Assembly: GCF_000763295.1 (NCBI RefSeq)
Contig: NZ_JRJE01000006.1
Coordinates: 186,001-250,000 of the forward strand
Direction: 5' to 3'
Origin: Thalassospira australica
Lineage (GTDB): Bacteria > Pseudomonadota > Alphaproteobacteria > Rhodospirillales > Thalassospiraceae
DNA: 64,000 nt
Shown piece after piece: positions 1 to 64,000 of the stretch. Both the position numbers and the translations under genes were made by a program. The notes under the pieces are model-generated. The model had not been told where the DNA came from. It saw only the letters and a list, made by a program, of their open reading frames with translations, and did no database searches. The stretch's first letter is position 1. Each line of letters starts with the position of its first letter.

Positions 1-130
1 AACGCTGCCGTTCGGGGGAAAGCCGCATGGCTGCACGATAAAGGTTGGCGTTTTTTGCAGCTGCCAGCTTGTTACAGGCATCGAATGGTGCGCCAAGTAC
101 GGCATTTTCAGGTGGGAGCGAATGGCTCAT
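1..130 (-). CDS. Partial CDS, N-terminus only; possible squalene/phytoene synthase family
   Basis: An open frame begins at an ATG at 130 on the minus strand and runs off the window edge after 43 codons with no stop. A TAG lies three codons upstream in frame, so this ATG is the first possible start. The visible peptide contains ACNKLAAAKNANLYRAAMRL followed by SPERQR. This resembles the region of squalene/phytoene synthase-fold proteins where a conserved aspartate/tyrosine helix is followed by a P-x-x-x-R turn. The ribosome binding site is weak. The reading frame is moderately convincing; the family assignment is only a resemblance over some 25 residues and could be wrong. Confidence 0.4.
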   Translation of the reverse strand, partial: MSHSLPPENAVLGAPFDACNKLAAAKNANLYRAAMRLSPERQR

Positions 131-235
131 GCGCGTCTATATTTCCCTTTGGTTGCCCTTCAAACAGTCATACAGGACTGCCAGCCCTGTGCAATAGTGG
201 AATTGTTGCGGGCGCAACACCGTGTTGGGTTTGGG

Positions 236-904
236 TCAGAATTTAATTCTGTAACTTGCCGTCAGTCCAAGCATGGCATCAATGCCATCAAGAAGGCCAT
301 CGTTGGGATTTTGCGCGCCAAGGTCACGTGAAACCGATCCATGCATACCAATCCAGATGTCGGGAAGTGGCATATATGACAAGGAGCCAGCCAGTCCGGC
401 GTCGTTGGTCAGGCCATCACCGCCAACAACAAAACCATGGCGCGTAGACTGGCCTGCAGCGAATTCATCTGTTTGGTAAACGCCAATGCCGCCCGGTGCG
501 GAACTGTCGAGATCAAAAAACGGCCCCATCGCAAACCCGATTTCAGGTGAGGGGGAATACCCAAGGCCGATTTGCCCGCGCATACCCTGTTCTGAGCGGG
601 ACGTGCTTCCCAGTTCCAACCAATAGTGCGATGTGTCTGTTGGATCATCTGCAGAAGGCCCAAGGGCAATGCCATAGCGCGCAGACGGGGTAAGATCGGC
701 CATGGAGCCGATCCGACCGAATGGGGGCAGGATGCCTGTCCCAAACATGCTTCCGCCGGGAATCAGGTGTGTGCCATCTTGTGCAGGAATATTATCTTCC
801 GGGGATTGGGCATAGGAAAACCCGTTCTGAATCAGACCTGCACACAGCAAAGTCGTCAGAAAAGTCGTAGTTCGAGCCGGATTTATCCAATTTTGTTTTG
901 CCAT
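236..904 (-). CDS. Putative small outer-membrane beta-barrel protein
   Basis: A 222-residue exported protein of unknown function. Residues 1 to about 33 look like a Sec signal peptide: basic start, hydrophobic stretch, then FSYAQS. The mature part alternates polar and aromatic/hydrophobic residues, is rich in Gly, Ser and Asp, and ends in SYRIKF. A terminal phenylalanine is the usual BamA recognition signal of outer-membrane barrels. The start at 904 places the signal peptide at the very N-terminus and follows an AGG-containing leader; a longer frame to 958 would bury it. No enzyme motif is visible. It sits alone, downstream in orientation from the alpha/beta hydrolase with a gap of about 215 bases. 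Barrel assignment is inference. Confidence 0.6.
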   Translation of the reverse strand: MAKQNWINPARTTTFLTTLLCAGLIQNGFSYAQSPEDNIPAQDGTHLIPGGSMFGTGILPPFGRIGSMADLTPSARYGIALGPSADDPTDTSHYWLELGSTSRSEQGMRGQIGLGYSPSPEIGFAMGPFFDLDSSAPGGIGVYQTDEFAAGQSTRHGFVVGGDGLTNDAGLAGSLSYMPLPDIWIGMHGSVSRDLGAQNPNDGLLDGIDAMLGLTASYRIKF

Positions 905-1119
905 GTCGCCTGTGCCCACAGGTGATCGAAAAGTCACGACAATCGAGGCAATATCCAAACTGCGTCATTACCTGAACACAGGAATGGTTTGATGTTGTTG
1001 GCCCCAACCAACAATCGACGAACCCTTTTCGCCGTTCTGACGTGCGAATATGAATTTGGGTTCTATATAAACGGGAAAGTCCGGCGTGGCATCTTCCTGC
1101 ATTCTGCCGTGAAAGCAGA

Positions 1120-1965
1120 TCAGGAAGTGTTTTTGCCCAGAAAATCCCGAATTGCGCCGATTTGCTCTTTGTCATTTAAATGGGGAGCATGGCCACAGTT
1201 CGCTACTACAAAAACCGGCATTTCCGGCTTTTTTTGTTTCATCTTCTCGACAATCGGTTTGGGAATCAGGTCTGATTGCGCGCCACTGATCAGCATTACC
1301 GGACACGGCAGGGCGTCAAATTCGGCCCAGGCATCAAGGGAATCAATATGTTCGGCGAAGACCCGCATGACTTCCGGGTCATAATGCATCATGAAGTTGC
1401 CGTTTGGCAGGCGGCGTACCGACCTTGATGCCAAAAAAGACCAAGTCGCGTCATCGGCTACCCCAAACGGGGCATAGACAAGCCTTACGAGTTGTTCGAC
1501 CTCGTCGATGGTTTCAAACTCGGGGGATGCCCCGACATAGGATTTGATACTTGCAACCGCATCCGGATCAAGTTCAGGGCCGATGTCATTCAAGACCAGT
1601 CTTTCGATGCGCCCGGCGACTTCTGCTGTGGCGTAAAGGCCGATCAGGCCCCCCATGGACGTGCCAATCCAGTCACATGTTTCGATGTTGAAGTGATCGA
1701 GCAATTCAAACATTTGCGCAACATAGAAGGGTACGGTGTATTGCGTATCCGGATCGCTGGCCCAGCCGGAATATCCCCGCCCGATCATGGAGGGGCACAG
1801 AACATAGTACTGATCGGTGAAATGCGGGGCGACATGATCAAAATCGTCGGCCAGGCGAGCCAGGCCATGCATCATCAAAAGCGGTCGTTTGGATGGATCA
1901 CCCCATGCCCTGACATGGACTTCATACCCGCAGCATTTGACGAAATGTTCGCGAAAGTCTGCCAT
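1120..1965 (-). CDS. Alpha/beta hydrolase fold protein
   Basis: A 281-residue cytosolic hydrolase of the alpha/beta fold. The oxyanion-hole HG appears near residue 33 (MMHGLARL), the nucleophile elbow is GTSMGG with Ser103, a candidate acid follows in SGAQSD near 230, and the catalytic His lies in NCGHAPHL near 260. The fold and triad are clear, but the substrate is not: homologues include ester hydrolases and dehalogenase-like enzymes. The ATG at 1965 is preceded by GGAG. It lies 35 bases after tam on the same strand and may be co-transcribed with it. Confidence 0.85.
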   Translation of the reverse strand: MADFREHFVKCCGYEVHVRAWGDPSKRPLLMMHGLARLADDFDHVAPHFTDQYYVLCPSMIGRGYSGWASDPDTQYTVPFYVAQMFELLDHFNIETCDWIGTSMGGLIGLYATAEVAGRIERLVLNDIGPELDPDAVASIKSYVGASPEFETIDEVEQLVRLVYAPFGVADDATWSFLASRSVRRLPNGNFMMHYDPEVMRVFAEHIDSLDAWAEFDALPCPVMLISGAQSDLIPKPIVEKMKQKKPEMPVFVVANCGHAPHLNDKEQIGAIRDFLGKNTS

Positions 1966-2000
1966 GAAATGCTCCTTGTCAGGGACGGGGATTTTGCGGA

Positions 2001-2807
2001 TCAGGTTGCGCGCTTTTGCGCAATCATGAACAGGCGATTGAACGGAAACAATGTGCGCCCGTCATCGCGCGAAGGGTACACCTGATTAAGGCGTTCCTTG
2101 TATTTTTTGGTGAATGTCGTGCGTGCTTCGTCATCGGGCAGGGCGTCCATCACCGGGCGCAGAATGGTCGAACTGGTCCAGTTATAAACTGCGTCTGGTC
2201 CGGTCAGGACGTGACAATATTGTGTCTGCCAAAGGTCCACGTCATCACATGCCGGGGCGAGAACATCAAAGTAATCACCCGGACGCATGATGCGTGCGAC
2301 ATGCATGGCGGCAGCGACTTCCTTGCGCCAGTCAATGCCTGCTTCGCCAATCAGTTGGTGGCTGGGGGCGAGGAAGTTATTGGGAACCTGAACGGCAAGG
2401 ATGCCGCCGGGGCGAACAAACTCCAGAAGCCTTGGAAACAGTTTTGAATGGTCGGGCACCCAGTGCAGGGCCGCATTAGAAAAGAGCAGGTCAACCGGTT
2501 CGTCAGGTTGCCATGACGCAATGTCGGCTTTTTGCCATGTGATGTCTTCTTTGCGCTTGCGCGCAGTTTCAAGCATCTCGTCAGATGAATCGACACCAAC
2601 AACGCGCGGGCCATTCGGTGTGTTTGCACCAAATGCATCGGCAAGCACCGCTGTCACGGAACCTGGGCCGCAGCCAAGGTCGACAATATGGCGGGGGAAA
2701 AATCCGCTTGCCGGTTTGGGCAAACGCGAAATCAGGTCGATGGCCGGTCGCAGGCGCTCATTGCCAAACAAACCGTAACGGGCAGGGTCCCAATGTGTAT
2801 TGCTCAT
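2001..2807 (-). CDS. tam: Trans-aconitate 2-methyltransferase
   Basis: A 268-residue SAM-dependent methyltransferase that methyl-esterifies trans-aconitate, a by-product that inhibits the citric acid cycle. The start MSNTHWDPARYGLFGNERLR is characteristic of Tam (W-x-P-x-x-Y). Motif I is VDLGCGPGS near residues 43-51, the acidic motif is VGVDSSDEM near 75, and the SNAALHWV stretch follows near 117. Length matches the family (about 255-270). The alpha/beta hydrolase follows 35 bases later. The reaction is known for the family and not demonstrated here. Confidence 0.88.
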   Translation of the reverse strand: MSNTHWDPARYGLFGNERLRPAIDLISRLPKPASGFFPRHIVDLGCGPGSVTAVLADAFGANTPNGPRVVGVDSSDEMLETARKRKEDITWQKADIASWQPDEPVDLLFSNAALHWVPDHSKLFPRLLEFVRPGGILAVQVPNNFLAPSHQLIGEAGIDWRKEVAAAMHVARIMRPGDYFDVLAPACDDVDLWQTQYCHVLTGPDAVYNWTSSTILRPVMDALPDDEARTTFTKKYKERLNQVYPSRDDGRTLFPFNRLFMIAQKRAT

Positions 2808-2917
2808 CGGATATTCTTAACGCGTTTCAAAAGGCATTTGAAGCGTCGAGGTAACCTGTTTCCAAAGATACATGCCCAAGTTCAGGACACGCGGTGCTAC
2901 AAGTCGGGTTTGGCCGC

Positions 2918-3106
2918 TTAGTGGTCTTCGGATTCGAGTTGATCATAGTACCCCTTGATCAGGTGGAACATGAACAATACAGCCCCGATGAACAGGACAA
3001 GACCGATAAAGTAGGAATATCCGTCGAACGAACCTGAAGCATAAAACAGGCCAAAAAGACCAACCACAATGGTCAGAACGCCAAAGATCAACCGATCCAT
3101 ACCCAT
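2918..3106 (-). CDS. Small two-helix membrane protein
   Basis: A 62-residue protein with two predicted transmembrane segments, roughly residues 6-25 (FGVLTIVVGLFGLFYASG) and 32-52 (YFIGLVLFIGAVLFMFHLI), and an acidic, soluble C-terminal tail ending in QLESEDH. A GGAGG ribosome binding site lies 9 bases before the ATG at 3106 and a plausible promoter lies just upstream, so this is a real gene despite its size. I do not recognise a named family. It stands between rppH and tam on the same strand, with its own promoter. Confidence 0.75.
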   Translation of the reverse strand: MGMDRLIFGVLTIVVGLFGLFYASGSFDGYSYFIGLVLFIGAVLFMFHLIKGYYDQLESEDH

Positions 3107-3139
3107 GTTGGTAATCCTCCAAGCCGAGTGGGTTCTTGA

Positions 3140-3167
3140 TATATAAGATGTAGCGAAAACCTGACAA
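3140..3167 (-). promoter_or_regulatory. Candidate sigma-70 promoter of the 62-residue membrane protein
   Basis: Read on the minus strand, a TTGTCA -35 hexamer (3162-3167) is followed after 16 bases by TATATA (3140-3145). The expected start point falls about 25-30 bases before the ATG at 3106. Five of six and four of six matches to consensus. Confidence 0.5.
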
Positions 3168-3189
3168 TGATCAAGCCGCTAACGCAACC

Positions 3190-3735
3190 TTATGCACGAT
3201 CCATTTCACGGATTCTTTGCGGTATGTCATGAAATGCCGCAGCTAGTTGCAAATAGACCGGGCGCTTAAACGGCACGATCAGATCCGGCAATGTCGCAAA
3301 ATCATTCCAGCGCCAACTGTCAAATTCCGGGTTTGGCACATCAATGTTGATGTGTTTGTCCTTGCCGGTAAAGCGCATGGCGAACCATTTTTGCTTCTGG
3401 CCGCGATACTTGCCCTTGAACGCCTTGCCAATCAGGTGATCGGGCAAATCATAGGTCAGCCAGTCCGGTGTTTCAGAAACAATTTCGGCTTTGTTGGTGC
3501 CGATTTCTTCTTCCAGTTCTCGCAGGGCTGCCTCAACGGGTGTTTCGCCGTCATCAATGCCGCCTTGTGGCAATTGCCAGGCCCCTTCAAATCCGAAACG
3601 GTTGCCCATCCAGACAAGCCCGTCGGCATTAAACAGGGCAATGCCAACACAAGGTCGATAGGGCAGATCCTCTGCCGTGACCTTGTCCTTTTTTGCGACC
3701 TCGGTCTGTTTTTTGGGGGCGGACTTTTTTGCCAT
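3190..3735 (-). CDS. rppH: RNA pyrophosphohydrolase (Nudix)
   Basis: A 181-residue cytosolic Nudix hydrolase that removes pyrophosphate from the 5' end of mRNAs, opening them to RNase E decay; also related to dinucleoside polyphosphate hydrolases. The PYRPCVGIALFNADGLVWMG entry is typical of RppH/IalA. The Nudix box follows as GGIDDGETPVEAALRELEEE plus IGT near residues 55-77, keeping all Glu and Arg ligands. About 20 lysine-rich N-terminal residues are an extra, probably flexible, extension. The ATG at 3735 has an AGGAG leader; a GTG 11 codons upstream is less likely. It closes the gpmI-envC-ctpA-deacetylase operon, an order common in alphaproteobacteria. Confidence 0.92.
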   Translation of the reverse strand: MAKKSAPKKQTEVAKKDKVTAEDLPYRPCVGIALFNADGLVWMGNRFGFEGAWQLPQGGIDDGETPVEAALRELEEEIGTNKAEIVSETPDWLTYDLPDHLIGKAFKGKYRGQKQKWFAMRFTGKDKHINIDVPNPEFDSWRWNDFATLPDLIVPFKRPVYLQLAAAFHDIPQRIREMDRA

Positions 3736-3774
3736 GATTGCTCCTGACTGGGGGGACCGGATGGCCACCTGTTC

Positions 3775-5334
3775 CTAGTTCTCGATTGTTTCGGCAGGTT
3801 CTTCGCTGTCTTCTTGCTGGGCGGCCTGTTCGGCCATGGCAGCGGCTTCGCGTTCTTCGGCTTCAAGACGGGCAGCTTCGGCTTCGTCGGCAGATTGTGG
3901 TGTGACCTGTTGGCTTGCCACGGCACTGACCGGTACCAGAACAACGCCCTGACGTCCGAGGCGGAAGGCCCAGTTACGCAATCGTTGAATGGTGACCGGA
4001 TAGGAGTGCGCGATCCCCACGGCAACCCCGTTACGTTTCGCTACTTCGACCAATTCGGCCAGTTGGCTGTCAATCTGACGGCGGCTTGGCACCTCGTCAA
4101 TAATGACATTGCCGATTGCGTTGGGCGTTCCATCATTTGAGGCAAGCTGTGCGCCATAACTGGCGACGCCGTTTCCAGACCCTTCGACATACATCAGACC
4201 CGTGCGCGAAATAAACTCAATCACCGGTCGAATGGCGCTGTCGAGGCTGCCGAACTTCGAGCCCTGACGGCTGACAAGACCGGCATAACCGGGGAAACGG
4301 GCCAGCAGCCATTCAAGGCGGACAAGGTTTTCGCCCTCTGACAGGGAGGTTAAAAGTGCGCGTGGACCGGGATCTGACAGCGGGAAGTCGACCGGTTCCA
4401 TTGGCAGTTCAAGGAATACTTCATGGCCCATTGCCCGTGCGTCGCGGGCAATGGTTTGCAGGTCGCGGGCATAGGGCGAAATCGCCAGCGAGATGTTCAA
4501 GGGCAGATCATTGATCGCCGTTTCTGTGCGTTGCGGGTTAAGGCCAACCCCGGTCAGCATGACGGCGACAACCGGAACATCTTCAGGTAATTCGAATGGC
4601 CGTTTATACGCATCAAACGGGGTTGTCCCATCATCGCCTATACGCGGGATACGGCCAAAGCTGCCTTCTTCGTCAAGGCCGGGCAGTGGGGCTGGACGCA
4701 AGGGGTCAGGTTCGATGGGATCATCAAGGGAACCTTCTTCCTCGATCAGGGCCGCCAGTTCTTCGGGGGTGGGTGCATCGCTTTCGCCGGTAGCACTGGT
4801 GTCGTCCGGCGTTCCTATCAGATCAGACACGCCTTCAAGATCGCTGGCAATGTCTTCGGCGGACTGCGGTGTACCGCTGCTGTCATCGTTTCCGGATTGT
4901 TGTGCGGCACGATCGCGGTCCTGAACGTCCTGAACCCCGCGGGCAATTTCTTCCTGAAGTTCACGTTCTGTCCCCGGTACGGTAACCGTGGCGCCGGGCC
5001 CCCCCATGTGAAACAGCCGCCAACCCGTTTCCGGGTCAAGCACCGGGATCATTGCAACCGCAGTAGCCCCGAACGGTGACAGGAACACCATGATGATCAG
5101 CATTTTGGACAGCCAGCTCCGCCGTGATTTAGGGCGTTTTGGCAGCCGTTTTGTTTGAACATCAATCGGCAGTTCGTTGAACGGCAGGTCATCCAGGTCG
5201 ACGTCGCTTTCATCATCAGCGGCGTCAGTCATCCCTTCGTCGAGGTCGTCGGCCAAATCTTCGGCCAGTTCCTCGTCGATGTCGCCGTCCTTCTTCTTTC
5301 GGAACGGCAAGGAATTTAGGATTTTCCTGATCAC
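3775..5334 (-). CDS. Divergent polysaccharide deacetylase family protein
   Basis: A 519-residue protein carrying a divergent polysaccharide deacetylase domain (family PF04748), about residues 245-475. It begins VAVMLTGVGLNP and includes the PMEP and DPGPRALL motifs that mark this group. The first 75 residues are strongly acidic and presumably cytosolic. One transmembrane segment follows near residues 77-97 (MLIIMVFLSPFGATAVAMI), then a low-complexity Glu/Asp/Thr linker, so the catalytic-like domain would lie in the periplasm. The C-terminus is an Ala/Glu-rich helix. Members habitually follow envC and ctpA, suggesting work on peptidoglycan or periplasmic glycans, but their reaction is poorly defined. 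Confidence 0.85.
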   Translation of the reverse strand: MIRKILNSLPFRKKKDGDIDEELAEDLADDLDEGMTDAADDESDVDLDDLPFNELPIDVQTKRLPKRPKSRRSWLSKMLIIMVFLSPFGATAVAMIPVLDPETGWRLFHMGGPGATVTVPGTERELQEEIARGVQDVQDRDRAAQQSGNDDSSGTPQSAEDIASDLEGVSDLIGTPDDTSATGESDAPTPEELAALIEEEGSLDDPIEPDPLRPAPLPGLDEEGSFGRIPRIGDDGTTPFDAYKRPFELPEDVPVVAVMLTGVGLNPQRTETAINDLPLNISLAISPYARDLQTIARDARAMGHEVFLELPMEPVDFPLSDPGPRALLTSLSEGENLVRLEWLLARFPGYAGLVSRQGSKFGSLDSAIRPVIEFISRTGLMYVEGSGNGVASYGAQLASNDGTPNAIGNVIIDEVPSRRQIDSQLAELVEVAKRNGVAVGIAHSYPVTIQRLRNWAFRLGRQGVVLVPVSAVASQQVTPQSADEAEAARLEAEEREAAAMAEQAAQQEDSEEPAETIEN

Positions 5335-5368
5335 GAACAGCTAGTCTCTCATGATGCCTGACCCAGGC

Positions 5369-6670
5369 TTACCCGTTGGGGCGCGGGCCAAACAGGGAAA
5401 TACCCCGGATCATGTCAAGCGCACGCGAAAGCTGGTAATCTTCAATCGCAACTTGCTCGGCCTGATCGCGGCGGGAATTTGCATCCTGTTCCGCATCACT
5501 GATGCCTTCGTCCTCATTGCGAAGTGCGCCGCTAAGCGATGCTTCGGAACGACGGGTCTCGGATTCGATGCTTTCGACGCGGGCTTGCGGAACAATGATG
5601 TCCGGAACAATTCCGACTTCCTGAATAGATTTTCCTGACGGCGTGTAATAGCGCGCCGTGGTCAGACGCAGGGCGACATTGCCGGGCATCGGCAGGATGG
5701 TCTGAACCGACCCCTTGCCAAAGCTGCGCGTTCCCATGATGACCGCACGGCGATGATCCTGAAGGGCGCCAGCGACAATTTCCGATGCCGATGCCGAACC
5801 ATCATTGATCAAAACGACAATTGGCAAGCCTTCGGTCAGGTCGCCGCTACGTGCGTTGTAGCGTTCCGTATTCTGGGTGTCGCGCGGACGGGTCGAAACG
5901 ATTTCGCCTTTATCAAGGAACGCATCGGAAACCGCAATTGCCTGATCAAGAAGACCGCCCGGATTGTTGCGCATATCAATCACCAGGCCCTTGATCTCGG
6001 GGCCGATTTCTTCGCGCATGTCGGTGATGGCGCGTTGCAGGCCGCTGTAGGTCTGTTCGTTGAATTTCGTGATGCGGATATAGCCAACGTCATCTTTTGG
6101 TTCTGCACGGACCGACTGGATTTTGATCACTGCACGGGTCAGGGTGACATCAAACGGCGTTTGTTCACCTTTGCGAATGATGGTCAGGATGATGTCGGTA
6201 TTGACTTTGCCGCGCATCATTTCGACTGCATCATTAAGCGTCATGCCGCGAATGGCAGTGCCATCGATGTGGGTAATGAAATCGCCCGGTTGCAGCCCGG
6301 CCTTTTCAGCGGGCGTGTCATAGATCGGGGCGATGACTTTGACAAAGCCGTCTTCCATGGTGACTTCGATGCCAAGCCCGCCAAATTCGCCGCGGGTATC
6401 GACCTGCATTTCCTCGAAATTATCCATGTTCAGATAAGAGGAATGCGGATCAAGTGACGTCAGCATGCCGTTGATGGCAGCTTCGATCAGTTGTTTGTCA
6501 TCGACGTCTTCGACATATTTGTCTTTGACCTGTTCGAACACGTCGCCAAACAGGTTAAGCAAGCGATAGGTCTCAGCCGAGGAGGTTGAAGATTGCGCCA
6601 AACTTGGCGACGCAAGGCCGAGAGTCATGCCGGTCGCGAGCGCGAGTACTGCCAATCGTGAGGTTTTCAT
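5369..6670 (-). CDS. ctpA: Carboxy-terminal processing protease, S41 family
   Basis: A 433-residue periplasmic serine protease of the tail-specific S41 family. There is an N-terminal signal peptide (ending LASPSLAQS), a substrate-binding PDZ domain about residues 85-165 (EFGGLGIEVTMEDG at its start), then the protease core. The nucleophile lies in NDGSASASEIVAG and the general-base lysine in GTRSFGKGSVQT. Such proteases trim envelope proteins, including cell wall hydrolases. The ATG at 6670 overlaps the envC stop as ATGA and has an AAGG leader, which favours translational coupling over the longer start at 6703. The C-terminal 80 residues are acidic and likely disordered. Confidence 0.92.
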   Translation of the reverse strand: MKTSRLAVLALATGMTLGLASPSLAQSSTSSAETYRLLNLFGDVFEQVKDKYVEDVDDKQLIEAAINGMLTSLDPHSSYLNMDNFEEMQVDTRGEFGGLGIEVTMEDGFVKVIAPIYDTPAEKAGLQPGDFITHIDGTAIRGMTLNDAVEMMRGKVNTDIILTIIRKGEQTPFDVTLTRAVIKIQSVRAEPKDDVGYIRITKFNEQTYSGLQRAITDMREEIGPEIKGLVIDMRNNPGGLLDQAIAVSDAFLDKGEIVSTRPRDTQNTERYNARSGDLTEGLPIVVLINDGSASASEIVAGALQDHRRAVIMGTRSFGKGSVQTILPMPGNVALRLTTARYYTPSGKSIQEVGIVPDIIVPQARVESIESETRRSEASLSGALRNEDEGISDAEQDANSRRDQAEQVAIEDYQLSRALDMIRGISLFGPRPNG

Positions 6671-8031
6671 CCACTTACCTTGCCGTTTTTCGAGGCCAGC
6701 CATGGAAGCGGATTGATTGCTTCCCCGTCCTGGCGCATCTCCAGATACAGTTTTGGCGAAGTTTCACCCATAATACCAACAGGTTCGCCCGCCAACAGAT
6801 ATTGTCCTACCACACTGTCAAGCCGATCAAAACCGGCGATAAGGCTATGGTAGCCTTCGCCATGTTCGATAATCAAGAGTCGGCCATACCCGCGGAAGGG
6901 CCCGGCAAAGACAACTTTGCCGTCAAAAGGTGAGACAACCTGCGCATTCGCGCGTGTGCTGATCTCAATTCCCTTGGCCCGATTGACGGTTAATCCATCC
7001 GGACCGCGTGATTTTTCCCCGAACAGTGTGACGACTTTGCCACTGGCAGGCATCCGCAAATTGCCTTGTGCAAGCGTGATCGAACTGCCAACAGCAAACT
7101 CTTCTTCTGATGTGTCGTTCCCCGTGGCCGCTGCGTTGTTTTCCGGTTCTGTTTTGGATACAGGCGCAGGCGGCGGGGTGTTTTTTGCAATGGTTGTTGT
7201 GCCAAGTGTATCGGCATCTGGCTCTGTGCGTGCGGCAAGTCTGATTTCCGGGCGCGATCGCGGTGTTGGGAGCCCTTCGGCGCGTTTTTGCAGGTTGCGC
7301 AACAATTCACCAAGCGATTTGGCTTCATCAGCTAGCAGGCTTACGGCTTTGGCGGCCTCTTCTGCTTCGGCCTCGGTCTGGGCGCGCAGACGACGCTTTT
7401 CATCAAGTAACGCGGCAAGCGATGTACGTTCGTCTTGCAATTGGGCTGTTGCGGCTGCAACGTCGCTTCGGCGTTGACGGATATCTTCGCGAAGGGATGC
7501 GATTTCAACCAGTTCCTTGCGCAGGTCGCGTGCATGTTGTTCTACGCCGGGCAAGGCTGCCTTAAGCAGTACCGCAGAACGCAATGTATCCTGCGGGGAC
7601 GTTGGCAGGGCGATGACAGCCTCGGGCGGCGTCGTCGACAAACGCTGCAACGCCATCAGAATGCGGGCATATTGACCAGCCTTGTCTTCCAGACTGGTCG
7701 CGGCGTTCTTTTCACGGTTTTCAAGGGACTGAAGCTGATCTTCGAGATCGGTCAGGGTTGTTTCCAAACGCTGGGTGCGCCGTGCGACCGAGATCGCCTC
7801 AGACTGCAGGGCTTGTTCTTCGGTCCAGAGTTCGCGCGACTTGCGCGACAGAAACTCTTCCTGTTTCTGCTGTTCGGAAAGTTGATTTTCAAGCTGATCG
7901 AGTTGCTGATCGACTTTTTGCAGCGATTGGGCAAAAGAGGGCACTGCCCCGCCTGCCAGACACAGTGCAAGCACCGTCGCGGCAGGCAGGGCAATTTTCC
8001 ATGTCCTATTAACTCGCAAGAAGCGCGTCAT
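6667..8031 (-). CDS. envC: Murein hydrolase activator EnvC-like, degenerate LytM domain
   Basis: A 454-residue periplasmic protein. A signal peptide (ending AVPSFAQS) is followed by a long coiled coil, about residues 36-250, rich in Gln, Glu, Arg and Leu, and a C-terminal LytM/M23 domain from about residue 330. The metal ligands of active M23 enzymes are absent: the first ligand position reads AKGIEIS in place of H-x-x-x-D, and the H-x-H motif reads LYLEMR. This matches EnvC, which activates cell-division amidases without cutting peptidoglycan itself. It overlaps gpmI by 23 bases and ctpA by 4. Confidence 0.9.
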   Translation of the reverse strand: MTRFLRVNRTWKIALPAATVLALCLAGGAVPSFAQSLQKVDQQLDQLENQLSEQQKQEEFLSRKSRELWTEEQALQSEAISVARRTQRLETTLTDLEDQLQSLENREKNAATSLEDKAGQYARILMALQRLSTTPPEAVIALPTSPQDTLRSAVLLKAALPGVEQHARDLRKELVEIASLREDIRQRRSDVAAATAQLQDERTSLAALLDEKRRLRAQTEAEAEEAAKAVSLLADEAKSLGELLRNLQKRAEGLPTPRSRPEIRLAARTEPDADTLGTTTIAKNTPPPAPVSKTEPENNAAATGNDTSEEEFAVGSSITLAQGNLRMPASGKVVTLFGEKSRGPDGLTVNRAKGIEISTRANAQVVSPFDGKVVFAGPFRGYGRLLIIEHGEGYHSLIAGFDRLDSVVGQYLLAGEPVGIMGETSPKLYLEMRQDGEAINPLPWLASKNGKVSG

Positions 8032-9601
8032 CTTGTTTCAGGCCCTTAAGCAGCGGTGTGCCGGTCATTTCAGCTGGCTGCGGCACACCAAGCAATTTCA
8101 GCAAGGTCGGTGCGACATCGGCAAGACGCCCATCTTCCAATGTTACCCCTTCCGGACCGTTAACAAGAATGGTCGGTACCAGATTAAGGGTGTGCGCCGT
8201 ATGTGGTTCGCCGGTTTGCTGATCGACCATCACTTCGCAATTGCCATGATCAGCGGTGACAAAGGCAACGCCACCAACCGATTTGACGGCATCAATCACT
8301 TTGCCAAGGCAGGTATCAACGGCTTCGGCGGCTTTCATCGCGGCTTCAAGAATGCCGCTATGGCCGACCATGTCGGGGTTGGCAAAGTTCAGAATGATGG
8401 TGTCGTATTTCTCGGATTTAATTGCAGCGACAAGTTTTTCCGTGACTTCAGGCGCGGACATTTCCGGCTGCAGGTCATAGGTCGCGACTTTTGGCGATGA
8501 AACCAGAATACGGTCTTCGCCCTCGTAAACGGTTTCTTCCCCACCGTTAAAGAAGAACGACACATGCGGGTATTTTTCGGTTTCAGCAATGCGAAGCTGT
8601 TTCAGGCCTGCTTTGGAAACCACTTCGCCAAAGATGTTTGGCAGGGTTTGGGGCGGATAGATCGCATCCATGTATTTTGCGTGTTCGGACGAATATGCGA
8701 CCATGCCGGCCTGAACGGCGAATTTCACGGGGGTGCCGCGATCAAAGCCATCAAACTCTGGTGCACACATGGCGGCCAGAATTTCGCGCGCACGGTCGGC
8801 GCGGAAATTGGTCATCAGCAGGCCATCGCCTTCTTGCATTCCTGCGTAATCGCCAATCACCGTCGGCAGTACGAACTCGTCGGTGGTGTCGGACGCATAG
8901 GCATTGGCAATGGCGGTTTCTGCGCTATCAGCAGTACGGCCATCGGCGTAATTTTTGCCATCAACCATGGTGAAATAAGCTTGGCTGACGCGTTCCCACC
9001 GGTTGTCGCGGTCCATGGCATAATAACGACCAGTCACGGTGGCGATTTCGACATTGGAATCGCCAATCATTGCGCGGAATTTTTCAAGGAATTTGGCCGC
9101 GCTTTTCGGTGCCGTATCGCGTCCATCCAGATAGGCGTGGATTTTGACCGGCACGCCGGCATCCGCGATGATTTTGGCAAGGGCGGCCATATGGACCTGA
9201 TGGGAATGCACCCCGCCATCCGACAGGAGACCTGCGATGTGGCAAACGCCTTTGCTGTCTGACAGCTTGGTGATGATTTTTTGAACCGTGGCGGTATCGG
9301 CAATGGTGCCGGTTTTAACCGCTTCATCAATCTTTGGCAGTTCCTGCATGACCACGCGACCTGCGCCAAGGTTCATGTGACCGACTTCCGAATTGCCCAT
9401 CTGACCTTCGGGGAGGCCAACATCCAGACCACAGGCTTTCAGAAAACCTGTCGGATTATTGGCGTAAAGGTCATCCCAGACAGGCGTATTGGCTAAGGCA
9501 ACAGCGTTGTCCTTGCTTTCCTCGCGATACCCCCAGCCGTCGAGAATGCACAGCACCACAGGGCGCGGGCGCTTTACGGAATTCTTGTCAGTCACGTTCA
9601 T
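8009..9601 (-). CDS. gpmI: 2,3-bisphosphoglycerate-independent phosphoglycerate mutase
   Basis: A 530-residue cytosolic glycolytic enzyme interconverting 3- and 2-phosphoglycerate with two manganese ions. The N-terminal metal site is CILDGWGYR; the phosphoserine nucleophile lies in QMGNSEVGHMNLGAG near residue 70; further ligands sit in TADHGNCE near the C-terminus. Length fits the family (about 510-550). I chose the ATG at 9601, preceded by GTGGGG, over an in-frame GTG three codons earlier. It leads the operon into envC, and its coding end overlaps the envC start. Its own upstream region faces the sdaA riboswitch. Confidence 0.95.
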   Translation of the reverse strand: MNVTDKNSVKRPRPVVLCILDGWGYREESKDNAVALANTPVWDDLYANNPTGFLKACGLDVGLPEGQMGNSEVGHMNLGAGRVVMQELPKIDEAVKTGTIADTATVQKIITKLSDSKGVCHIAGLLSDGGVHSHQVHMAALAKIIADAGVPVKIHAYLDGRDTAPKSAAKFLEKFRAMIGDSNVEIATVTGRYYAMDRDNRWERVSQAYFTMVDGKNYADGRTADSAETAIANAYASDTTDEFVLPTVIGDYAGMQEGDGLLMTNFRADRAREILAAMCAPEFDGFDRGTPVKFAVQAGMVAYSSEHAKYMDAIYPPQTLPNIFGEVVSKAGLKQLRIAETEKYPHVSFFFNGGEETVYEGEDRILVSSPKVATYDLQPEMSAPEVTEKLVAAIKSEKYDTIILNFANPDMVGHSGILEAAMKAAEAVDTCLGKVIDAVKSVGGVAFVTADHGNCEVMVDQQTGEPHTAHTLNLVPTILVNGPEGVTLEDGRLADVAPTLLKLLGVPQPAEMTGTPLLKGLKQDDALLAS

Positions 9602-9818
9602 AAACCCCACAGATAAAGATAAAGGCTGAATTACCCGTAAAGAATTACCAACTGATATGGTGACTTACAGGGTATTTTGCCATCAATCCTGCGACACGGC
9701 CGGAGTGGGTCAACCAATGTACTTCGCAGGTTAAAGCTCATAATGCGCAATCTAGCACGAATACACATGGCAGACAGCACCCGGGATGCGAATTTTTTGC
9801 AGTTTTAAACCAGTTCTT

Positions 9819-9847
9819 TTGACAGGTTCACAAGACGTAGATAGTCT
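9819..9847 (+). promoter_or_regulatory. Candidate sigma-70 promoter of the glycine riboswitch-sdaA transcript
   Basis: A perfect TTGACA at 9819-9824 is followed, 17 bases later, by TAGTCT at 9842-9847. The -10 match is poor (three of six). The implied start lies about 40 bases before the first aptamer, leaving room for a short leader. Bases 9602-9818, the rest of the gap to gpmI, show no further feature I can support. Confidence 0.45.
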
Positions 9848-9894
9848 TCAATCCAACGGTGAACCTCAGAATTGACGGTGACGTCATTTCACAC

Positions 9895-10113
9895 CGCGAC
9901 GGGAGAGTCCGGGAACAGTCGTGACCGGCGCCGAAGGAGCAATTGCCCTATAAAACTCTCAGGCAGATGGACCGTCGAGGATAGAGGCTCTGGAGAGAGA
10001 AAGTGGACAGCGCAGGGGAGAATGCGTTGTCTGGCTTCCACCGAAGGATGAACGCCTGTTTGCCGATGTTTTGGCAGGCAGGTCGACAATCTCAGGTCAA
10101 GGGACAGAGAGGG
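9895..10113 (+). promoter_or_regulatory. Tandem glycine riboswitch
   Basis: Two consecutive glycine aptamers are recognisable. The first has GGGAGAG at 9901-9907, CGCCGAAGGAGCAA at 9929-9942 and AAACTCTCAGGCA at 9952-9964, then GGACCG. The second starts at 9988 with CTCTGGAGAG, has CACCGAAGGATGAACGCC at 10039-10056, then AATCTCAGGTCAAGGGACAG at 10088-10107 and GAGAGGG. P1 of the second aptamer can form between CTCTG (9988-9992) and CAGAG (10105-10109). These are the signature sequences of the RNA class. It lies directly upstream of sdaA. No terminator follows, so control of translation start is more likely than termination. Confidence 0.92.
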
Positions 10114-10178
10114 CACATACACCGGTTCTTAAACAGCGCGAAAACAAGCGTTTTATTGAGCCGTGAAGGAGGCCCTTG

Positions 10179-11621
10179 ATGACACCGAATCCCGCAACCG
10201 ATCCCTCTTCTGGATCGCAGAACCAATCCCAACATGACGTCAACCTGTCTGTAGTTGACCTTTATACCATCGGTATCGGCCCTTCGAGTTCGCATACGGT
10301 GGGGCCGATGCGGGCGGGGTATCGGTTTTGTCTCGAACTTGAAGCACGCAATCTGTTGCAAAAGACCGGCAGTGTCGTTGTCGATCTTTATGGTTCCCTT
10401 GCGCTGACCGGTAAGGGGCACGCCACCGATACGGCCGTGATCATGGGACTGAACGGCAAGCGACCGCGCAATATTGATCCCGATGACATTGATCCAACGA
10501 TTAAAAGCATCGATGAGACCCATCTGCTTAAGCTGTATGGGCAGTATCCCGTGGCGTTTAACCGCGATACCAATCTGGTGTTTCATTTCACAGAATCCCT
10601 TCCACAGCACCCCAACGGCATGCGCATCAGTGCCTTTGACCGGGACGGATTGAAAATCCACAGTCAGGAATATTTCTCCGTCGGGGGGGGCTTTATCGTT
10701 TCAAGCGACGATCACGGTGCGGAATATTCCGGCGATAATATTACCCTGCCGTTCCCGTTTTCATCCGCGGATGAATTAATGGAAATCTGCAAGCGCGAAG
10801 GGCAATCGATTGCCGAAATCATGATGGCAAACGAACAAAGCTGGCGCAGTCCCGAGGAAACCATTTCTTTTGTTGATCGTGTGCATGACGCGATGATGAA
10901 TTGTATCGATCGCGGGTGCCGTACGGATGGCATTTTGCCCGGGGGCTTGAATGTGAAACGCCGGGCATCAAAGCTTTACAAGGAGTTGACTGAAAAGCCC
11001 GAAGCAGGCTTGCGCGATCCGTTGACCGTGATCGATTGGGTTAATCTTTATGCCCTTGCCGTGAACGAGGAAAATGCCGCAGGAAGTCGCGTTGTAACGG
11101 CGCCGACCAACGGGGCGGCAGGCGTCATTCCGGCTGTCTTGCGCTATTACGAAAGGTTCGGGGCAAATGCCAATCAGCAAAATATCCGCGAATTTCTGCT
11201 GACGGCGGCGGCGATTGGATCAATTTATAAAAAGCGCGCTTCTATTTCGGCGGCCGAGGTTGGCTGTCAGGGTGAGGTCGGGGTTGCCTGTTCGATGGCG
11301 GCAGGTGCTTTGTGTGCCGTTCTGGGCGGAACGCCCGAACAGGTTGAAAACGCCGCCGAGATTGGTATGGAACATAATCTGGGTCTGACGTGCGATCCGA
11401 TTGGTGGTCTGGTGCAGGTGCCCTGCATCGAACGCAACACCATGGGGGCGGTCAAGGCGATCAATGCCGCGCGTTTGGCATTGCGTGGTGACGGGCAACA
11501 TACAGTGTCGCTTGATAAGGTCATTGAAACCATGCGTCAGACGGGACTCGACATGCAAAGCAAGTACAAGGAAACCAGCCAGGGCGGTCTTGCGGTCAAT
11601 GTCAATGTGGTGGAATGCTAA
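10179..11621 (+). CDS. sdaA: L-serine ammonia-lyase (iron-sulfur type)
   Basis: A 480-residue single-chain L-serine dehydratase that converts serine to pyruvate and ammonia with an oxygen-sensitive [4Fe-4S] cluster. The N-terminal domain opens with [20 protein letters not shown], the hallmark of the family. The C-terminal catalytic domain holds the cluster cysteines, in [11 protein letters not shown] and in [12 protein letters not shown], and the TNGAAGVIP loop. The ATG at 10179 follows GAAGGAGG by about six bases; an adjacent TTG is the alternative. The glycine riboswitch upstream implies that glycine excess, converted to serine by GlyA, turns on serine breakdown. Confidence 0.95.
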
Positions 11622-11733
11622 TACCTGTTCGTTAGAATAGGTGGAAATTCAACAGTTTTCGTCGGTTCTGCACGGACTTTTCTGGTTTGTGTTTCTTGTT
11701 TCTTGTCACTTTTGGTAGGGGTTCTGCTATGAT

Positions 11734-11777
11734 TGTCCAATCAAAAAAGGGGCAAAGACCCCGTTATTGGTTGGACA
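11734..11777 (+). other. Hairpin at the 5' end of the DHFR-like gene
   Basis: TGTCCAA (11734-11740) is complementary to TTGGACA (11771-11777), and GGGG (49-52 of the same block, 11749-11752) pairs with CCCC (11759-11762) inside the loop. The structure ends six bases before the ATG at 11783. It lies between two competing start codons (11729 and 11783), so it is either leader RNA or coding sequence. Confidence 0.4.
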
Positions 11778-11782
11778 TAGAC

Positions 11783-12316
11783 ATGAGCAAAAAACTGTTC
11801 CGCATTTATATCGCGGTCAGTCTGGATGGCTTCATTGCGCGCGCCAATGGTGCGGTTGATTGGTTGGATGAATATGATCCGGCCGAGTTTGGTTTTGAAG
11901 ATTTTCTGGACTCCGTTGGCACGTTGATCATTGGTCGGAAGACCTTTGATCAGGTCATGGAATTTGGTGATTGGCCCTATGAGACCCGTCGCACAATCGT
12001 TCTGACATCACGTGATCTTCCCGACGAACGCCCTGCCAACACAGAGGCCTATGGCGGCAGCATTATCGAACTGGTCGATCAATTGCGTGATCAACGGGCC
12101 GCTGATGGTGACATCTGGGTCGTTGGCGGGGGCAGTGTGGTGACACAGTTCCTGTTTGGCGGTTTCGCCGATCAGCTTGATATCTTTACAATTCCCGAAG
12201 TGCTGGGCGAAGGTATATCGCTGTTTGGCCGCGATGCCGGGGGAATAAGACCCCAGCTTCTGGCCTCGGAACGCTACAATTCCGGGGTCGTGCGCAGTCA
12301 GTACGGATTGGCCTGA
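11783..12316 (+). CDS. Dihydrofolate reductase family protein (RibD C-terminal fold)
   Basis: A 177-residue protein of the DHFR / RibD-C fold, similar to the YyaP/YwjB group. It opens with RIYIAVSLDGFIARANGAVDWL, contains IIGRKTFDQV and DIWVVGGGSVV (a dinucleotide-binding glycine turn), and ends in a typical small beta cluster. Such proteins bind NADPH, but most have no proven substrate and are not biosynthetic DHFR. Homologues begin near MSKKLFRI at 11783. However, an in-frame ATG at 11729 has a better AGGGG ribosome binding site and would add 18 residues. It follows sdaA by about 160 bases and converges on rlmH, 17 bases apart. Confidence 0.8.
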   Translation: MSKKLFRIYIAVSLDGFIARANGAVDWLDEYDPAEFGFEDFLDSVGTLIIGRKTFDQVMEFGDWPYETRRTIVLTSRDLPDERPANTEAYGGSIIELVDQLRDQRAADGDIWVVGGGSVVTQFLFGGFADQLDIFTIPEVLGEGISLFGRDAGGIRPQLLASERYNSGVVRSQYGLA

Positions 12317-12333
12317 AATGCAAGGCCGAAAGC

Positions 12334-12792
12334 CTATTCGCGGTGATACGGATGATTGGTCTGGATGGCGTGGGCGCGAAACAATTGTTCGGTGATAAGG
12401 GCACGCACAAGCATGTGCGGCCAAGTCGCCTTGCCCAGTGACCAAAGCGTATTGGCACGTGATTTAAGTGCTGCGCCATGCCCGTCGGCCCCGCCGATGG
12501 CAAAGGCGATGTTCCCGGCATATTGATCCATCCAACCGTCGAGTTTTTGGGAAAACTCGACAGAGCCATATTCCTTGCCGCGTTCATCAAGCGCGATCAG
12601 AAAGGCATTGTCGGGGATGACACCAAGCAGAAGTTCTGCTTCGCGGTCTTTAAGTTGATTGGGGGGGAGTTTCTTTTTTTCCTCGACTTCGCGCAGCACA
12701 AAAGGCCAGCGTAGCCGGGCAGCATAATGGTCAAACAGATCTTTCTCGGGGCCGGATTTCATCCGCCCCACCGCAGCAAGGGTAATTTGCAT
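12334..12792 (-). CDS. rlmH: 23S rRNA pseudouridine-1915 N3-methyltransferase
   Basis: A 152-residue SPOUT-class methyltransferase acting on pseudouridine 1915 of 23S rRNA in assembled 70S ribosomes. The SAM-binding knot appears as FAIGGADGHG near residue 98, and the conserved C-terminal signature runs VRALITEQLFRAHAI then PYHRE. Length is exactly that of the family. It is the last gene of the proA-nadD-rsfS-rlmH unit, where RsfS also acts on the large ribosomal subunit. Confidence 0.95.
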   Translation of the reverse strand: MQITLAAVGRMKSGPEKDLFDHYAARLRWPFVLREVEEKKKLPPNQLKDREAELLLGVIPDNAFLIALDERGKEYGSVEFSQKLDGWMDQYAGNIAFAIGGADGHGAALKSRANTLWSLGKATWPHMLVRALITEQLFRAHAIQTNHPYHRE

Positions 12793-12845
12793 GTCTTTGA
12801 TCCGGGCCGTTACGCTGATATCTGGCAGCCAGGCGGCGCGGACTG

Positions 12846-13235
12846 TTAGTACAGTCGCGCTGCCTGTTGTTTCAGTGCCGGGTTTTCAACGCCCCACATC
12901 TCTTCGATGTTGTAAAAGGCGCGTACTTCCGGACGGAACAGATGAACGATGACATCGCCGGTATCTACCAGCACCCAGTCGCCCTGTTCCTTGCCTTCTG
13001 CCAAAGCACGGCCCTGACCGGCATTCTTGATCGTTTCAACCAGATGTTCAGCCATCGACGCCACCCGGCGCGAGGATGAACCGGTTGCAATGATCATGTG
13101 ATCGGCAAGGGAGGTTTTATCGGTCAGATCAATGGTGACAAGGTCTTCGGCCTTGTCATCTGCGAGGGTGCTCTGGATCAGCGAAAGCATTTCGGCCGAG
13201 GTCAGAGTTTGTTTTGCGGTACCTATGGTCGCCAC
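12846..13235 (-). CDS. rsfS: Ribosome silencing factor
   Basis: A 129-residue RsfS/Iojap protein that binds ribosomal protein uL14 and blocks subunit joining when nutrients fall. Family motifs include KAEDLVTIDLTDKTSLADHM, IIATGSSSRRVASMAEHL, GDWVLVDTGDVIVHLF and the aromatic end FYNIEEMWG. A GTG at 13235 is the most sensible start: it gives the usual family length, whereas the open frame to 13376 would overlap the nadD coding end with unrelated sequence. The ribosome binding site is weak (GGAAAATTAAG). Spacing to nadD is 55 bases. Confidence 0.92.
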   Translation of the reverse strand: MATIGTAKQTLTSAEMLSLIQSTLADDKAEDLVTIDLTDKTSLADHMIIATGSSSRRVASMAEHLVETIKNAGQGRALAEGKEQGDWVLVDTGDVIVHLFRPEVRAFYNIEEMWGVENPALKQQAARLY

Positions 13236-13290
13236 CTTAATTTTCCGCGCGATGGTCGGGTTTAACCGAAAACACACATCGCAGCGATGC

Positions 13291-13899
13291 TTACACCTGC
13301 CATCTGCCTTCGGCGCGAATTGCGGTCGAAGAAGCCGGATGGCGCTTGATTGGCAGGTATACCCAGGCCGGTACATTCAGATCGGCCAGCAAACCCGCCC
13401 TGTCCATAGGGATGCGCCAGCGTTCCATACGGCGCGCGGCAGTCCCGGACAATGCCTTGTTAGAATACCCCTCACGGTCGATAACCGCAATGGGAGCACG
13501 TAAAATCAACCTTTCCCACCATTTCCACTTATGGAATTGGGCCAGGTTGTCTGCTCCCATCAGCCAAACGAACTTTGTTCGGGTAAAACGATGTTGCAAG
13601 GCTGCAAGAGTGTCGGCCGTATAGCGGGTTCCGAGCTCGGTTTCAATTGCAGAAACCACAATGCGGGGATGCTTTGCCATCATTAGTGCCGAATCAAAGC
13701 GATCGGCAAGGTCGGCCATACCCGTTTCCGACTTAAGCGGGTTCTGGGGGGAGACCAACCACCAGACAGCGTCCAACTGCAGGCGTTTCAACGCCTCGAG
13801 CGAAATATGCAGATGTCCTTCATGGGCGGGATTGAACGACCCGCCCAACAGGCCGACCCGGGGTGGGGCAACATGTAATCTGGGCGCTGCTGAGGTCAT
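13291..13899 (-). CDS. nadD: Nicotinate-nucleotide adenylyltransferase
   Basis: A 202-residue NAD biosynthesis enzyme joining nicotinate mononucleotide and ATP into deamido-NAD. The nucleotidyl-transferase signature is GGSFNPAHEGHLHIS near residues 19-33; a second family motif is WLMGADNLAQFHKW near 114-127; the C-terminal ASSTAIR matches the ISSTxxR motif. It overlaps proA by four bases (ATGA), so the pair is translationally coupled. The order proA-nadD-rsfS-rlmH is common in alphaproteobacteria. nadB, also of this pathway, is 7 kb away. Confidence 0.95.
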   Translation of the reverse strand: MTSAAPRLHVAPPRVGLLGGSFNPAHEGHLHISLEALKRLQLDAVWWLVSPQNPLKSETGMADLADRFDSALMMAKHPRIVVSAIETELGTRYTADTLAALQHRFTRTKFVWLMGADNLAQFHKWKWWERLILRAPIAVIDREGYSNKALSGTAARRMERWRIPMDRAGLLADLNVPAWVYLPIKRHPASSTAIRAEGRWQV

Positions 13900-15182
13900 G
13901 GACGGGTCTGACCCTGACCGCGCACGATGTATTTATAGCTGGTAAGCTGTTCGACTCCGACCGGACCACGCGCATGGAGCTTGCCCGTCGAAATGCCGAT
14001 TTCGGCCCCCATGCCAAATTCTCCACCATCGGCAAACTGGGTTGATGCATTCACAATCACGATCCCGGAGTCCACCCCGTTCAGGAACGTCGCGGTTGCC
14101 GTGGCGTTTTCGGCGACAATCGCGTCGGTATGGTGGGAGCCAAATGTGTTGATGTGATCAATAGCTTCGGCCACGCCCGAGACGACCTTGATTGACACAA
14201 TCGCATCAAGGTATTCGGTAATCCAGTCATCGGCAGTGGCCGGTTTGATACGGGCATCGACTGCCTGTGCGGTTTCATCTCCGCGCAATTCACAACCCTT
14301 GGCCACCAATGCCTCGGCAATGCGGGGCAGAAGCCGGCCGGCAACCGAATTGTCAATCAGGATGGTTTCGGTCGCCCCACAGATGCCGACACGACGCATT
14401 TTTGCATTCACCACGATGTCGACAGCCTTTTGCGGATCGGCACTGGCATGGACATAGGTGTGGCACAGCCCTTCAAGATGCTTGAACAGCGGAATGCGGC
14501 TTTCATCGGTAATGCGCGAAATAAGCGACTTGCCCCCGCGCGGCACGATGACATCAATATAATCGGACAGTTTCAGCATTTCGCCAACGGCTGCACGATC
14601 CGTTACCGGGATCATCTGAATGGCATTTTCAGGCAGACCGGCCTCGTTGATGCCTGCGACCATGCAGTCAAAGATGGCGCGTGATGAATGGAAACTTTCC
14701 GAACCGCCGCGCAGGATGGCGGCATTACCCGATTTGATGCACATGGCTCCGGCATCGGCGGTCACATTCGGGCGGCTTTCATAAATGATGCCGATCACGC
14801 CAAGCGGTACAGATACGCGTGCAATATCAAGACCATTATGATCCGGGCTCCAGCGGGCCAGTTCACGCCCGACGGGGTCGGGAAGCGCGCCAACCGCTTC
14901 CACGCCTGCGGCAATGCCTTCAATCCGATCAGCATCAAGCGCAAGACGATCCAGAAGCGCATCCGTCAGGCCCTTGGCACGTCCGGCTTCCATGTCCTTT
15001 TCGTTGGCGGCAAGGATGGTGTTTGCATTTTCGCGTAGTTTGGCGGCGGCGGCCTTCAGTGCGGCTTCCTTTGGCGCAGCCGGGACCTGAGCAAGTTCGA
15101 GTGCTGCCTTGCGGGCTTTGATCCCCATATCGCGCATCAGTGCAGCGATATCATGGCTTTCGATACTGGCGAGCGCCGTCAT
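13896..15182 (-). CDS. proA: Gamma-glutamyl phosphate reductase
   Basis: A 428-residue NADPH-dependent enzyme making glutamate-5-semialdehyde in proline synthesis. It has the aldehyde-dehydrogenase-like fold with the catalytic cysteine in RRVGICGATETILID near residue 265, the VIYESRPNVTADAGAMCIKS stretch near 120-140, and FGMGAEIGISTGKLHARGP at the C-terminus. The start at 15182 has an AGGA leader and yields the normal family length; the open frame extends further to 15389 but those codons look non-coding. Usually proB lies directly upstream; here the upstream neighbour is a divergent ABC exporter, so proB must be elsewhere. Confidence 0.95.
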   Translation of the reverse strand: MTALASIESHDIAALMRDMGIKARKAALELAQVPAAPKEAALKAAAAKLRENANTILAANEKDMEAGRAKGLTDALLDRLALDADRIEGIAAGVEAVGALPDPVGRELARWSPDHNGLDIARVSVPLGVIGIIYESRPNVTADAGAMCIKSGNAAILRGGSESFHSSRAIFDCMVAGINEAGLPENAIQMIPVTDRAAVGEMLKLSDYIDVIVPRGGKSLISRITDESRIPLFKHLEGLCHTYVHASADPQKAVDIVVNAKMRRVGICGATETILIDNSVAGRLLPRIAEALVAKGCELRGDETAQAVDARIKPATADDWITEYLDAIVSIKVVSGVAEAIDHINTFGSHHTDAIVAENATATATFLNGVDSGIVIVNASTQFADGGEFGMGAEIGISTGKLHARGPVGVEQLTSYKYIVRGQGQTRP

Positions 15183-15436
15183 GGTCCTGCTTCCGTTCTT
15201 GTGTTCGTGACCGCATTGCATGGATGCTTGCGGCAAGTTGTTCTGAGATTTTATCAACAAATTGGCAAAATAGACATCAAACGGGCCCACTGCAATGTCC
15301 TTGCGTGCATAAAGTATCGGCAATGCTTGCCAAACAACACGCAGCAGTCCATTTCTTGAGGACAGACTGAGATGACATGCCGTGCGCATACCGCAATGCT
15401 GTTCGGTGCCTGCTTGGGGATAAGGTTTTGAAAAAT

Positions 15437-17311
15437 ATGGGTTCCGATCAACCTTCGGCGCGTGCAGAGTTCGGCGTCGTTAAAACGTTTCTGCCCTATT
15501 TGTGGCCGCGCGGGGAGTTCGAACTTAAGGTTCGCGTTGTTCTGGCCTTGCTGTTCCTGGTCGGTGCCAAGGTCGCAAATGTCTATATCCCGGTACTTTA
15601 CAAATATGCGGTTGATGCCCTTGGTGGCGGGGACAAGGCCGCGGATGCGGCGTCAAATGCGGCGCAGTCGGGCTCTACTGAAACGACGGCTTTGATCGTT
15701 GTGCCGGTGGCGCTGATCGTTGGTTACGGTCTGGTGCGTATTCTGGTGTCGGCCTTTGGCGAGATGCGTGACGCGGTTTTTGCCAAGGTCGCTCAACGCG
15801 CCATCCGCACATCTGCCCTTGGCGTTTTTGAACATCTGCATGGATTGTCGCTGCGGTTCCATCTGGATCGGCAGATGGGCGGGTTGTCGCGTGCGATTGA
15901 ACGCGGGGTGAAGGGCATCGAGTTCCTTCTGTCCTTCATGCTGTTTAACATCCTGCCGACCCTGCTTGAAATCGTGATGGTCTCGATCATTCTGTGGGCG
16001 CTTTATGATGTCTGGTTTGCCATCATTACATTCAGCACGATCGTTATTTATATCGCCTTTACGCTGGTCGTGACCGAATGGCGGATGAAGTTCCGCCGTG
16101 AAATGAACAAGCGCGATGACGAAGCCAACACCAAGGCCATCGATAGCCTGATCAACTACGAAACGGTCAAATATTTCAATAACGAAGCCCATGAATCGAG
16201 CCGCTATGACAAGGCATTGCGTGGCTATGAAGTGGCCGCAGTGCAATCACAGGTGTCGCTTTCAAAACTGAACGTCGGGCAGGGCGCGATCATTGCCGTC
16301 GGGCTGGTATTGAATATGCTGTTGGCCGCCCAGGGGGTCAAGGACGGCACCATGACTGTCGGTGACTTCGTTCTGGTTAATACCTATCTGCTGCAGCTTT
16401 ATATGCCGCTGAATTTCCTTGGTTTCGTCTATCGCCAGATCAAACAGTCGTTGACGGATATGGAACGGATGTTCTCGCTTCTGGATGTCGACAAGGAAGT
16501 CGAAGACAAGCCGGATGCCAGGGCTCTTGCCTGTGATGCTGCCGCTGTGCGGTTTGAAGATGTGCATTTTGCCTATAACCCGGATCGTCAAATCCTTAAG
16601 GGGGTTAGTTTCGAGGTGCCAGCGGGCAAAACCGTTGCCGTGGTCGGGCCAAGTGGTGCTGGTAAATCAACCCTGACCCGGTTGATGTTCCGGTTCTATG
16701 ACGTCTCGGGTGGCAAGATCACGATTGATGGTCAGGACATTCGTGATGTAACGCAGAACTCGTTGCGTCGCGAAATTGGCATCGTGCCGCAAGACACCGT
16801 TCTGTTTAACGATACCATCGCCTATAACATTTCCTATGGTCGGCCGGGTGCCGAACACGATGAGGTCGAAAAAGCAGCCAAACTTGCCAGCATCGATGGT
16901 TTTGTTGCGGGTCTGCCGGAAGGCTTCAAAACCATGGTCGGTGAACGTGGTCTGAAACTTTCCGGCGGTGAAAAGCAGCGCGTGTCGATTGCACGGATGT
17001 TGCTTAAACGTCCGAAGATCATGATCTTTGACGAAGCAACATCGGCCCTTGATACCCGAACGGAAAAAGATATTCAGCAGGCACTGCGCGATGTGTCGCG
17101 TGGGCATACGACTCTGATCATTGCCCACAGACTGTCGACCGTGATTGACGCAGATGAGATCATCGTGCTGCGCGATGGGCAGGTGGCTGAACGTGGCCGT
17201 CATCAGGACCTTCTGGAACAGGATGGGCTTTATTCCGAAATGTGGGCGCAACAACAGGAAATTCGCGAAGCCGAAGAAATCCTGGCCCATGCCGGTGAAA
17301 TCCCGACCTGA
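15437..17311 (+). CDS. Atm1-type ABC exporter (permease-ATPase fusion)
   Basis: A 624-residue half-transporter of the Atm1/ABCB7/HMT1 group. The six-helix membrane domain covers about residues 40-340, with the group's [15 protein letters not shown] near the first helix. The ATPase domain follows with Walker [10 protein letters not shown] (about 410), signature LSGGEKQR (about 512) and Walker [13 protein letters not shown]. Bacterial members export glutathione-linked metals or thiol compounds and are tied to heavy-metal resistance and iron-sulfur balance. ATG at 15437 is favoured; a TTG three codons earlier lies at better distance from GGATAAGG. It is transcribed divergently from proA. Confidence 0.88.
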
Positions 17312-17369
17312 TTGTATGTTTGTTTAGTGAAGGGTGACGGAGGTTCCCGCGTTTATTAGGTTCTTGTAA

Positions 17370-18326
17370 TCACGGCAAGGGCCCGAACACCGCAGTGGTA
17401 TCGAGCAACCAAAGCGCTGTGCTGATTGTGATAAAGGACAGCGAAGTTGTTGCCATAAGGGCGGCTGCAGTCATTCCTTCATGCCCATAACGCTGACCAT
17501 AAATCGCATAGACGCTAAACATCGGGGCGCAGGCAAATGTAACAGCGGCGATCTTCATCTGTGGATCAAGATCGGGCATCAATCCGAGTAGGGCAAAGGT
17601 GAACAGGGGGTGCAAAACCAGTTTGCCAAAAACGATCCGCGATATGTCAAAACGAAGCCCTTGAAGTTTCAATCCGACAAGTCCGCCACCAATAACAAAC
17701 AGGGCGACAGGGGCGGATGCGGACGCCAGCATGTCGACCACGGAAATTAAGGGGCCGGGCAAAGTGATGCCCGAAATTGAAATGCCAAGACCGATCAGGA
17801 TGGCAATGATGATCGGGTTGCGTGCAAGTGCGGCAAAAGTCTTTGCAAGAACTTGCCAACGGGTGGTGCCAGCAGCTTGGGCACTGTCACCCAGAATAAG
17901 GGTCAGCGTTGTGATGACCAGATTTTCAATGATAATGCACAATGCCAGCGCGACACCCGCTGTCGGGCCCAGCAACTGCACGACAATCGGATAGCCGACA
18001 AAACCACTGTTGCTGCCCGACATTCCCATACCCTGAAGGGCTGAATTTTCCTGACTCCTTTTGCGGATCAAGCGCGCAAAGAAGTAACCGAGGGCAAAAA
18101 CGATCAATGCTCCGCCCCCATATGCAAGCAGATAGTCGGTGTTGAGAATGTCGGTAATATCGCGCGCAATCAGGGACTGGATAACAAGGCACGGCAGGGC
18201 GAAATTGATGACAAACGCCCCCATGCCCCGGACGACATTCTGTGGAACAATATTGCGAAACACCGCGATATAGCCGATGGCGATAATCAGGAAGATCGGC
18301 ATTGTAATTGCCAGAATATCAAGCAT
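17370..18326 (-). CDS. AEC-family transporter
   Basis: A 318-residue membrane protein of the auxin efflux carrier (AEC) family. It shows about ten hydrophobic helices in the usual two five-helix halves, starting MLDILAITMPIFLIIAIGYI and carrying the NFALPCLVIQSL motif in the first half and APMFSVYAIYGQRYGHE in the second. Bacterial relatives move dicarboxylates such as malate and malonate, or other organic anions; the substrate cannot be read from sequence. A GTG three codons upstream (18335) is the alternative start. It converges on the ABC exporter gene with a 58-base gap. Confidence 0.85.
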   Translation of the reverse strand: MLDILAITMPIFLIIAIGYIAVFRNIVPQNVVRGMGAFVINFALPCLVIQSLIARDITDILNTDYLLAYGGGALIVFALGYFFARLIRKRSQENSALQGMGMSGSNSGFVGYPIVVQLLGPTAGVALALCIIIENLVITTLTLILGDSAQAAGTTRWQVLAKTFAALARNPIIIAILIGLGISISGITLPGPLISVVDMLASASAPVALFVIGGGLVGLKLQGLRFDISRIVFGKLVLHPLFTFALLGLMPDLDPQMKIAAVTFACAPMFSVYAIYGQRYGHEGMTAAALMATTSLSFITISTALWLLDTTAVFGPLP

Positions 18327-18402
18327 GTTTGCCACGGGCCTTTAATGTGGGTGAGCGCAGAGACCAGCTACCCCTGCTATGGGCAAAAGGTCAAGAAACG
18401 GA

Positions 18403-19023
18403 ATGACTTTGACGATGAACCAAACGGTAATGGATTGGCCAACGCATCTGCAGCCACAAAGCTTTCTGGGACCAGACAGGCTTTCACATGCATCAGAGAA
18501 AGGTGCAAAAGCAGCTGAAATTATCGAACATTTTCAGGTTCTTGATCGTTTGGCGCAATACGATCCTGTGATCGCCGGAACCCTGCCAATAGCGCTTGAT
18601 ACGCCGGAGTCTGATGTTGATATCTTGTGTCATGTTTCTGATTTGATGGCGTTTAAAACGTTTTCTGATCAAACGTTTTCTGATCTTGATAAATATCGGG
18701 TGCACATGCGTGCGCCAACAGATCACTTAAGTGAAGCTGTTGTGGTTCGGTTTGAATGTGATGGTTTACCCATTGAGGTTTTCGCGACCGATTACCCGAC
18801 GATTACGCAGTATGGCTTCGTCCATATGTTGGTCGAAGCGCGTATTTTATGGCTGATGGGGGATGATTTTTCGCAAGATGTCATGGCCTTAAAGCAAGAC
18901 GGTGTGAAGACCGAACCTGCCTTTGCCCAAATGCTTGGTCTTGTGGGCGATCCCTATATCGCGCTGGCAGAGCTTGCAGCACTTTCGCCAACCGAACTGC
19001 GCACGCGACTTAAGATGATTTAA
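18403..19023 (+). CDS. DUF4269 protein, nucleotidyltransferase-like
   Basis: A 206-residue protein of the DUF4269 family. The core AGTLPIALDTPESDVDILC, about residues 59-77, resembles the G-x-x-P-x-D-x-D pattern of nucleotidyltransferase folds, with two aspartates placed to bind a metal. A later EVFATDYP could supply the third acidic residue. No substrate is known to me. The gene looks somewhat AT-richer than its neighbours and contains an exact 15-base tandem repeat. Three in-frame ATGs (18379, 18403, 18415) are possible and none has a strong ribosome binding site. It converges with the GAF/GGDEF gene ten bases away. Confidence 0.8.
   Translation: MTLTMNQTVMDWPTHLQPQSFLGPDRLSHASEKGAKAAEIIEHFQVLDRLAQYDPVIAGTLPIALDTPESDVDILCHVSDLMAFKTFSDQTFSDLDKYRVHMRAPTDHLSEAVVVRFECDGLPIEVFATDYPTITQYGFVHMLVEARILWLMGDDFSQDVMALKQDGVKTEPAFAQMLGLVGDPYIALAELAALSPTELRTRLKMI
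18656..18685 (+). repeat. 15-base direct tandem repeat inside the DUF4269 gene
   Basis: AAACGTTTTCTGATC occurs twice back to back, without mismatch. Fifteen bases keep frame, so the protein carries KTFSDQTFSD, a five-residue duplication with one changed residue caused by the junction codon. It probably arose by slippage or a recent duplication. Confidence 0.9.
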
Positions 19024-19032
19024 AGCAGGTCC

Positions 19033-20103
19033 TCAGGCCTGTTCCGTTGCAATTGGCAGGGCATGATAGACAACGTTTTCGGTGTCTTGTGCCTTGGCCT
19101 CGATCAGGGCTTTTTCAGCAACCTCAAGAATGTAACGTGCGGAGTAGTTGAATTTTGCGTCCGGTTCTGCCCAGGTTGCGCCAACACTGACCGTAATACG
19201 CACAGGATTGCCTTCCATATCGGTGAAACGGCATTGTTCGCGTACGGTGTCGCACAGCTTAAAGCCAAGGAAGCTTGTCTGTTCGCGACGTGCACCGGGC
19301 ATCAGGCAGGCAAAACCATAATCATCGACCCGTCCGACAACGTCGCGATCGCGCAACGAGGATGTGATCGCAGCGACGATGGCCTGCACAATCCTTTCGA
19401 CAGTGTCTGTGCCAAAACAATCAATCAGATCCTGATAATTATCGATTTCAAACCGATACACCCCAATGGGGGTGTGCTTGAGACGTGCATTGATCAGTTC
19501 ACGATGAAGGAACTCTTTCATGCCATTGGCATTCCAGGACCGCGTTTTGCGATCAATCAACGCATCCTGTTTGGCGGGGTCAAGATCATCATAAACCTGT
19601 TGCGGGGTGCGCGCGCCGTATCGCAGGGCAATGGTGGTTTCCGCCCAATGACCAAGGTCTTCAAGAATCTGAAGGTCTTCGTCGGTGAACTTGCGACTTA
19701 CACGATCAACCACGCAAAGCGTCCCGATTTTAAAGCCATCCGGATTGGTCAATGGCACACCGGCATAGGAACGAACATGGGGCACACCAGTTACCAGCGG
19801 GTTGTCACGGAAACGCGCGTCGCTTTCGGTGTCTTCGACAACAAATGCCTTATCGCCATTGATCACATGACCGCAAAATGAAATATCGCGCGGTGTTTCG
19901 TTGCTTGGCTGGTTGATGTTGGATTTGAAGAATTGGCGATCATTATCAAGCAGGGAAATCGCAACGATCTCTGTGCCAAAAATACGCTGCGCAACGCGGG
20001 TGATCCTGTCCAGTTCCGGGTCGGCGTCACTGGTCAGAATGCCCATGCTTTCAAGCGATTTTTGACGGGCAATTTCATTTTCTGGCAGATCCGCCTTTTG
20101 CAT
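19033..20103 (-). CDS. GAF domain plus degenerate GGDEF domain protein
   Basis: A 356-residue cytosolic sensor-type protein. A GAF domain covers about residues 25-160 (with ISFCGHVI, VRSYAGVPL and IGTLCVVD, typical of this subgroup). A GGDEF-like domain covers about 185-345. The active-site loop reads GRVDDYGFACLMP, so the GGDEF pentapeptide is replaced by DDYGF. The upstream D-x-D-x-F region survives only as FEIDNYQDLIDCFGTD. It is therefore unlikely to make cyclic-di-GMP and may bind it or another ligand, or act as a scaffold. The start at 20103 follows GGGGGAAG; 20136 is possible. Confidence 0.85.
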   Translation of the reverse strand: MQKADLPENEIARQKSLESMGILTSDADPELDRITRVAQRIFGTEIVAISLLDNDRQFFKSNINQPSNETPRDISFCGHVINGDKAFVVEDTESDARFRDNPLVTGVPHVRSYAGVPLTNPDGFKIGTLCVVDRVSRKFTDEDLQILEDLGHWAETTIALRYGARTPQQVYDDLDPAKQDALIDRKTRSWNANGMKEFLHRELINARLKHTPIGVYRFEIDNYQDLIDCFGTDTVERIVQAIVAAITSSLRDRDVVGRVDDYGFACLMPGARREQTSFLGFKLCDTVREQCRFTDMEGNPVRITVSVGATWAEPDAKFNYSARYILEVAEKALIEAKAQDTENVVYHALPIATEQA

Positions 20104-20181
20104 CCAATCTTCCCCCGGTTTCGCGCACATGGCCATCAGAATGATAGAAGTTTCAGTGCAGCAATCAAGTTGGCCTTTGAT

Positions 20182-20631
20182 TTATGGTTGCGTGATTACC
20201 GCATCCCCCAGTGAGACCGTTCCGCTTGTAATCACCCGGCAGGTCACCCCGCCGCGCCAGTCAGGGCTCAGCGCATTCTGAAGTCCCGGGGCGACATCAT
20301 CCATCCGGTTGCAAGGATCGGTTTCACCGGTAATTTCAAAAACAACCGTGCCGATCGTAAGTCTGGTGCCTTTGGTTCGTGGCAAGGCAATCCCACGCAC
20401 AAGTAGGTTTGCACGGCGCTCCGTCCAGGGAATGTCAGGGCGGTCAATGTCCTGGCAGGCTGCTTGCCAGTCTTCCTCTGCCAGAATGGTGATCTGACGG
20501 CGGCGGAGTTTTCCACGGTAATCCCCATCAAGACCAAGCTCGGTCGTGATATCAACCTGATCAAGGGTTTCCATTGGGGCATGTGAGCGCGCTTTACGTG
20601 CAATGCCAATCAGTTCTGCTGTGCCCGTCAT
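20182..20631 (-). CDS. MOSC domain protein
   Basis: A 149-residue stand-alone MOSC domain. The conserved cysteine lies in TGETDPCNRMDD near residue 110, preceded by RRANLLVRGIALP and LTIGTVVFEITG. MOSC domains bind a sulfur or molybdenum cofactor through this cysteine in molybdenum-cofactor sulfurases and in enzymes reducing N-hydroxylated compounds. Small versions like this have few proven roles. The start at 20631 follows GGGGGA; a much longer frame upstream would overlap the nadB coding region. It lies 46 bases after nadB on the same strand. Confidence 0.85.
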   Translation of the reverse strand: MTGTAELIGIARKARSHAPMETLDQVDITTELGLDGDYRGKLRRRQITILAEEDWQAACQDIDRPDIPWTERRANLLVRGIALPRTKGTRLTIGTVVFEITGETDPCNRMDDVAPGLQNALSPDWRGGVTCRVITSGTVSLGDAVITQP

Positions 20632-20677
20632 GGGAGTCCCCCGGAAGATAAGGTATAGATGACTTGTTGCAGTTCGA

Positions 20678-22324
20678 TCAGGTTTTCCATTGCCCGGAAA
20701 TGACCCAGCGGCCTGCAAAGTTTTCCGGCACCAGAATAGTCTGGCGTGGGGTGCCGCTTTCATCCAGACCGGGATAATCTGTGGTGTAATGCAGACCCCG
20801 GCTTTCACGGCGCCATAGGGCGGATTGAATGATCAGCTTGGCAACGACTGACAGATTACGAAGTTCCAGAAGGTCATTGGTAACGCGGAAGTTGCCGTAA
20901 TATTCGTCAATTTCCGACAGAAGCAAATCGACCCTGTGCTGGGCGCGCTGCATGCGTTTTGTCGTGCGCACAATGCCAACAAAGTCCCACATGACATTGC
21001 GCAACTGTTCCCAGTTATGGGCAACGATGACTTCTTCATCAGAATCTGTGATGCCGGTTTCGTCCCATTCTGGCAAAGGATTGAAATGATCTTCGACCGG
21101 CAAGGCATCGATAATGTCTTTTGCTGCGGCTTCGCCAAAGACAAGACATTCCAGAAGTGAATTTGACGCCAACCGGTTCGCCCCATGCAAACCCGTTCCG
21201 GCGCATTCACCAATCGCATACAGCCCGGTCAGGTCGGTGCGCCCGCGAAGATCGGTCAAAACACCGCCACACGTGTAATGGGCGGCTGGAACAACCGGGA
21301 TCGGCTCCGTGGTCATATCGATCCCGTAGGTCAGGCAGTTTTCATAGATGGTCGGGAAGTGTTCCTTGATGAAGTCCGCGCCCTTGTGACTGATATCAAG
21401 ATAAACGCAGTCAGCGCCCAGACGTTTAAGTTCATGGTCAATGGCGCGTGCAACAATATCGCGCGGGGCCAACTCGCCGCGTTCATCAAACCGATCCATG
21501 AAACGCGTGCCATCCGGCAGCAGAAGCTTGCCGCCTTCGCCGCGGACAGCTTCGGAAATCAAAAAGGATTTGGCCTGCGGATGATACAGACAGGTTGGGT
21601 GGAATTGGCTGAATTCCATATTCATCACCCGACATCCGGCACGCCATGCCATGGCAATGCCATCGCCCGTAGAACCATCCGGGTTAGAGGTAAATCGATA
21701 GACCTTGCTTGCCCCACCGGTCGCCAGAATGACGGTACGCGCGTTAAATGATTTTACCGTGCCTGTCTCAAGATCAAGGGCATAGGCCCCGATGCAGCGA
21801 CGGCCTTCACCACCAAATTTGCGATCCGTGACCAGATCAATTGCCAGATAGTTTTCAAAAATATCGATGTTCGGATGACTGACAGCCTGTCCTTGCAAGG
21901 TCGTCTGAACCGCGCGCCCGGTCGCATCAGCGGCATGGACAATGCGTCGGTGGCTGTGGCCGCCTTCGCGGGTCAGGTGGAAGGGCTGACTGTTATCGCC
22001 TTTTGGGTCACGGGTCAGTTGAATGCCAAGTTCATCAAGCCATTCAATCGCGCGCGGCGCGTTGCTTGCAACGAATTCAACAGTTTCGCGTTTGCAAAGA
22101 TCCGCACCGGCAATCAGAGTGTCGTCAACATGACTTTCAATGCTGTCAGCCGCGTCAAGAACTGCAGCAATCCCGCCTTGCGCCCAGTTGGTCGAACCAT
22201 CATCGATCTTTCCCTTGGAAAGAACGGCGACCTTTACATGCGGGGCAAGTTTGAGGGCCGTGGACAGACCGGCAGCACCACTGCCGATGATAAGCACATC
22301 GTACTGGAATGAGTTTTCGGACAT
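20678..22324 (-). CDS. nadB: L-aspartate oxidase
   Basis: A 548-residue flavoenzyme of de novo NAD synthesis that oxidises aspartate to iminoaspartate. The FAD-binding motif is [15 protein letters not shown] near residues 10-24; [23 protein letters not shown]-like [15 protein letters not shown], and [22 protein letters not shown] hold active-site and flavin contacts shared with succinate dehydrogenase. Length is normal. The partners nadA and nadC are not in the window. The ATG at 22324 has GGGAT upstream. It may share a transcript with the MOSC gene. Confidence 0.94.
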
Positions 22325-22515
22325 TTTATCCCATCGCGTTTGGGCGGTGCCAGATGGCGGAAATTGGCGCGGTGGCGTCAACATCGGGCTCCGAACAGAG
22401 GCGTAGAATAGGACTGCTTTTCGCCAATCTCAAACATATTTGTCTGAAAAGATGAGAAGAATGCCGATCCTCATCAGGATTATCGGGCCGATTTATAATT
22501 CGGCTAACGCGAATT

Positions 22516-23490
22516 TCAGTCGGTTTGATCAGTGACGCCGGGGACTTTAAGCCAGGTGAGTTCATGCTTGTTGTTATAAAGATGCACGACCTTCGATCCG
22601 GGAATGTCTGCGAACTGGGTGATGGCCGAATAATCGGTATCGCCTTGCAGTTTGATGGTGCAGATAAAATTGGTTGCCATGCCTGCATCCATCCAGTGAT
22701 TGACCAGTTGGAACAATCGATCCGGATAGCAAATCACGTCAGAGCACAGCCAATCGATATAGCCGACCTCTTCCGGGTTCAGGCCAAAGGCACTTTCCTG
22801 ACGGAAATCAACGCGCGGCAGATTGGCGATCTTGGCATCAAGGCGGGCCTTGTCGATGGAAATGACATCGGTGCCAAATTCATGCAAAACCCAGGTCCAG
22901 CCGCCGGGGCTTCCGCCCAGGTCCATGGTGCGGTCTCCGGCCTGCGGATAGGCGCCAAGACGGGTGAAGGCCTCCCACAGTTTGAGGTACGCACGGTTGG
23001 GCGGGGTGATCTTGTCTTCTTCAAACTCGACCTCGCCGTTTTTCCACGGACTGGAACAATCGGCTGCTGCAATAATCGTATCGGGATCAATCAGCGTCCA
23101 TGACCCAAGCGGCGCAGTTGGCGCAGGCTCTCCAAATACCTGACGTTTGGCTGACACATGCGGGAGGTTTGCTTCGATCAGTTTGGCGCGTGAAAAATGG
23201 TCAAACTTGAATAGGGCCCAATTGCGCTGATTGAATTTCAGGATTTTGGCAGCACCCTTGATCGACGGGATGGCAATGCGTACCGGGTTGCGCCAGACAT
23301 TCTGTGCCCAGAAAACACGCCGTTCCGGACCGGGTGCAAACATCAACCGGTCGTGGCGTTCAATCACATCACCAAGTTCGGCGGCCAGCTGATCCTCAAA
23401 GCCCACAGGGGCGAGATAACCAGTGGCATCCATTGGCTCAATCACGGCGTCAACGCCGTCCGGGGTGTCGAATGTTTGTGTGTTTTCCAT
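22516..23490 (-). CDS. RlmM-like FtsJ-fold RNA methyltransferase
   Basis: A 324-residue protein resembling RlmM, the ribose 2'-O-methyltransferase of 23S rRNA C2498. The SAM motif DLGGSPGGWTWVLHEFG is near residues 185-201, an acidic site appears in DWLCSDVICYPDR, and the lysine of the FtsJ catalytic set may be that in CTIKLQG. The N-terminal 150 residues match the accessory domain of this group rather than a plain FtsJ. It is slightly shorter than enterobacterial RlmM (about 365). The terminator at 23524-23558 lies inside the longer frame to 23586, which supports starting at 23490 or 23493, after an AGG. Confidence 0.75.
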   Translation of the reverse strand: MENTQTFDTPDGVDAVIEPMDATGYLAPVGFEDQLAAELGDVIERHDRLMFAPGPERRVFWAQNVWRNPVRIAIPSIKGAAKILKFNQRNWALFKFDHFSRAKLIEANLPHVSAKRQVFGEPAPTAPLGSWTLIDPDTIIAAADCSSPWKNGEVEFEEDKITPPNRAYLKLWEAFTRLGAYPQAGDRTMDLGGSPGGWTWVLHEFGTDVISIDKARLDAKIANLPRVDFRQESAFGLNPEEVGYIDWLCSDVICYPDRLFQLVNHWMDAGMATNFICTIKLQGDTDYSAITQFADIPGSKVVHLYNNKHELTWLKVPGVTDQTD

Positions 23491-23523
23491 CATGGGCCTG
23501 CTTTTACGCCGTTTTGACCCAAT

Positions 23524-23558
23524 AAAAAAGCGGGAAAGCTGCATAACAGCATTCCCGC
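23524..23558 (-). terminator. Rho-independent terminator after the phytase-like gene
   Basis: GCGGGAA (23530-23536) pairs with TTCCCGC (23552-23558), and GCTG/CAGC extends the stem inside. Read on the minus strand, the stem is followed by six T residues (A at 23524-23529). It lies just after the stop of the phytase-like gene and just before the start of the RlmM-like gene. Confidence 0.85.
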
Positions 23559-23587
23559 CGGTGATTGCCGAGAAGTCAGGTGACAAC

Positions 23588-24889
23588 TTAGAATTTGTCA
23601 GCCTGAACCAGACCGTCGATCAAAAGAACCTTGGTCGGGTCGCCTTTGATGCCAAAGTCATTATCGTTGATCATCGCAAGCGCGCCATTCCCCATGATGG
23701 CCAAACCTTCAAGCTTGTTAGGCGCTTCCGGGTAATCGGCACTGTCAAAACGAAGCGTCTTGGAAACTGCGACCAGATCGATGCTGCCAAGATCGTTTTG
23801 CTGTTCAAGCGAAGGGCTGGTCGACATGTCGTCCCAGCGGGTGGCAAGTATGTTGGTCGCACCCTTCAGTTCGACTTCATGCAGCTTGGTGGTCTTGTTG
23901 GTGCGTTCGAGAACCAGCAGACGATCATTGCCAAGGGCCAGAACTTCGGAGATACGCGGTGCGTTCTGTTTTTTCGACGGATCATTGCGGAAGGTCTGCG
24001 GATCATCAAGCTGATAGATGTATTCACCGCTCAGCTTGGAAGATGCACGATCATAAACAAACAGGCGCGTGTTCTTTGCCACCTTGTAGGCATCTGCATT
24101 CGGGTTGGCCAACGGGTTTTGAACCATGAAGTACAGCTTGCTCTCGTCTGGTGAGACTGCCATGGATTCAATGCCGCGGTTGGTCTGGCGTTTGACCAGA
24201 ATGGCCGGAAGGCCGCCGGTAACTTTATAGGCCGAACCTTCGAAGTCTTTTTCCGAACCGGCCGGAACGATGCGTTCATTGACCGTACCATCAGCAGCGA
24301 CATGGAGGATCGACGGACCGTTTTCCTCGCCAATCCAGTAAGACCCGTCAGAAAGGCGAATGATGCCTTCGGCATCGATCGAGGATACCGACTGTTCAAG
24401 CATGTTGCCGTTGGCATCGACCGGCTTTTCGGTTTTGGCAACGGTCAGTTTGTTGGTAAGTCCGGTTAGCGGTACGCCATTCTGATCCTTGATGGTGATG
24501 ACGTCCTTGATGTCAAAGCTGCCATCGTCATTTAGGAAAATGGTATAGATCGACGGTGAATAATCCGGGGTCGGATAAACGCGGACTTTCTGGCCGTTGC
24601 AGACCTGATCGGTGGAAACGCCCAGAACGGTTTCGACATCGCCACAAACAAAGTTGGGGCCACGATCAGATACGGCATAGAACATGTTGGCCGGATCGCT
24701 TGGGCGGCGGTGCGCGCCGGAACCAAGACCAATCGTCAGATCACGTGCCTTGCCGCCCTCGACCATGACAGTCGAAAGGTTGTTGATTGCACTTTTGGTT
24801 TCAAAAACCTTGGCTTCACCCGCCATGGCTGACCCCGCCATCAGCATGGTGGTAATGCCGACTAGACCGGCTGCAAATGTCCGTTTCAT
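23588..24889 (-). CDS. Secreted esterase-like/phytase-like protein
   Basis: A 433-residue exported protein of the 'esterase-like activity of phytase' family (PF13449). The signal peptide ends at AGSAMAGE. The mature protein looks like a beta-propeller: repeated short strands, SDRGPNFVCGD, IDAEGIIRLSDGSYWIGEENG, RGIESMAVSPDESKLYFMVQ, and a final LEGLAIMGNGALAMINDNDFG with acidic residues suited to calcium. The family name derives from domains found with phytases; activity on phosphate esters is not established for it. It has its own terminator and a palindrome in its 5' region. The GAA-rich leader GGGGAATTCCC precedes the ATG. Confidence 0.85.
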   Translation of the reverse strand: MKRTFAAGLVGITTMLMAGSAMAGEAKVFETKSAINNLSTVMVEGGKARDLTIGLGSGAHRRPSDPANMFYAVSDRGPNFVCGDVETVLGVSTDQVCNGQKVRVYPTPDYSPSIYTIFLNDDGSFDIKDVITIKDQNGVPLTGLTNKLTVAKTEKPVDANGNMLEQSVSSIDAEGIIRLSDGSYWIGEENGPSILHVAADGTVNERIVPAGSEKDFEGSAYKVTGGLPAILVKRQTNRGIESMAVSPDESKLYFMVQNPLANPNADAYKVAKNTRLFVYDRASSKLSGEYIYQLDDPQTFRNDPSKKQNAPRISEVLALGNDRLLVLERTNKTTKLHEVELKGATNILATRWDDMSTSPSLEQQNDLGSIDLVAVSKTLRFDSADYPEAPNKLEGLAIMGNGALAMINDNDFGIKGDPTKVLLIDGLVQADKF

Positions 24890-24934
24890 CACTGGGAATT
24901 CCCCGATAAATTTCACAAAAACACTTAAGCTCAA

Positions 24935-24951
24935 GCCCGAAATGTTCGGGC
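24935..24951. repeat. Perfect short inverted repeat upstream of the phytase-like gene
   Basis: GCCCGAA (24935-24941) and TTCGGGC (24945-24951) flank three bases. It begins 46 bases before the ATG at 24889 on the minus strand. It could be an operator or a leader hairpin; it is not followed by a T-run. Confidence 0.4.
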
Positions 24952-25055
24952 GAACTGTGTTCTTGTTCACATTAAGGGGGTTATGTGACGGTTTGTTTGC
25001 GCTTGCGCGGCACTTTGATGAAACAAATCAGATGCTTGATGGGGGATGCGCCGGA

Positions 25056-25661
25056 TTATTTCCAGAAATCTTCGCGGCGGACCGTAAAGGTTTCTGAAAC
25101 ACTGGCATATTCCTGATACCCAAGGCGGGCCAGCGGCTCAAACAGCGTGATGTCGACCATCCCGTCGCGAATAATTGCATCATCAATATGCAGTCCGATG
25201 ACCGTGCCGATCACCATGGCGCAGGGGCGTTCGGGATTGTCACTGGGCAGATCGACAATCTGGAAAACCTTGCATTCCATATGGATCGGAACACCTTTTA
25301 TCAGATGTGGTTTGACGCATTTTGCCGGAAGTTTTTCAAGTCCGGCATAGTCAAATTCGTCTTCATCGGGTGGCAGGGGTGCCGAAGAAAAATTGATTTC
25401 CTTGAGCATCGCCTTGGGCGCAACGCCAACAACAAATTCCCCGGTGGCACGGGCATTTTTCAGGCTGTCGACCGATCCCCCAGATGAAAACATCACCATC
25501 GGCGGTTTGCCATGCACTGCATTGAAAAACGAATAGGGTGCCAGATTGGGACGGCCATCCAGATCCACGGTCGACACCCAGCCAATCGGGCGCGGTGCGA
25601 CACAGGCCTTGAATGGATCGTGGGGAAGGTTGTGCGCAGTTTTTCCGGGTTCGTAAAACAT
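25056..25661 (-). CDS. Flavin reductase-like FMN-binding protein
   Basis: A 201-residue split-barrel FMN-binding protein of the flavin reductase family. It opens with the phosphate-binding RPIGWVSTVDLDGRPNLAPYSFFN stretch near residues 25-48 (given here only as RPIGWVST and NLAPYSFFN) and continues with GEFVVGVAP and HMECKVFQIV. Such proteins reduce flavin for partner monooxygenases or act as stand-alone FMN oxidoreductases; no partner is adjacent. It is divergent from a Crp-type regulator gene with a 106-base shared gap, so that regulator may control it. Confidence 0.85.
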   Translation of the reverse strand: MFYEPGKTAHNLPHDPFKACVAPRPIGWVSTVDLDGRPNLAPYSFFNAVHGKPPMVMFSSGGSVDSLKNARATGEFVVGVAPKAMLKEINFSSAPLPPDEDEFDYAGLEKLPAKCVKPHLIKGVPIHMECKVFQIVDLPSDNPERPCAMVIGTVIGLHIDDAIIRDGMVDITLFEPLARLGYQEYASVSETFTVRREDFWK

Positions 25662-25767
25662 GGTGGCCCTTTGCTGGCGAAGTGTCGCTTGGTCTTTTCA
25701 GATTTGGTGGCTAAGACTAGGTGCGCCAGACAGGGCAGGCAAGCGCGTTCTTGTGTTAGGAAAAGCA

Positions 25768-26370
25768 ATGAACCCGATGAAATCGCCAATCGAAACGCTG
25801 CGTGAAAGACTTGATCACGTACACCCGCTTTCCGATCCCGCGTGGAATGCGTGTGTGGGGTATCTTCAGGTGCGCAACTGGTACCCCAGAAAACTGATAT
25901 TTGCTGCCGGTGATCAGGATCGGTCTGTTTACTTCATTGTCGACGGCATTGCGCGTTACTACTACATCGATGCAGATGGGCGTGAACGCAATAAATCGAT
26001 TACCGGTGTTGGCGGCGCGCTTTGCAGCATGGACACGGCAATCAACGGAAACCCGAGCCCGTTTTTTGCTGAAGCCATTACCGACCTTCAAACAGTCGCA
26101 ATCGGTTATGCCACGCTTTTGGAACTGTCTGATGCGTTTGGCGATTGGGCGATCGTTGTGCGTCGGTTATTGGAACGGCTTATCCTGAAAAAGGAACGTC
26201 GTGAGTCTGATTTTCTGATGCTTTCTGCCCGTCAGCGTTATGAGAAGTTTCTGGCGGAATTCGGGAATGACGCCACGCGGATCCCGTTGCGCCAAGTGGC
26301 GATGTATCTTGGCATTACCGATGTCGCGCTTTCACGTATTCGCCGTGACATGGGAATGATCAACTCTTAA
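25768..26370 (+). CDS. Crp/Fnr-family transcriptional regulator
   Basis: A 200-residue regulator with an N-terminal cyclic-nucleotide-binding fold, about residues 25-125 (RSVYFIVDGIARYYY at the core), and a C-terminal helix-turn-helix, RIPLRQVAMYLGITDVALSR plus IRRDMG. There are no clustered cysteines for an Fnr iron-sulfur centre, and the classical cAMP-contact set is not evident, so the ligand is unknown. It resembles the short regulators with a GVGGALCSMDTAI-like segment. ATG at 25768 follows AGGA. It is divergent from the flavin reductase gene. Confidence 0.85.
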   Translation: MNPMKSPIETLRERLDHVHPLSDPAWNACVGYLQVRNWYPRKLIFAAGDQDRSVYFIVDGIARYYYIDADGRERNKSITGVGGALCSMDTAINGNPSPFFAEAITDLQTVAIGYATLLELSDAFGDWAIVVRRLLERLILKKERRESDFLMLSARQRYEKFLAEFGNDATRIPLRQVAMYLGITDVALSRIRRDMGMINS

Positions 26371-26433
26371 CCCATGTTAAGGTCACGGGTGAAATTCCCG
26401 CAATGATCGGTGTCTCGAAACAAGGAGGCACCC

Positions 26434-26874
26434 ATGCAAAAACTCATCCCGCCTTACCTTTTTCTGATGTCCCTATTCTTGATCGCAGGTGCATCCTATG
26501 CGTGCTTCATACGCGATCATGCCCTGGTGTTTAACCCGTGGGGCGTCATTCCGTTTGTCGCTGGATTGCTGATTGCGGTGTTCGCGAAAAAGCAGTTCCG
26601 GAAACACCGAACCACGGTTCAGACATTTGCTGCCCCCGATACGCTTGTTACCACTGGCCTGTTTCGCCATAGCCGTAATCCAATGTATCTGGGGTTTTTA
26701 ATTGCGCTTTCCGGTGCCGCATTTGCGACCCAATGCGCACTTTCAGCGATGGTCGTTTTGGGTTTCTTTGCGGCCTGCCGGTGCTGGTATATCGCGCATG
26801 AAGAACGCGTAATGCAGGCCGGGTTCGGGGATGCCTATCGGCAATATTGTGCCCAGACCCGACGCTGGATATGA
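26434..26874 (+). CDS. ICMT/PEMT-like membrane methyltransferase
   Basis: A 146-residue integral membrane protein of the isoprenylcysteine carboxylmethyltransferase / phospholipid methyltransferase group. Four hydrophobic helices are visible; the signature LFRHSRNPMYLGFLI sits between helices two and three, and the C-terminal HEERVMQAGFGDAYRQY matches the SAM-binding end of the family. Substrate is unknown: bacterial members modify lipids or small molecules. The AAGGAGG at 26421-26427 sets the start at 26434 rather than the in-frame 26410. It converges on codA 28 bases later. Confidence 0.82.
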   Translation: MQKLIPPYLFLMSLFLIAGASYACFIRDHALVFNPWGVIPFVAGLLIAVFAKKQFRKHRTTVQTFAAPDTLVTTGLFRHSRNPMYLGFLIALSGAAFATQCALSAMVVLGFFAACRCWYIAHEERVMQAGFGDAYRQYCAQTRRWI

Positions 26875-26902
26875 CCCGGAAAACCCAATATTTCAGCGCA
26901 TT

Positions 26903-28192
26903 TTACTGCGCAGGTGCATATTCATGTTCGCGGACATGGTCCGGACGATCTGTGAGATGCAGGCGGGTTTGCGCCATAGGCGTTTCGGCGATGATTTTGC
27001 CCTGTTTGATAACAAACAAGCGGTTGGCGCGCATGCGGATGGCCTCAATCGTGTCACGCGCCTGCAGCACAACGAAATCGGCCTTGTTGCCGACCTCGAT
27101 ACCGTATCCTTCAAGGCCCAGAATTTTTGCCGGTTCTTTGGTCACCGCGTCAAAACAGGCGCGGATATCGTCCCGTGACGTCATCTGGGCGACATGAAGC
27201 GCCATGGATGCGACTTCAAGCATGTCGCCAGATCCCATGGAATACCAGGGGTCCATCACGCAATCATGCCCGAACGCAACCGTAAGGCCCGCATTGCGCA
27301 GTTCCGGCACACGGGTCATGCCGCGCCGCTTGGGATAGGTATCGTGACGGCCCTGCAGGGTGATGTTGATCAGCGGGTTGGCGATGGCGGAAACCTCTGC
27401 TTCGGCCATCAGGGCGATTAGTTTGGACACATAATAATTATCCATCGAATGCATCGATGTCAGGTGTGAGCCAGCCACCCGGCCCTGAAGCCCAAGGCGT
27501 TGGGTTTCATAGGTCAGCATTTCGATATGGCGTGACAGAGGATCATCTGATTCATCGCAATGCATATCGACCATCAGCCCGCGGTCGGCCGCCACCTGGC
27601 AAAGTTCTGTGATGCTTTGTGCGCCATCGGCCATGGTGCGTTCAAAATGCGGAATACCGCCAACCACATCGACACCCTTGTCCAATGCGCGAATAACGTT
27701 GTTCTTGGCGGTCGGGCCGCGCAGGTAACCATCCTGCGGGAAGGCAACAAGTTGCAAATCGATATAGGGCGCAACCTGCTTTTTGACTTCAAGCAGGGCA
27801 TCCACCGCAAGCAAGCGATCATCGCAAACATCAACGTGGCTTCTGATTGCAAGCAGGCCTTTGGATACCGCCAGATCGCAATATTTAAGCGCCCGTTCAA
27901 TCACCGCTTCGGGGGTCAGCAATGGTTTAAGCTCACCCCAAAGTGCGATGCCCTCAAGCAACGTGCCGCTTTCATTCATGCGCGGCAGACCAAGTGACAG
28001 GGTTGCATCCATGTGGAAATGGCTGTCGACAAAGGGCGGACTGACCAGCATGCCGCCGCAATCAAGCACTTCGACCGCAGGGACATCAATGTGGCTGGAA
28101 ATTTCGACAATCCTGCCATTCTGACACGCGATATCCACACCGCTTTGCCCGTTGGCAATATTGGCATTTTTCAGGATCAGATCGGGTTGCAT
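26903..28192 (-). CDS. codA: Cytosine deaminase (amidohydrolase)
   Basis: A 429-residue metal-dependent amidohydrolase matching cytosine deaminase, which turns cytosine into uracil. Metal ligands appear as VDSHFHMDAT near residues 56-65, the third in DMHCDESDD near 210, and the aspartate in GHDCVMDPWYSMG near 310; the LQLVAFPQDG strand contains the substrate-side glutamine of the family. It is the last gene of the BMP importer operon, 58 bases after the second permease. Transport and deamination together indicate salvage of cytosine or related bases as nitrogen and pyrimidine source. Isocytosine or other analogues remain possible. Confidence 0.85.
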   Translation of the reverse strand: MQPDLILKNANIANGQSGVDIACQNGRIVEISSHIDVPAVEVLDCGGMLVSPPFVDSHFHMDATLSLGLPRMNESGTLLEGIALWGELKPLLTPEAVIERALKYCDLAVSKGLLAIRSHVDVCDDRLLAVDALLEVKKQVAPYIDLQLVAFPQDGYLRGPTAKNNVIRALDKGVDVVGGIPHFERTMADGAQSITELCQVAADRGLMVDMHCDESDDPLSRHIEMLTYETQRLGLQGRVAGSHLTSMHSMDNYYVSKLIALMAEAEVSAIANPLINITLQGRHDTYPKRRGMTRVPELRNAGLTVAFGHDCVMDPWYSMGSGDMLEVASMALHVAQMTSRDDIRACFDAVTKEPAKILGLEGYGIEVGNKADFVVLQARDTIEAIRMRANRLFVIKQGKIIAETPMAQTRLHLTDRPDHVREHEYAPAQ

Positions 28193-28250
28193 GGTGTCAT
28201 CCTTGGTCTGGTGGTCGCGATATCAGAAACTTAGTCTGGTCAGGCTTTGG

Positions 28251-29192
28251 TTAGCGCTGCCCCTTGAACCATGGCACCAGAAGCGCCTTGGGGTAATCGG
28301 CTTTGCGGGCAACAACAATAAGCGCAATGATCGACAGGATATAGGGCATCATCAGGAAGACCTGCGATGGTAAAAATGCGCCAACTTCGGTCTGCAGACG
28401 CACCTGAAACGCATCAAACGCTCCAAACAAAAGTGCACCGATCAATGCTTTTCCCGGGCGCCAGCTTGCAAATACTGTCAGTGCAATACAGACCCAGCCA
28501 CGGCCATTGATCATGCCAAAGAAGAACGCATCAAATGCCGACATGGTCAAAAACGCCCCGCCCAGGGCCATAAATGATGATCCGACGACAACCGCCCCGA
28601 TACGCAGCGCGTAAACCGAAAGCCCCTGTGCCTCGACCGAAGACGGGTTGTCGCCAACCGCCCGGATCGCAAGCCCAAGTGGCGTGCGATATAAAACCCA
28701 ACCGGTCACAAACACCAGAACAAGGGCCAGCATCGTCATCGCGGTTTGCGAAAACAGCGCCTGTCCAATGAAGGGCAGGTCCGACAGGAACGGAATATCG
28801 AGCGGGCGGAACGGTTCGATCCGCGGCGGGGATGAAACATCCGGCAGTGCTGTGCGATAGGTGAAATAGGAAAGACTGGTCGCAAGCAACGTCACGCCAA
28901 TGCCCGATACATGCTGGCTAAGTCCCAGAGGCACGGTCAGGATGGCATGGATCAGGCCAAAGAACCCACCGGCAAGAGCTGCAACCAATATGCCGCCCCA
29001 AAGCCCGGCGCCAAGCCAAACAGCCATCCAGCCCGCCATGGCCCCGGCGGTAAAGATGCCCTCAATCCCAAGGTTAAGGACGCCCGCACGTTCACAGACC
29101 AGTGCGCCCAAGACGCCAAAGATCAGCGGGGTGGCAATGCGAATGGCAGCTTCCCAGAAGCTTGCGGCAAGCAGAATATCAATGATTTCCAT
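28251..29192 (-). CDS. BMP-type ABC transporter permease, second subunit
   Basis: A 313-residue inner-membrane permease with eight to ten helices. It carries the group motifs GALVCERAGVLNLGIEGIF near residue 28 and RTPLGLAIRAVGDNPSSVEAQGL near 190, shared with NupQ/YufQ-type nucleoside permeases. It pairs with the preceding permease (11 bases apart) to form the channel for the base or nucleoside delivered by the binding protein. Its C-terminus GLNIQR-like LVPWFKGQR faces the cytosol. Confidence 0.9.
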   Translation of the reverse strand: MEIIDILLAASFWEAAIRIATPLIFGVLGALVCERAGVLNLGIEGIFTAGAMAGWMAVWLGAGLWGGILVAALAGGFFGLIHAILTVPLGLSQHVSGIGVTLLATSLSYFTYRTALPDVSSPPRIEPFRPLDIPFLSDLPFIGQALFSQTAMTMLALVLVFVTGWVLYRTPLGLAIRAVGDNPSSVEAQGLSVYALRIGAVVVGSSFMALGGAFLTMSAFDAFFFGMINGRGWVCIALTVFASWRPGKALIGALLFGAFDAFQVRLQTEVGAFLPSQVFLMMPYILSIIALIVVARKADYPKALLVPWFKGQR

Positions 29193-29203
29193 GGTCTTTC
29201 CCC

Positions 29204-30274
29204 TTAGCCTGCCGTCGACTTGCGATCAAAATGAACCTTGAATCGGGTCAGGAACCCGCCAATCAAAACACATAGCAACGCCATGGCAACGATCAGGTCC
29301 GCCAGATAGCTTGAAACACCAATCGCGCGGCTCATGGAATCTGCACCGACAAATACCGACGCAACAAACAAGGCAGATGCGATCACACCAACCGGTGACA
29401 GACGGGCCAACATGGCAACGACAATTCCGGCATAGCCATAGCCCGGTGACAGATCGGTTGCGAGATAACCACGTGTTCCGGCAACTTCCGACACCCCCGC
29501 AAGACCGGCCAGTCCCCCCGAAAGGGCGGCGACAAGCACCATGGTTTTGGTCACCGAAATGCCGGAAAACCTGGCCGCCGGTGCGTTTTCACCAACGGCG
29601 CGGATTTCAAAGCCCCAAACCGTGCGTTTGACAAGAACGGCCAACGCCACAGCACAGCCAAGCGCAATAATCAGACCAATATGAACGCGCATCCGTTCTA
29701 GAAGTGGTGGGAAAATTGCACTGTCGATGATGGGTTCCGACTGGGGCCAGCCCATGGACATCGGGTCCTTAAGCGCACCTTCAAGCATCATCTGCACGAA
29801 CAACAGGACGATGAAGTTCAGCAAAAGCGTTGTGACAACTTCATCCACCCCAAGACGGGTTTTCAAAAGTGTGGGCCCGATCAGCATCAGCGCACCGGCT
29901 GCCATACCGGCAAGAATGATAAGCGGGATCATCACCCAGCTTGGGCCGTCAACCACGCCGGAACCAATGGCAACCGCGGCCATGGCCCCCATATAAAGCT
30001 GGCCTTCTGCACCGATGTTCCAAAGCTTTGCGCGGAATGCAATGGCAGCGGCAAGTCCGGTCAGGATCAGGGGAGTGGCACGTGTCAGCATTTCAGAGAC
30101 TGAAAAGACTGACCCAAAAGCACCCGTGATCATAAGGCCATAGGCCTTGAAAATCGGCGCACCTGCAAGGGCAAGTGGAATGGCGGCCAACAGGATTGCG
30201 ATGGTCGCGGCAAGGACGGGGACGCCGTAAATCAGAAATGGGCCGGGATTACTGCGGGGTTCAAATCGGATCAT
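29204..30274 (-). CDS. BMP-type ABC transporter permease, first subunit
   Basis: A 356-residue permease of the NupP/YufP type. It has about ten helices, GLAAAIAFRAKLWNIGAEGQ near residue 75 (the coupling region with the ATPase follows) and FEIRAVGENAPAARFSGISV near 225. It overlaps the ATPase gene by four bases (ATGA), so the two are translationally coupled. Together with the second permease it makes the heteromeric channel of the importer. Confidence 0.9.
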   Translation of the reverse strand: MIRFEPRSNPGPFLIYGVPVLAATIAILLAAIPLALAGAPIFKAYGLMITGAFGSVFSVSEMLTRATPLILTGLAAAIAFRAKLWNIGAEGQLYMGAMAAVAIGSGVVDGPSWVMIPLIILAGMAAGALMLIGPTLLKTRLGVDEVVTTLLLNFIVLLFVQMMLEGALKDPMSMGWPQSEPIIDSAIFPPLLERMRVHIGLIIALGCAVALAVLVKRTVWGFEIRAVGENAPAARFSGISVTKTMVLVAALSGGLAGLAGVSEVAGTRGYLATDLSPGYGYAGIVVAMLARLSPVGVIASALFVASVFVGADSMSRAIGVSSYLADLIVAMALLCVLIGGFLTRFKVHFDRKSTAG

Positions 30275-31878
30275 GCCGTTTCTCCCGGATTGGTGGTCTT
30301 CGTGGCATGGGGGGCATGCGGTGCGGCTTTTTGTCCGGCCATCATCAGGCCAAGTTCGGATCGGTCGATGGCGTCGGTTGGCATGGCAGGGGTGATGTGC
30401 CCGACATGAATAACCGCGATCTGATCGGAAATGGTCAGAAGTTCATCAAGGTCTTCGGAAATCAGAATGACCGCAGATCCGCCTTGGCGGGCTTCAAGCA
30501 ACCGACGATGGACTTCTGATTGCGCGCCAACATCAAGGCCACGCGATGGTTGATTGGCCAGAATCAGCCGTGGTGATTTTTCCAGCACACGCGCAAGGAT
30601 CAATTTCTGGATATTGCCGCCCGACAACAGCCGTGCCGGCGCATCAGGGCCGGGGCACCGCACGTCATAATCGGTAATCGCATGTTCTGCGCGTTTGCGG
30701 ATGGCATCAAAATCAAGGAAACCAAATTTTTGATATTCGGGGCTTCGGACATCTTCGATGGCGATGTTTTCGGCCACCGTCATTGACCCGACCATGCCGT
30801 CGTGATGGCGATCTTCGGGGATGCGGGCGATGCCGTTTTGAGCGAACGTATGAGCATCGAACTTTTCGATCTTATCGCCAAATATTTCAACCGATCCGCT
30901 GTCTGGTTTGTCCAGCCCGGCGATCAATTGTGCCAACGCGGCCTGCCCATTGCCCGATACACCGGCTATGCCCAAAATCTCGCCTTCGCGGGCAGTGATG
31001 CTGACCCCATGCAGGGACCTGCGGGAATCTCCGCGATCAATTGTGACATCGTTTAATGTGATGACCGGTTTGCCCGGTTCGCGGGCCGTGCGGCGACTGA
31101 CGGGCACTTCGCGACCGACCATCATTTCGGCGATGGAATTATGGTCGGCGTCAGTGGTTTTCATCTCGCCAACCTTGGCCCCGCCGCGCAATACGGCAAT
31201 CCGGTGCGAAACGGCGAGTACTTCGGCCAGTTTGTGGGCGATGATAATCACGGCAAGTCCGGTTGCGGCAAGCTTGCGCAGAATGGCAAACAGGCTGTCG
31301 GCTTCTTGCGGGGTGAGAACTGCGGTCGGTTCATCAAGGACCAGAAGTCGAGCATCGCGATAAAGCGCCTTAAGGATCTCTACGCGCTGTTTTTCGCCGA
31401 CGGTCAGTTTGTGTACCGGCTGATCCAGGTCGACATTCAGGCCCGACCCGGCCATCAGTTCGTTAAGCTTGGCGCGTGCCTTGGTGCGGTCGCGCCGAAG
31501 GCGGAAAATCGGCTCAGTTCCAAGGACGATGTTATCAAGCCCGGTCAGGTTTTCGGCCAATGTAAAATGCTGATGAACCATGCCGATCCCGGCATCAAGG
31601 GCTGCCTGCGGGGCGCCCGGTTCAAGTTGTTCAAGGCCGCCGTCGCGACGGGCAACTGTAACCGTTCCTTCGTCTGCGACATAATGGCCGAACAGAATAT
31701 TCATCAATGTGGTTTTGCCAGCACCGTTTTCACCAAGCAGGGCGACAATTTCGCCCTTGTGAACGGTCAGGTCGATGGCGTCATTGGCAACGAGTGCGCC
31801 AAATCTTTTGGTTACACCTGCCAGCGACAGCAGCAGGTCGTGCGACGTTTCGGGCGATATGTGCGCAGCAGATGACAT
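30271..31878 (-). CDS. BMP-type ABC transporter ATPase (two nucleotide-binding domains)
   Basis: A 535-residue protein with tandem ABC ATPase domains, as in sugar and nucleoside importers. Domain one: Walker A LLGENGAGKTTLMNIL near residue 47, a signature-like LTVGEKQRVEILKAL near 150, Walker B LLVLDEPTAVL. Domain two: GVSGNGQAALAQ replaces a proper Walker A near 305, and LLSGGNIQKLILARVL carries the signature. A weak second site is normal in this type. It begins 116 bases after the binding-protein gene, with a terminator-like hairpin between. Confidence 0.92.
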   Translation of the reverse strand: MSSAAHISPETSHDLLLSLAGVTKRFGALVANDAIDLTVHKGEIVALLGENGAGKTTLMNILFGHYVADEGTVTVARRDGGLEQLEPGAPQAALDAGIGMVHQHFTLAENLTGLDNIVLGTEPIFRLRRDRTKARAKLNELMAGSGLNVDLDQPVHKLTVGEKQRVEILKALYRDARLLVLDEPTAVLTPQEADSLFAILRKLAATGLAVIIIAHKLAEVLAVSHRIAVLRGGAKVGEMKTTDADHNSIAEMMVGREVPVSRRTAREPGKPVITLNDVTIDRGDSRRSLHGVSITAREGEILGIAGVSGNGQAALAQLIAGLDKPDSGSVEIFGDKIEKFDAHTFAQNGIARIPEDRHHDGMVGSMTVAENIAIEDVRSPEYQKFGFLDFDAIRKRAEHAITDYDVRCPGPDAPARLLSGGNIQKLILARVLEKSPRLILANQPSRGLDVGAQSEVHRRLLEARQGGSAVILISEDLDELLTISDQIAVIHVGHITPAMPTDAIDRSELGLMMAGQKAAPHAPHATKTTNPGETA

Positions 31879-31941
31879 TCGGGAAATCCGTTTTGTTTTT
31901 ATGCGTCACGCTGTGGGGCGATTGGATGGTGGTTTTGAACG

Positions 31942-31976
31942 AAAAAGGGCAGTTCGGCTTTTACACCGAACTGCCC
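31942..31976 (-). terminator. Intercistronic terminator-like hairpin between binding protein and ATPase genes
   Basis: An uninterrupted 11-base stem, GGGCAGTTCGG (31947-31957) with CCGAACTGCCC (31966-31976), loop of eight. On the minus strand it is followed by TTTTTC. It lies 19 bases after the binding-protein stop. Placed inside an operon, it should reduce transcription into the ATPase and permease genes or protect the upstream mRNA end. Confidence 0.8.
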
Positions 31977-31994
31977 GAAAATCTGAAACAAATC

Positions 31995-33002
31995 CTACAT
32001 TGTGGATTTAGGTTCTTCGTCATTCACCTCAACAGTGAAGGAGCCATCAAGAATTTCAGCCTCTTTGGCTTCAACAGCTTCGACGGTGCCATCCGGAAGA
32101 AGGCTTCCGTCAAGAACAACGCTGCCGCCGCCATATTCCATATAGCTGAACTTGCCGTAATCTTCGGCCTTGAATTCACCTGCTTTGACCGCCTCGATGG
32201 CGTGGTCAATGGTGGCTTCCATGTGCCAAAGCGCCGACCCCAGAATGGTGCCCGGATAATCCGCAGCGGTGTCGATCACGTTGCCAACGGCAAGAATGCC
32301 GCGTTCCTTTGCAGCATCGGAAACGCCAAAGCGTTCCGCATACATGATGTCTGCACCATTATCGATCATGGCAAATGCAGCTTCTTTTGCCTTGGGCGGA
32401 TCGTACCAGCTGTTGATGAAGGTCACCATGAACTCGACATCCGGGTTCACCGATTTCGCACCGGCCATAAAGGCGTGCATCAGGCGGTTTACTTCCGGGA
32501 TGGCAAAGCCACCGACCATGCCGATCTTGTTGGTTTTGGTGGCATTACCTGCCGCCATGCCAACAAGGTAGCTTGGTTCATGAATGAAGTTATCAAAGAC
32601 AGAGAAGTTTTCGCCATCCGGGGCAAAGCTTGAGCCCATCAGAAATGCTGTTTCCGGATAGTCTGCCGCAACTTTGCGCGCTGCGCGCTCAACGCCAAAG
32701 ACTTCACCAACAACAAGGTCGGAGCCGTTTTCGGCATATTCGCGCATGACGCGCTCATAGTCGGTGTTGGCGACGTTTTCGGAAAACTCATAGGAAATAT
32801 CGCCGCGTTCCTCGGCAGCGTTAAGCGCCTTGTGAATGCGCGAAACCCACTGCTGCTCAACCGGAACCGTGTAAATTGCCGAAACCTTAAGCGGATCAGC
32901 GGCCTGGGCGGGTGCCCCAAAGCCAAAGGAAACGACTGCAGCAGCGCCGGCGATGGCCGACAGCATGGCGCGTCGCGTTAGGCGGAATGTACCAGACTTC
33001 AT
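31995..33002 (-). CDS. BMP-family ABC transporter substrate-binding protein
   Basis: A 335-residue periplasmic binding protein of the basic membrane protein (BMP/Med) family, which binds nucleosides, purines or related compounds. The N-terminus FRLTRRAMLSAIAG then APAQAAD fits a twin-arginine-like signal (TRRAML), though Sec export is possible. The mature part has the two-lobe pattern, with VSAIYTVPVEQQWVSRIHKA at the start, DIMYAERFGVSDAAKERG in the hinge area. Start at 33002 follows GGGGGAC; upstream codons to 33347 are non-coding in look. It leads the operon with the ATPase, two permeases and cytosine deaminase, and is likely expressed above them because of the following hairpin. Confidence 0.92.
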   Translation of the reverse strand: MKSGTFRLTRRAMLSAIAGAAAVVSFGFGAPAQAADPLKVSAIYTVPVEQQWVSRIHKALNAAEERGDISYEFSENVANTDYERVMREYAENGSDLVVGEVFGVERAARKVAADYPETAFLMGSSFAPDGENFSVFDNFIHEPSYLVGMAAGNATKTNKIGMVGGFAIPEVNRLMHAFMAGAKSVNPDVEFMVTFINSWYDPPKAKEAAFAMIDNGADIMYAERFGVSDAAKERGILAVGNVIDTAADYPGTILGSALWHMEATIDHAIEAVKAGEFKAEDYGKFSYMEYGGGSVVLDGSLLPDGTVEAVEAKEAEILDGSFTVEVNDEEPKSTM

Positions 33003-33065
33003 TATTGTCCCCCTGCGGATTATTGCCGTTATGCGAAGTTCAACCTTTTGCATAGATTGTGAGCA

Positions 33066-33081
33066 GATTGTATACGCGATC
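33066..33081. promoter_or_regulatory. Candidate operator of the BMP importer operon
   Basis: GATTGTATACGCGATC is an imperfect palindrome centred on TATA/CG, 64 bases before the binding-protein ATG. On the minus strand it overlaps TACAAT, a good -10 hexamer, though the -35 (TTTGCC) is poor. A GntR-like factor is conceivable; none is encoded nearby. Confidence 0.3.
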
Positions 33082-33243
33082 ACAAAAGAGGCAAAGCTCG
33101 TTCTGTCCAAATGGTCAGTTTTCCACACTTTCGTGTAAGTATTTGGGAATAAACACGGTTTTAATGCATCGCAGCACGCGAATTTTTGGGGTGTTGTGCG
33201 CCTGATGCGCGATATGTGCACCTGCGAACGTGATGGGGGCTGA

Positions 33244-33274
33244 TGCAAGGACGCAGTTTCTGCGGAGTCCTGCA
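33244..33274. repeat. Imperfect hairpin in the gap before ccrM
   Basis: TGCAaGGACGCAG (33244-33256) pairs with CTGCggaGTCCTGCA (33260-33274): TGCA/TGCA, GGAC/GTCC and GCAG/CTGC with small bulges. It contains one GANTC site (33265-33269). No T-run follows on either side. The 487-base gap 33003-33489 otherwise holds the operator candidate and the ccrM promoter region. Confidence 0.4.
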
Positions 33275-33352
33275 CCAAGATTGCACGATGAAGACCGCAT
33301 CGCGGTGATGTGTGTGCAGGGGCAAAATCTTCCGGTTTTTCGGCCATACCGG

Positions 33353-34590
<1,238 letters not shown>

Positions 34591-34632
34591 TCCAGACCGG
34601 AAATTTTCGGTTAAATCATTGATGCCCAACAG

Positions 34633-34670
34633 AACCGGCGTGGTTGAAAAACCCGCCGGTTTTTGCTTTT
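34633..34670 (+). terminator. Rho-independent terminator after ccrM
   Basis: AACCGGCGTGGTT (34633-34645) pairs with AACCCGCCGGTT (34650-34661) with a one-base bulge, followed by a T-rich TTTTTGCTTTT. Confidence 0.8.
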
Positions 34671-34733
34671 TGCGGGAAAACTTGCTATGTCTTTGAGATG
34701 AAAGATTATCCGTAAGGATAGATGGAGACGAAT

Positions 34734-34943
34734 ATGCAAGCAGGTTCAGTAGGGAGTGCAGCATATGCACCCAACCCGGTTCAGGTTCAACAGGCCGCAG
34801 CGCCAATTGCCGAAACGGGTAATAACGACCTGAATTCACCGCCGACACAGCGGATAGAGCAAGCAGCAGAAACCGAAACGTCGCAGCAGGCAGCCCCGCC
34901 GCCGTCATCGGGCCGTGGACAGGTAATTGATATTTACGCCTGA
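34734..34943 (+). CDS. Short disordered protein with GRGQ C-terminal tail
   Basis: A 69-residue protein, rich in Ala, Gln, Pro, Ser and Thr, that looks unfolded except for its end, SSGRGQVIDIYA. The same tail form, GGRGQVVDFLA, ends an otherwise different protein at 58400-58753. The ATG at 34734 has GGAG six bases before it; one four codons earlier (34722) is possible. It has terminators on both sides, so it is probably its own transcript. I do not recognise the family. A conserved extreme C-terminus after a variable linker suggests a binding tag or sorting signal. Confidence 0.7.
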   Translation: MQAGSVGSAAYAPNPVQVQQAAAPIAETGNNDLNSPPTQRIEQAAETETSQQAAPPPSSGRGQVIDIYA

Positions 34944-34965
34944 TCGCGCCGCGCGAGGTTAAAAA

Positions 34966-35001
34966 ACAAAAGGCCTGTGGTTTTGACCATGGGCCTTTTT
35001 C
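34966..35001. terminator. Bidirectional terminator between the GRGQ-tail gene and mutY
   Basis: AAAAGGCC-TGTGG (34968-34980) pairs with CCATG-GGCCTTTT (34987-34999). T residues follow on the plus strand and TTTTGTTTTTT follows on the minus strand, so it can end both converging transcripts. Confidence 0.8.
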
Positions 35002-35026
35002 TATGCAACTTGCTTTAAGCGGTGTC

Positions 35027-36100
35027 CTAGCGATATTTCAAAGCATGGCGAACGATTTTTTTCATAACGGTGGGCAGGGCAAATTCTGAAAGCCCGTCAA
35101 CGGTGGTCCAGCTACCTTCCATGTTATCAGCCTGATCCGCGCCAAGTGTGGTCGCCAGAACCGAGACCTTGAGATGGAAGTGGGTGAAGGTGTGCCCAAC
35201 TGTGCCGTCAAGTTCCGACCAGCTTGCTGTAACCGGGGCTTCGGACAGCATCACATCATCCGGGGCATCGATGGCGCGCCAGTCACTGCCTGGCACCTCA
35301 TAAAGTCCGCCCAGCAATCCCTTTTCCGGTCGGCGGCGGATCAGAATGCGATCATCATCCTCGCGCCTTATCCAGAAGGCATAGCCAACCCGGGTCGGCT
35401 TTGGTTCCTTTTTGCGTTTCTTTGGCAAATCCGGGGCGATGCCTGACTTTCGCCCTTCGCAATCTGCCTGCCATGGGCAGATGCCACATGCCGGATTACG
35501 CGGTGTGCAGACCGTCGCCCCCAAATCCATCAGCGCCTGCGCATAGTCGCCCGGGCGATCTGATGGCGTCAGGGCAGCCGACTTTTCCTTGATCTCGGGT
35601 TTGACGTCAGGAAGCGGCGTTTCAAGCGCAAACAGGCGTGAAATTACCCGTTCGATATTACCATCGACCGGGCTGGCATGTTGGTTAAAGGCAATGGCTG
35701 CAACCGCACAGGCGGTATAAGGGCCGATGCCTGGCAGCTTCAGCAAGCCTTCCTCCGTATCGGGAAAAACACCCTCATATTCGGTCGCAACGACCTTGGC
35801 GCATTTATGCAAATTGCGCGCACGTGCGTAATAGCCAAGCCCCTGCCAGGCGTGCAAAACATCATCAAGGTCCGCGTTGGCAAGGTCAGTCACGGTTGGC
35901 CAGCGTTTCAGAAATGCGGCAAAATACGGCCCCACGGTCTGGACCGTGGTTTGTTGCAGCATGATTTCGCTTAGCCACACGTGATACGGGTTGGGCGTTT
36001 CGCCGGGCTCTGAGCGCCAAGGCAAGGTGCGATGATGACGGTCATACCACTCAAGCATGGTCTGAGCGAGGCGCTGGGTATCCTGATGGGTGAAATGCAC
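35027..36100 (-). CDS. mutY: A/G-specific adenine glycosylase
   Basis: A 357-residue base-excision enzyme removing adenine opposite 8-oxoguanine. The catalytic glutamate is in SEIMLQQTTVQTV near residue 45, the helix-hairpin-helix is LLKLPGIGPYTACAV near 125, the catalytic aspartate is in PVDGNIERVISR near 145, and the iron-sulfur cysteines are CTPRNPACGICPWQADC. The C-terminal 130 residues form the Nudix-like lesion-recognition domain. It is divergent from dciA; their starts are 79 bases apart. Confidence 0.95.
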   Translation of the reverse strand: MHFTHQDTQRLAQTMLEWYDRHHRTLPWRSEPGETPNPYHVWLSEIMLQQTTVQTVGPYFAAFLKRWPTVTDLANADLDDVLHAWQGLGYYARARNLHKCAKVVATEYEGVFPDTEEGLLKLPGIGPYTACAVAAIAFNQHASPVDGNIERVISRLFALETPLPDVKPEIKEKSAALTPSDRPGDYAQALMDLGATVCTPRNPACGICPWQADCEGRKSGIAPDLPKKRKKEPKPTRVGYAFWIRREDDDRILIRRRPEKGLLGGLYEVPGSDWRAIDAPDDVMLSEAPVTASWSELDGTVGHTFTHFHLKVSVLATTLGADQADNMEGSWTTVDGLSEFALPTVMKKIVRHALKYR

Positions 36101-36178
36101 GACGATCCCGTGTTATGTTGTTTTGAGGAACCAGAGTCTGGGTCCCGAAGTTACGCAGACCCTACGAAAGAAGCGGGC

Positions 36179-36802
36179 GTGAGCAAGAAAAAAGATACCG
36201 TCGATACGAAAAGCACCAAGGCGATAGATCAGGCAACTGCATCCCTTGCGGCAAAAAATGCGGTCAAAAAGAAACAGAAAATAACGCCGATGGGCAGTTC
36301 CGAACGTCGTATGGGGTTGCGCAATGTCGCGCCACTGGTTGGGAACCTTACCCGACCTTTGGTGCGCAAGCGCGGTTTCTTTCAGACCGAGATCATTCTG
36401 CATTGGGGCGAGATCGTCGGACGTGACCTTGAACAATTTACCATGCCGCTGAAATATACCCCGCCGCCCCGGGAAAGCATTGCTGGCGGTACGTTGCTGA
36501 TCCGGGTTGTCGGGCCGGTCGCACTGGAACTGCAGCACCGCATGCCGCAAATTATTGAACGGGTGAACAGCTATTTCGGGTATCGGGCGATCAACAAGAT
36601 TTCGATGCTTCAGGGGGATATATCGCGGCCGGAACGCACGGTTCATCGCCCGCCCAAAGCCCCGGAAGCCGATATTGACGCATCCCGCCAGGCCGATATC
36701 GAAAAAATAGAAGACCCTCACCTGCGAGACGTCCTGACCCGTCTTGGTCGTCACATTGCCGGGGCGACAGGGGGGCTGAAACCCAAAACCGGCAAAAAAT
36801 AA
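36179..36802 (+). CDS. dciA: DciA-like protein (DUF721), replicative helicase loader
   Basis: A 207-residue DUF721 protein. The DciA core covers about residues 45-145 and includes GLRNVAPLVGNLTRPLVRKR, HWGEIVGRDL (the W-x-x-I-V-G motif), LLIRVVGPVALELQH and INSYFGYRAI-like VNSYFGYRAINKI. DciA homologues load the DnaB helicase in bacteria lacking DnaC. The lysine-rich N-terminus and the C-terminal tail look flexible. The GTG at 36179 is favoured because it starts after the mutY divergent start; upstream ATGs would overlap the mutY coding region. A GANTC (36134-36138) lies in the shared gap. Confidence 0.82.
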   Translation: MSKKKDTVDTKSTKAIDQATASLAAKNAVKKKQKITPMGSSERRMGLRNVAPLVGNLTRPLVRKRGFFQTEIILHWGEIVGRDLEQFTMPLKYTPPPRESIAGGTLLIRVVGPVALELQHRMPQIIERVNSYFGYRAINKISMLQGDISRPERTVHRPPKAPEADIDASRQADIEKIEDPHLRDVLTRLGRHIAGATGGLKPKTGKK

Positions 36803-36838
36803 CGGGTCATTTCGGGTTTATGCCCGATAACCCATATC

Positions 36839-36938
36839 GAATCAGTTTCTTGAAATGAACGATCACGGAGTTGCCGCATTTTGTCGGCAACTTGGCGACT
36901 CGTTGGTGCGATAGCCGTTTTAGGGCGTGTGTTGACTC
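36839..36938 (+). promoter_or_regulatory. Three GANTC sites and a hairpin before dsbA
   Basis: GAATC at 36839-36843, GACTC at 36897-36901 and GACTC at 36934-36938 fall within 100 bases, against one expected per 256. Between them is a perfect eight-base hairpin, AGTTGCCG (36869-36876) with CGGCAACT (36885-36892). No T-run follows it. Confidence 0.55.
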
Positions 36939-36961
36939 CCGCGCTGCAACAGGCTTGTAAT
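36932..36961 (+). promoter_or_regulatory. Candidate dsbA-smc promoter with GANTC on the -35
   Basis: TTGACT (36932-36937), 18 bases, TGTAAT (36956-36961): five of six matches in each hexamer. The GACTC site at 36934-36938 covers the last four bases of the -35 and one more. The start point would lie about 22 bases before the TTG start of dsbA. Confidence 0.5.
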
Positions 36962-36990
36962 CACAAAACTTTGTTTTAACGGAGGTTTCC

Positions 36991-37587
36991 TTGCTAAAGG
37001 CGGTTAAGTTTCTTACTGGTGCATTTCTGATGGCGCTTGGCGTTGCAAGTGCGCAGCAGGCACATGCAACAGAATGGAAAGAACATGTATTGGGCGATGC
37101 GAATGCACCGGTCACGATGATTGAATATGCATCTTTGACCTGTCCGCATTGTGCGTCGTTCCACAATGAGGTTCTGCCTGAGATCAAGGAAAAGCTGATT
37201 GATACCGGTAAGCTGAAACTCATTTACCGGGATTATCCGCTTGACGGTATCGCGCTGCGCGCGGCTGCAATTGCACAATGTGCTGGCGAAGGTCGCTATT
37301 TTGGTGTGCTTGGCATGCTGTTCAAATCCCAGATGACCTGGGCGCGTGCACAAGACCCGATCGCCAGCATCAAGGAAGTTGTGCGCTTTGGCGGCATGAC
37401 TAGCGATGCGGTTGATGCCTGCATTGCCGATCAGGAACTGATTGATGGTATCGTGACCTCGCGCATGACCGGCGAACAGGAATTCAATGTTTCCTCGACA
37501 CCAAGCTTCGTCCTTGATGGCGATACAATTGCCGGGTCGCGCGACGCAGAATTCTTTATCGACAAAGTCGAAGACCTTATCGACTAA
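36991..37587 (+). CDS. DsbA-family thiol-disulfide oxidoreductase
   Basis: A 198-residue exported thioredoxin-fold protein. A signal peptide (ending AQQAHATE) is followed by a DsbA-like domain with active site LTCPHCASFHNEVLPE near residues 46-61; the helical insert and the cis-proline VSSTPSFVLDG are present. It probably introduces or transfers disulfides in periplasmic proteins. It starts with TTG at 36991, well placed after GGAGG. A dsbA-like gene just before smc is a recurring alphaproteobacterial arrangement. Confidence 0.9.
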   Translation: MLKAVKFLTGAFLMALGVASAQQAHATEWKEHVLGDANAPVTMIEYASLTCPHCASFHNEVLPEIKEKLIDTGKLKLIYRDYPLDGIALRAAAIAQCAGEGRYFGVLGMLFKSQMTWARAQDPIASIKEVVRFGGMTSDAVDACIADQELIDGIVTSRMTGEQEFNVSSTPSFVLDGDTIAGSRDAEFFIDKVEDLID

Positions 37588-37665
37588 TGAAAACAAATCT
37601 GCCGGACACCGTTTTGTTTTGCGGTGTTCGGCAACAGGGGCAGAAGGTCGGACCGGGGGACATGA

Positions 37666-40600
37666 TTGGTCCAGTTTAAATCGCTAAAGCTGACGGGGTT
37701 TAAATCCTTCGTCGATTCAACAGATCTTCTTGTTGAAGACGGGCTGACAGGTGTTGTCGGCCCGAACGGCTGTGGCAAATCCAATCTTGTCGAAGCGCTG
37801 CGCTGGGTGATGGGCGAAACATCGGCCAAGCAAATGCGTGGCTCGGACATGTCCGACGTGATTTTTGGCGGGACATCTTCCCGCCCTGCCCGGAATGTTG
37901 CCGAAGTCTCGGTGACCCTTGATAATAGCGAGCGCAAGGCGCCCGCGATGTTCAATGACTTCGAAATGCTTGAAGTTACCCGCCGGATCGAACGCGGTGG
38001 GGGATCGAACTATCGCGTTAATGGCAAGGACGTCCGTGCGCGCGATGTTCAATTGCTGTTTGCGGATGCCGCGACCGGTGCGCGATCGAACGCCATGGTT
38101 TCCCAAGGCAAAATCGGCGCGCTGATCGGGGCCAAACCGATCCAGAGACGTCTGATCCTTGAAGAAGCAGCCGGTATTACGGGCCTTCATTCGCGCCGCC
38201 ACGAAGCGGAACTGCGTCTTAAAAATGCCGAACAGAATATGGAACGTCTTGAAGACGTTCTGTTGCAGCTTGATGGGCAGATTGCCAGTTTGCAAAAACA
38301 GGCCCGGCAAGCCGAACGCTATCGCAAGCTTTCCGAAAGCGTGCGTCAGACAGAAGCACTGCTGTTTCACATTCGCTGGACAGAAGCCCAAAAACGTCAG
38401 GAAGATGCGCGTGAATTGCTGGTCGCCGGTGAAAGTGCGGTACGCGATCTGACATCCTCGGTAACAGAGGCAACAACGGTTCAGGCCCATGTGTCTGCAA
38501 GCCTGCCCGATCTGCGTAAAAAAGAAGCCGATGCGGCTGCAGCCCTTCAGCGCCTTTTGATCGAGCGCGAAGGTCTTGATAAAGACAAAACCCAGATCGA
38601 AACCCAGATGAGCCAGCTTCGCGGGCGCATCCAGCAGATTGATGCCGACCTTGCACGTGAAGCCGAACTTGCCAGTGATGCGCAAGGTGCGCTGGAAAAG
38701 CTTAAAAACGAACGCGAAGAACTGAGCCAAGCTCAGGGTGGCGAGGATGATGAGCTGGATGAAGCGCGCGAAATGGCCGCCGAAAAGGCCATGCGCGTTG
38801 AAGAGCTTGAATCCGTAGTTGACGATATGACCAACAAGGTCGCCGAGGAAGAAGCCCGGCTCAAATCTGTCCAGCAGCGCCTAAGCGAATTAAATGCACG
38901 TCGCGCCCGCCTGACGGAACGTCATGACGAAGCGGTGGCAAAACTTGACGACATTCGCATCGAAGCCGACTTCACCGAAGCCCTTGAAGAAGCAAACGAG
39001 CATCTTGAAGAGTGCGAAGAGCTGTGTGAACAGCGCAAGATGGCGGTCGAAGAGGCCGAAATGCGCCTGGCTGAAATGCGGGATCGCGAAGACGGTCTGA
39101 AAACGGCTGAAAACGATGCGCGTGATGCTCTGCGCGATGTTGAAAGCCGCAAGGCCCGGCTGTTGGCCGAAGTTGAGGCGCTTGAAAGCCTGTTGCGTGG
39201 CGGGGATGACGATAAATATCCCGGTGTAATCGAAAATATATCAGTGCAAAGTGGTCTTGAGCTGGCAATGGCGGCTGCCCTTGGCGAAGACCTTGATGCG
39301 CCTGATGCCAGTGACGCCGCGATGCATTGGTTTGCGGTCGACCCGGCAACCGATGATCCAGCCTTGCCCGATGGGGTGACCGCCCTTGCAAAATATGTTG
39401 AAGCACCGGCGTTGCTGAACCGTCGCCTGTGGCAAATCGGCATTGTCGAAGACGAGGCAACCGGGAACTTTTTGGCCAAAACGCTTAAGGTCGGGCAACG
39501 TCTTGTATCGCGTGAAGGCGCGCTTTGGCGTTGGGACGGCTATCGTATTCTGGCTGGTGCCGAACTTCCGGCAGCGGTTCGCCTGCGCCAGCGAAACCGT
39601 CTTGAAGAACTGCGTACTGAGCTTGAAGAAGTCGATGCTGTGGTTGAAGCCGCAGCCGAGCGTGCTGAAATCGCCAGCGAAAATGTCGAACGCCTTGACG
39701 AAGAAATCGAGGCCGCACGTACTGCTGAACAAGAAGCACACCGGGCCGTGCGGGATGCGGAAAATACGGTGGCATCCGCCCGCGAAGAAATTGCCAATAT
39801 CAAACGCGATGCCAGTGCGATTGAAAGCCGCCTTCAGAACGCCGAAGAGGCCGAAAAACGCGCACGGCAAGACCTTGATGAACTGATTGCCGAACAGGAA
39901 GAACTAGCAAGCCTGCCCGAAGAAAGCAGCGAAGGCCTGATGGAAATCAAGGCCGAATTGATTGAAAAACGTGCCAACCTGGCAGATGCGCGCGCCGACC
40001 AGATGGAAGCACGCAGCCTGCTTGAACGTATGCAAAGTGCGATGTCAGGTCGGCGCAAGCGTCTTGAATTTGTCGAAAACGAAATTGCCACCTGGAACGA
40101 ACGTGCATCGGGTGCGGGCGAACGCGTTGCCGAGCTTCGCGAACGTCAGGAAGAAGCGCGGATGGAGATCGAAGAGCTTGAAGTCAAGCCTGAAGAGATC
40201 GAAGAACGCCGTGCGATCCTGTCTGACCGGATCGAGCTTTCCGATCAAACACGCAAAGAGGCTGCCGATGAATTGCAGCGTGCCGAAAACGCCTTGCGCG
40301 AAGCTGACCAGAACCTGAAAGAAGCCGAACAAAAATTGGCCGAAGCCCGTGAAGGTCGGGTGCGCTGCGAAGCCCTGCTTGAACAGGCAGAACAACATCG
40401 TCGCGACTTGATCGAACGTATTCGTGAACGGGTGAATGCCACACCGGATCAATTGGTTGAATTGGGTCAGATTGATCTGACCAAGGACCTGCCAAGCGAA
40501 GGCGATATTGAAGCCCGCCTGCAACGCCAGACGCGTGAACGTGAAAATCTTGGTGCGGTTAACCTGCGTGCCGAAGTTGAACTGGCCGAAATGCAGGAAC

Positions 40601-41199
40601 AAAAAGACACGATGGTGTCTGAACGCGATGATTTGATTGCTGCAATTGAAAAGCTGCGCAATGGCATCAATCAGCTCAACCGCGAAGCCCGTGCACGTTT
40701 GAAAACGGCCTTTGACGAAGTTGACAAACATTTCCAGCAGTTGTTTGTCCGGTTGTTTGGTGGTGGTGGCGCGCATTTGATGCTGACCGAGGCAGATGAC
40801 CCCCTTGAAGCCGGGCTTGAGATTTTGGCATCCCCGCCGGGCAAGAAACTGCAACATCTGTCGCTTCTTTCCGGGGGGGAGCAGGCATTAACCGCCGTCG
40901 CCCTGCTGTTTGCGGTGTTCCTGACCAATCCGGCACCGATTTGCGTGCTTGATGAGGTTGATGCACCGCTTGATGATGCCAACGTTGACCGGTTCTGCAA
41001 GCTGCTGGAGGCCATTGGCCGTCATGCCAATACCCGTTTCCTTGTGATCACCCACCATCGCATGACCATGGCGCGGATGAACCGCCTGTTTGGGGTGACG
41101 ATGGCAGAACGCGGCGTATCATCGCTGGTATCCGTCGATCTGCATCAGGCAGAGGTCTATTCGAAAAAAGAACAGACCGAACTCGATTTCACCGGCTAA
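37666..41199 (+). CDS. smc: Chromosome segregation protein SMC
   Basis: A 1177-residue SMC ATPase that organises and segregates the chromosome. Walker A is GPNGCGKSN near residue 32; coiled coils run to about 505 and from 650 to 1000; the hinge lies about 510-650 (KYPGVIENISVQSGLELAMA near its start); the signature LLSGGEQALTAV is near 1067 and Walker B ICVLDEVDAPLD near 1094. The frame begins with TTG at 37666 after GGGGGA; there is no ATG in frame near it. An out-of-frame ATG at 37662 opens a five-codon frame overlapping the start. The ScpA/ScpB partners are not here. Confidence 0.96.
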   Translation: MVQFKSLKLTGFKSFVDSTDLLVEDGLTGVVGPNGCGKSNLVEALRWVMGETSAKQMRGSDMSDVIFGGTSSRPARNVAEVSVTLDNSERKAPAMFNDFEMLEVTRRIERGGGSNYRVNGKDVRARDVQLLFADAATGARSNAMVSQGKIGALIGAKPIQRRLILEEAAGITGLHSRRHEAELRLKNAEQNMERLEDVLLQLDGQIASLQKQARQAERYRKLSESVRQTEALLFHIRWTEAQKRQEDARELLVAGESAVRDLTSSVTEATTVQAHVSASLPDLRKKEADAAAALQRLLIEREGLDKDKTQIETQMSQLRGRIQQIDADLAREAELASDAQGALEKLKNEREELSQAQGGEDDELDEAREMAAEKAMRVEELESVVDDMTNKVAEEEARLKSVQQRLSELNARRARLTERHDEAVAKLDDIRIEADFTEALEEANEHLEECEELCEQRKMAVEEAEMRLAEMRDREDGLKTAENDARDALRDVESRKARLLAEVEALESLLRGGDDDKYPGVIENISVQSGLELAMAAALGEDLDAPDASDAAMHWFAVDPATDDPALPDGVTALAKYVEAPALLNRRLWQIGIVEDEATGNFLAKTLKVGQRLVSREGALWRWDGYRILAGAELPAAVRLRQRNRLEELRTELEEVDAVVEAAAERAEIASENVERLDEEIEAARTAEQEAHRAVRDAENTVASAREEIANIKRDASAIESRLQNAEEAEKRARQDLDELIAEQEELASLPEESSEGLMEIKAELIEKRANLADARADQMEARSLLERMQSAMSGRRKRLEFVENEIATWNERASGAGERVAELRERQEEARMEIEELEVKPEEIEERRAILSDRIELSDQTRKEAADELQRAENALREADQNLKEAEQKLAEAREGRVRCEALLEQAEQHRRDLIERIRERVNATPDQLVELGQIDLTKDLPSEGDIEARLQRQTRERENLGAVNLRAEVELAEMQEQKDTMVSERDDLIAAIEKLRNGINQLNREARARLKTAFDEVDKHFQQLFVRLFGGGGAHLMLTEADDPLEAGLEILASPPGKKLQHLSLLSGGEQALTAVALLFAVFLTNPAPICVLDEVDAPLDDANVDRFCKLLEAIGRHANTRFLVITHHRMTMARMNRLFGVTMAERGVSSLVSVDLHQAEVYSKKEQTELDFTG

Positions 41200-41247
41200 A
41201 GCACGTAGCGGTGCACAAATCCACTCAGCCGGACCTTCTTTCACCCT

Positions 41248-41286
41248 GCTGCGTCAAAGGGACTGATTTTTGTTGGTCCCCGCAGC
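41248..41286. other. Hairpin downstream of smc
   Basis: GCTGCG (41248-41253) and GGGAC (41259-41263) pair with the continuous arm GTCCCCGCAGC (41276-41286), with a five-base bulge and a T-rich loop. No T-run follows, so ordinary termination is uncertain. The rest of the 264-base gap shows a GACTC at 41397 and no gene. Confidence 0.4.
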
Positions 41287-41463
41287 ATTAAACGATGCCC
41301 CGCATTGTCGTGCGTGCTGTGCCTCACCAAATGACACATCAAAGGCAAACAAAGTGACGCAGTTTTAAGGCTAGATGCCCTAAAGCGTGTTTCCGGACTC
41401 TTAATATTCTGATAGGGCCGGGGTGTTACACCTTAATGAAACTCATATTCTGCGAAGGCCCTG

Positions 41464-42795
41464 ATGTCCCAAAAAGTACGCGAGCTCTACGAACAGTTCC
41501 CCTATCCGTTGCGTGACCCGCATCAGGAAAAAGACCGTTTGTTGATGCCACCGCTTGATACCCTGTCGCGGGTCAATCATTACTGCTTTGGTGGGGCGAA
41601 GAACTTTGACGAAGGTTTTCGTGCACTTGTCGCAGGCGGTGGTACTGGCGATTCCATGATCTGGCTTGGCGAACAATTGCGCGATGTTGGCGGTACTGTC
41701 ACCTATCTTGAGCCGTCCGGGGCCAGCACAAAGGTGGCGCGATCACGGGCCGAAGCGCGTGGTTTGACCAACGTTACTTATGTAAACCAAACGATCTCGG
41801 AGTTTGCAAAATCCAAACCTGAACCATTTGATTACATCAATTGTGCGGGGGTTTTACACCATCTGGAAAACCCCGAAGAAGGCCTGCGTGATTTGACGTC
41901 GGTTCTGAAGGCCGATGGTGCTTTGGGGGTGATGGTTTATGGCCAGCACGGTCGGCTTGCAGTGACGGAATGGCGCAAAATGATCAAACCGCTGTTGGCA
42001 GGCAAGGATTTGACAGAGCAATTGGCGTTAACCCGAACGCTGTTGTCATCACTTCCCGAAGATAACATGCTGCTTAAACTGGGCGGTGGTCCGGGGTTTA
42101 TCAAAGGGTTGCTTGAAAACGATCCGGAAATTGTCGATCTGCTGCTTCATCCGGTTGAATGCGCTTATGATGTTCATGGGGTCTATGATTTTGCTGCGTC
42201 TGCTGACTTGCATGTGGCAGCATTTACCGGGTTCTTTGGGTTTGGCGGCACCGGAAAGGCTCATTACAGCATTGAAAATCTGGTGCGTGATCCTGTTGTG
42301 CTGCGCGACCTTGGGGCAAAGCCGTTGCGTGAACAACAGGCTTTTTGTGAACGGTTTAGCGGGGCAATGCCGCTTCATGCGTTTTACCTGACCCGCAAAG
42401 ACAAAGCACAAAGTGCGGATATCTTGCCCGATGCGGAACGTGCGCCCTATTTCTTTGTGCCGCCAAACGAGACCTTCTTTGATGATCTGAGCACATTGGC
42501 CGGTCAGCCCGTTTTGATAGAGGATGGCAGTGGGAATGCCGTGGATCTGACCGGTGGGCCGGATTTGGCGCGTCTGCTGTCTGTTTTTGACGGAAAGAAT
42601 TCTGTTGCGCAGCTTGTGGCGATTTTGCGTGACGAAATCCTTGATACCCAGCCGATTGATATGAATTCAATTGCCATCAACACGTTGGGTGCGGTGTGGG
42701 CGTTGTTCCATAAGTTCGACTGGATGTTGGCAGCCAATCCGGATGGTTGGCAAAAAGTCGATGGGGAAAGAACGCTTAGTGTTCGCAAGCAATAA
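41464..42795 (+). CDS. Two-domain class I SAM-dependent methyltransferase
   Basis: A 443-residue protein. It starts with YEQFPYPLRD, a motif seen before some methyltransferase domains. The SAM motif is VAGGGTGDSMIWLGEQL near residue 56, followed by YLEPSGASTKVAR and a post-motif INCAGVLHHLENPEEGL near 135. After the methyltransferase and a helical middle there is a C-terminal segment, about residues 335-420, with LARLLSVFDGKNSVAQLV, similar in pattern to PqqD-like winged-helix domains that hold peptides. Substrate is unknown. ATG at 41464 follows GAAGG. Confidence 0.8.
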   Translation: MSQKVRELYEQFPYPLRDPHQEKDRLLMPPLDTLSRVNHYCFGGAKNFDEGFRALVAGGGTGDSMIWLGEQLRDVGGTVTYLEPSGASTKVARSRAEARGLTNVTYVNQTISEFAKSKPEPFDYINCAGVLHHLENPEEGLRDLTSVLKADGALGVMVYGQHGRLAVTEWRKMIKPLLAGKDLTEQLALTRTLLSSLPEDNMLLKLGGGPGFIKGLLENDPEIVDLLLHPVECAYDVHGVYDFAASADLHVAAFTGFFGFGGTGKAHYSIENLVRDPVVLRDLGAKPLREQQAFCERFSGAMPLHAFYLTRKDKAQSADILPDAERAPYFFVPPNETFFDDLSTLAGQPVLIEDGSGNAVDLTGGPDLARLLSVFDGKNSVAQLVAILRDEILDTQPIDMNSIAINTLGAVWALFHKFDWMLAANPDGWQKVDGERTLSVRKQ

Positions 42796-43156
42796 CACCT
42801 TGATGACCTGGTGGGGCGAAGGGTGCCTGTCAGATTTCGTGAATCGGGTTTTCACAATGGGATAAATGCACCGACTTTTTCCTGTTTTGCCGTAAACGGT
42901 GTTTTACGCGGGCAATTTACCGGGTTGGCGGGAAAATCATGGAAATTGTTGTCGGGGGCCAGAAGGGGCGTCAAACAGGCAGGAATCAAGGGAAACTGCC
43001 GGTTGCGGATGATGTTGCCGTAGCACGGATAACCGTGATGACTGCGACTATTGCCTAACTTCAAAAGTGTTTTCCTTCACATTTTGTGGATTAAGGCATT
43101 GAAGTAAATTGATTTATAGTCATTTTGATGGGTGGGGAAAGGCCGGGTTTTACAGC
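42796..43156. other. Long non-coding gap before the F0 operon
   Basis: About 360 bases between the methyltransferase stop and the atp promoter. Frames here are short and lack ribosome binding sites. Two GAATC sites (42841-42845, 42983-42987) occur. I see no hairpin with a T-run, no tRNA and no convincing gene. Confidence 0.5.
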
Positions 43157-43185
43157 TTGACAGCCCATGGGGTGCTAAGTATGTT
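43157..43185 (+). promoter_or_regulatory. Strong candidate promoter of the F0 operon
   Basis: Perfect TTGACA at 43157-43162, exactly 17 bases, then TATGTT at 43180-43185 (four of six). The start point would be about 50 bases before the atpI ATG at 43240. Confidence 0.7.
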
Positions 43186-43239
43186 GCCCGCGCATTTCCT
43201 TGCGACGTCTGCAGGGCTGCCACAGCGGGGTTCACCACA

Positions 43240-43593
43240 ATGAGCGATGATAAAGATCGCGCTTCATTAGAAGAGCTTGAAAGCAAGTTGGCCGCCGTAA
43301 AAGGCAAGCGTGAAGAATTGCACAGCCCGAACCGGGCGACTGGCAAACCATCCCAAGGGATGGCGCTTGGCATGAGGATTTCGGCGGAAATGATCGCTGC
43401 GGTTCTTGTTGGCTTGCTGATTGGCTGGGCGCTGGATCGGGTGCTTGATACGACACCTTGGCTGATTGTTCTGTTTGTCTTTCTCGGAGCAGGGGCTGGA
43501 GGTTTGAACGCTTATCGCGTTGCCAAGGGATATGACAGTGCTGTCGGACTTGGTCGTGCGATGAGGGAGCGCAAGCAGGGGGACGAGGATTGA
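43240..43593 (+). CDS. atpI: ATP synthase subunit I
   Basis: A 117-residue protein with a charged N-terminal half (SLEELESKLAAVKGKREEL) and two transmembrane helices, about residues 49-68 and 76-95. AtpI helps assemble the c-ring. The ATG at 43240, after GCGGGG, gives the normal size; the frame extends back into the promoter to 43132. It leads the operon, as in other alphaproteobacteria. Confidence 0.9.
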   Translation: MSDDKDRASLEELESKLAAVKGKREELHSPNRATGKPSQGMALGMRISAEMIAAVLVGLLIGWALDRVLDTTPWLIVLFVFLGAGAGGLNAYRVAKGYDSAVGLGRAMRERKQGDED

Positions 43594-43627
43594 CCTCGAA
43601 GCCTGATAATATTGAGCGAGGATTACG

Positions 43628-44350
43628 GTGGCTGGACCGCTAGAGCAGTTTGAAATCAAACCCCTGGCCGAACTTTCGGTTGCTGGTATTGATATTTCCT
43701 TCACCAACTCCGCACTCTGGATGGTGTTCGCAGCCGTTCTGGTAACCTGCTTCATGACGCTGTCGATGCGTCGTGGTGCATTGGTTCCGGGGCGCTGGCA
43801 GGGTGCTGCCGAGGTGATGTATGAGTTCGTCGCCAATATGCTCAAGGACAACGTTGGCAGTGCCGGGCGCAAATATTTCCCGTTCATCTTCACGCTGTTC
43901 ATGTTCGTTATGTTCGGGAACCTGCTTGGCATGATCCCGCACAGCTTCACATTTACGAGCCACATCGCAGTTAACTTTGCGCTGGCTTTGGTGATTTTCA
44001 TTGGTGTGACGGTCATCGGCTTTATGCGTCATGGTACGCATTACTTTCGGATGTTCTTCCCCGAAGGCGCGCCGATTGCGACCGCGATCATTCTGGTCCC
44101 GATTGAAATCATCTCCTATTTCTCTCGTCCGTTCAGCCTGGCGATCCGACTGTTTGCAAACATGACGGTTGGTCACATCATGCTGAAAGTTATCGGTGGG
44201 TTCGTCGGCCTGATTGGCATTCTTGGCGTGCTTCCCTTTGCGTTGTTGACGGGGATTACTGTTCTGGAGTTCGGCATTGCTGCGCTTCAGGCTTATGTGT
44301 TCACAATTCTCACCTGCATCTATCTCCATGATGCAATCCACATGCACTGA
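43628..44350 (+). CDS. atpB: ATP synthase F0 subunit a
   Basis: A 240-residue subunit forming the proton half-channels of F0. Five or six helices are visible. The essential arginine lies in RPFSLAIRLFANMTVGH near residue 175, and EFGIAALQAYVFTILTCIYL holds channel residues near the C-terminus. It starts with GTG at 43628 after GAGG. The operon contains only F0 genes; F1 genes must lie elsewhere, a usual alphaproteobacterial split. Confidence 0.96.
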   Translation: MAGPLEQFEIKPLAELSVAGIDISFTNSALWMVFAAVLVTCFMTLSMRRGALVPGRWQGAAEVMYEFVANMLKDNVGSAGRKYFPFIFTLFMFVMFGNLLGMIPHSFTFTSHIAVNFALALVIFIGVTVIGFMRHGTHYFRMFFPEGAPIATAIILVPIEIISYFSRPFSLAIRLFANMTVGHIMLKVIGGFVGLIGILGVLPFALLTGITVLEFGIAALQAYVFTILTCIYLHDAIHMH

Positions 44351-44410
44351 TGTGTGTGGTTTGGTGTGATCTCTTCTGATTGCCTTTAAGAAATTCGAAA
44401 GGGTGAAGTT

Positions 44411-44635
44411 ATGGAACTCGATGCTGCTAAGATGATCGGTGCTGGCCTGGCTGCTATTGGCATGATTGGTGCCGGTATCGGTGTTGGTAACATCTGGTCG
44501 AGCCTGATTGCGACTGTTGGCCGTAACCCGGCTGCAAAAGGCGACGTGGAACTGTATGGCTGGATCGGCTTTGCCGTTACCGAAGCTATTGCACTGTTCG
44601 CACTTGTCGTTGCGCTGATCGTTCTGTTCGTCTAA
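44411..44635 (+). CDS. atpE: ATP synthase F0 subunit c
   Basis: A 74-residue hairpin of two membrane helices that forms the rotor ring. The glycine-rich first helix contains GAGIGVGNIWSS, the loop is RNPAAKGD, and the proton-carrying glutamate is in AVTEAIALFALV near residue 57. Surrounding residues indicate proton rather than sodium use. AAAGGG precedes the ATG. A strong hairpin follows the stop, likely to favour high c-subunit output. Confidence 0.97.
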   Translation: MELDAAKMIGAGLAAIGMIGAGIGVGNIWSSLIATVGRNPAAKGDVELYGWIGFAVTEAIALFALVVALIVLFV

Positions 44636-44662
44636 TCGGCGCCTTTTGAGCGAATACTCGGC

Positions 44663-44685
44663 CCGGCGAGGGTCCCCCTCGCCGG
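44663..44685 (+). other. GC-rich intercistronic hairpin between atpE and atpF'
   Basis: CCGGCGAGGG (44663-44672) and CCCTCGCCGG (44676-44685) form a perfect ten-base stem with a three-base loop, 27 bases after the atpE stop. There is no T-run. It probably stabilises the upstream atpE message or slows reading into atpF', fitting the high copy number of subunit c. Confidence 0.8.
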
Positions 44686-44709
44686 TGTCGTTGAATTCGG
44701 GAGTAGGCT

Positions 44710-45195
44710 ATGCCGCAGTTTGATATTGCGACGTTCTCGGAACAGATCTTCTGGCTGTTCGTTATTTTCACCATCTTGTATTTCTTGATGTCGAAAATTG
44801 CGCTGCCGAAGGTCGGTGAAGTTCTCGAACGCCGTCAAAAAAACATCGAAGACAATCTTGGCAAGGCACGGGCGTTGAAAGACGAAACCGATGCCGCCAT
44901 CGCGAAGTACGAGGCTGCCCTGGCAGAAGCTCGTGATGCCGCTCAGGCTGATATTCGCGAAGCGTCGGAAAAGGCTGCTGCAGAGCAGGCTAAGAAAACC
45001 GAAGCAATGGTCAAGAAGCTGTCTAAAAAGACATCTGATGCCGAGAAGGCTATTGCGGATGCAAAAACGGACGCAATGACGGGTGTTGCAGAAGCAGCAT
45101 CGGAAATCGCCCGCGAAGCAACCGACAAACTTATCGGTGTCAAGGTTCAGGCCAAAACTGCCGACAAGGCTGTTTCGGCAATCGTAGGAGAGTAA
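44710..45195 (+). CDS. atpF': ATP synthase F0 subunit b'
   Basis: A 161-residue peripheral stalk subunit. One N-terminal helix (FWLFVIFTILYFLMSKIALP, about residues 14-33) is followed by a long charged coiled coil rich in Ala, Lys and Glu. Photosynthetic bacteria and alphaproteobacteria have two unlike b subunits; this is the b' (AtpG/AtpX) form, placed between c and b. Four bases separate it from atpF. Confidence 0.93.
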   Translation: MPQFDIATFSEQIFWLFVIFTILYFLMSKIALPKVGEVLERRQKNIEDNLGKARALKDETDAAIAKYEAALAEARDAAQADIREASEKAAAEQAKKTEAMVKKLSKKTSDAEKAIADAKTDAMTGVAEAASEIAREATDKLIGVKVQAKTADKAVSAIVGE

Positions 45196-45199
45196 GACA

Positions 45200-45703
45200 A
45201 TGGCAACCCAAGAGGTTACTTTCCTTACCGATCCATACACCTGGACCACGCTTTCTTTCGTGCTGGTCGTTGGCTTTGGCGGTTTCAAAGCCGTTAAAGG
45301 TATCTCCGCTGCGCTTGATAAACGTGCAGAGAAGATTTCCAACGAACTGGACGAAGCACAGCGTCTTCGCGAGGAAGCCCAAGAGCTTCTGGCCAACTAT
45401 CAGGCCAAACAACGTGAAGCGCTTAAGGAAGCTGACGAAATCCGTGCGCATGCCAAGGCTGAGGCCGACCGTATGCTCGAGAGCGCCCAGGCAGAGTTGA
45501 AAGCGGCCCTTAAACGCCGTGAACAACAGGCTCTGGATCGTATCTCCAATCTCGAAAGTCAGGCTATCGCTGAAGTTCGTGCGCATGTCGCCGAAATCGC
45601 AGCCAAGGCCACCACCGCTCTTGTTTCTGACAAGGTTTCCGGTGCAAAGGCAGACGAGTTGGTTAACAGCGCGATCGCGGAAATCAAAGTTCGTCTGAAC
45701 TGA
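45200..45703 (+). CDS. atpF: ATP synthase F0 subunit b
   Basis: A 167-residue peripheral stalk subunit. The membrane segment TWTTLSFVLVVGFGGFKAV is near residues 14-32; the remainder is an Ala/Glu/Arg coiled coil with QREALKEADEIRAHAKAEAD. It forms a heterodimer with b' that holds F1 still. It is the last gene of the operon, followed by a strong terminator. Confidence 0.94.
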   Translation: MATQEVTFLTDPYTWTTLSFVLVVGFGGFKAVKGISAALDKRAEKISNELDEAQRLREEAQELLANYQAKQREALKEADEIRAHAKAEADRMLESAQAELKAALKRREQQALDRISNLESQAIAEVRAHVAEIAAKATTALVSDKVSGAKADELVNSAIAEIKVRLN

Positions 45704-45730
45704 TTTTTTCCGGTTTCCGGAAACGCGAAA

Positions 45731-45761
45731 ACCCCGCAGCATTGCTGCGGGGTTTTTGTTT
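45731..45761 (+). terminator. Rho-independent terminator of the F0 operon
   Basis: ACCCCGCAGC (45731-45740) pairs with GCTGCGGGGT (45744-45753), loop ATT, followed by TTTTGTTTTT. Confidence 0.92.
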
Positions 45762-45810
45762 TTCTGTTTAATCGTCGCCCTTGTGGGTGACGGTCTGACG
45801 CCAAGTTGCG

Positions 45811-46761
45811 TTAACCACGATTATGCGCTCCATCCAGATCAAGGTCGGGGCCAACTGGAACAACGCCTGACGGGTTCACCGACGGGTGGCTTTGATAGTA
45901 ATGGTTCTTGATGTGATCCATGTGGACTGTTTCCTTAACACTAGGGTGTTGATAAAGCGCCTTGGTGTAGTTCCATAAATTGGGATACTCGTGGAGCATC
46001 TGCCGATTGCATTTGAAATGCCCGTGATAAACCGGGTCAAAACGGACCAATGTCGGAAACAGCCGCCAGTCGGCCTCTGTGAGCTGATCACCAGCAAGGT
46101 AACGTTGCTGGCCAAGGCGGTCTTCAAGCCAGTCTAGCGTGCCAAAAAGGGCCGTAATGGCTTCTTCGTAAGCTTTCTGGCTGGTGGCGAACCCTGATTT
46201 ATAGACGCCGTTATTGACATCGGTATAAACGCGCGCATTTACGGCATCAATTTCATCGCGCAGATGGTCGGGGTAATAGTCGCCTTCGCCAGCTCCGACA
46301 CCATCAAATGCACTATTGAACATTCGGATGATTTCAGCGGATTCATTGCTGACCAATTTGTTGGTTTTTTTATCCCACAAGACAGGGACTGTGACCCGAC
46401 CGGTGTAATCGGCCAAAGCATCGGCATAGACCTGATACAGGAAGTCACGATCAGCAAGATCATCAGCCAGACCAGCGTCACGATCGAACTGCCAACCATT
46501 ATCCCCCATGTGCCAATGCACGACAGAGACCGATATCATATCGCCAAGCCCCTTAAGCGCCCGGAATATTAAGGTGCGATGTGCCCACGGACAGGCATAG
46601 GACACATAAAGATGATAGCGCCCGGCTTCTGCCGGGAACTCTGCCTCCGGGTCGGGTGACAGCCAGTTTCGAAATGCAGAATCCTGACGTTTGAATTTGC
46701 CATCACGATTTTTGGCAAGCAGCGCTTCGGTTTGCCATTCGCCGTTTACGAGTTGTCCCAT
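45811..46761 (-). CDS. Glutathione S-transferase, glutathionyl-hydroquinone reductase type
   Basis: A 316-residue omega-like GST of the YqjG/PcpF group, which removes glutathione from glutathionyl-hydroquinones. The catalytic cysteine is in YVSYACPWAHRTLIFRALKG near residue 54; SNESAEIIRMFNSAFD binds glutathione near 155; the C-terminal helical domain includes TEADWRLFPTLVRFDPVYHG. Length matches the group (about 310-330). It is divergent from a LysR regulator gene with a gap of 182 bases, a common regulator-target layout. Confidence 0.9.
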   Translation of the reverse strand: MGQLVNGEWQTEALLAKNRDGKFKRQDSAFRNWLSPDPEAEFPAEAGRYHLYVSYACPWAHRTLIFRALKGLGDMISVSVVHWHMGDNGWQFDRDAGLADDLADRDFLYQVYADALADYTGRVTVPVLWDKKTNKLVSNESAEIIRMFNSAFDGVGAGEGDYYPDHLRDEIDAVNARVYTDVNNGVYKSGFATSQKAYEEAITALFGTLDWLEDRLGQQRYLAGDQLTEADWRLFPTLVRFDPVYHGHFKCNRQMLHEYPNLWNYTKALYQHPSVKETVHMDHIKNHYYQSHPSVNPSGVVPVGPDLDLDGAHNRG

Positions 46762-46861
46762 CTTGGTCCTCCGCAGTCCGGTTTGCCAAACGCTGGGATG
46801 GGGTTTGGTGGTTGTACCGGACAGTTGAATTTGCTGTTGGGATCATTGTCTTCATTCCCGC

Positions 46862-46873
46862 ATTGAACGCAAT
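46862..46873. promoter_or_regulatory. Candidate LysR-type binding site between GST and lysR genes
   Basis: ATTG-AACG-CAAT is a perfect four-base inverted repeat with a four-base spacer, lying 71-82 bases before the regulator ATG and about 100 bases before the GST ATG. It is a plausible but unproven operator. Confidence 0.25.
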
Positions 46874-46943
46874 CCGCTGTTGTGACATTTATTTGTTTCC
46901 TTTTGCGCAACAGTCAGGTTGTGCAGTGATCAGGAGAACAGCG

Positions 46944-47909
46944 ATGTTGATCGGCAATCTGGACGGTATGACGGTTTTCGCCCGCGTGGTCGAAGAACAG
47001 AGTTTTTCCGGTGCTGCGCGCAAACTTGGCATGTCCAAATCAGCGGTCAGCAAACATGTGACCAAGCTTGAAGACAGTCTTGGCATTCGCCTTTTAAACC
47101 GTACCACTCGTCGGCTGAGCCTGACGGATGCCGGGTCGACGTTCTATCAGCACTGCGCGCGCGTGGTCGAAGAAATCGAAACGGCTGAACATGCATTAAC
47201 CGACTTGCGCGGCACGCCACGGGGAACGCTGCGCGTGTCTGCACCGCTGACTTTCGGGCAGATGTATATGCCGCAACTGGTCACGGAATTTATGGAAAAA
47301 TATCCCGGGCTTCATGTCGATATCCATTTGGCAGACCACATGGTTGATCTGGTGGCCGAAGGCATTGATATGGCTGTACGGATTACGCGGCTTAAGGATT
47401 CAAGTCTGATTGCGCGCAAACTTGCCGAATTTACCGGCCACGTGGTGGCATCACCGGACTATCTCGCTCAATATGGCGAACCCAAAACTCCGCAGGAATT
47501 GACCGAACATAGAACGATTTCCTATACAAACATTCCCAGTCCCAATATCTGGGATTTTGAAGGACCCGAAGGTCAGGTCTCGGTTCGGATCAATCCGGTG
47601 ATGTCGTGCAATAACGGCGAGTTTACATCAATTGCCGCCATCCGCGGGCTTGGCATCGCGCGCGAACCGGAATTCATCGTTGCAGAAGCACTGCGGGAAG
47701 GGCGCCTTGTACCGATCCTGCAAGATTATGATCCGCTTAGTCGTGGCGGGATTTACGCGGTTTATCCCGAACGCCGCCATCTGCCCAGCAAGGTGCGCGT
47801 CTTTATTGATTTCCTGGTCGAGAAATTCAAAGGCGGTCTGTGTAACTTTCACAATGACGCCTGTGTTGAATATCGCAAAGGACGGGGGCGTCAGCGCCCG
47901 ACACCGTGA
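46944..47909 (+). CDS. LysR-family transcriptional regulator
   Basis: A 321-residue regulator. The winged helix-turn-helix at the N-terminus contains FSGAARKLGMSKSAVSKHVT and LNRTTRRLSLTDAG; the remaining 230 residues form the periplasmic-binding-like effector domain. It belongs to the large group whose members control adjacent oxidoreductase or GST genes in response to quinones or aromatic compounds. ATG at 46944 follows AGGAG. It ends directly against the convergent VWA-like gene. Confidence 0.9.
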   Translation: MLIGNLDGMTVFARVVEEQSFSGAARKLGMSKSAVSKHVTKLEDSLGIRLLNRTTRRLSLTDAGSTFYQHCARVVEEIETAEHALTDLRGTPRGTLRVSAPLTFGQMYMPQLVTEFMEKYPGLHVDIHLADHMVDLVAEGIDMAVRITRLKDSSLIARKLAEFTGHVVASPDYLAQYGEPKTPQELTEHRTISYTNIPSPNIWDFEGPEGQVSVRINPVMSCNNGEFTSIAAIRGLGIAREPEFIVAEALREGRLVPILQDYDPLSRGGIYAVYPERRHLPSKVRVFIDFLVEKFKGGLCNFHNDACVEYRKGRGRQRPTP

Positions 47910-49985
47910 TCACTTGCTTTCAATTCGCCAGCCCAGCAAACAGATCGCCCCGACCAAAAGGGCAATCAACGGAATGGGCAACAAACTGGTAATTCCGCCA
48001 ATCACGGTCTTGAGGCTGTTGGTTTCAACAAATCCTGCCCAATTGCTGCCATGCCAGACGCGGTCTTTCGGAACGTGGCGGAAGTCCGGAAGACCATCTT
48101 CGATCCGCCCGATATATCCGTTATTGTGATCGACCAGACTGCTCAGAAGGTCAGGCGTTGAGTTGGTATTCTGGGTTTCGGCAGTCAACACGTCACGATC
48201 AACATGTAAGGCCGACTGGCTGTGGTTGTCCTGATCACGAACCCGAACCCTGATCAGTCCGCGCGTCGAAATCGGAACGGTCGCCTGCCAGGTTTGGTCT
48301 GGAAGCTGTTCAAAGGGGGCGTTGATCTGCTGACCGGTTTCAGGGTTGATGACGCTGGCGGTTTCGGGCGGTGCGCCGATTTTGCGCCAATTCAGGATCA
48401 GGCTGTCACCATCGGGGCTGCGTTCGGTGCGGACTGTGTTTTCATCAAGGGCCGGTTCCTTCATCAGCCAGTGTGACAGGCGGCGCAACAGTTCTGCCAC
48501 GGGCCCACCGCCATCATGTCCGCGCTGCCACAGCCACATCTGATCGGAACTCAGCATCGCGACACGGCCTTCTTCCACCCGTTGCATGGTCAAAAGCGGC
48601 ATGTCGTCGACGCCGGTCAAAAGGGTCATCGCATCCGGATCAGAAACCCGTGTTTCGATTTGGCGATACCAATGCCCCCATTTCGGCGGGGTGCTTGGTG
48701 ATCCTGCAATCGCAGTTGTGACCGGGTGCAAGCGACCGGCCTGGTTTACGCGTGGCACAAAGGGTTGTTCGACAACGCGCCCGGTGGGAACAGCAGGCAT
48801 CAAGTCGTTTAGTGCCGTGCTTGAAAGTCCGTCGATACCAACATATTCCGGGCCGGCGACAACAAGTGCAGCCCCACCCCAACGGACGAAATCAACGACC
48901 TTTTCAAGGTAGTGCGGCGGCAGAACCCCGCGCATCTGATAGCGGTCAAAAATGATCAGATCAAACTGGCGCAGGCGGACTTCAAACAGATCACGGATTG
49001 GAAACGGGATCAGGGCCAGTTCATTGATCGGGGTGTCGTCGCCCTTTTCTGGTGGGCGCAAAATGGTGAAATGGACAAGATCAACACCGGGATCGGCACG
49101 CAAAAGGTTACGCCATGCCCGCTCACCTGGATGGGGTTCACCAGACAACAGCAAAACACGCAGACGGTCACGCACGCCCGTGGTTTCAAGGATCAATCGG
49201 TTGTTGGCTTTGTCGGTTTCGTCGGCCAGCGTATCCATCCGCAGTTCGGCGAGAACCGAACCCGCATGGGGTACGGGAATGGTGACGCGTTGTTGTTCGT
49301 TGGCAGGCAGGATTAGGTTGCTTTCGGTGCCATCTTCCAACAGCATTTGAACCGGGATTGGTGTGCCTTGGGCCAGTTGGGGATCAATGGCCTCGATCAT
49401 GAAATCGGCATTCTTGCCGACAATGCCATAATCCGCACTTTGGCGGATCACCAGGCGGCGATCACGTTCATCGCGTCCACCACTGATCAGAACATGCAAC
49501 GGTGCATCAAGATCAAGGCTGTTGGGTACATCGTGAACCTGACCATCGGTGATCATCATAACACCGCCCAGCCGTTCACGCGGCAAACCGCCCAGCAACC
49601 GGTCCAGCACGGCAAACATCCGGGTGTCGGCTTCGCCCGATACATCTTCAAACCGCAATTCGACGGATGGATTATCTGCAAACGTGTTGCGCAATTCTTC
49701 GATTGCCATGTCGGTTTGCGCGGGGCGATCTGCAATGCGTTGGCTGGCGGATCGGTCGACAAGAACCAGAACGATGTCGCTGAGTTTTTCACTTTCGCGG
49801 TCAGTAAATTGTGGCGCCAGAAGAGTCAGTAAAACCAGTACCATCACAACCGCGCGCCAAACCGTGCCGCGCAACTTGAAAATGGTGAACAGGATGACCG
49901 AAGCCAAACATGCAACAGCGAGAATTTGCAGGATGCCAACATCCAGCAAAGGCGAAAATTGAAGATTTTGCCATCCCTGATTCAT
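47910..49985 (-). CDS. Membrane protein with VWA-like and glutamine-amidotransferase-like domains
   Basis: A 691-residue protein. Two N-terminal helices (about residues 15-60) and one C-terminal helix (about 667-687) anchor a large periplasmic part. A VWA-like fold appears as VLVLVDRSASQ (an intact MIDAS-type D-x-S-x-S) and VMMITDGQVHD. Beyond residue 280, RVLLLSGEPHPGERAWRNLL and the later WGGAALVVAGPEYVG resemble class I glutamine-amidotransferase-like folds without catalytic residues. It overlaps the DUF4159 gene by four bases and closes the MoxR cluster. Confidence 0.8.
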   Translation of the reverse strand: MNQGWQNLQFSPLLDVGILQILAVACLASVILFTIFKLRGTVWRAVVMVLVLLTLLAPQFTDRESEKLSDIVLVLVDRSASQRIADRPAQTDMAIEELRNTFADNPSVELRFEDVSGEADTRMFAVLDRLLGGLPRERLGGVMMITDGQVHDVPNSLDLDAPLHVLISGGRDERDRRLVIRQSADYGIVGKNADFMIEAIDPQLAQGTPIPVQMLLEDGTESNLILPANEQQRVTIPVPHAGSVLAELRMDTLADETDKANNRLILETTGVRDRLRVLLLSGEPHPGERAWRNLLRADPGVDLVHFTILRPPEKGDDTPINELALIPFPIRDLFEVRLRQFDLIIFDRYQMRGVLPPHYLEKVVDFVRWGGAALVVAGPEYVGIDGLSSTALNDLMPAVPTGRVVEQPFVPRVNQAGRLHPVTTAIAGSPSTPPKWGHWYRQIETRVSDPDAMTLLTGVDDMPLLTMQRVEEGRVAMLSSDQMWLWQRGHDGGGPVAELLRRLSHWLMKEPALDENTVRTERSPDGDSLILNWRKIGAPPETASVINPETGQQINAPFEQLPDQTWQATVPISTRGLIRVRVRDQDNHSQSALHVDRDVLTAETQNTNSTPDLLSSLVDHNNGYIGRIEDGLPDFRHVPKDRVWHGSNWAGFVETNSLKTVIGGITSLLPIPLIALLVGAICLLGWRIESK

Positions 49986-52699
49986 CGCCCCAACCTTTCG
50001 AGAATGGCGGGGATATGAACCTGATCGCCCTTGTAACTGCCAGTCAGGGCATACATCACCAGATTGACGCCAAAGCGATAAGCCATTTCGCGTTGACGCG
50101 GCGAGATGTCTTCTGAACGCGCTTCATCGCGCCCTTCGGGAATGATCCATGCTGATGCCCAGTCGTTGCCACCAAACAGAACGGATGCAACGCCATCAAG
50201 ACGCTGACTGGGCCGGGCATCAAGCCACAAGGGTTCGGAAAACCGCCCAAAGGCATGATCAAGCAAATAGAAGCTGCGAAACAGGATGTGATCGCTTGGC
50301 GCACGGTCAAGAAGAGGAACCTCAAGACCTGCCAAAAGCCGCCGCAGGCGGGCAGGCTGAACTTCGCGGTCGCGACTGTCGATCAGTATCATCCCGCCAT
50401 TATTGAGATAGCGGTTCAACCGGTCTTGTGCGCGCTCGGAAAACGGCTGCTGCCCATCGACCAGGGGCCAGTAGATCAGGGGATAGAAACTCAGTTCATC
50501 GGTTTCGGGGTTAATGGCATCAACCGTATTTAAATCCGCTGCACTGCGTCGACGCAGGATTTCTGTCAGGCCGGTCATTCCCGCCCGGCTCAGGCGATCG
50601 ACTGGGGCATTGCCGGTTTCAAGATACGCCAGACGGGGTTGCAAGGCGGCTTCCTGAAGCGTGGCCGCCTGCGCCGGAGAAACCCCTGATAGGGCCGTAA
50701 AGGCACCTGCCACCCCGGTAACGGTTGCCACGAACAGGATGGAAGTCAGGGCGTTGCTGCGGCGGTTGCGACGCAATGAAACATGATTGAGCACCAGCAG
50801 GATCAACGCATCAAACAACAACAGGATGAAAGCGGCAAAAAGACACAGTGCCGCGAGATCAATCTGGCTTTGCGCCATGATTTCACGGCTGCTGATGCCC
50901 GGTGGCCACACGATATCCTTGCCGATGTTTGACAGTGACGGGCCAAGATTCAAGGCAACGGCCTGACCGTTCTGCCCATAAATGCCCGGCGGGTGACGTG
51001 GGTTGGGCGTTGGCAACGGGGTTTGAACGGGCAGGATCAGGGCATCGGGCTGATGGGGGCGGCCAAAGCCATCAAGAATGGTTTGGGGCGGCAGGCTGGT
51101 GCGCAGTTCCGCATCGCTTCGGTTGCTGGGGCTGGCAAGTGGCAGGATTTGTTGCCACAGCTCCACAAACAGGCCTGACATCGGAAGGTTCGACCAATCA
51201 GCCCAGGGCGTAACGTGAAACAGAACAACTCGGCCGGAATTGCGCGGCGTGCTGGTGATAAGCGGCGTGCCATCGGTCAGTCTTGCCCATGTTTTACTGA
51301 CAATATCCGGGTCTGGTTCTGCCAGTAGTTGGCGGTTGACCGTGATGTCATCAGGCACGGAAATGCCGTGAAACGGGCTGTTTTCGGGGAAATCAAGCAG
51401 GCGTTTGGGCTTTTCCCAGGACATTGACCCACCGAAATCCCGGTTGCCCAGGCGCAAGGTGACCGGCAGGAAATCCTTGCCAATCTGGCTTGAACTATCC
51501 CCGGCAAACCGAACCAGCATCCCGCCATCATTTACCCAGCGTTCAAGAGCTTTGAATTGGCTGCCCAATCCCGAAATCGCCCCGGCCGAAACCAGAACGT
51601 CGACCTTGGTTTCAAGCAAGGTGCCAAGTGGAGCATATGTCACATCGGCATAAGGGGAAATGGCCCGATCCAGAAAGAAATATTGGTCGGATAAAACACC
51701 CGGACTGTCGCCGGAACTGACAATCACGCCTACACGGCGTTGCTGCCATCGTGCGCCCGTCTGAAACATCGTCGCGGCACTTTCCATACCCTCTATGCTG
51801 ACGGATTGAATGGCGTTGGAGATGTCACTGGGCAAAAGGATCGTCGCGGTGCTCTGGTCGGTGTTTGGGGCCAGTTCTACGGTATGGCGCAACAAGACAG
51901 TGCCGCGCTCACCACGTGCCAGAAGGTTCACATTGCGCGGCAAATCGGTTTGGTTATGGGCAAGGGTTGCCACCATACCGGTACGTGATCGCCCAAGCGA
52001 CTGGATGGCAATACGGTCACTTACAAGAGGCCCGATTGTTGTGATGGGGGCGATATCAAGCAATTCTGATGCGATTTCTGCCTTGCCGGGACTGTCCATC
52101 TGACCCGTAAGCCACAAAATGCTGCCGATTGCCCGGTTCATTTCGGGACGTTCTGAAATCATATCCGACAGGGCATTATAGTCCGATGGCCAAGGGCGCG
52201 GTTGCAGCCGGTCAAACAGGGATTTGGTTTCATTCGGGGATACTGGCCCGATGATATCAGGAAGCTTCCATGTCGATGCACCAGCGGCCTCGGGTGCTGT
52301 TTGCGCGACATATACAGTTTGCAGATCAAATCGCGCCTGATTGGCAATCTGTTCCAGCGCGGCACGGTATTGGCGCCAATTGGGGGCACTGTCCCATCCA
52401 TTATCAGCGATGATCAGGATTGCGCCATCGCTGCTGGCGAAATCATTGCGGTTCATGACCGGGCGTGCAGCAGCAATGATCAACAGGGTGATGATCAAAC
52501 AGCGCAGGATGGTTTGCCACAGTGGCGCGCGCTGGATATCGCGGCGCTGGCTTTTAAGGCCACGCAACAAACGGGCAGCAGGAAAAACAATGTTCCTGGG
52601 CGAACGCGGGGCCGATCTGATCAGCAGCCAGACAATTGGCAGTACCATCAGGCCTGCCAGCATCGCAGGATACAGGAATGTGATGGCCGACAGGCTCAT
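49982..52699 (-). CDS. BatA-N-terminal/DUF4159 membrane protein
   Basis: A 905-residue protein with a BatA-type N-terminus (FLYPAMLAGLMVLPIVWLLI, then the FPAARLL motif), a second helix near 62-80, a long periplasmic part, two more helices near 630-690, and a C-terminal DUF4159 domain from about residue 700 (RLAYLETGNAPVDRLSRAG, FYPLIYWPLVDG, LNNGGMILIDSRD). It resembles proteins of the aerotolerance (Bat) operons with MoxR ATPases. Function is not known; a chaperone-like or envelope assembly role is inferred from context. It overlaps neighbours by four bases on each side. Confidence 0.85.
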   Translation of the reverse strand: MSLSAITFLYPAMLAGLMVLPIVWLLIRSAPRSPRNIVFPAARLLRGLKSQRRDIQRAPLWQTILRCLIITLLIIAAARPVMNRNDFASSDGAILIIADNGWDSAPNWRQYRAALEQIANQARFDLQTVYVAQTAPEAAGASTWKLPDIIGPVSPNETKSLFDRLQPRPWPSDYNALSDMISERPEMNRAIGSILWLTGQMDSPGKAEIASELLDIAPITTIGPLVSDRIAIQSLGRSRTGMVATLAHNQTDLPRNVNLLARGERGTVLLRHTVELAPNTDQSTATILLPSDISNAIQSVSIEGMESAATMFQTGARWQQRRVGVIVSSGDSPGVLSDQYFFLDRAISPYADVTYAPLGTLLETKVDVLVSAGAISGLGSQFKALERWVNDGGMLVRFAGDSSSQIGKDFLPVTLRLGNRDFGGSMSWEKPKRLLDFPENSPFHGISVPDDITVNRQLLAEPDPDIVSKTWARLTDGTPLITSTPRNSGRVVLFHVTPWADWSNLPMSGLFVELWQQILPLASPSNRSDAELRTSLPPQTILDGFGRPHQPDALILPVQTPLPTPNPRHPPGIYGQNGQAVALNLGPSLSNIGKDIVWPPGISSREIMAQSQIDLAALCLFAAFILLLFDALILLVLNHVSLRRNRRSNALTSILFVATVTGVAGAFTALSGVSPAQAATLQEAALQPRLAYLETGNAPVDRLSRAGMTGLTEILRRRSAADLNTVDAINPETDELSFYPLIYWPLVDGQQPFSERAQDRLNRYLNNGGMILIDSRDREVQPARLRRLLAGLEVPLLDRAPSDHILFRSFYLLDHAFGRFSEPLWLDARPSQRLDGVASVLFGGNDWASAWIIPEGRDEARSEDISPRQREMAYRFGVNLVMYALTGSYKGDQVHIPAILERLGR

Positions 52700-53649
52700 G
52701 ACATCTCCTGGCTGTTGTGGTGATGCAATGTCGGGCGACCGCGCCCGTTTGATCCGCTTTGATTTTGCCGTTGGCTTAAGTGTTGATACAGCGCAAGCAG
52801 GGTCGGGCTGACACTTTCGGATGTGACGTGCCGATCATACAGCCAGTTGTTCTGGCGTGCTGCATCGCGGACGGTTGCACGCCATTTCTGCGCACGTTTC
52901 TTGAAACCATCAGCAATGTCTTCAAATTTTTCGCTGCGGAAGATCATCTGGTCGTCCGTATCGAATAGATCAACCCGTCCCTGAAAGGGGGGGGATATTT
53001 CCGCAGGGTCAAGAATTTGAACCAGCGCACCGTCGTTCTGATATTGACCAAGACGCCGGATGGCGCGGCCTGTTTTCTCGCCCGCGTCAGAGAGTTCAAG
53101 AAAATCGCCAAGGATCAGAACAGAATGTTTTCGGCCGGGGTGAATGTTTGCGCCGTGCTTGGAAATGTTTTGCGGGCTTGCCATCATTGCATGGGCCAGC
53201 TTTTCAAGATGTTCTGCCGATGTAATGCGCGTGCGTTCACCATCAAATGTCCCAACCGTCTCTCCATTGCGGATCAGAAGGTCTGCCAGCGCGATGGAAA
53301 TGATCAGGGTGCGTTCGGCCTTGGATGGCAGGTTGTCATGCGATGCCCAATGCGTGGATGGGGAAAGAACCGGCCAAATCCAGTAATTGTGACTGGCCTG
53401 CCATTCTGTCTGGCGAATGAAGGTGTGCTCGCTGCGTGCAGAGCGGCGCCAGTCAATCTGATTGGTCGGGTCGCCTGGAACATAGGGGCGAAACTGCCAG
53501 AAATCGCTACCTGGACCAACCTTGCGATTGCCATGCAGGCCGCCTCGCAGACTGATAGCCGTTCTGCGCGACTCGTCAATCAATTGGGGCAGTCGTGCCG
53601 CAAGGGCGCGGGCGGCAGCGACATGATCATGCACGCCGGTGGGAACCAA
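52696..53649 (-). CDS. DUF58 domain protein
   Basis: A 317-residue protein with a DUF58 core. The family signature appears as FRPYVPGDPTNQIDWRRSAR near residues 52-71, then a VWA-like remainder (SVLILGDFLELSD). DUF58 proteins are nearly always encoded beside MoxR ATPases and are probably clients or adapters. It starts with TTG at 53649, nine bases after AAGGAG and right after the MoxR stop; a GTG five codons on is an alternative. Confidence 0.88.
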   Translation of the reverse strand: MVPTGVHDHVAAARALAARLPQLIDESRRTAISLRGGLHGNRKVGPGSDFWQFRPYVPGDPTNQIDWRRSARSEHTFIRQTEWQASHNYWIWPVLSPSTHWASHDNLPSKAERTLIISIALADLLIRNGETVGTFDGERTRITSAEHLEKLAHAMMASPQNISKHGANIHPGRKHSVLILGDFLELSDAGEKTGRAIRRLGQYQNDGALVQILDPAEISPPFQGRVDLFDTDDQMIFRSEKFEDIADGFKKRAQKWRATVRDAARQNNWLYDRHVTSESVSPTLLALYQHLSQRQNQSGSNGRGRPTLHHHNSQEMS

Positions 53650-54690
53650 TTAGCTGTTCTCCTTAAGGTGGGTAAGCGCATTGGTAATCAGCCCCTTGGC
53701 GGTAAAGCCTTCTGCACGTGCCCCGTATGTCAGACCAAAGCGATGGCGCAACACGGGAACTGCAAGTTCTTCGATATCTTCGACAGAGGGGGCGAAACGA
53801 CCAAATAGCATTGCCCGTGCCCGGCACGCCAGCGACAAGGCCTGTGCGGCACGCGTGCCCGGACCCCAGGCAACATTGTCGCGAATATCAACAAGTGTGG
53901 TGCTTTCCGGGCGGCATTCGCGGCACAGGGCGATGATGGTGTCCAGAACCCGGTCAGGCATCGGCAGGCGCCTCACAAAATCCTGTGCTTCGATCAGATC
54001 ATCGGTCTGAAGAACCTGACGCGGTCGGGCCGGATAGCGACTGGTGGTCTCCGTCACGATTTTGCGTTCTTCATCGGCATCCGGGTAACCAAGACGAACT
54101 TCAAGCAGGAAACGGTCAAGCTGGGCTTCGGGTAGCGGATAGGTCCCTTCCTGTTCAAGCGGGTTCTGGGTCGCCAAAACATGGAATGGTTTGGGGAGTT
54201 TGTGGCTATAACCTGCGACCGACACTTCGCGTTCCTGCATCGCTTGTAGCAATGCGGACTGGGTACGCGGGCTGGCGCGGTTGATTTCATCGGCCAGAAG
54301 CAACTGGCAGAAAACCGGTCCCTTGATAAAGCGAAACGCGCGTTTGCCATCGCCACCTTCTTCTAGCACTTCAGACCCCAGAATGTCGGCAGGCATCAGG
54401 TCGGGGGTGAATTGAACACGTTTGTCCAGCAGGCCAAGTACTTTGCCCAAAGTGTGCGCAAGCAATGACTTGCCAAGGCCCGGCGCACCGACCATCAGAA
54501 CATGCCCACCTGATAAAATACCGATAAGTGTTTGCTCTATGGCATCATTCTGCCCAAATATAATGCTAGAAACCATTTTGCGGGCTTCGCCAAGTCGTGC
54601 GACACATTCGTCCAGACGAGTCGCATCGCGTTCCAGACTACTCTCCTGGGAGAAACCCATTTCTTCGGGAAATTTTGGCGCGTTTGTCAT
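53650..54690 (-). CDS. MoxR-family AAA ATPase
   Basis: A 346-residue AAA+ ATPase of the MoxR group. Walker A is VGAPGLGKSLLAHTLG near residue 72, Walker B is LLADEINRASPRTQSALLQA near 137, followed by LATQNPLEQEGTYPLPEAQL and the arginine-bearing DRFLLEVRLGYPD. MoxR proteins act as chaperones that load cofactors or activate VWA-domain partners. It is first in the four-gene cluster. The ATG at 54690 lacks a clear ribosome binding site; upstream codons to 54765 look non-coding. Confidence 0.92.
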   Translation of the reverse strand: MTNAPKFPEEMGFSQESSLERDATRLDECVARLGEARKMVSSIIFGQNDAIEQTLIGILSGGHVLMVGAPGLGKSLLAHTLGKVLGLLDKRVQFTPDLMPADILGSEVLEEGGDGKRAFRFIKGPVFCQLLLADEINRASPRTQSALLQAMQEREVSVAGYSHKLPKPFHVLATQNPLEQEGTYPLPEAQLDRFLLEVRLGYPDADEERKIVTETTSRYPARPRQVLQTDDLIEAQDFVRRLPMPDRVLDTIIALCRECRPESTTLVDIRDNVAWGPGTRAAQALSLACRARAMLFGRFAPSVEDIEELAVPVLRHRFGLTYGARAEGFTAKGLITNALTHLKENS

Positions 54691-54802
54691 GGCTGGGACT
54701 GTGCTTCCTATGTTGCAGTGCAGGCACCGACAGGTTGAAGAACGCAGATGAATCTGAGTACGCAAAACGGGAAAACGTCTGTTTCAGGATCAACTCTACA
54801 GC

Positions 54803-55384
54803 ATGAATGAAAACCAAAAAACCACCGATCTCGCCGAAAAGTTGTGGACGCGCCTGAGGGGCCAAAAGCCTGATACCGGGCGGCATCCCCAAATCTGTGG
54901 CGATATCCCTATGTCTATAGGTCGGGATGGAACCTGGTTCTATCAAGGTGGCCCGATTGGTCGAATTGAATTGGTGAAACTTTTTTCTTCCGTGTTGCAG
55001 CGTGACGAGGAAGGCGGGCACTGGTTGGTAACCCCGGCCGAAATGGCCCGGATTGAGGTTGAAGATGTCGCCTTCATTGCTGTCGAGATGCAAAATGACG
55101 GCAGCGGCAAGGATCAGAAAATCCGGTTTCGGACCAATATTGACCAGTGGGTCGAGCTTGATAAGGATCATCCGCTGCGTGTTGAACATGATCCCGATAC
55201 GGATGAACCGTCACCCTATGTCGGGTTGGAACGCGGGCTTGAAGCACGTTTGAATCGTGCGGTTTTCTATCAGCTTGTCGAACTGGCCGATGAAATAAGT
55301 GACCCTGATAACAACATGATCCGTATTGGTGTATATAGTCATGGTCATTTCTTTGAGATCGGTCAGATGGAGGCATCTGAATGA
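54803..55384 (+). CDS. DUF1285 protein
   Basis: A 193-residue cytosolic protein of the DUF1285 family. Characteristic stretches are CGDIPMSIGRDGTWFYQGGP, GHWLVTPAEMARIEVEDVAF and LEARLNRAVFYQLVELA. A structure of a relative shows two beta-rich subdomains, but function remains unknown. It is divergent from moxR (112 bases) and overlaps the CoA pyrophosphatase gene by four bases, so the two are coupled; the same pairing occurs in other alphaproteobacteria. Confidence 0.88.
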   Translation: MNENQKTTDLAEKLWTRLRGQKPDTGRHPQICGDIPMSIGRDGTWFYQGGPIGRIELVKLFSSVLQRDEEGGHWLVTPAEMARIEVEDVAFIAVEMQNDGSGKDQKIRFRTNIDQWVELDKDHPLRVEHDPDTDEPSPYVGLERGLEARLNRAVFYQLVELADEISDPDNNMIRIGVYSHGHFFEIGQMEASE

Positions 55385-56025
55385 CACCCGAAGACATCAT
55401 CGCAGCCCTTGGGGCGCCACGCGGCAATGTCTTGCAACGCCGTGGCGACCATGCTGTCGATTATCCCGGTTCCAAATCCCGCGCGCGTGCCTTCGCCGAA
55501 GGTGAACTGGTTTCGCGTCCCGCTGCAGTCCTTGTACCGTTGGTCAAACGTGAAACTGGCTTGCATGTCATCCTGACACGAAGGACAGATCATCTAAGCG
55601 ATCATGCAGGCCAGATCAGCTTTCCCGGCGGTCGCCAGGAAGACGTGGACGCCACACTTGAAGAAACCGCCCTGCGCGAAACCGAAGAAGAAATCGGTCT
55701 TGGACGCCAACACATCGATTTGATTGGCCGGATTGATGATTACTATACGGTGACGGGCTATCAGGTGACGCCGGTAATCGGGCTTGTAACCCCGCCCTTT
55801 GACCTGCAACCAGACGACTATGAAGTGGCCGAGGTCTTTGAGGTGCCACTTGGCTTTATTCTTGATCCGCGAAACCAAAAACTTCAAACCGTGACATTTG
55901 AAGGGGCGCGCAGACGCTATTTTGCGATCCCTTATCGTGAATATTACATTTGGGGCGCAACAGCCGGAATGCTGGTAAACTTCAGTGAAGTCATCCGCGC
56001 CCATGCGCCTTCATTGCAACCTTAA
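55381..56025 (+). CDS. CoA pyrophosphatase (Nudix)
   Basis: A 214-residue Nudix hydrolase of the NudL/PCD1 group, splitting CoA into phosphopantetheine and adenosine-3',5'-bisphosphate. The group signature LTRRTDHLSDHAGQISFPGG precedes the Nudix box, whose core is ALRETEEEIGL, around residues 77-105. A C-terminal WGATAGMLVNF is also typical. It probably limits oxidised or surplus CoA. It begins inside the DUF1285 stop and is followed by a DUF6111 gene. Confidence 0.9.
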   Translation: MTPEDIIAALGAPRGNVLQRRGDHAVDYPGSKSRARAFAEGELVSRPAAVLVPLVKRETGLHVILTRRTDHLSDHAGQISFPGGRQEDVDATLEETALRETEEEIGLGRQHIDLIGRIDDYYTVTGYQVTPVIGLVTPPFDLQPDDYEVAEVFEVPLGFILDPRNQKLQTVTFEGARRRYFAIPYREYYIWGATAGMLVNFSEVIRAHAPSLQP

Positions 56026-56048
56026 TCCGAATATTGGGATAGAGCCTT

Positions 56049-56336
56049 ATGTTGCGACAAATCATCCAGATCGGCCTTCCTTTGATCCTGCCCTTTGTGC
56101 TTTATGGGTTGTGGCTGAAATGGGCGCGTCTCAAAGCCATCCGCGAAGGCCATGATATCGTCCCCCCTTGGAATAAGGGCCCGTGGTTGCTGCTGTTTGC
56201 GGCCGGGGTCGCGTTAACCGCAGCAATCCTGATCTTCACCGCATTGGGGACTGGTGCACCGCCAGATTCCATTTATCATGCGCCGGTATTGCGCGATGGT
56301 GTGGTTGAGCCGGGCTATTTCGAACCCAAGGAATAG
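56049..56336 (+). CDS. DUF6111 small membrane protein
   Basis: A 95-residue protein with two membrane helices, about residues 6-24 (QIGLPLILPFVLYGLWLKW) and 48-69 (WLLLFAAGVALTAAILIFT), and a C-terminal tail with YHAPVLRDGVVEPGYF, which is the conserved part of the DUF6111 family. Function unknown. It stands 23 bases after the Nudix gene and 69 before cca; this order is common in Rhodospirillales. Confidence 0.85.
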   Translation: MLRQIIQIGLPLILPFVLYGLWLKWARLKAIREGHDIVPPWNKGPWLLLFAAGVALTAAILIFTALGTGAPPDSIYHAPVLRDGVVEPGYFEPKE

Positions 56337-56405
56337 CGTCAATCACCGCAATCACGATTGGATAGTAAAGCATGTTGCCTTTCATAGGCGACAATCAGGG
56401 CAAGT

Positions 56406-57740
56406 ATGACAGCACTCGAAGCAACCGGTAGATTGCGGCCATACGGGATTATGGTTGCCGATGACACTGCCCGCGTTTTTGACGCCATAGCGCAGCACGG
56501 CGGACGCGCGCGTTTTGTCGGCGGTGTGGTGCGCGATGCATTGCTTAAACGTGATCTGATCGACGTTGATATTGCCTGTGATCTTCCCCCCGAACAGACC
56601 CAGACAGCACTTGAAAAGGCGGGTGTTCGTGTCATCCCCACCGGGCTGAAACATGGAACCGTCACCGCAATCACCGAGGCAGGGGCCTACGAGATCACCA
56701 CCTTGCGCGTTGATGTGCTGACCGATGGGCGCCATGCCGAAGTCGCCTTTACCGACAGCTGGCTGGAAGATGCCAAGCGCCGTGACCTGACCTTTAATGC
56801 CATTTATTGCGATCTGGACGGCACGGTTTACGATCCGTTTGATGGGGAAACCGACCTGCGTGATGGGCGGGTGCGATTTATCGGGGTTGCCGAAAGCCGG
56901 ATCGCCGAAGATTTTCTGCGCATTTTGCGGTTTTTCCGGTTTCAGGCGTGGTTTGGACGTCCGCCTATTGATCCAATCGGGGCGGAGGCATGCCGTAATG
57001 CCGCGAAGGGCCTTCTGGATATATCGGTTGAGCGCATTCGTGATGAATTGTTCAAGCTACTGGCGTCGCGAAGCCCGGCCAGCACAATTGGCGACATGAT
57101 CGGCTTTGGGGTTCTGCCGGTTATTCTGCCGCAGCTGACACATACCGATTGTCTGCGCATCATGCAGTGGCTTGATAGCACAGCCTTGGCCGATCCAACG
57201 GTCCGGCCCGATCCGCTGCGGCGTTTGGCGGCCCTGTTTTCATCCAACGGTGCAGATGATGACGACAAGGGCCAAGAAGACAATCTGGCAGCCGCAGAGA
57301 AATTTGCACGCGGCTTGCGCCTGTCAAACGAAGAAACCGGCCGCTTTGCCGGCATGGTTGCACATGCGCCCTTGATCCACCCGAAAATGCCAGACGATAC
57401 CATTCGCCGCGATTTGTATCGGATGGGGGCGACAGCATTCCGCGATGCGGTTTTGTTGGCTTGGAGCACGCGGGCCGCCGTTCCGCCGCGCTGTAGTTCA
57501 GCGGAAAACGAAAAATGGAAAACTTTGTTGCAAGCTGCAAAAAATTGGCAACCGGTCAAATTGCCCATACAAGGACGCGATATCCTCGATGCGAGGCTTG
57601 CCCCGGCAGGTCCGCGTATTGGTGAACTGTTAAAACAGGCTGAGGAATATTGGCTTGATCATGCGTTTGCACCGGATCGGAATGAATTGATGACATATCT
57701 GGCACGCCAATCACCGGCGCGCAAAAAGGAGACGAAATGA
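56406..57740 (+). CDS. cca: CCA tRNA nucleotidyltransferase
   Basis: A 444-residue class II tRNA-nucleotidyltransferase adding or repairing the 3' CCA. The head domain has RFVGGVVRDALLKRDLIDVD near residues 35-54, with metal-binding D-x-D, then VTAITEAGAYEITTLR and RRDLTFNAIY. The neck contains EDFLRILRFFRFQAWFG. The alphaproteobacterial length (about 400-450) includes a longer tail domain. It overlaps the GDSL gene by four bases (ATGA). Confidence 0.94.
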   Translation: MTALEATGRLRPYGIMVADDTARVFDAIAQHGGRARFVGGVVRDALLKRDLIDVDIACDLPPEQTQTALEKAGVRVIPTGLKHGTVTAITEAGAYEITTLRVDVLTDGRHAEVAFTDSWLEDAKRRDLTFNAIYCDLDGTVYDPFDGETDLRDGRVRFIGVAESRIAEDFLRILRFFRFQAWFGRPPIDPIGAEACRNAAKGLLDISVERIRDELFKLLASRSPASTIGDMIGFGVLPVILPQLTHTDCLRIMQWLDSTALADPTVRPDPLRRLAALFSSNGADDDDKGQEDNLAAAEKFARGLRLSNEETGRFAGMVAHAPLIHPKMPDDTIRRDLYRMGATAFRDAVLLAWSTRAAVPPRCSSAENEKWKTLLQAAKNWQPVKLPIQGRDILDARLAPAGPRIGELLKQAEEYWLDHAFAPDRNELMTYLARQSPARKKETK

Positions 57741-58396
57741 GCGCAAGCGCAACGGGACATCGGATTTGCTGTTTTGGTGACAGTCTGGTTAATGGCGTTC
57801 GCGATCAGGAAAAGGGCGGCTGGCCTATGCGTTTGGCACGACGTCTGTTGGCTGACGCCGGGCGCGAAACCACGATTTATAACCTTGGTATCCGGGCTGA
57901 AACGTCAGAAGGGCTCAAGACCCGCTGGCTGGAAGAAGCAGAACGGCGCATGGTTGCTGATTTCCCGACCGTTTTGATGTTCAGTTTTGGCGTAAATGAT
58001 GCCAATCATGCTGAAGACCGCGGCGAAGAAACCACCATGCGGGTATCACCGGCGAAATCTGCGGCCAATGCCGCAGAGATTATTGGCGCGGCTTCCAAAC
58101 TTGCGCCAACCCTTTGGATTGGACCTCAAGCCGTGATTGATGGCAGCAAATCCAGTCAGGAAATCAATCAGCGCCTGGAAGGGATAAACCAGATTTATCT
58201 GGAAACCGCACGCGGCTTTGATGTGCCCTATCTTGATCTTCATGCGACGACACTGGCCGATGAAACATGGCAGCGCGCATTGCGGCGCGGCGATGGTTAT
58301 CACCCCGACAAGGCGGGTTATGATCGTGTGGCCGAACTGATTTGGGATTGGGATGGTTGGCAAAATGCCCTTGGTCTGAATGATCCGTCGTCCTGA
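57737..58396 (+). CDS. GDSL/SGNH hydrolase
   Basis: A 219-residue SGNH-fold hydrolase. Block I is CFGDSLVNGVRDQEKGGWP near residues 12-30 with the nucleophile serine; the oxyanion glycine is in YNLGIRAETS; block III is FSFGVNDANH; block V is GDGYHPDKAGYD with the catalytic Asp and His near 190. There is no signal peptide, so it acts in the cytosol. The substrate is unknown. It converges with the GRGQ-tail gene, three bases away. Confidence 0.88.
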   Translation: MSASATGHRICCFGDSLVNGVRDQEKGGWPMRLARRLLADAGRETTIYNLGIRAETSEGLKTRWLEEAERRMVADFPTVLMFSFGVNDANHAEDRGEETTMRVSPAKSAANAAEIIGAASKLAPTLWIGPQAVIDGSKSSQEINQRLEGINQIYLETARGFDVPYLDLHATTLADETWQRALRRGDGYHPDKAGYDRVAELIWDWDGWQNALGLNDPSS

Positions 58397-58399
58397 TAC

Positions 58400-58753
58400 T
58401 CAGGCAAGGAAATCCACGACCTGTCCACGGCCCCCGGCGGTATTGCTTGCGGTCGCGTTTGCCGATCCGTTTGCGCCATAACCAACCGGGTCGAACTGTT
58501 CAACATAGTTTTCCAGAACCGTTTCTTGCGTCCCGTCACTGATGAACTGGCGCTGTTCATTGCGGTCACGTTCAAAGGCGCGGACAGCCCGTTCCGCTTC
58601 CTGATCTGATGTCTGGCGCGCACGACTGTTGCCGTCAACATACTGGTCCTGCTGGACCTGTTGTTGTTCAGATTGCTGTCGCTGGGCAATTGGGCTTGTC
58701 GGGCGAACAGGAAGCGTGTTTTGAAGATCGGATGATGAGGTCAGGTTGACCAT
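58400..58753 (-). CDS. Disordered protein with GRGQ C-terminal tail
   Basis: A 117-residue hydrophilic protein, rich in Gln, Arg, Asn and Ser. A central helical stretch, about residues 45-85 (DQEAERAVRAFERDRNEQRQ), is followed by Ala/Asn low complexity and ends GGRGQVVDFLA. That ending matches the short protein at 34734-34943. No signal peptide and no known domain. The ATG at 58753 has no clear ribosome binding site, so the exact start is uncertain. It lies downstream of the EAL-CBS-GGDEF gene on the same strand, 127 bases apart, with a palindrome between. Confidence 0.65.
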   Translation of the reverse strand: MVNLTSSSDLQNTLPVRPTSPIAQRQQSEQQQVQQDQYVDGNSRARQTSDQEAERAVRAFERDRNEQRQFISDGTQETVLENYVEQFDPVGYGANGSANATASNTAGGRGQVVDFLA

Positions 58754-58782
58754 TGACGGGACTGCTCAGTTGGAACCGTAAG

Positions 58783-58799
58783 GACAAAATTCTTTTGTC
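58783..58799. repeat. Palindrome upstream of the second GRGQ-tail gene
   Basis: GACAAAA (58783-58789) and TTTTGTC (58793-58799) flank TTC, a perfect seven-base inverted repeat ending 30 bases before the ATG at 58753. Its minus-strand reading contains TTGACA. It could be an operator, or an AT-rich terminator of the preceding gene. Confidence 0.35.
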
Positions 58800-58880
58800 A
58801 AAATATAACCGGCACGACGAGAAAATGAAGCGCTAATTTGTACTCGCGCCGACAAATTTTCCAAGTTGTTGAAAACCTGT

Positions 58881-60722
58881 TTAAAGCAGCTTGGGTTCTG
58901 CTGCATCGTTGCTGCTGGCGTCATAGACGCCGCTTGCAAATCGGCTTGGGCTGGTCTTGGCAAGCGCCTTGAGCTTGGCAGCTTCGATTGAAATGTGATC
59001 AAGGGTAATGTCGGTACGTTCGGCCGGAAGCCGAACCATGGCCGCACTTACACTCATCAAATCAAAACGAACCTGTTGGCCGTCACGCCCCTTGCCCAGA
59101 AGATAGCCGCGTTCACGGGTTTCCGGATCATAGAAACTTTTGATCTGTGCGTCGAACATTGCTTGCGCGCGCTGGACGGCATCGACGGCATCTTCAAAAT
59201 CAATCGACTGAACATAGGCAAAGAAATCATCACCGCCGATATGGCCGACAAACCAGTCATTCTGACTAAGGGCTTTGCCAAGAATATCCTTGAAAAGCAG
59301 GATCGCACGATCCCCTTGGCGAAAACCATAGCGGTCGTTAAACGGTTTGAAGTTGTCAAAGTCGAAATAGACAGCAAAACGCCGCCGCCTTGGTTCCGCA
59401 AGCGCACGCGCAGCATAGCGGTAAATCGCGCTGTTACCCGGAAGCCGCGTGAGCGGGTTTTCATCGCGGGCGTTCAAAGTGTTGCGTTCATTCACTGCGC
59501 GCAAAAGTGCACTTTGATCCAGAACACCCAGATACTGCCCATTTTCCGTCAGGATCACACCGTCCAATGCCTCTGTCGCGACAAAGGTTTCCAGCAGTTC
59601 TGAAAGACTGGTGCGAATATCGGCGACTGGGCATCGACGCAGAAAACGTTTGGTGTTGGCCCGGTTTGCTGGGTTTTGCAGCAGTTCACGGCCAAACGGC
59701 GTGTAAATAAAGGCCTTGAATTCCGAATCTCTGACAATGCCCAGTGGTTCGCCCCGCTGGTTGACCACCGGAACAAGCGAGATATCCGGATTTTGTTGGA
59801 AATAGCTCAGGATATCGACCGGATTGATGTCGCTTGGCAGTGCCGGGGTTTCAAGCAGATAGGATCTGACAACATCGTCGTCCTGATCTGATTGGCGGCG
59901 CGAGTCCGCAGCAATATCCGCAGCAACCGGTACAAGGTCGGTTTGCTGTGGAAGGTCAAGCGAAGGTCGGGCGATAAAGAAACCCTGCACAAGATCGCAG
60001 CCAAGACGGCGGCAACATAGAAACTCTTCGCGGGTTTCGACCCCTTCGGCGACGACCTGCGCGGCGATCATATGGGCAAAGGCGGTGATTTGTGTGACGA
60101 ACAGTTCCTTGCGCCGGTCACGGTCAATGCCGTCGATAAAGAACCGGTCGATCTTGATGATGTCGGGTTCGCATTCATAAAGGGCGCGCAACTGGGCAAA
60201 GCCGCTGCCGTAGTCGTCAATGGCGATTTTGAAGCCCTGACTGCGATAGCGCAGCAGGATATCCTGCAGGTATCCGGCATTGCTGATGTCGTGGCGTTCA
60301 GAAATCTCAAGGAAAATGGTGTCGCGTTCCAAACCCGCATCTGCCAGAAGGGCAGCCGTCTGACCGGGTTGGTAATCCTCGGTCTTGATCACGCGGTTGT
60401 CGAAATTATAAAAAAGCTTCAGGCGCTTGGCGCTGGGAAGTTTTGCGAATTTTTCAATCGCCTTGGCACGCAACAGCATATCGACTGTGTGCAGGTTGCC
60501 GGTATCCCATGCGGTATCAAACAGTGCTTGGATGGAGTTGAACCCGGCCTCGTCCCAGCGGCGCAGCAACGCCTCATAGCCAAACACATGGCCTGTGTGC
60601 GGACTGACAATGGGTTGGAAAGCGAAGTCGACTTTCTCAACCACCTGCTGCCAGTTGCGCAGCATGACCGGCTGGGTCATGGGCCTGTTGGATATCCACT
60701 GTTCATCTGCATCAAACGTCAA
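58881..60722 (-). CDS. EAL-CBS-GGDEF cyclic-di-GMP protein
   Basis: A 613-residue cytosolic protein with the order EAL (about residues 20-265), CBS pair (about 295-420), GGDEF (about 440-600). The EAL domain keeps its catalytic set: YEALLRRW, NFDNR, FLEISERH, IDDYGSGFAQL and VVAEGVETREE. The GGDEF loop reads HIGGDDFFAYV, a conservative GGDDF variant, and FDFDNFKPFNDRYGFRQGD binds metal and substrate. So it may both break down and make cyclic-di-GMP, with CBS sensing nucleotides. Start is TTG at 60722 after GGGGAA; an ATG at 60680 is equally plausible. Confidence 0.92.
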   Translation of the reverse strand: MTFDADEQWISNRPMTQPVMLRNWQQVVEKVDFAFQPIVSPHTGHVFGYEALLRRWDEAGFNSIQALFDTAWDTGNLHTVDMLLRAKAIEKFAKLPSAKRLKLFYNFDNRVIKTEDYQPGQTAALLADAGLERDTIFLEISERHDISNAGYLQDILLRYRSQGFKIAIDDYGSGFAQLRALYECEPDIIKIDRFFIDGIDRDRRKELFVTQITAFAHMIAAQVVAEGVETREEFLCCRRLGCDLVQGFFIARPSLDLPQQTDLVPVAADIAADSRRQSDQDDDVVRSYLLETPALPSDINPVDILSYFQQNPDISLVPVVNQRGEPLGIVRDSEFKAFIYTPFGRELLQNPANRANTKRFLRRCPVADIRTSLSELLETFVATEALDGVILTENGQYLGVLDQSALLRAVNERNTLNARDENPLTRLPGNSAIYRYAARALAEPRRRRFAVYFDFDNFKPFNDRYGFRQGDRAILLFKDILGKALSQNDWFVGHIGGDDFFAYVQSIDFEDAVDAVQRAQAMFDAQIKSFYDPETRERGYLLGKGRDGQQVRFDLMSVSAAMVRLPAERTDITLDHISIEAAKLKALAKTSPSRFASGVYDASSNDAAEPKLL

Positions 60723-60935
60723 ATGCAGTTCCCCGATGTTTAAAATAGCCTGAATTCCCGGAAGTTAAGGACGACAATTGTTTCCGGTGTTGCTGGTATC
60801 CCAGATATGACAACAAGTTCATGACAGTGGGGTTACGAATATGTGACATCCGCAGAAAACATCCGTTTTTCTGCAAACTTATCGACATTTTCCTATACGA
60901 AGTGGTTAGACAAATTTTAAAAACCAATACCGGTT

Positions 60936-61886
60936 CTACTTTCCGATCTGCCGCGCAAGCGGGTGATGTTCCTGAACCAGACCGCGCAGGCGTGACTCGA
61001 GAACATGGGTATAAATCTGGGTGGTCGAGATATCGGAATGCCCCAGCATCTTTTGCAAGGAACGCAAGTCAGCACCATTGGCCAGAAGGTGACTGGCAAA
61101 GGAATGACGCAGAACATGCGGTGAGACTTTCGAGGGTGGCACGCCTGCATTAATCGCCAGATCCTTGATCATTTTCAAAAACATCTGTCGGGTGAGGTGC
61201 CCGGTTTTTCCCCGTGACGGGAAAAGGTATGAGGATTGCCCGGGTTGGGCCATATGACCATCTGATTTGTCTGATGGAATGAAGGCATCACGCACTTCAA
61301 GATAATCACGCAGCGTATCGCGGGCCGGATCAGACAGGGGCACTAGTCGTTCCTTGCTGCCTTTGCCACGCACAATCAGCATTTGCGGATCGCGTGCTGC
61401 TGCGGCAAAAGGCAGTTCCACCAGTTCGGAAACACGCATACCTGTCGCATACATTAATTCAACCATCGCCAGCAGCCGCTTGCCCTTGATACCCGGGTGG
61501 TTGGTGGCGGCAATGATCAGACGGTCGATTTCTTCGATCGACAAAAACTTTGGCAAGGTCTGGCCTTGCTGTGGGCTGTCGATATTTGAAGACGGGTCAT
61601 CGTTACGATAGCCGTCGGAATACAGAAACTTGTGAAACTGCCGCAGGGCCGAAAGGCGTCTGGCCTGCGTGCGTGGGGCAAGCCCGGCAGATCCAAGTTC
61701 TGCCATATACCGGCGCACATCGACATCGGTAGCGGTAACCGGGTCGGATTTTCCCGCTGTTAGCGAAGATGCATAATCCTCAAGATCACGGCGATAGGCA
61801 TCAAGCGTATGGGCACTTGCCCCGCGTTCAGCAGCCATCATTTCCAGAAATGCGGAAATCAATGAACTTGTCAGTGGCTTGGCCAT
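60936..61886 (-). CDS. xerD: Site-specific tyrosine recombinase XerD
   Basis: A 316-residue tyrosine recombinase resolving chromosome dimers at dif with XerC. An N-terminal SAM-like domain (FLEMMAAERGASAHTLDAYR) precedes the catalytic part: Arg in YATGMRVSELVEL, Lys in RGKGSKERLVPL, the H-x-x-R box HVLRHSFASHLLANGADLRS, His in MLGHSDISTTQ and Tyr in IYTHV. It fits XerD rather than a phage integrase: no attachment repeats or phage genes are nearby. It lies 12 bases after the 681-residue gene. Confidence 0.92.
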   Translation of the reverse strand: MAKPLTSSLISAFLEMMAAERGASAHTLDAYRRDLEDYASSLTAGKSDPVTATDVDVRRYMAELGSAGLAPRTQARRLSALRQFHKFLYSDGYRNDDPSSNIDSPQQGQTLPKFLSIEEIDRLIIAATNHPGIKGKRLLAMVELMYATGMRVSELVELPFAAAARDPQMLIVRGKGSKERLVPLSDPARDTLRDYLEVRDAFIPSDKSDGHMAQPGQSSYLFPSRGKTGHLTRQMFLKMIKDLAINAGVPPSKVSPHVLRHSFASHLLANGADLRSLQKMLGHSDISTTQIYTHVLESRLRGLVQEHHPLARQIGK

Positions 61887-61898
61887 TGCCGTGTACCG

Positions 61899-63944
61899 TT
61901 ACTGATCAAAGGACAAAAGCAACTCTGTCGCCAAACGTTGGGCATCACTTTGCAACCCGACCACCTCAAGCGCTGTGACGGTATCGCTAAGCACCTTGGG
62001 ATCGGCATTGTCTGCGGTGGCAATTTGTTGGGCCTGAATGGCCATCGCCACAGCTTTTGCCTTTTGCCGGGACGCTGCCGCGGTCGCAAGGTGGTAGGAA
62101 ACCGAACTGCTCGTCGTCATGCGTGCTTCGGCATAGGGCGGGGTTAACAGGCCATTCCAAAGTTCATTCGGAACTTCGATCCCAGAGCCATCAAACAGGT
62201 TAAAGATCAATTCAGCATAGCGTTTTGCCGCAGCTTGATCGCTACGTGCGGCCTGCATTTCCTGCCATTCGATCATGCGGGCACGATGACGGGCAAGGGC
62301 TGCTGCACGGTCACTTGCGCGTTGCACATCATCCTCAGATGCCGAATTTGGCATCACCGTTGCCGATGCCATGCCCCCGCTTGAGGTGGGGGCATCCAAA
62401 ACAACGGCACCACCAAGGCCAAAGTTTTGCTGTGGTGCGGATTGTAGATCGCTACCGGATGTCTGAGCTGAGCGACCCGCCGTGTTGTTTTCAGGCTTTA
62501 TCGCACCGGTTTCTTCAAGCCCGGAAATGGCAAGGACCGGATAAAGCAGGCTCAGGCGGGATGCGATATCATTGGTGGCATTGGCCGAAGACCGGGCGAC
62601 CTGAAGCCAGTTTGCCGCACGTTCAAAGTTGTTGGCGGCAATGGATGCCCGCAGTGCTGGTATGGCAAACCATGAAAAGTCCCCATTCACCGGAATATCA
62701 GCAAGCAAAGGCGCGCTCAGCCGTGCAGCTTGCATGAAGTCACCTTCAAAACCGGCCGTTTCGAAAAGTGCGGCCAGAATTTCTGCACGTGCTGCAGGCA
62801 CATCGCTTTGAGCAGCTGCCTGATAAAGCTTCGCATACTGACGGGCCTGAATGCCTTCGCTGGCATCGTCAAGGACACCGTCAAGTGCAGCTTGTTCAAA
62901 GTTCACCGACTGATAGATGTCAGCCAACCGGTCTGCACTGATCAGGCCAAGGTTTTCGGCCTTGCGTGCGGCTTCAAGGCGGACATCAGATGCCGTGGCA
63001 TCGGCGTTAATGATGCCGATGATGCCTGCGGCATTGCCGTTTTCAAGTTGTGCGGTCGGAATGGATTGTTTGGCAATTGCCAAAAGCGCAACATCAAGCG
63101 GGCGCAGTTCGCTGAGCAATTCGGGATCAGCGGCACTGCCGCTTTGGATGGCTCTGACCAACCCAAAGAAGGTGGCATCGCCTTCGCCGCCCATTTCACG
63201 CACAAGATCTACCGAAAAAGCAGCCGATGTCGGGTCGTTGGCGAAAAACGCGCACATGGCTGCTGCCTTTAACCAGAACAGCTCGTCGTAACTTGCCCCA
63301 TAGCTTTCAATGGCGCTGCAGGCTTCGTCGATTTTTGCGCCAATCAAAAGCGCGTTGATTTCTGCCTGGGCCAGCATCGAGCCGCGTGATCCTTGCGGGG
63401 CGGCCCGGATAAGATCTATCGCAGCGTCAAGGGCGCCCATTTCGATCAGCTTTGCAACGCGTGTCTCAAGCAGACTGATTTCTTTTGAATCCTGCGGCAG
63501 GGCCGCCGCAGACAAAAGCAACCGTTCCTGCAGGTCACGTGCGGCATGGGTGGCAGGCATCGCAGGCAATTCTGAAATCAGTTGTGCTGCTGTTCTGCGT
63601 GTAGTGCCGTTCCACATATCAATTCCAAGCCCGCCGCGTGAACGGTCAATCGTACCAACGGCTTCGGCATCCACAGCGCCAAGCGACAAGGATTGAACCG
63701 CATTCGGATCAGACGGAAACGCTTCCGGTTGGGGGGAATTGGTTGGCACGCTGCCAAACCCGCCCGTTGACGGGGTGGTCGTGCCCGGCTCTGACTGGCG
63801 TTCCGCGTCCTGTTCGGCTTCCTGTTTTAAAAACAGTGGAACAGGTGCGGATGTCTGCGCAAACGCAGGTGCACCTACAAGCCCCGTTCCCGTCATTACT
63901 GTCAGCAAGCACGTTTGGATCAACAGGCGGGAACGCAACTTCAT
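61899..63944 (-). CDS. Exported helical-repeat protein of unknown function
   Basis: A 681-residue protein with a signal peptide (ending GAPAFAQT), then a Pro/Ser/Thr-rich linker of about 65 residues and a long alanine-rich helical region, about 110-470. That region reads like degenerate TPR/Sel1-type pairs (LLETRVAKLIEMGALDAAID, IPALRASIAANNFERAANWL). A second low-complexity linker (about 490-550) separates a C-terminal helical part with RHRARMIEWQEMQAARSDQA. I do not recognise a named family. It probably resides in the periplasm. It starts 1 base after the stop of an upstream gene. Confidence 0.8.
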   Translation of the reverse strand: MKLRSRLLIQTCLLTVMTGTGLVGAPAFAQTSAPVPLFLKQEAEQDAERQSEPGTTTPSTGGFGSVPTNSPQPEAFPSDPNAVQSLSLGAVDAEAVGTIDRSRGGLGIDMWNGTTRRTAAQLISELPAMPATHAARDLQERLLLSAAALPQDSKEISLLETRVAKLIEMGALDAAIDLIRAAPQGSRGSMLAQAEINALLIGAKIDEACSAIESYGASYDELFWLKAAAMCAFFANDPTSAAFSVDLVREMGGEGDATFFGLVRAIQSGSAADPELLSELRPLDVALLAIAKQSIPTAQLENGNAAGIIGIINADATASDVRLEAARKAENLGLISADRLADIYQSVNFEQAALDGVLDDASEGIQARQYAKLYQAAAQSDVPAARAEILAALFETAGFEGDFMQAARLSAPLLADIPVNGDFSWFAIPALRASIAANNFERAANWLQVARSSANATNDIASRLSLLYPVLAISGLEETGAIKPENNTAGRSAQTSGSDLQSAPQQNFGLGGAVVLDAPTSSGGMASATVMPNSASEDDVQRASDRAAALARHRARMIEWQEMQAARSDQAAAKRYAELIFNLFDGSGIEVPNELWNGLLTPPYAEARMTTSSSVSYHLATAAASRQKAKAVAMAIQAQQIATADNADPKVLSDTVTALEVVGLQSDAQRLATELLLSFDQ

Positions 63945-63945
63945 C

Positions 63946-64000
63946 TTAGTTAAACCTCGAATTCGGGATGGTTTCTTCGATTTGGGCGGTGGGTGCCGGG
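63946..64000 (-). CDS. Partial CDS, C-terminal end only
   Basis: On the minus strand an open frame enters from beyond the window and stops with TAA at 63948-63946, one base before the ATG of the 681-residue protein. The visible end reads PAPTAQIEETIPNSRFN. The tight stop-start spacing is that of an operon. A second open frame (ending HPEFEV) is also possible, so frame choice is uncertain. Function cannot be told. Confidence 0.4.
   Translation of the reverse strand, partial: PAPTAQIEETIPNSRFN

Follow-up and report, generated by a model that had tools for sequence, protein, structure and literature searches.

Genomic context of two small proteins

The window, that is, the whole 64,000-nucleotide stretch of Thalassospira australica DNA analysed here, encodes two small proteins, P1 and P2, that end in GRGQVIDIYA and GRGQVVDFLA, respectively (Table 1). 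Both open reading frames and both tails were exactly as described in an initial annotation of the sequence, and its statement that the two proteins otherwise share only a Gln/Ala bias was broadly right; a P1 protein query missed P2 in its own genome. P1 was read from ATG 34734, which is preceded by GGAGA. A longer frame opens at ATG 34722, and since two orthologues carry TAG at codon 3 of this frame, between the two ATGs, 34734 was taken as the true start.

Table 1. Positions in the window of P1, P2, their tails and the adjacent genes
Feature	Position	Strand	Context or basis
P1, 69-aa small protein	34734..34943	+	between ccrM and mutY
P1 tail GRGQVIDIYA and stop	34911..34943	+	pN/pS, pattern matches
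ccrM-type adenine methyltransferase	33391..34590	+	PF01555, PF18755; upstream of P1, context
mutY	35027..36100	-	PF00730, PF14815; convergent with P1, context
P2, 117-aa small protein	58400..58753	-	convergent with GDSL gene; downstream of EAL/GGDEF/CBS gene
P2 tail GRGQVVDFLA and stop	58400..58432	-	R, G invariant, D/N at -4 in 23 aligned orthologues
GDSL-type hydrolase	57737..58396	+	PF13472; convergent neighbour of P2, context
EAL-GGDEF protein with CBS domain	58881..60722	-	PF00563, PF00990, PF00571; neighbour of P2, context

Searches of Pfam and NCBIfam assigned neither protein to a family, with no Pfam match for P1 and a single weak, unrelated one for P2. The Flg_hook/T3S4 domain of FliK (PF02120) and DUF1150 (LarA) were absent from both, and neither reached the curated cut-off of PF14070 (YjfB_motility). 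Judged from composition, the bodies of P1 and P2 look disordered. No flagellar gene lies beside either gene, both being located in housekeeping neighbourhoods, and a consensus scan found no sigma-70-type promoter upstream of P1 or P2, nor were sigma-28 or sigma-54 elements seen by eye in their aligned upstream regions. An ssrA/ClpXP-type degron, which consists of a C-terminal Ala-Ala, was considered and rejected, P1 ending in YA and the P2 orthologues in LA, LT, YV, YA, YI, HV or IV.

As DNA, the pattern RGQ-Φ-Φ-D-x-x-[AV]-stop (Φ, hydrophobic) had two matches in the window and none in 100 shuffles, and across the whole 4.26-Mb genome its only matches were the P1 and P2 sites (reversed control, 0). 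The presence of only two copies in the window, on proteins with low-complexity bodies, is what a chance likeness of two C-termini devoid of function would look like; the shuffles already speak against such a likeness, as do the comparative data below.

Conservation within Thalassospira

P1 is encoded at the same locus in 29/29 Thalassospira genomes and was absent from the ccrM locus in the 58 loci recovered outside the genus; thus, P1 itself looks genus-specific. The ccrM gene of this genome is up to 99% identical to that of named Thalassospira records. The last nine codons of P1 had a pN/pS of 0.04 versus 0.22 for the body at a near-equal synonymous rate (0.45 and 0.47), which places the selection, strongly purifying, on the tail peptide.

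For P2, protein searches detected orthologues in 23 of the 29 genomes. Among the 23 aligned sequences, R and G of the tail are invariant, position -4 is D in 20 and N in three, and positions -6, -5 and -3 are hydrophobic, such that variation stays within the pattern. The remaining six genomes also hold an open reading frame at this position, between the GDSL and EAL genes, whose body the P2 query fails to detect. Their ends, PRGNIVDLIA, PRGSIVDIVA, PRGSRVDLIA, PRGSRVDIIA (twice) and PRGSRVDLTA, fit PRG[NS][IR]VD[LI]xA. The P2 tail therefore outlives the sequence-recognisable body, and a tail-bearing frame occupies the P2 locus in 29/29 genomes, 23 by search and six by position. Both frames are thus conserved in all 29 Thalassospira genomes examined.

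Distribution of the tail in the order and class

Outside the genus, RG-[polar]-Φ-Φ-[DN]-[VI]-x-[AV]-stop was matched in 36 of 136 genomes of the order, where the reversed control gave 0, and across the class 60 of 389 genomes were tail-positive versus 13 in the reversed control. Nearly all inspected matches, order- and class-wide, were small open reading frames with the tail at the end; at 29 of the 30 class loci read, the encoded protein is 57 to 122 aa long and terminates in the tail. In the order, the tail proteins are mostly ~60 to 260 aa and belong to several unrelated sequence types, including YjfB-like proteins, Arg/Gln-rich proteins and a family with the unit YPVxVNGYxCFSAxEVAAAR. The tail, whose general rule is RG-x-Φ-Φ-[DN]-Φ-x-[AV]-stop at the very C-terminus, is thus common to many unrelated small proteins, mostly in flagellum-bearing Alphaproteobacteria.

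These matches in 36 non-genus genomes against none in the control, nearly all inspected ones being small tail-ending frames, together with the constraint on the P1 tail and the retention of the P2-locus tail in all 29 genomes, refute a chance likeness, which we now regard as exceedingly improbable. The original observation is real and was under-stated. Its proposal of a short C-terminal linear signal, for docking or degradation, following a disordered-looking body gains support from purifying selection on the tail and from its recurrence on dozens of unrelated small proteins.

Certain loci were encountered in more than one family or order. Two of them lie beside pgk (L109 and L268), as does a third judged by sequence (L116), whilst four others (L255 to L258) lie beside ftsY or DUF2336 in families f114 and f106. 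Class genomes can carry several tail proteins at separate loci, four in one (G292, L260-L263) and three each in G361 and G520. Adjacent small proteins that both have tail-like ends were observed near pgk in G118 (L109:4115-4357 and around 5050; RRGQIIDVIA with PRGFYLNITV) and beside a glnA-like gene in G078 (L123:46-327 and 372-656; HRGQIIDTEA with SKGKYVNIDI). Small tail proteins at L073, L215, L217 and L261 form a family in which a YPVxVNGYxCFSAxEVAAAR-like unit occurs once or twice, and the two members tested had no Pfam match. A rare larger carrier at L090, an open frame of ~360 aa that reads as a multi-span membrane protein, ends in RGQIVDINV.

YjfB-like relatives in the order and class gave sub-threshold PF14070 matches that cover almost the whole profile, tail included, and end in RGQLIDISA, RGQIVNILA and RGTKVNVLA; none of the alphaproteobacterial matches examined reached the curated cut-off.

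Association with flagellar genes and likeness to FliK

Across the class, FliG was found in 53 of 60 tail-positive versus 175 of 329 tail-negative genomes (Fisher P 1e-7, with kinship and genome size uncontrolled), and in 7 of 13 reversed-control genomes, FliG-positive and FliG-negative genomes being about alike there. Within the order the link to flagellar genes was not significant (34/36 vs 89/100, P 0.51). Several tail matches in FliG-negative genomes are real proteins, three of them in family f114 beside ftsY or DUF2336, and no FliG match was obtained for the four carriers read at L255, L256, L257 and L258, three of family f114 and one of f106. Confinement of tail proteins to flagellated genomes was accordingly dropped, and the flagellar link is a strong tendency rather than a rule.

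The end of the tail is that of a flagellar protein. Both P1 (VIDIYA) and P2 (VVDFLA) fit the FliK-type C-terminus Φ[DN]Φx[AVI]. FliK of the same genome ends in NGLVDIRI, that of E. coli in GVDIFA, and those across the order in GRVDIRA, GGVDLSA, DRVDITA, SGVDISV, RGVDIQV, NPRGQLDVVA and similar sequences. Among 1130 open reading frames of at least 40 aa from the window and the FliK contig (134.6 kb), Φ[DN]Φx[AVIT] ends only P1, P2, FliK and one doubtful 47-aa frame, and it ends none of 700 frames around fliG; in total, this C-terminus test of the T. australica genome spanned 214.6 kb (1830 frames), in addition to the pattern searches. Elsewhere, one genome encodes a 60-aa protein ending in RGQVINITV directly after fliI-fliJ. 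The initial view that no described family has this tail therefore holds for P1 and P2 themselves, neither of which falls into a Pfam or NCBIfam family, but not for the tail, whose last five residues are the C-terminal motif of FliK and which YjfB-like proteins carry. In the literature on LDIRI or the FliK C-terminal motif and small proteins, we found the tail described on no other proteins.

Convergence on a strand-forming C-terminus could also account for the likeness, in which case the tail would be read by a scaffold, chaperone or polar protein unrelated to the partners of FliK. The longer motif of the small proteins (RG-x-Φ-Φ), their mostly non-flagellar neighbourhoods and the existence of FliG-negative carriers are all compatible with such a receptor. 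Against it, the pentapeptide is almost limited to FliK, P1 and P2 among the 1830 frames, and the carriers include YjfB-like proteins and a neighbour of fliI-fliJ; we consider a receptor of this kind rather unlikely. Separately, an L,D-transpeptidase-like protein (L337:6532-7029) ends in NGTPIDIYA; a folded enzyme, too, can bear the pentapeptide.

A candidate receptor shared with FliK

FliK is the flagellar hook-length ruler. Export switching requires its last five residues, which are proposed to act on the cleaved C-terminal domain of FlhB (FlhB-CCD) (PMC10965912, PMC13344023); the way in which these residues flip the switch is a subject of ongoing work (PMC13344023). Caulobacter FliK depends on its final LDIRI both for degradation by Lon and for function, making these five residues a dual-role degron, and FliK lacking them is stabilised (PMC8545394). 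Lon also binds the small alphaproteobacterial protein LarA, by which it is activated, through the last five LarA residues (PMC10665427).

From these precedents, the tail could be purely a Lon degron, with the small proteins acting as short-lived regulators and FliK sharing the tail only because Lon reads FliK. The stabilisation of truncated Caulobacter FliK, the binding of LarA and the tail proteins of FliG-negative genomes would all agree with this. However, strict retention of R, G and D/N is not required of a degron, and enrichment in FliG-positive genomes is unexpected for a protease that is, to our knowledge, near-universal in Alphaproteobacteria. E. coli FliK moreover has the same end, and switching in Salmonella involves the last five FliK residues (PMC10965912). 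A role restricted to degradation is accordingly unlikely in our judgement.

Our preferred reading, held tentatively and at somewhat short of an even chance, is that the tail is a FliK-type C-terminal docking peptide whose receptor would be shared with FliK, namely FlhB-CCD and/or Lon. It is favoured by the near-exclusive sharing of the pentapeptide with FliK in this genome, the FliK ends of other genomes, the FliG enrichment, the fliI-fliJ neighbour, the low pN/pS of the P1 tail and the published roles of the FliK end as switch and Lon degron. Weighing against it are the housekeeping neighbourhoods, the promoter searches, the FliG-negative carriers, the order-level test, the rarity in FliK of the second Φ and an exact RG, and the possibility, exemplified by GTPIDIYA of the L,D-transpeptidase-like protein, that a five-residue match arises by convergence.

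As FliK-type docking proteins, P1 and P2 would be small low-complexity carriers that present a free C-terminus to a receptor also reading FliK. The most likely such receptor would be the flagellar export gate at FlhB-CCD, through which P1 and P2 may influence the hook-to-filament export switch. Their tail peptide probably also makes them Lon clients, as for Caulobacter FliK, in which the last five residues have both roles. The two candidates are compatible: FlhB-CCD would account for the flagellar tendency, and Lon for the Caulobacter result as well as for carriers in FliG-negative genomes. More speculatively, and doubtful at present, a hitherto undescribed, tail-defined class of fast-evolving small proteins, mostly of flagellated Alphaproteobacteria, may mimic the FliK end and compete with or assist FliK at the FlhB switch (or Lon), so that numerous unrelated micro-proteins with nothing but the tail in common would tune hook-to-filament switching.

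The end rule RG-x-Φ-Φ-[DN]-Φ-x-[AV] brings together numerous hypothetical small proteins that homology searches leave unlinked, and relates them to a peptide whose role in FliK is known. Natural proteins bearing the FliK end would be direct probes of how the export switch is flipped (PMC13344023). If Lon is the receptor instead, it follows from the rule that Alphaproteobacteria should contain a great many Lon clients.

Comparison with known systems

P1 and P2 bear partial likeness to three known systems. YjfB_motility (PF14070), a putative motility protein family, likewise comprises small proteins, and its sub-threshold relatives carry the tail, although P1 and P2 leave the profile unmatched; the literature found refers to YjfB only as an uncharacterised protein of a flagellar module (PMC11607428). 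LarA (DUF1150), the Lon activator, is also small and has its unstructured last five residues read by Lon (PMC10665427), whereas its tail ends in Val-His and the RG/D motif of P1 and P2 is not described for it. Unlike FliK, P1 (69 aa) and P2 (117 aa) have neither a ruler nor a Flg_hook domain (PF02120), and RG-x-Φ precedes their pentapeptide, whilst FliK mostly lacks the second Φ and an exact RG. What P1 and P2 have in common with FliK is the final five residues, Φ[DN]Φx[AVI]-COOH, following a low-complexity stretch.
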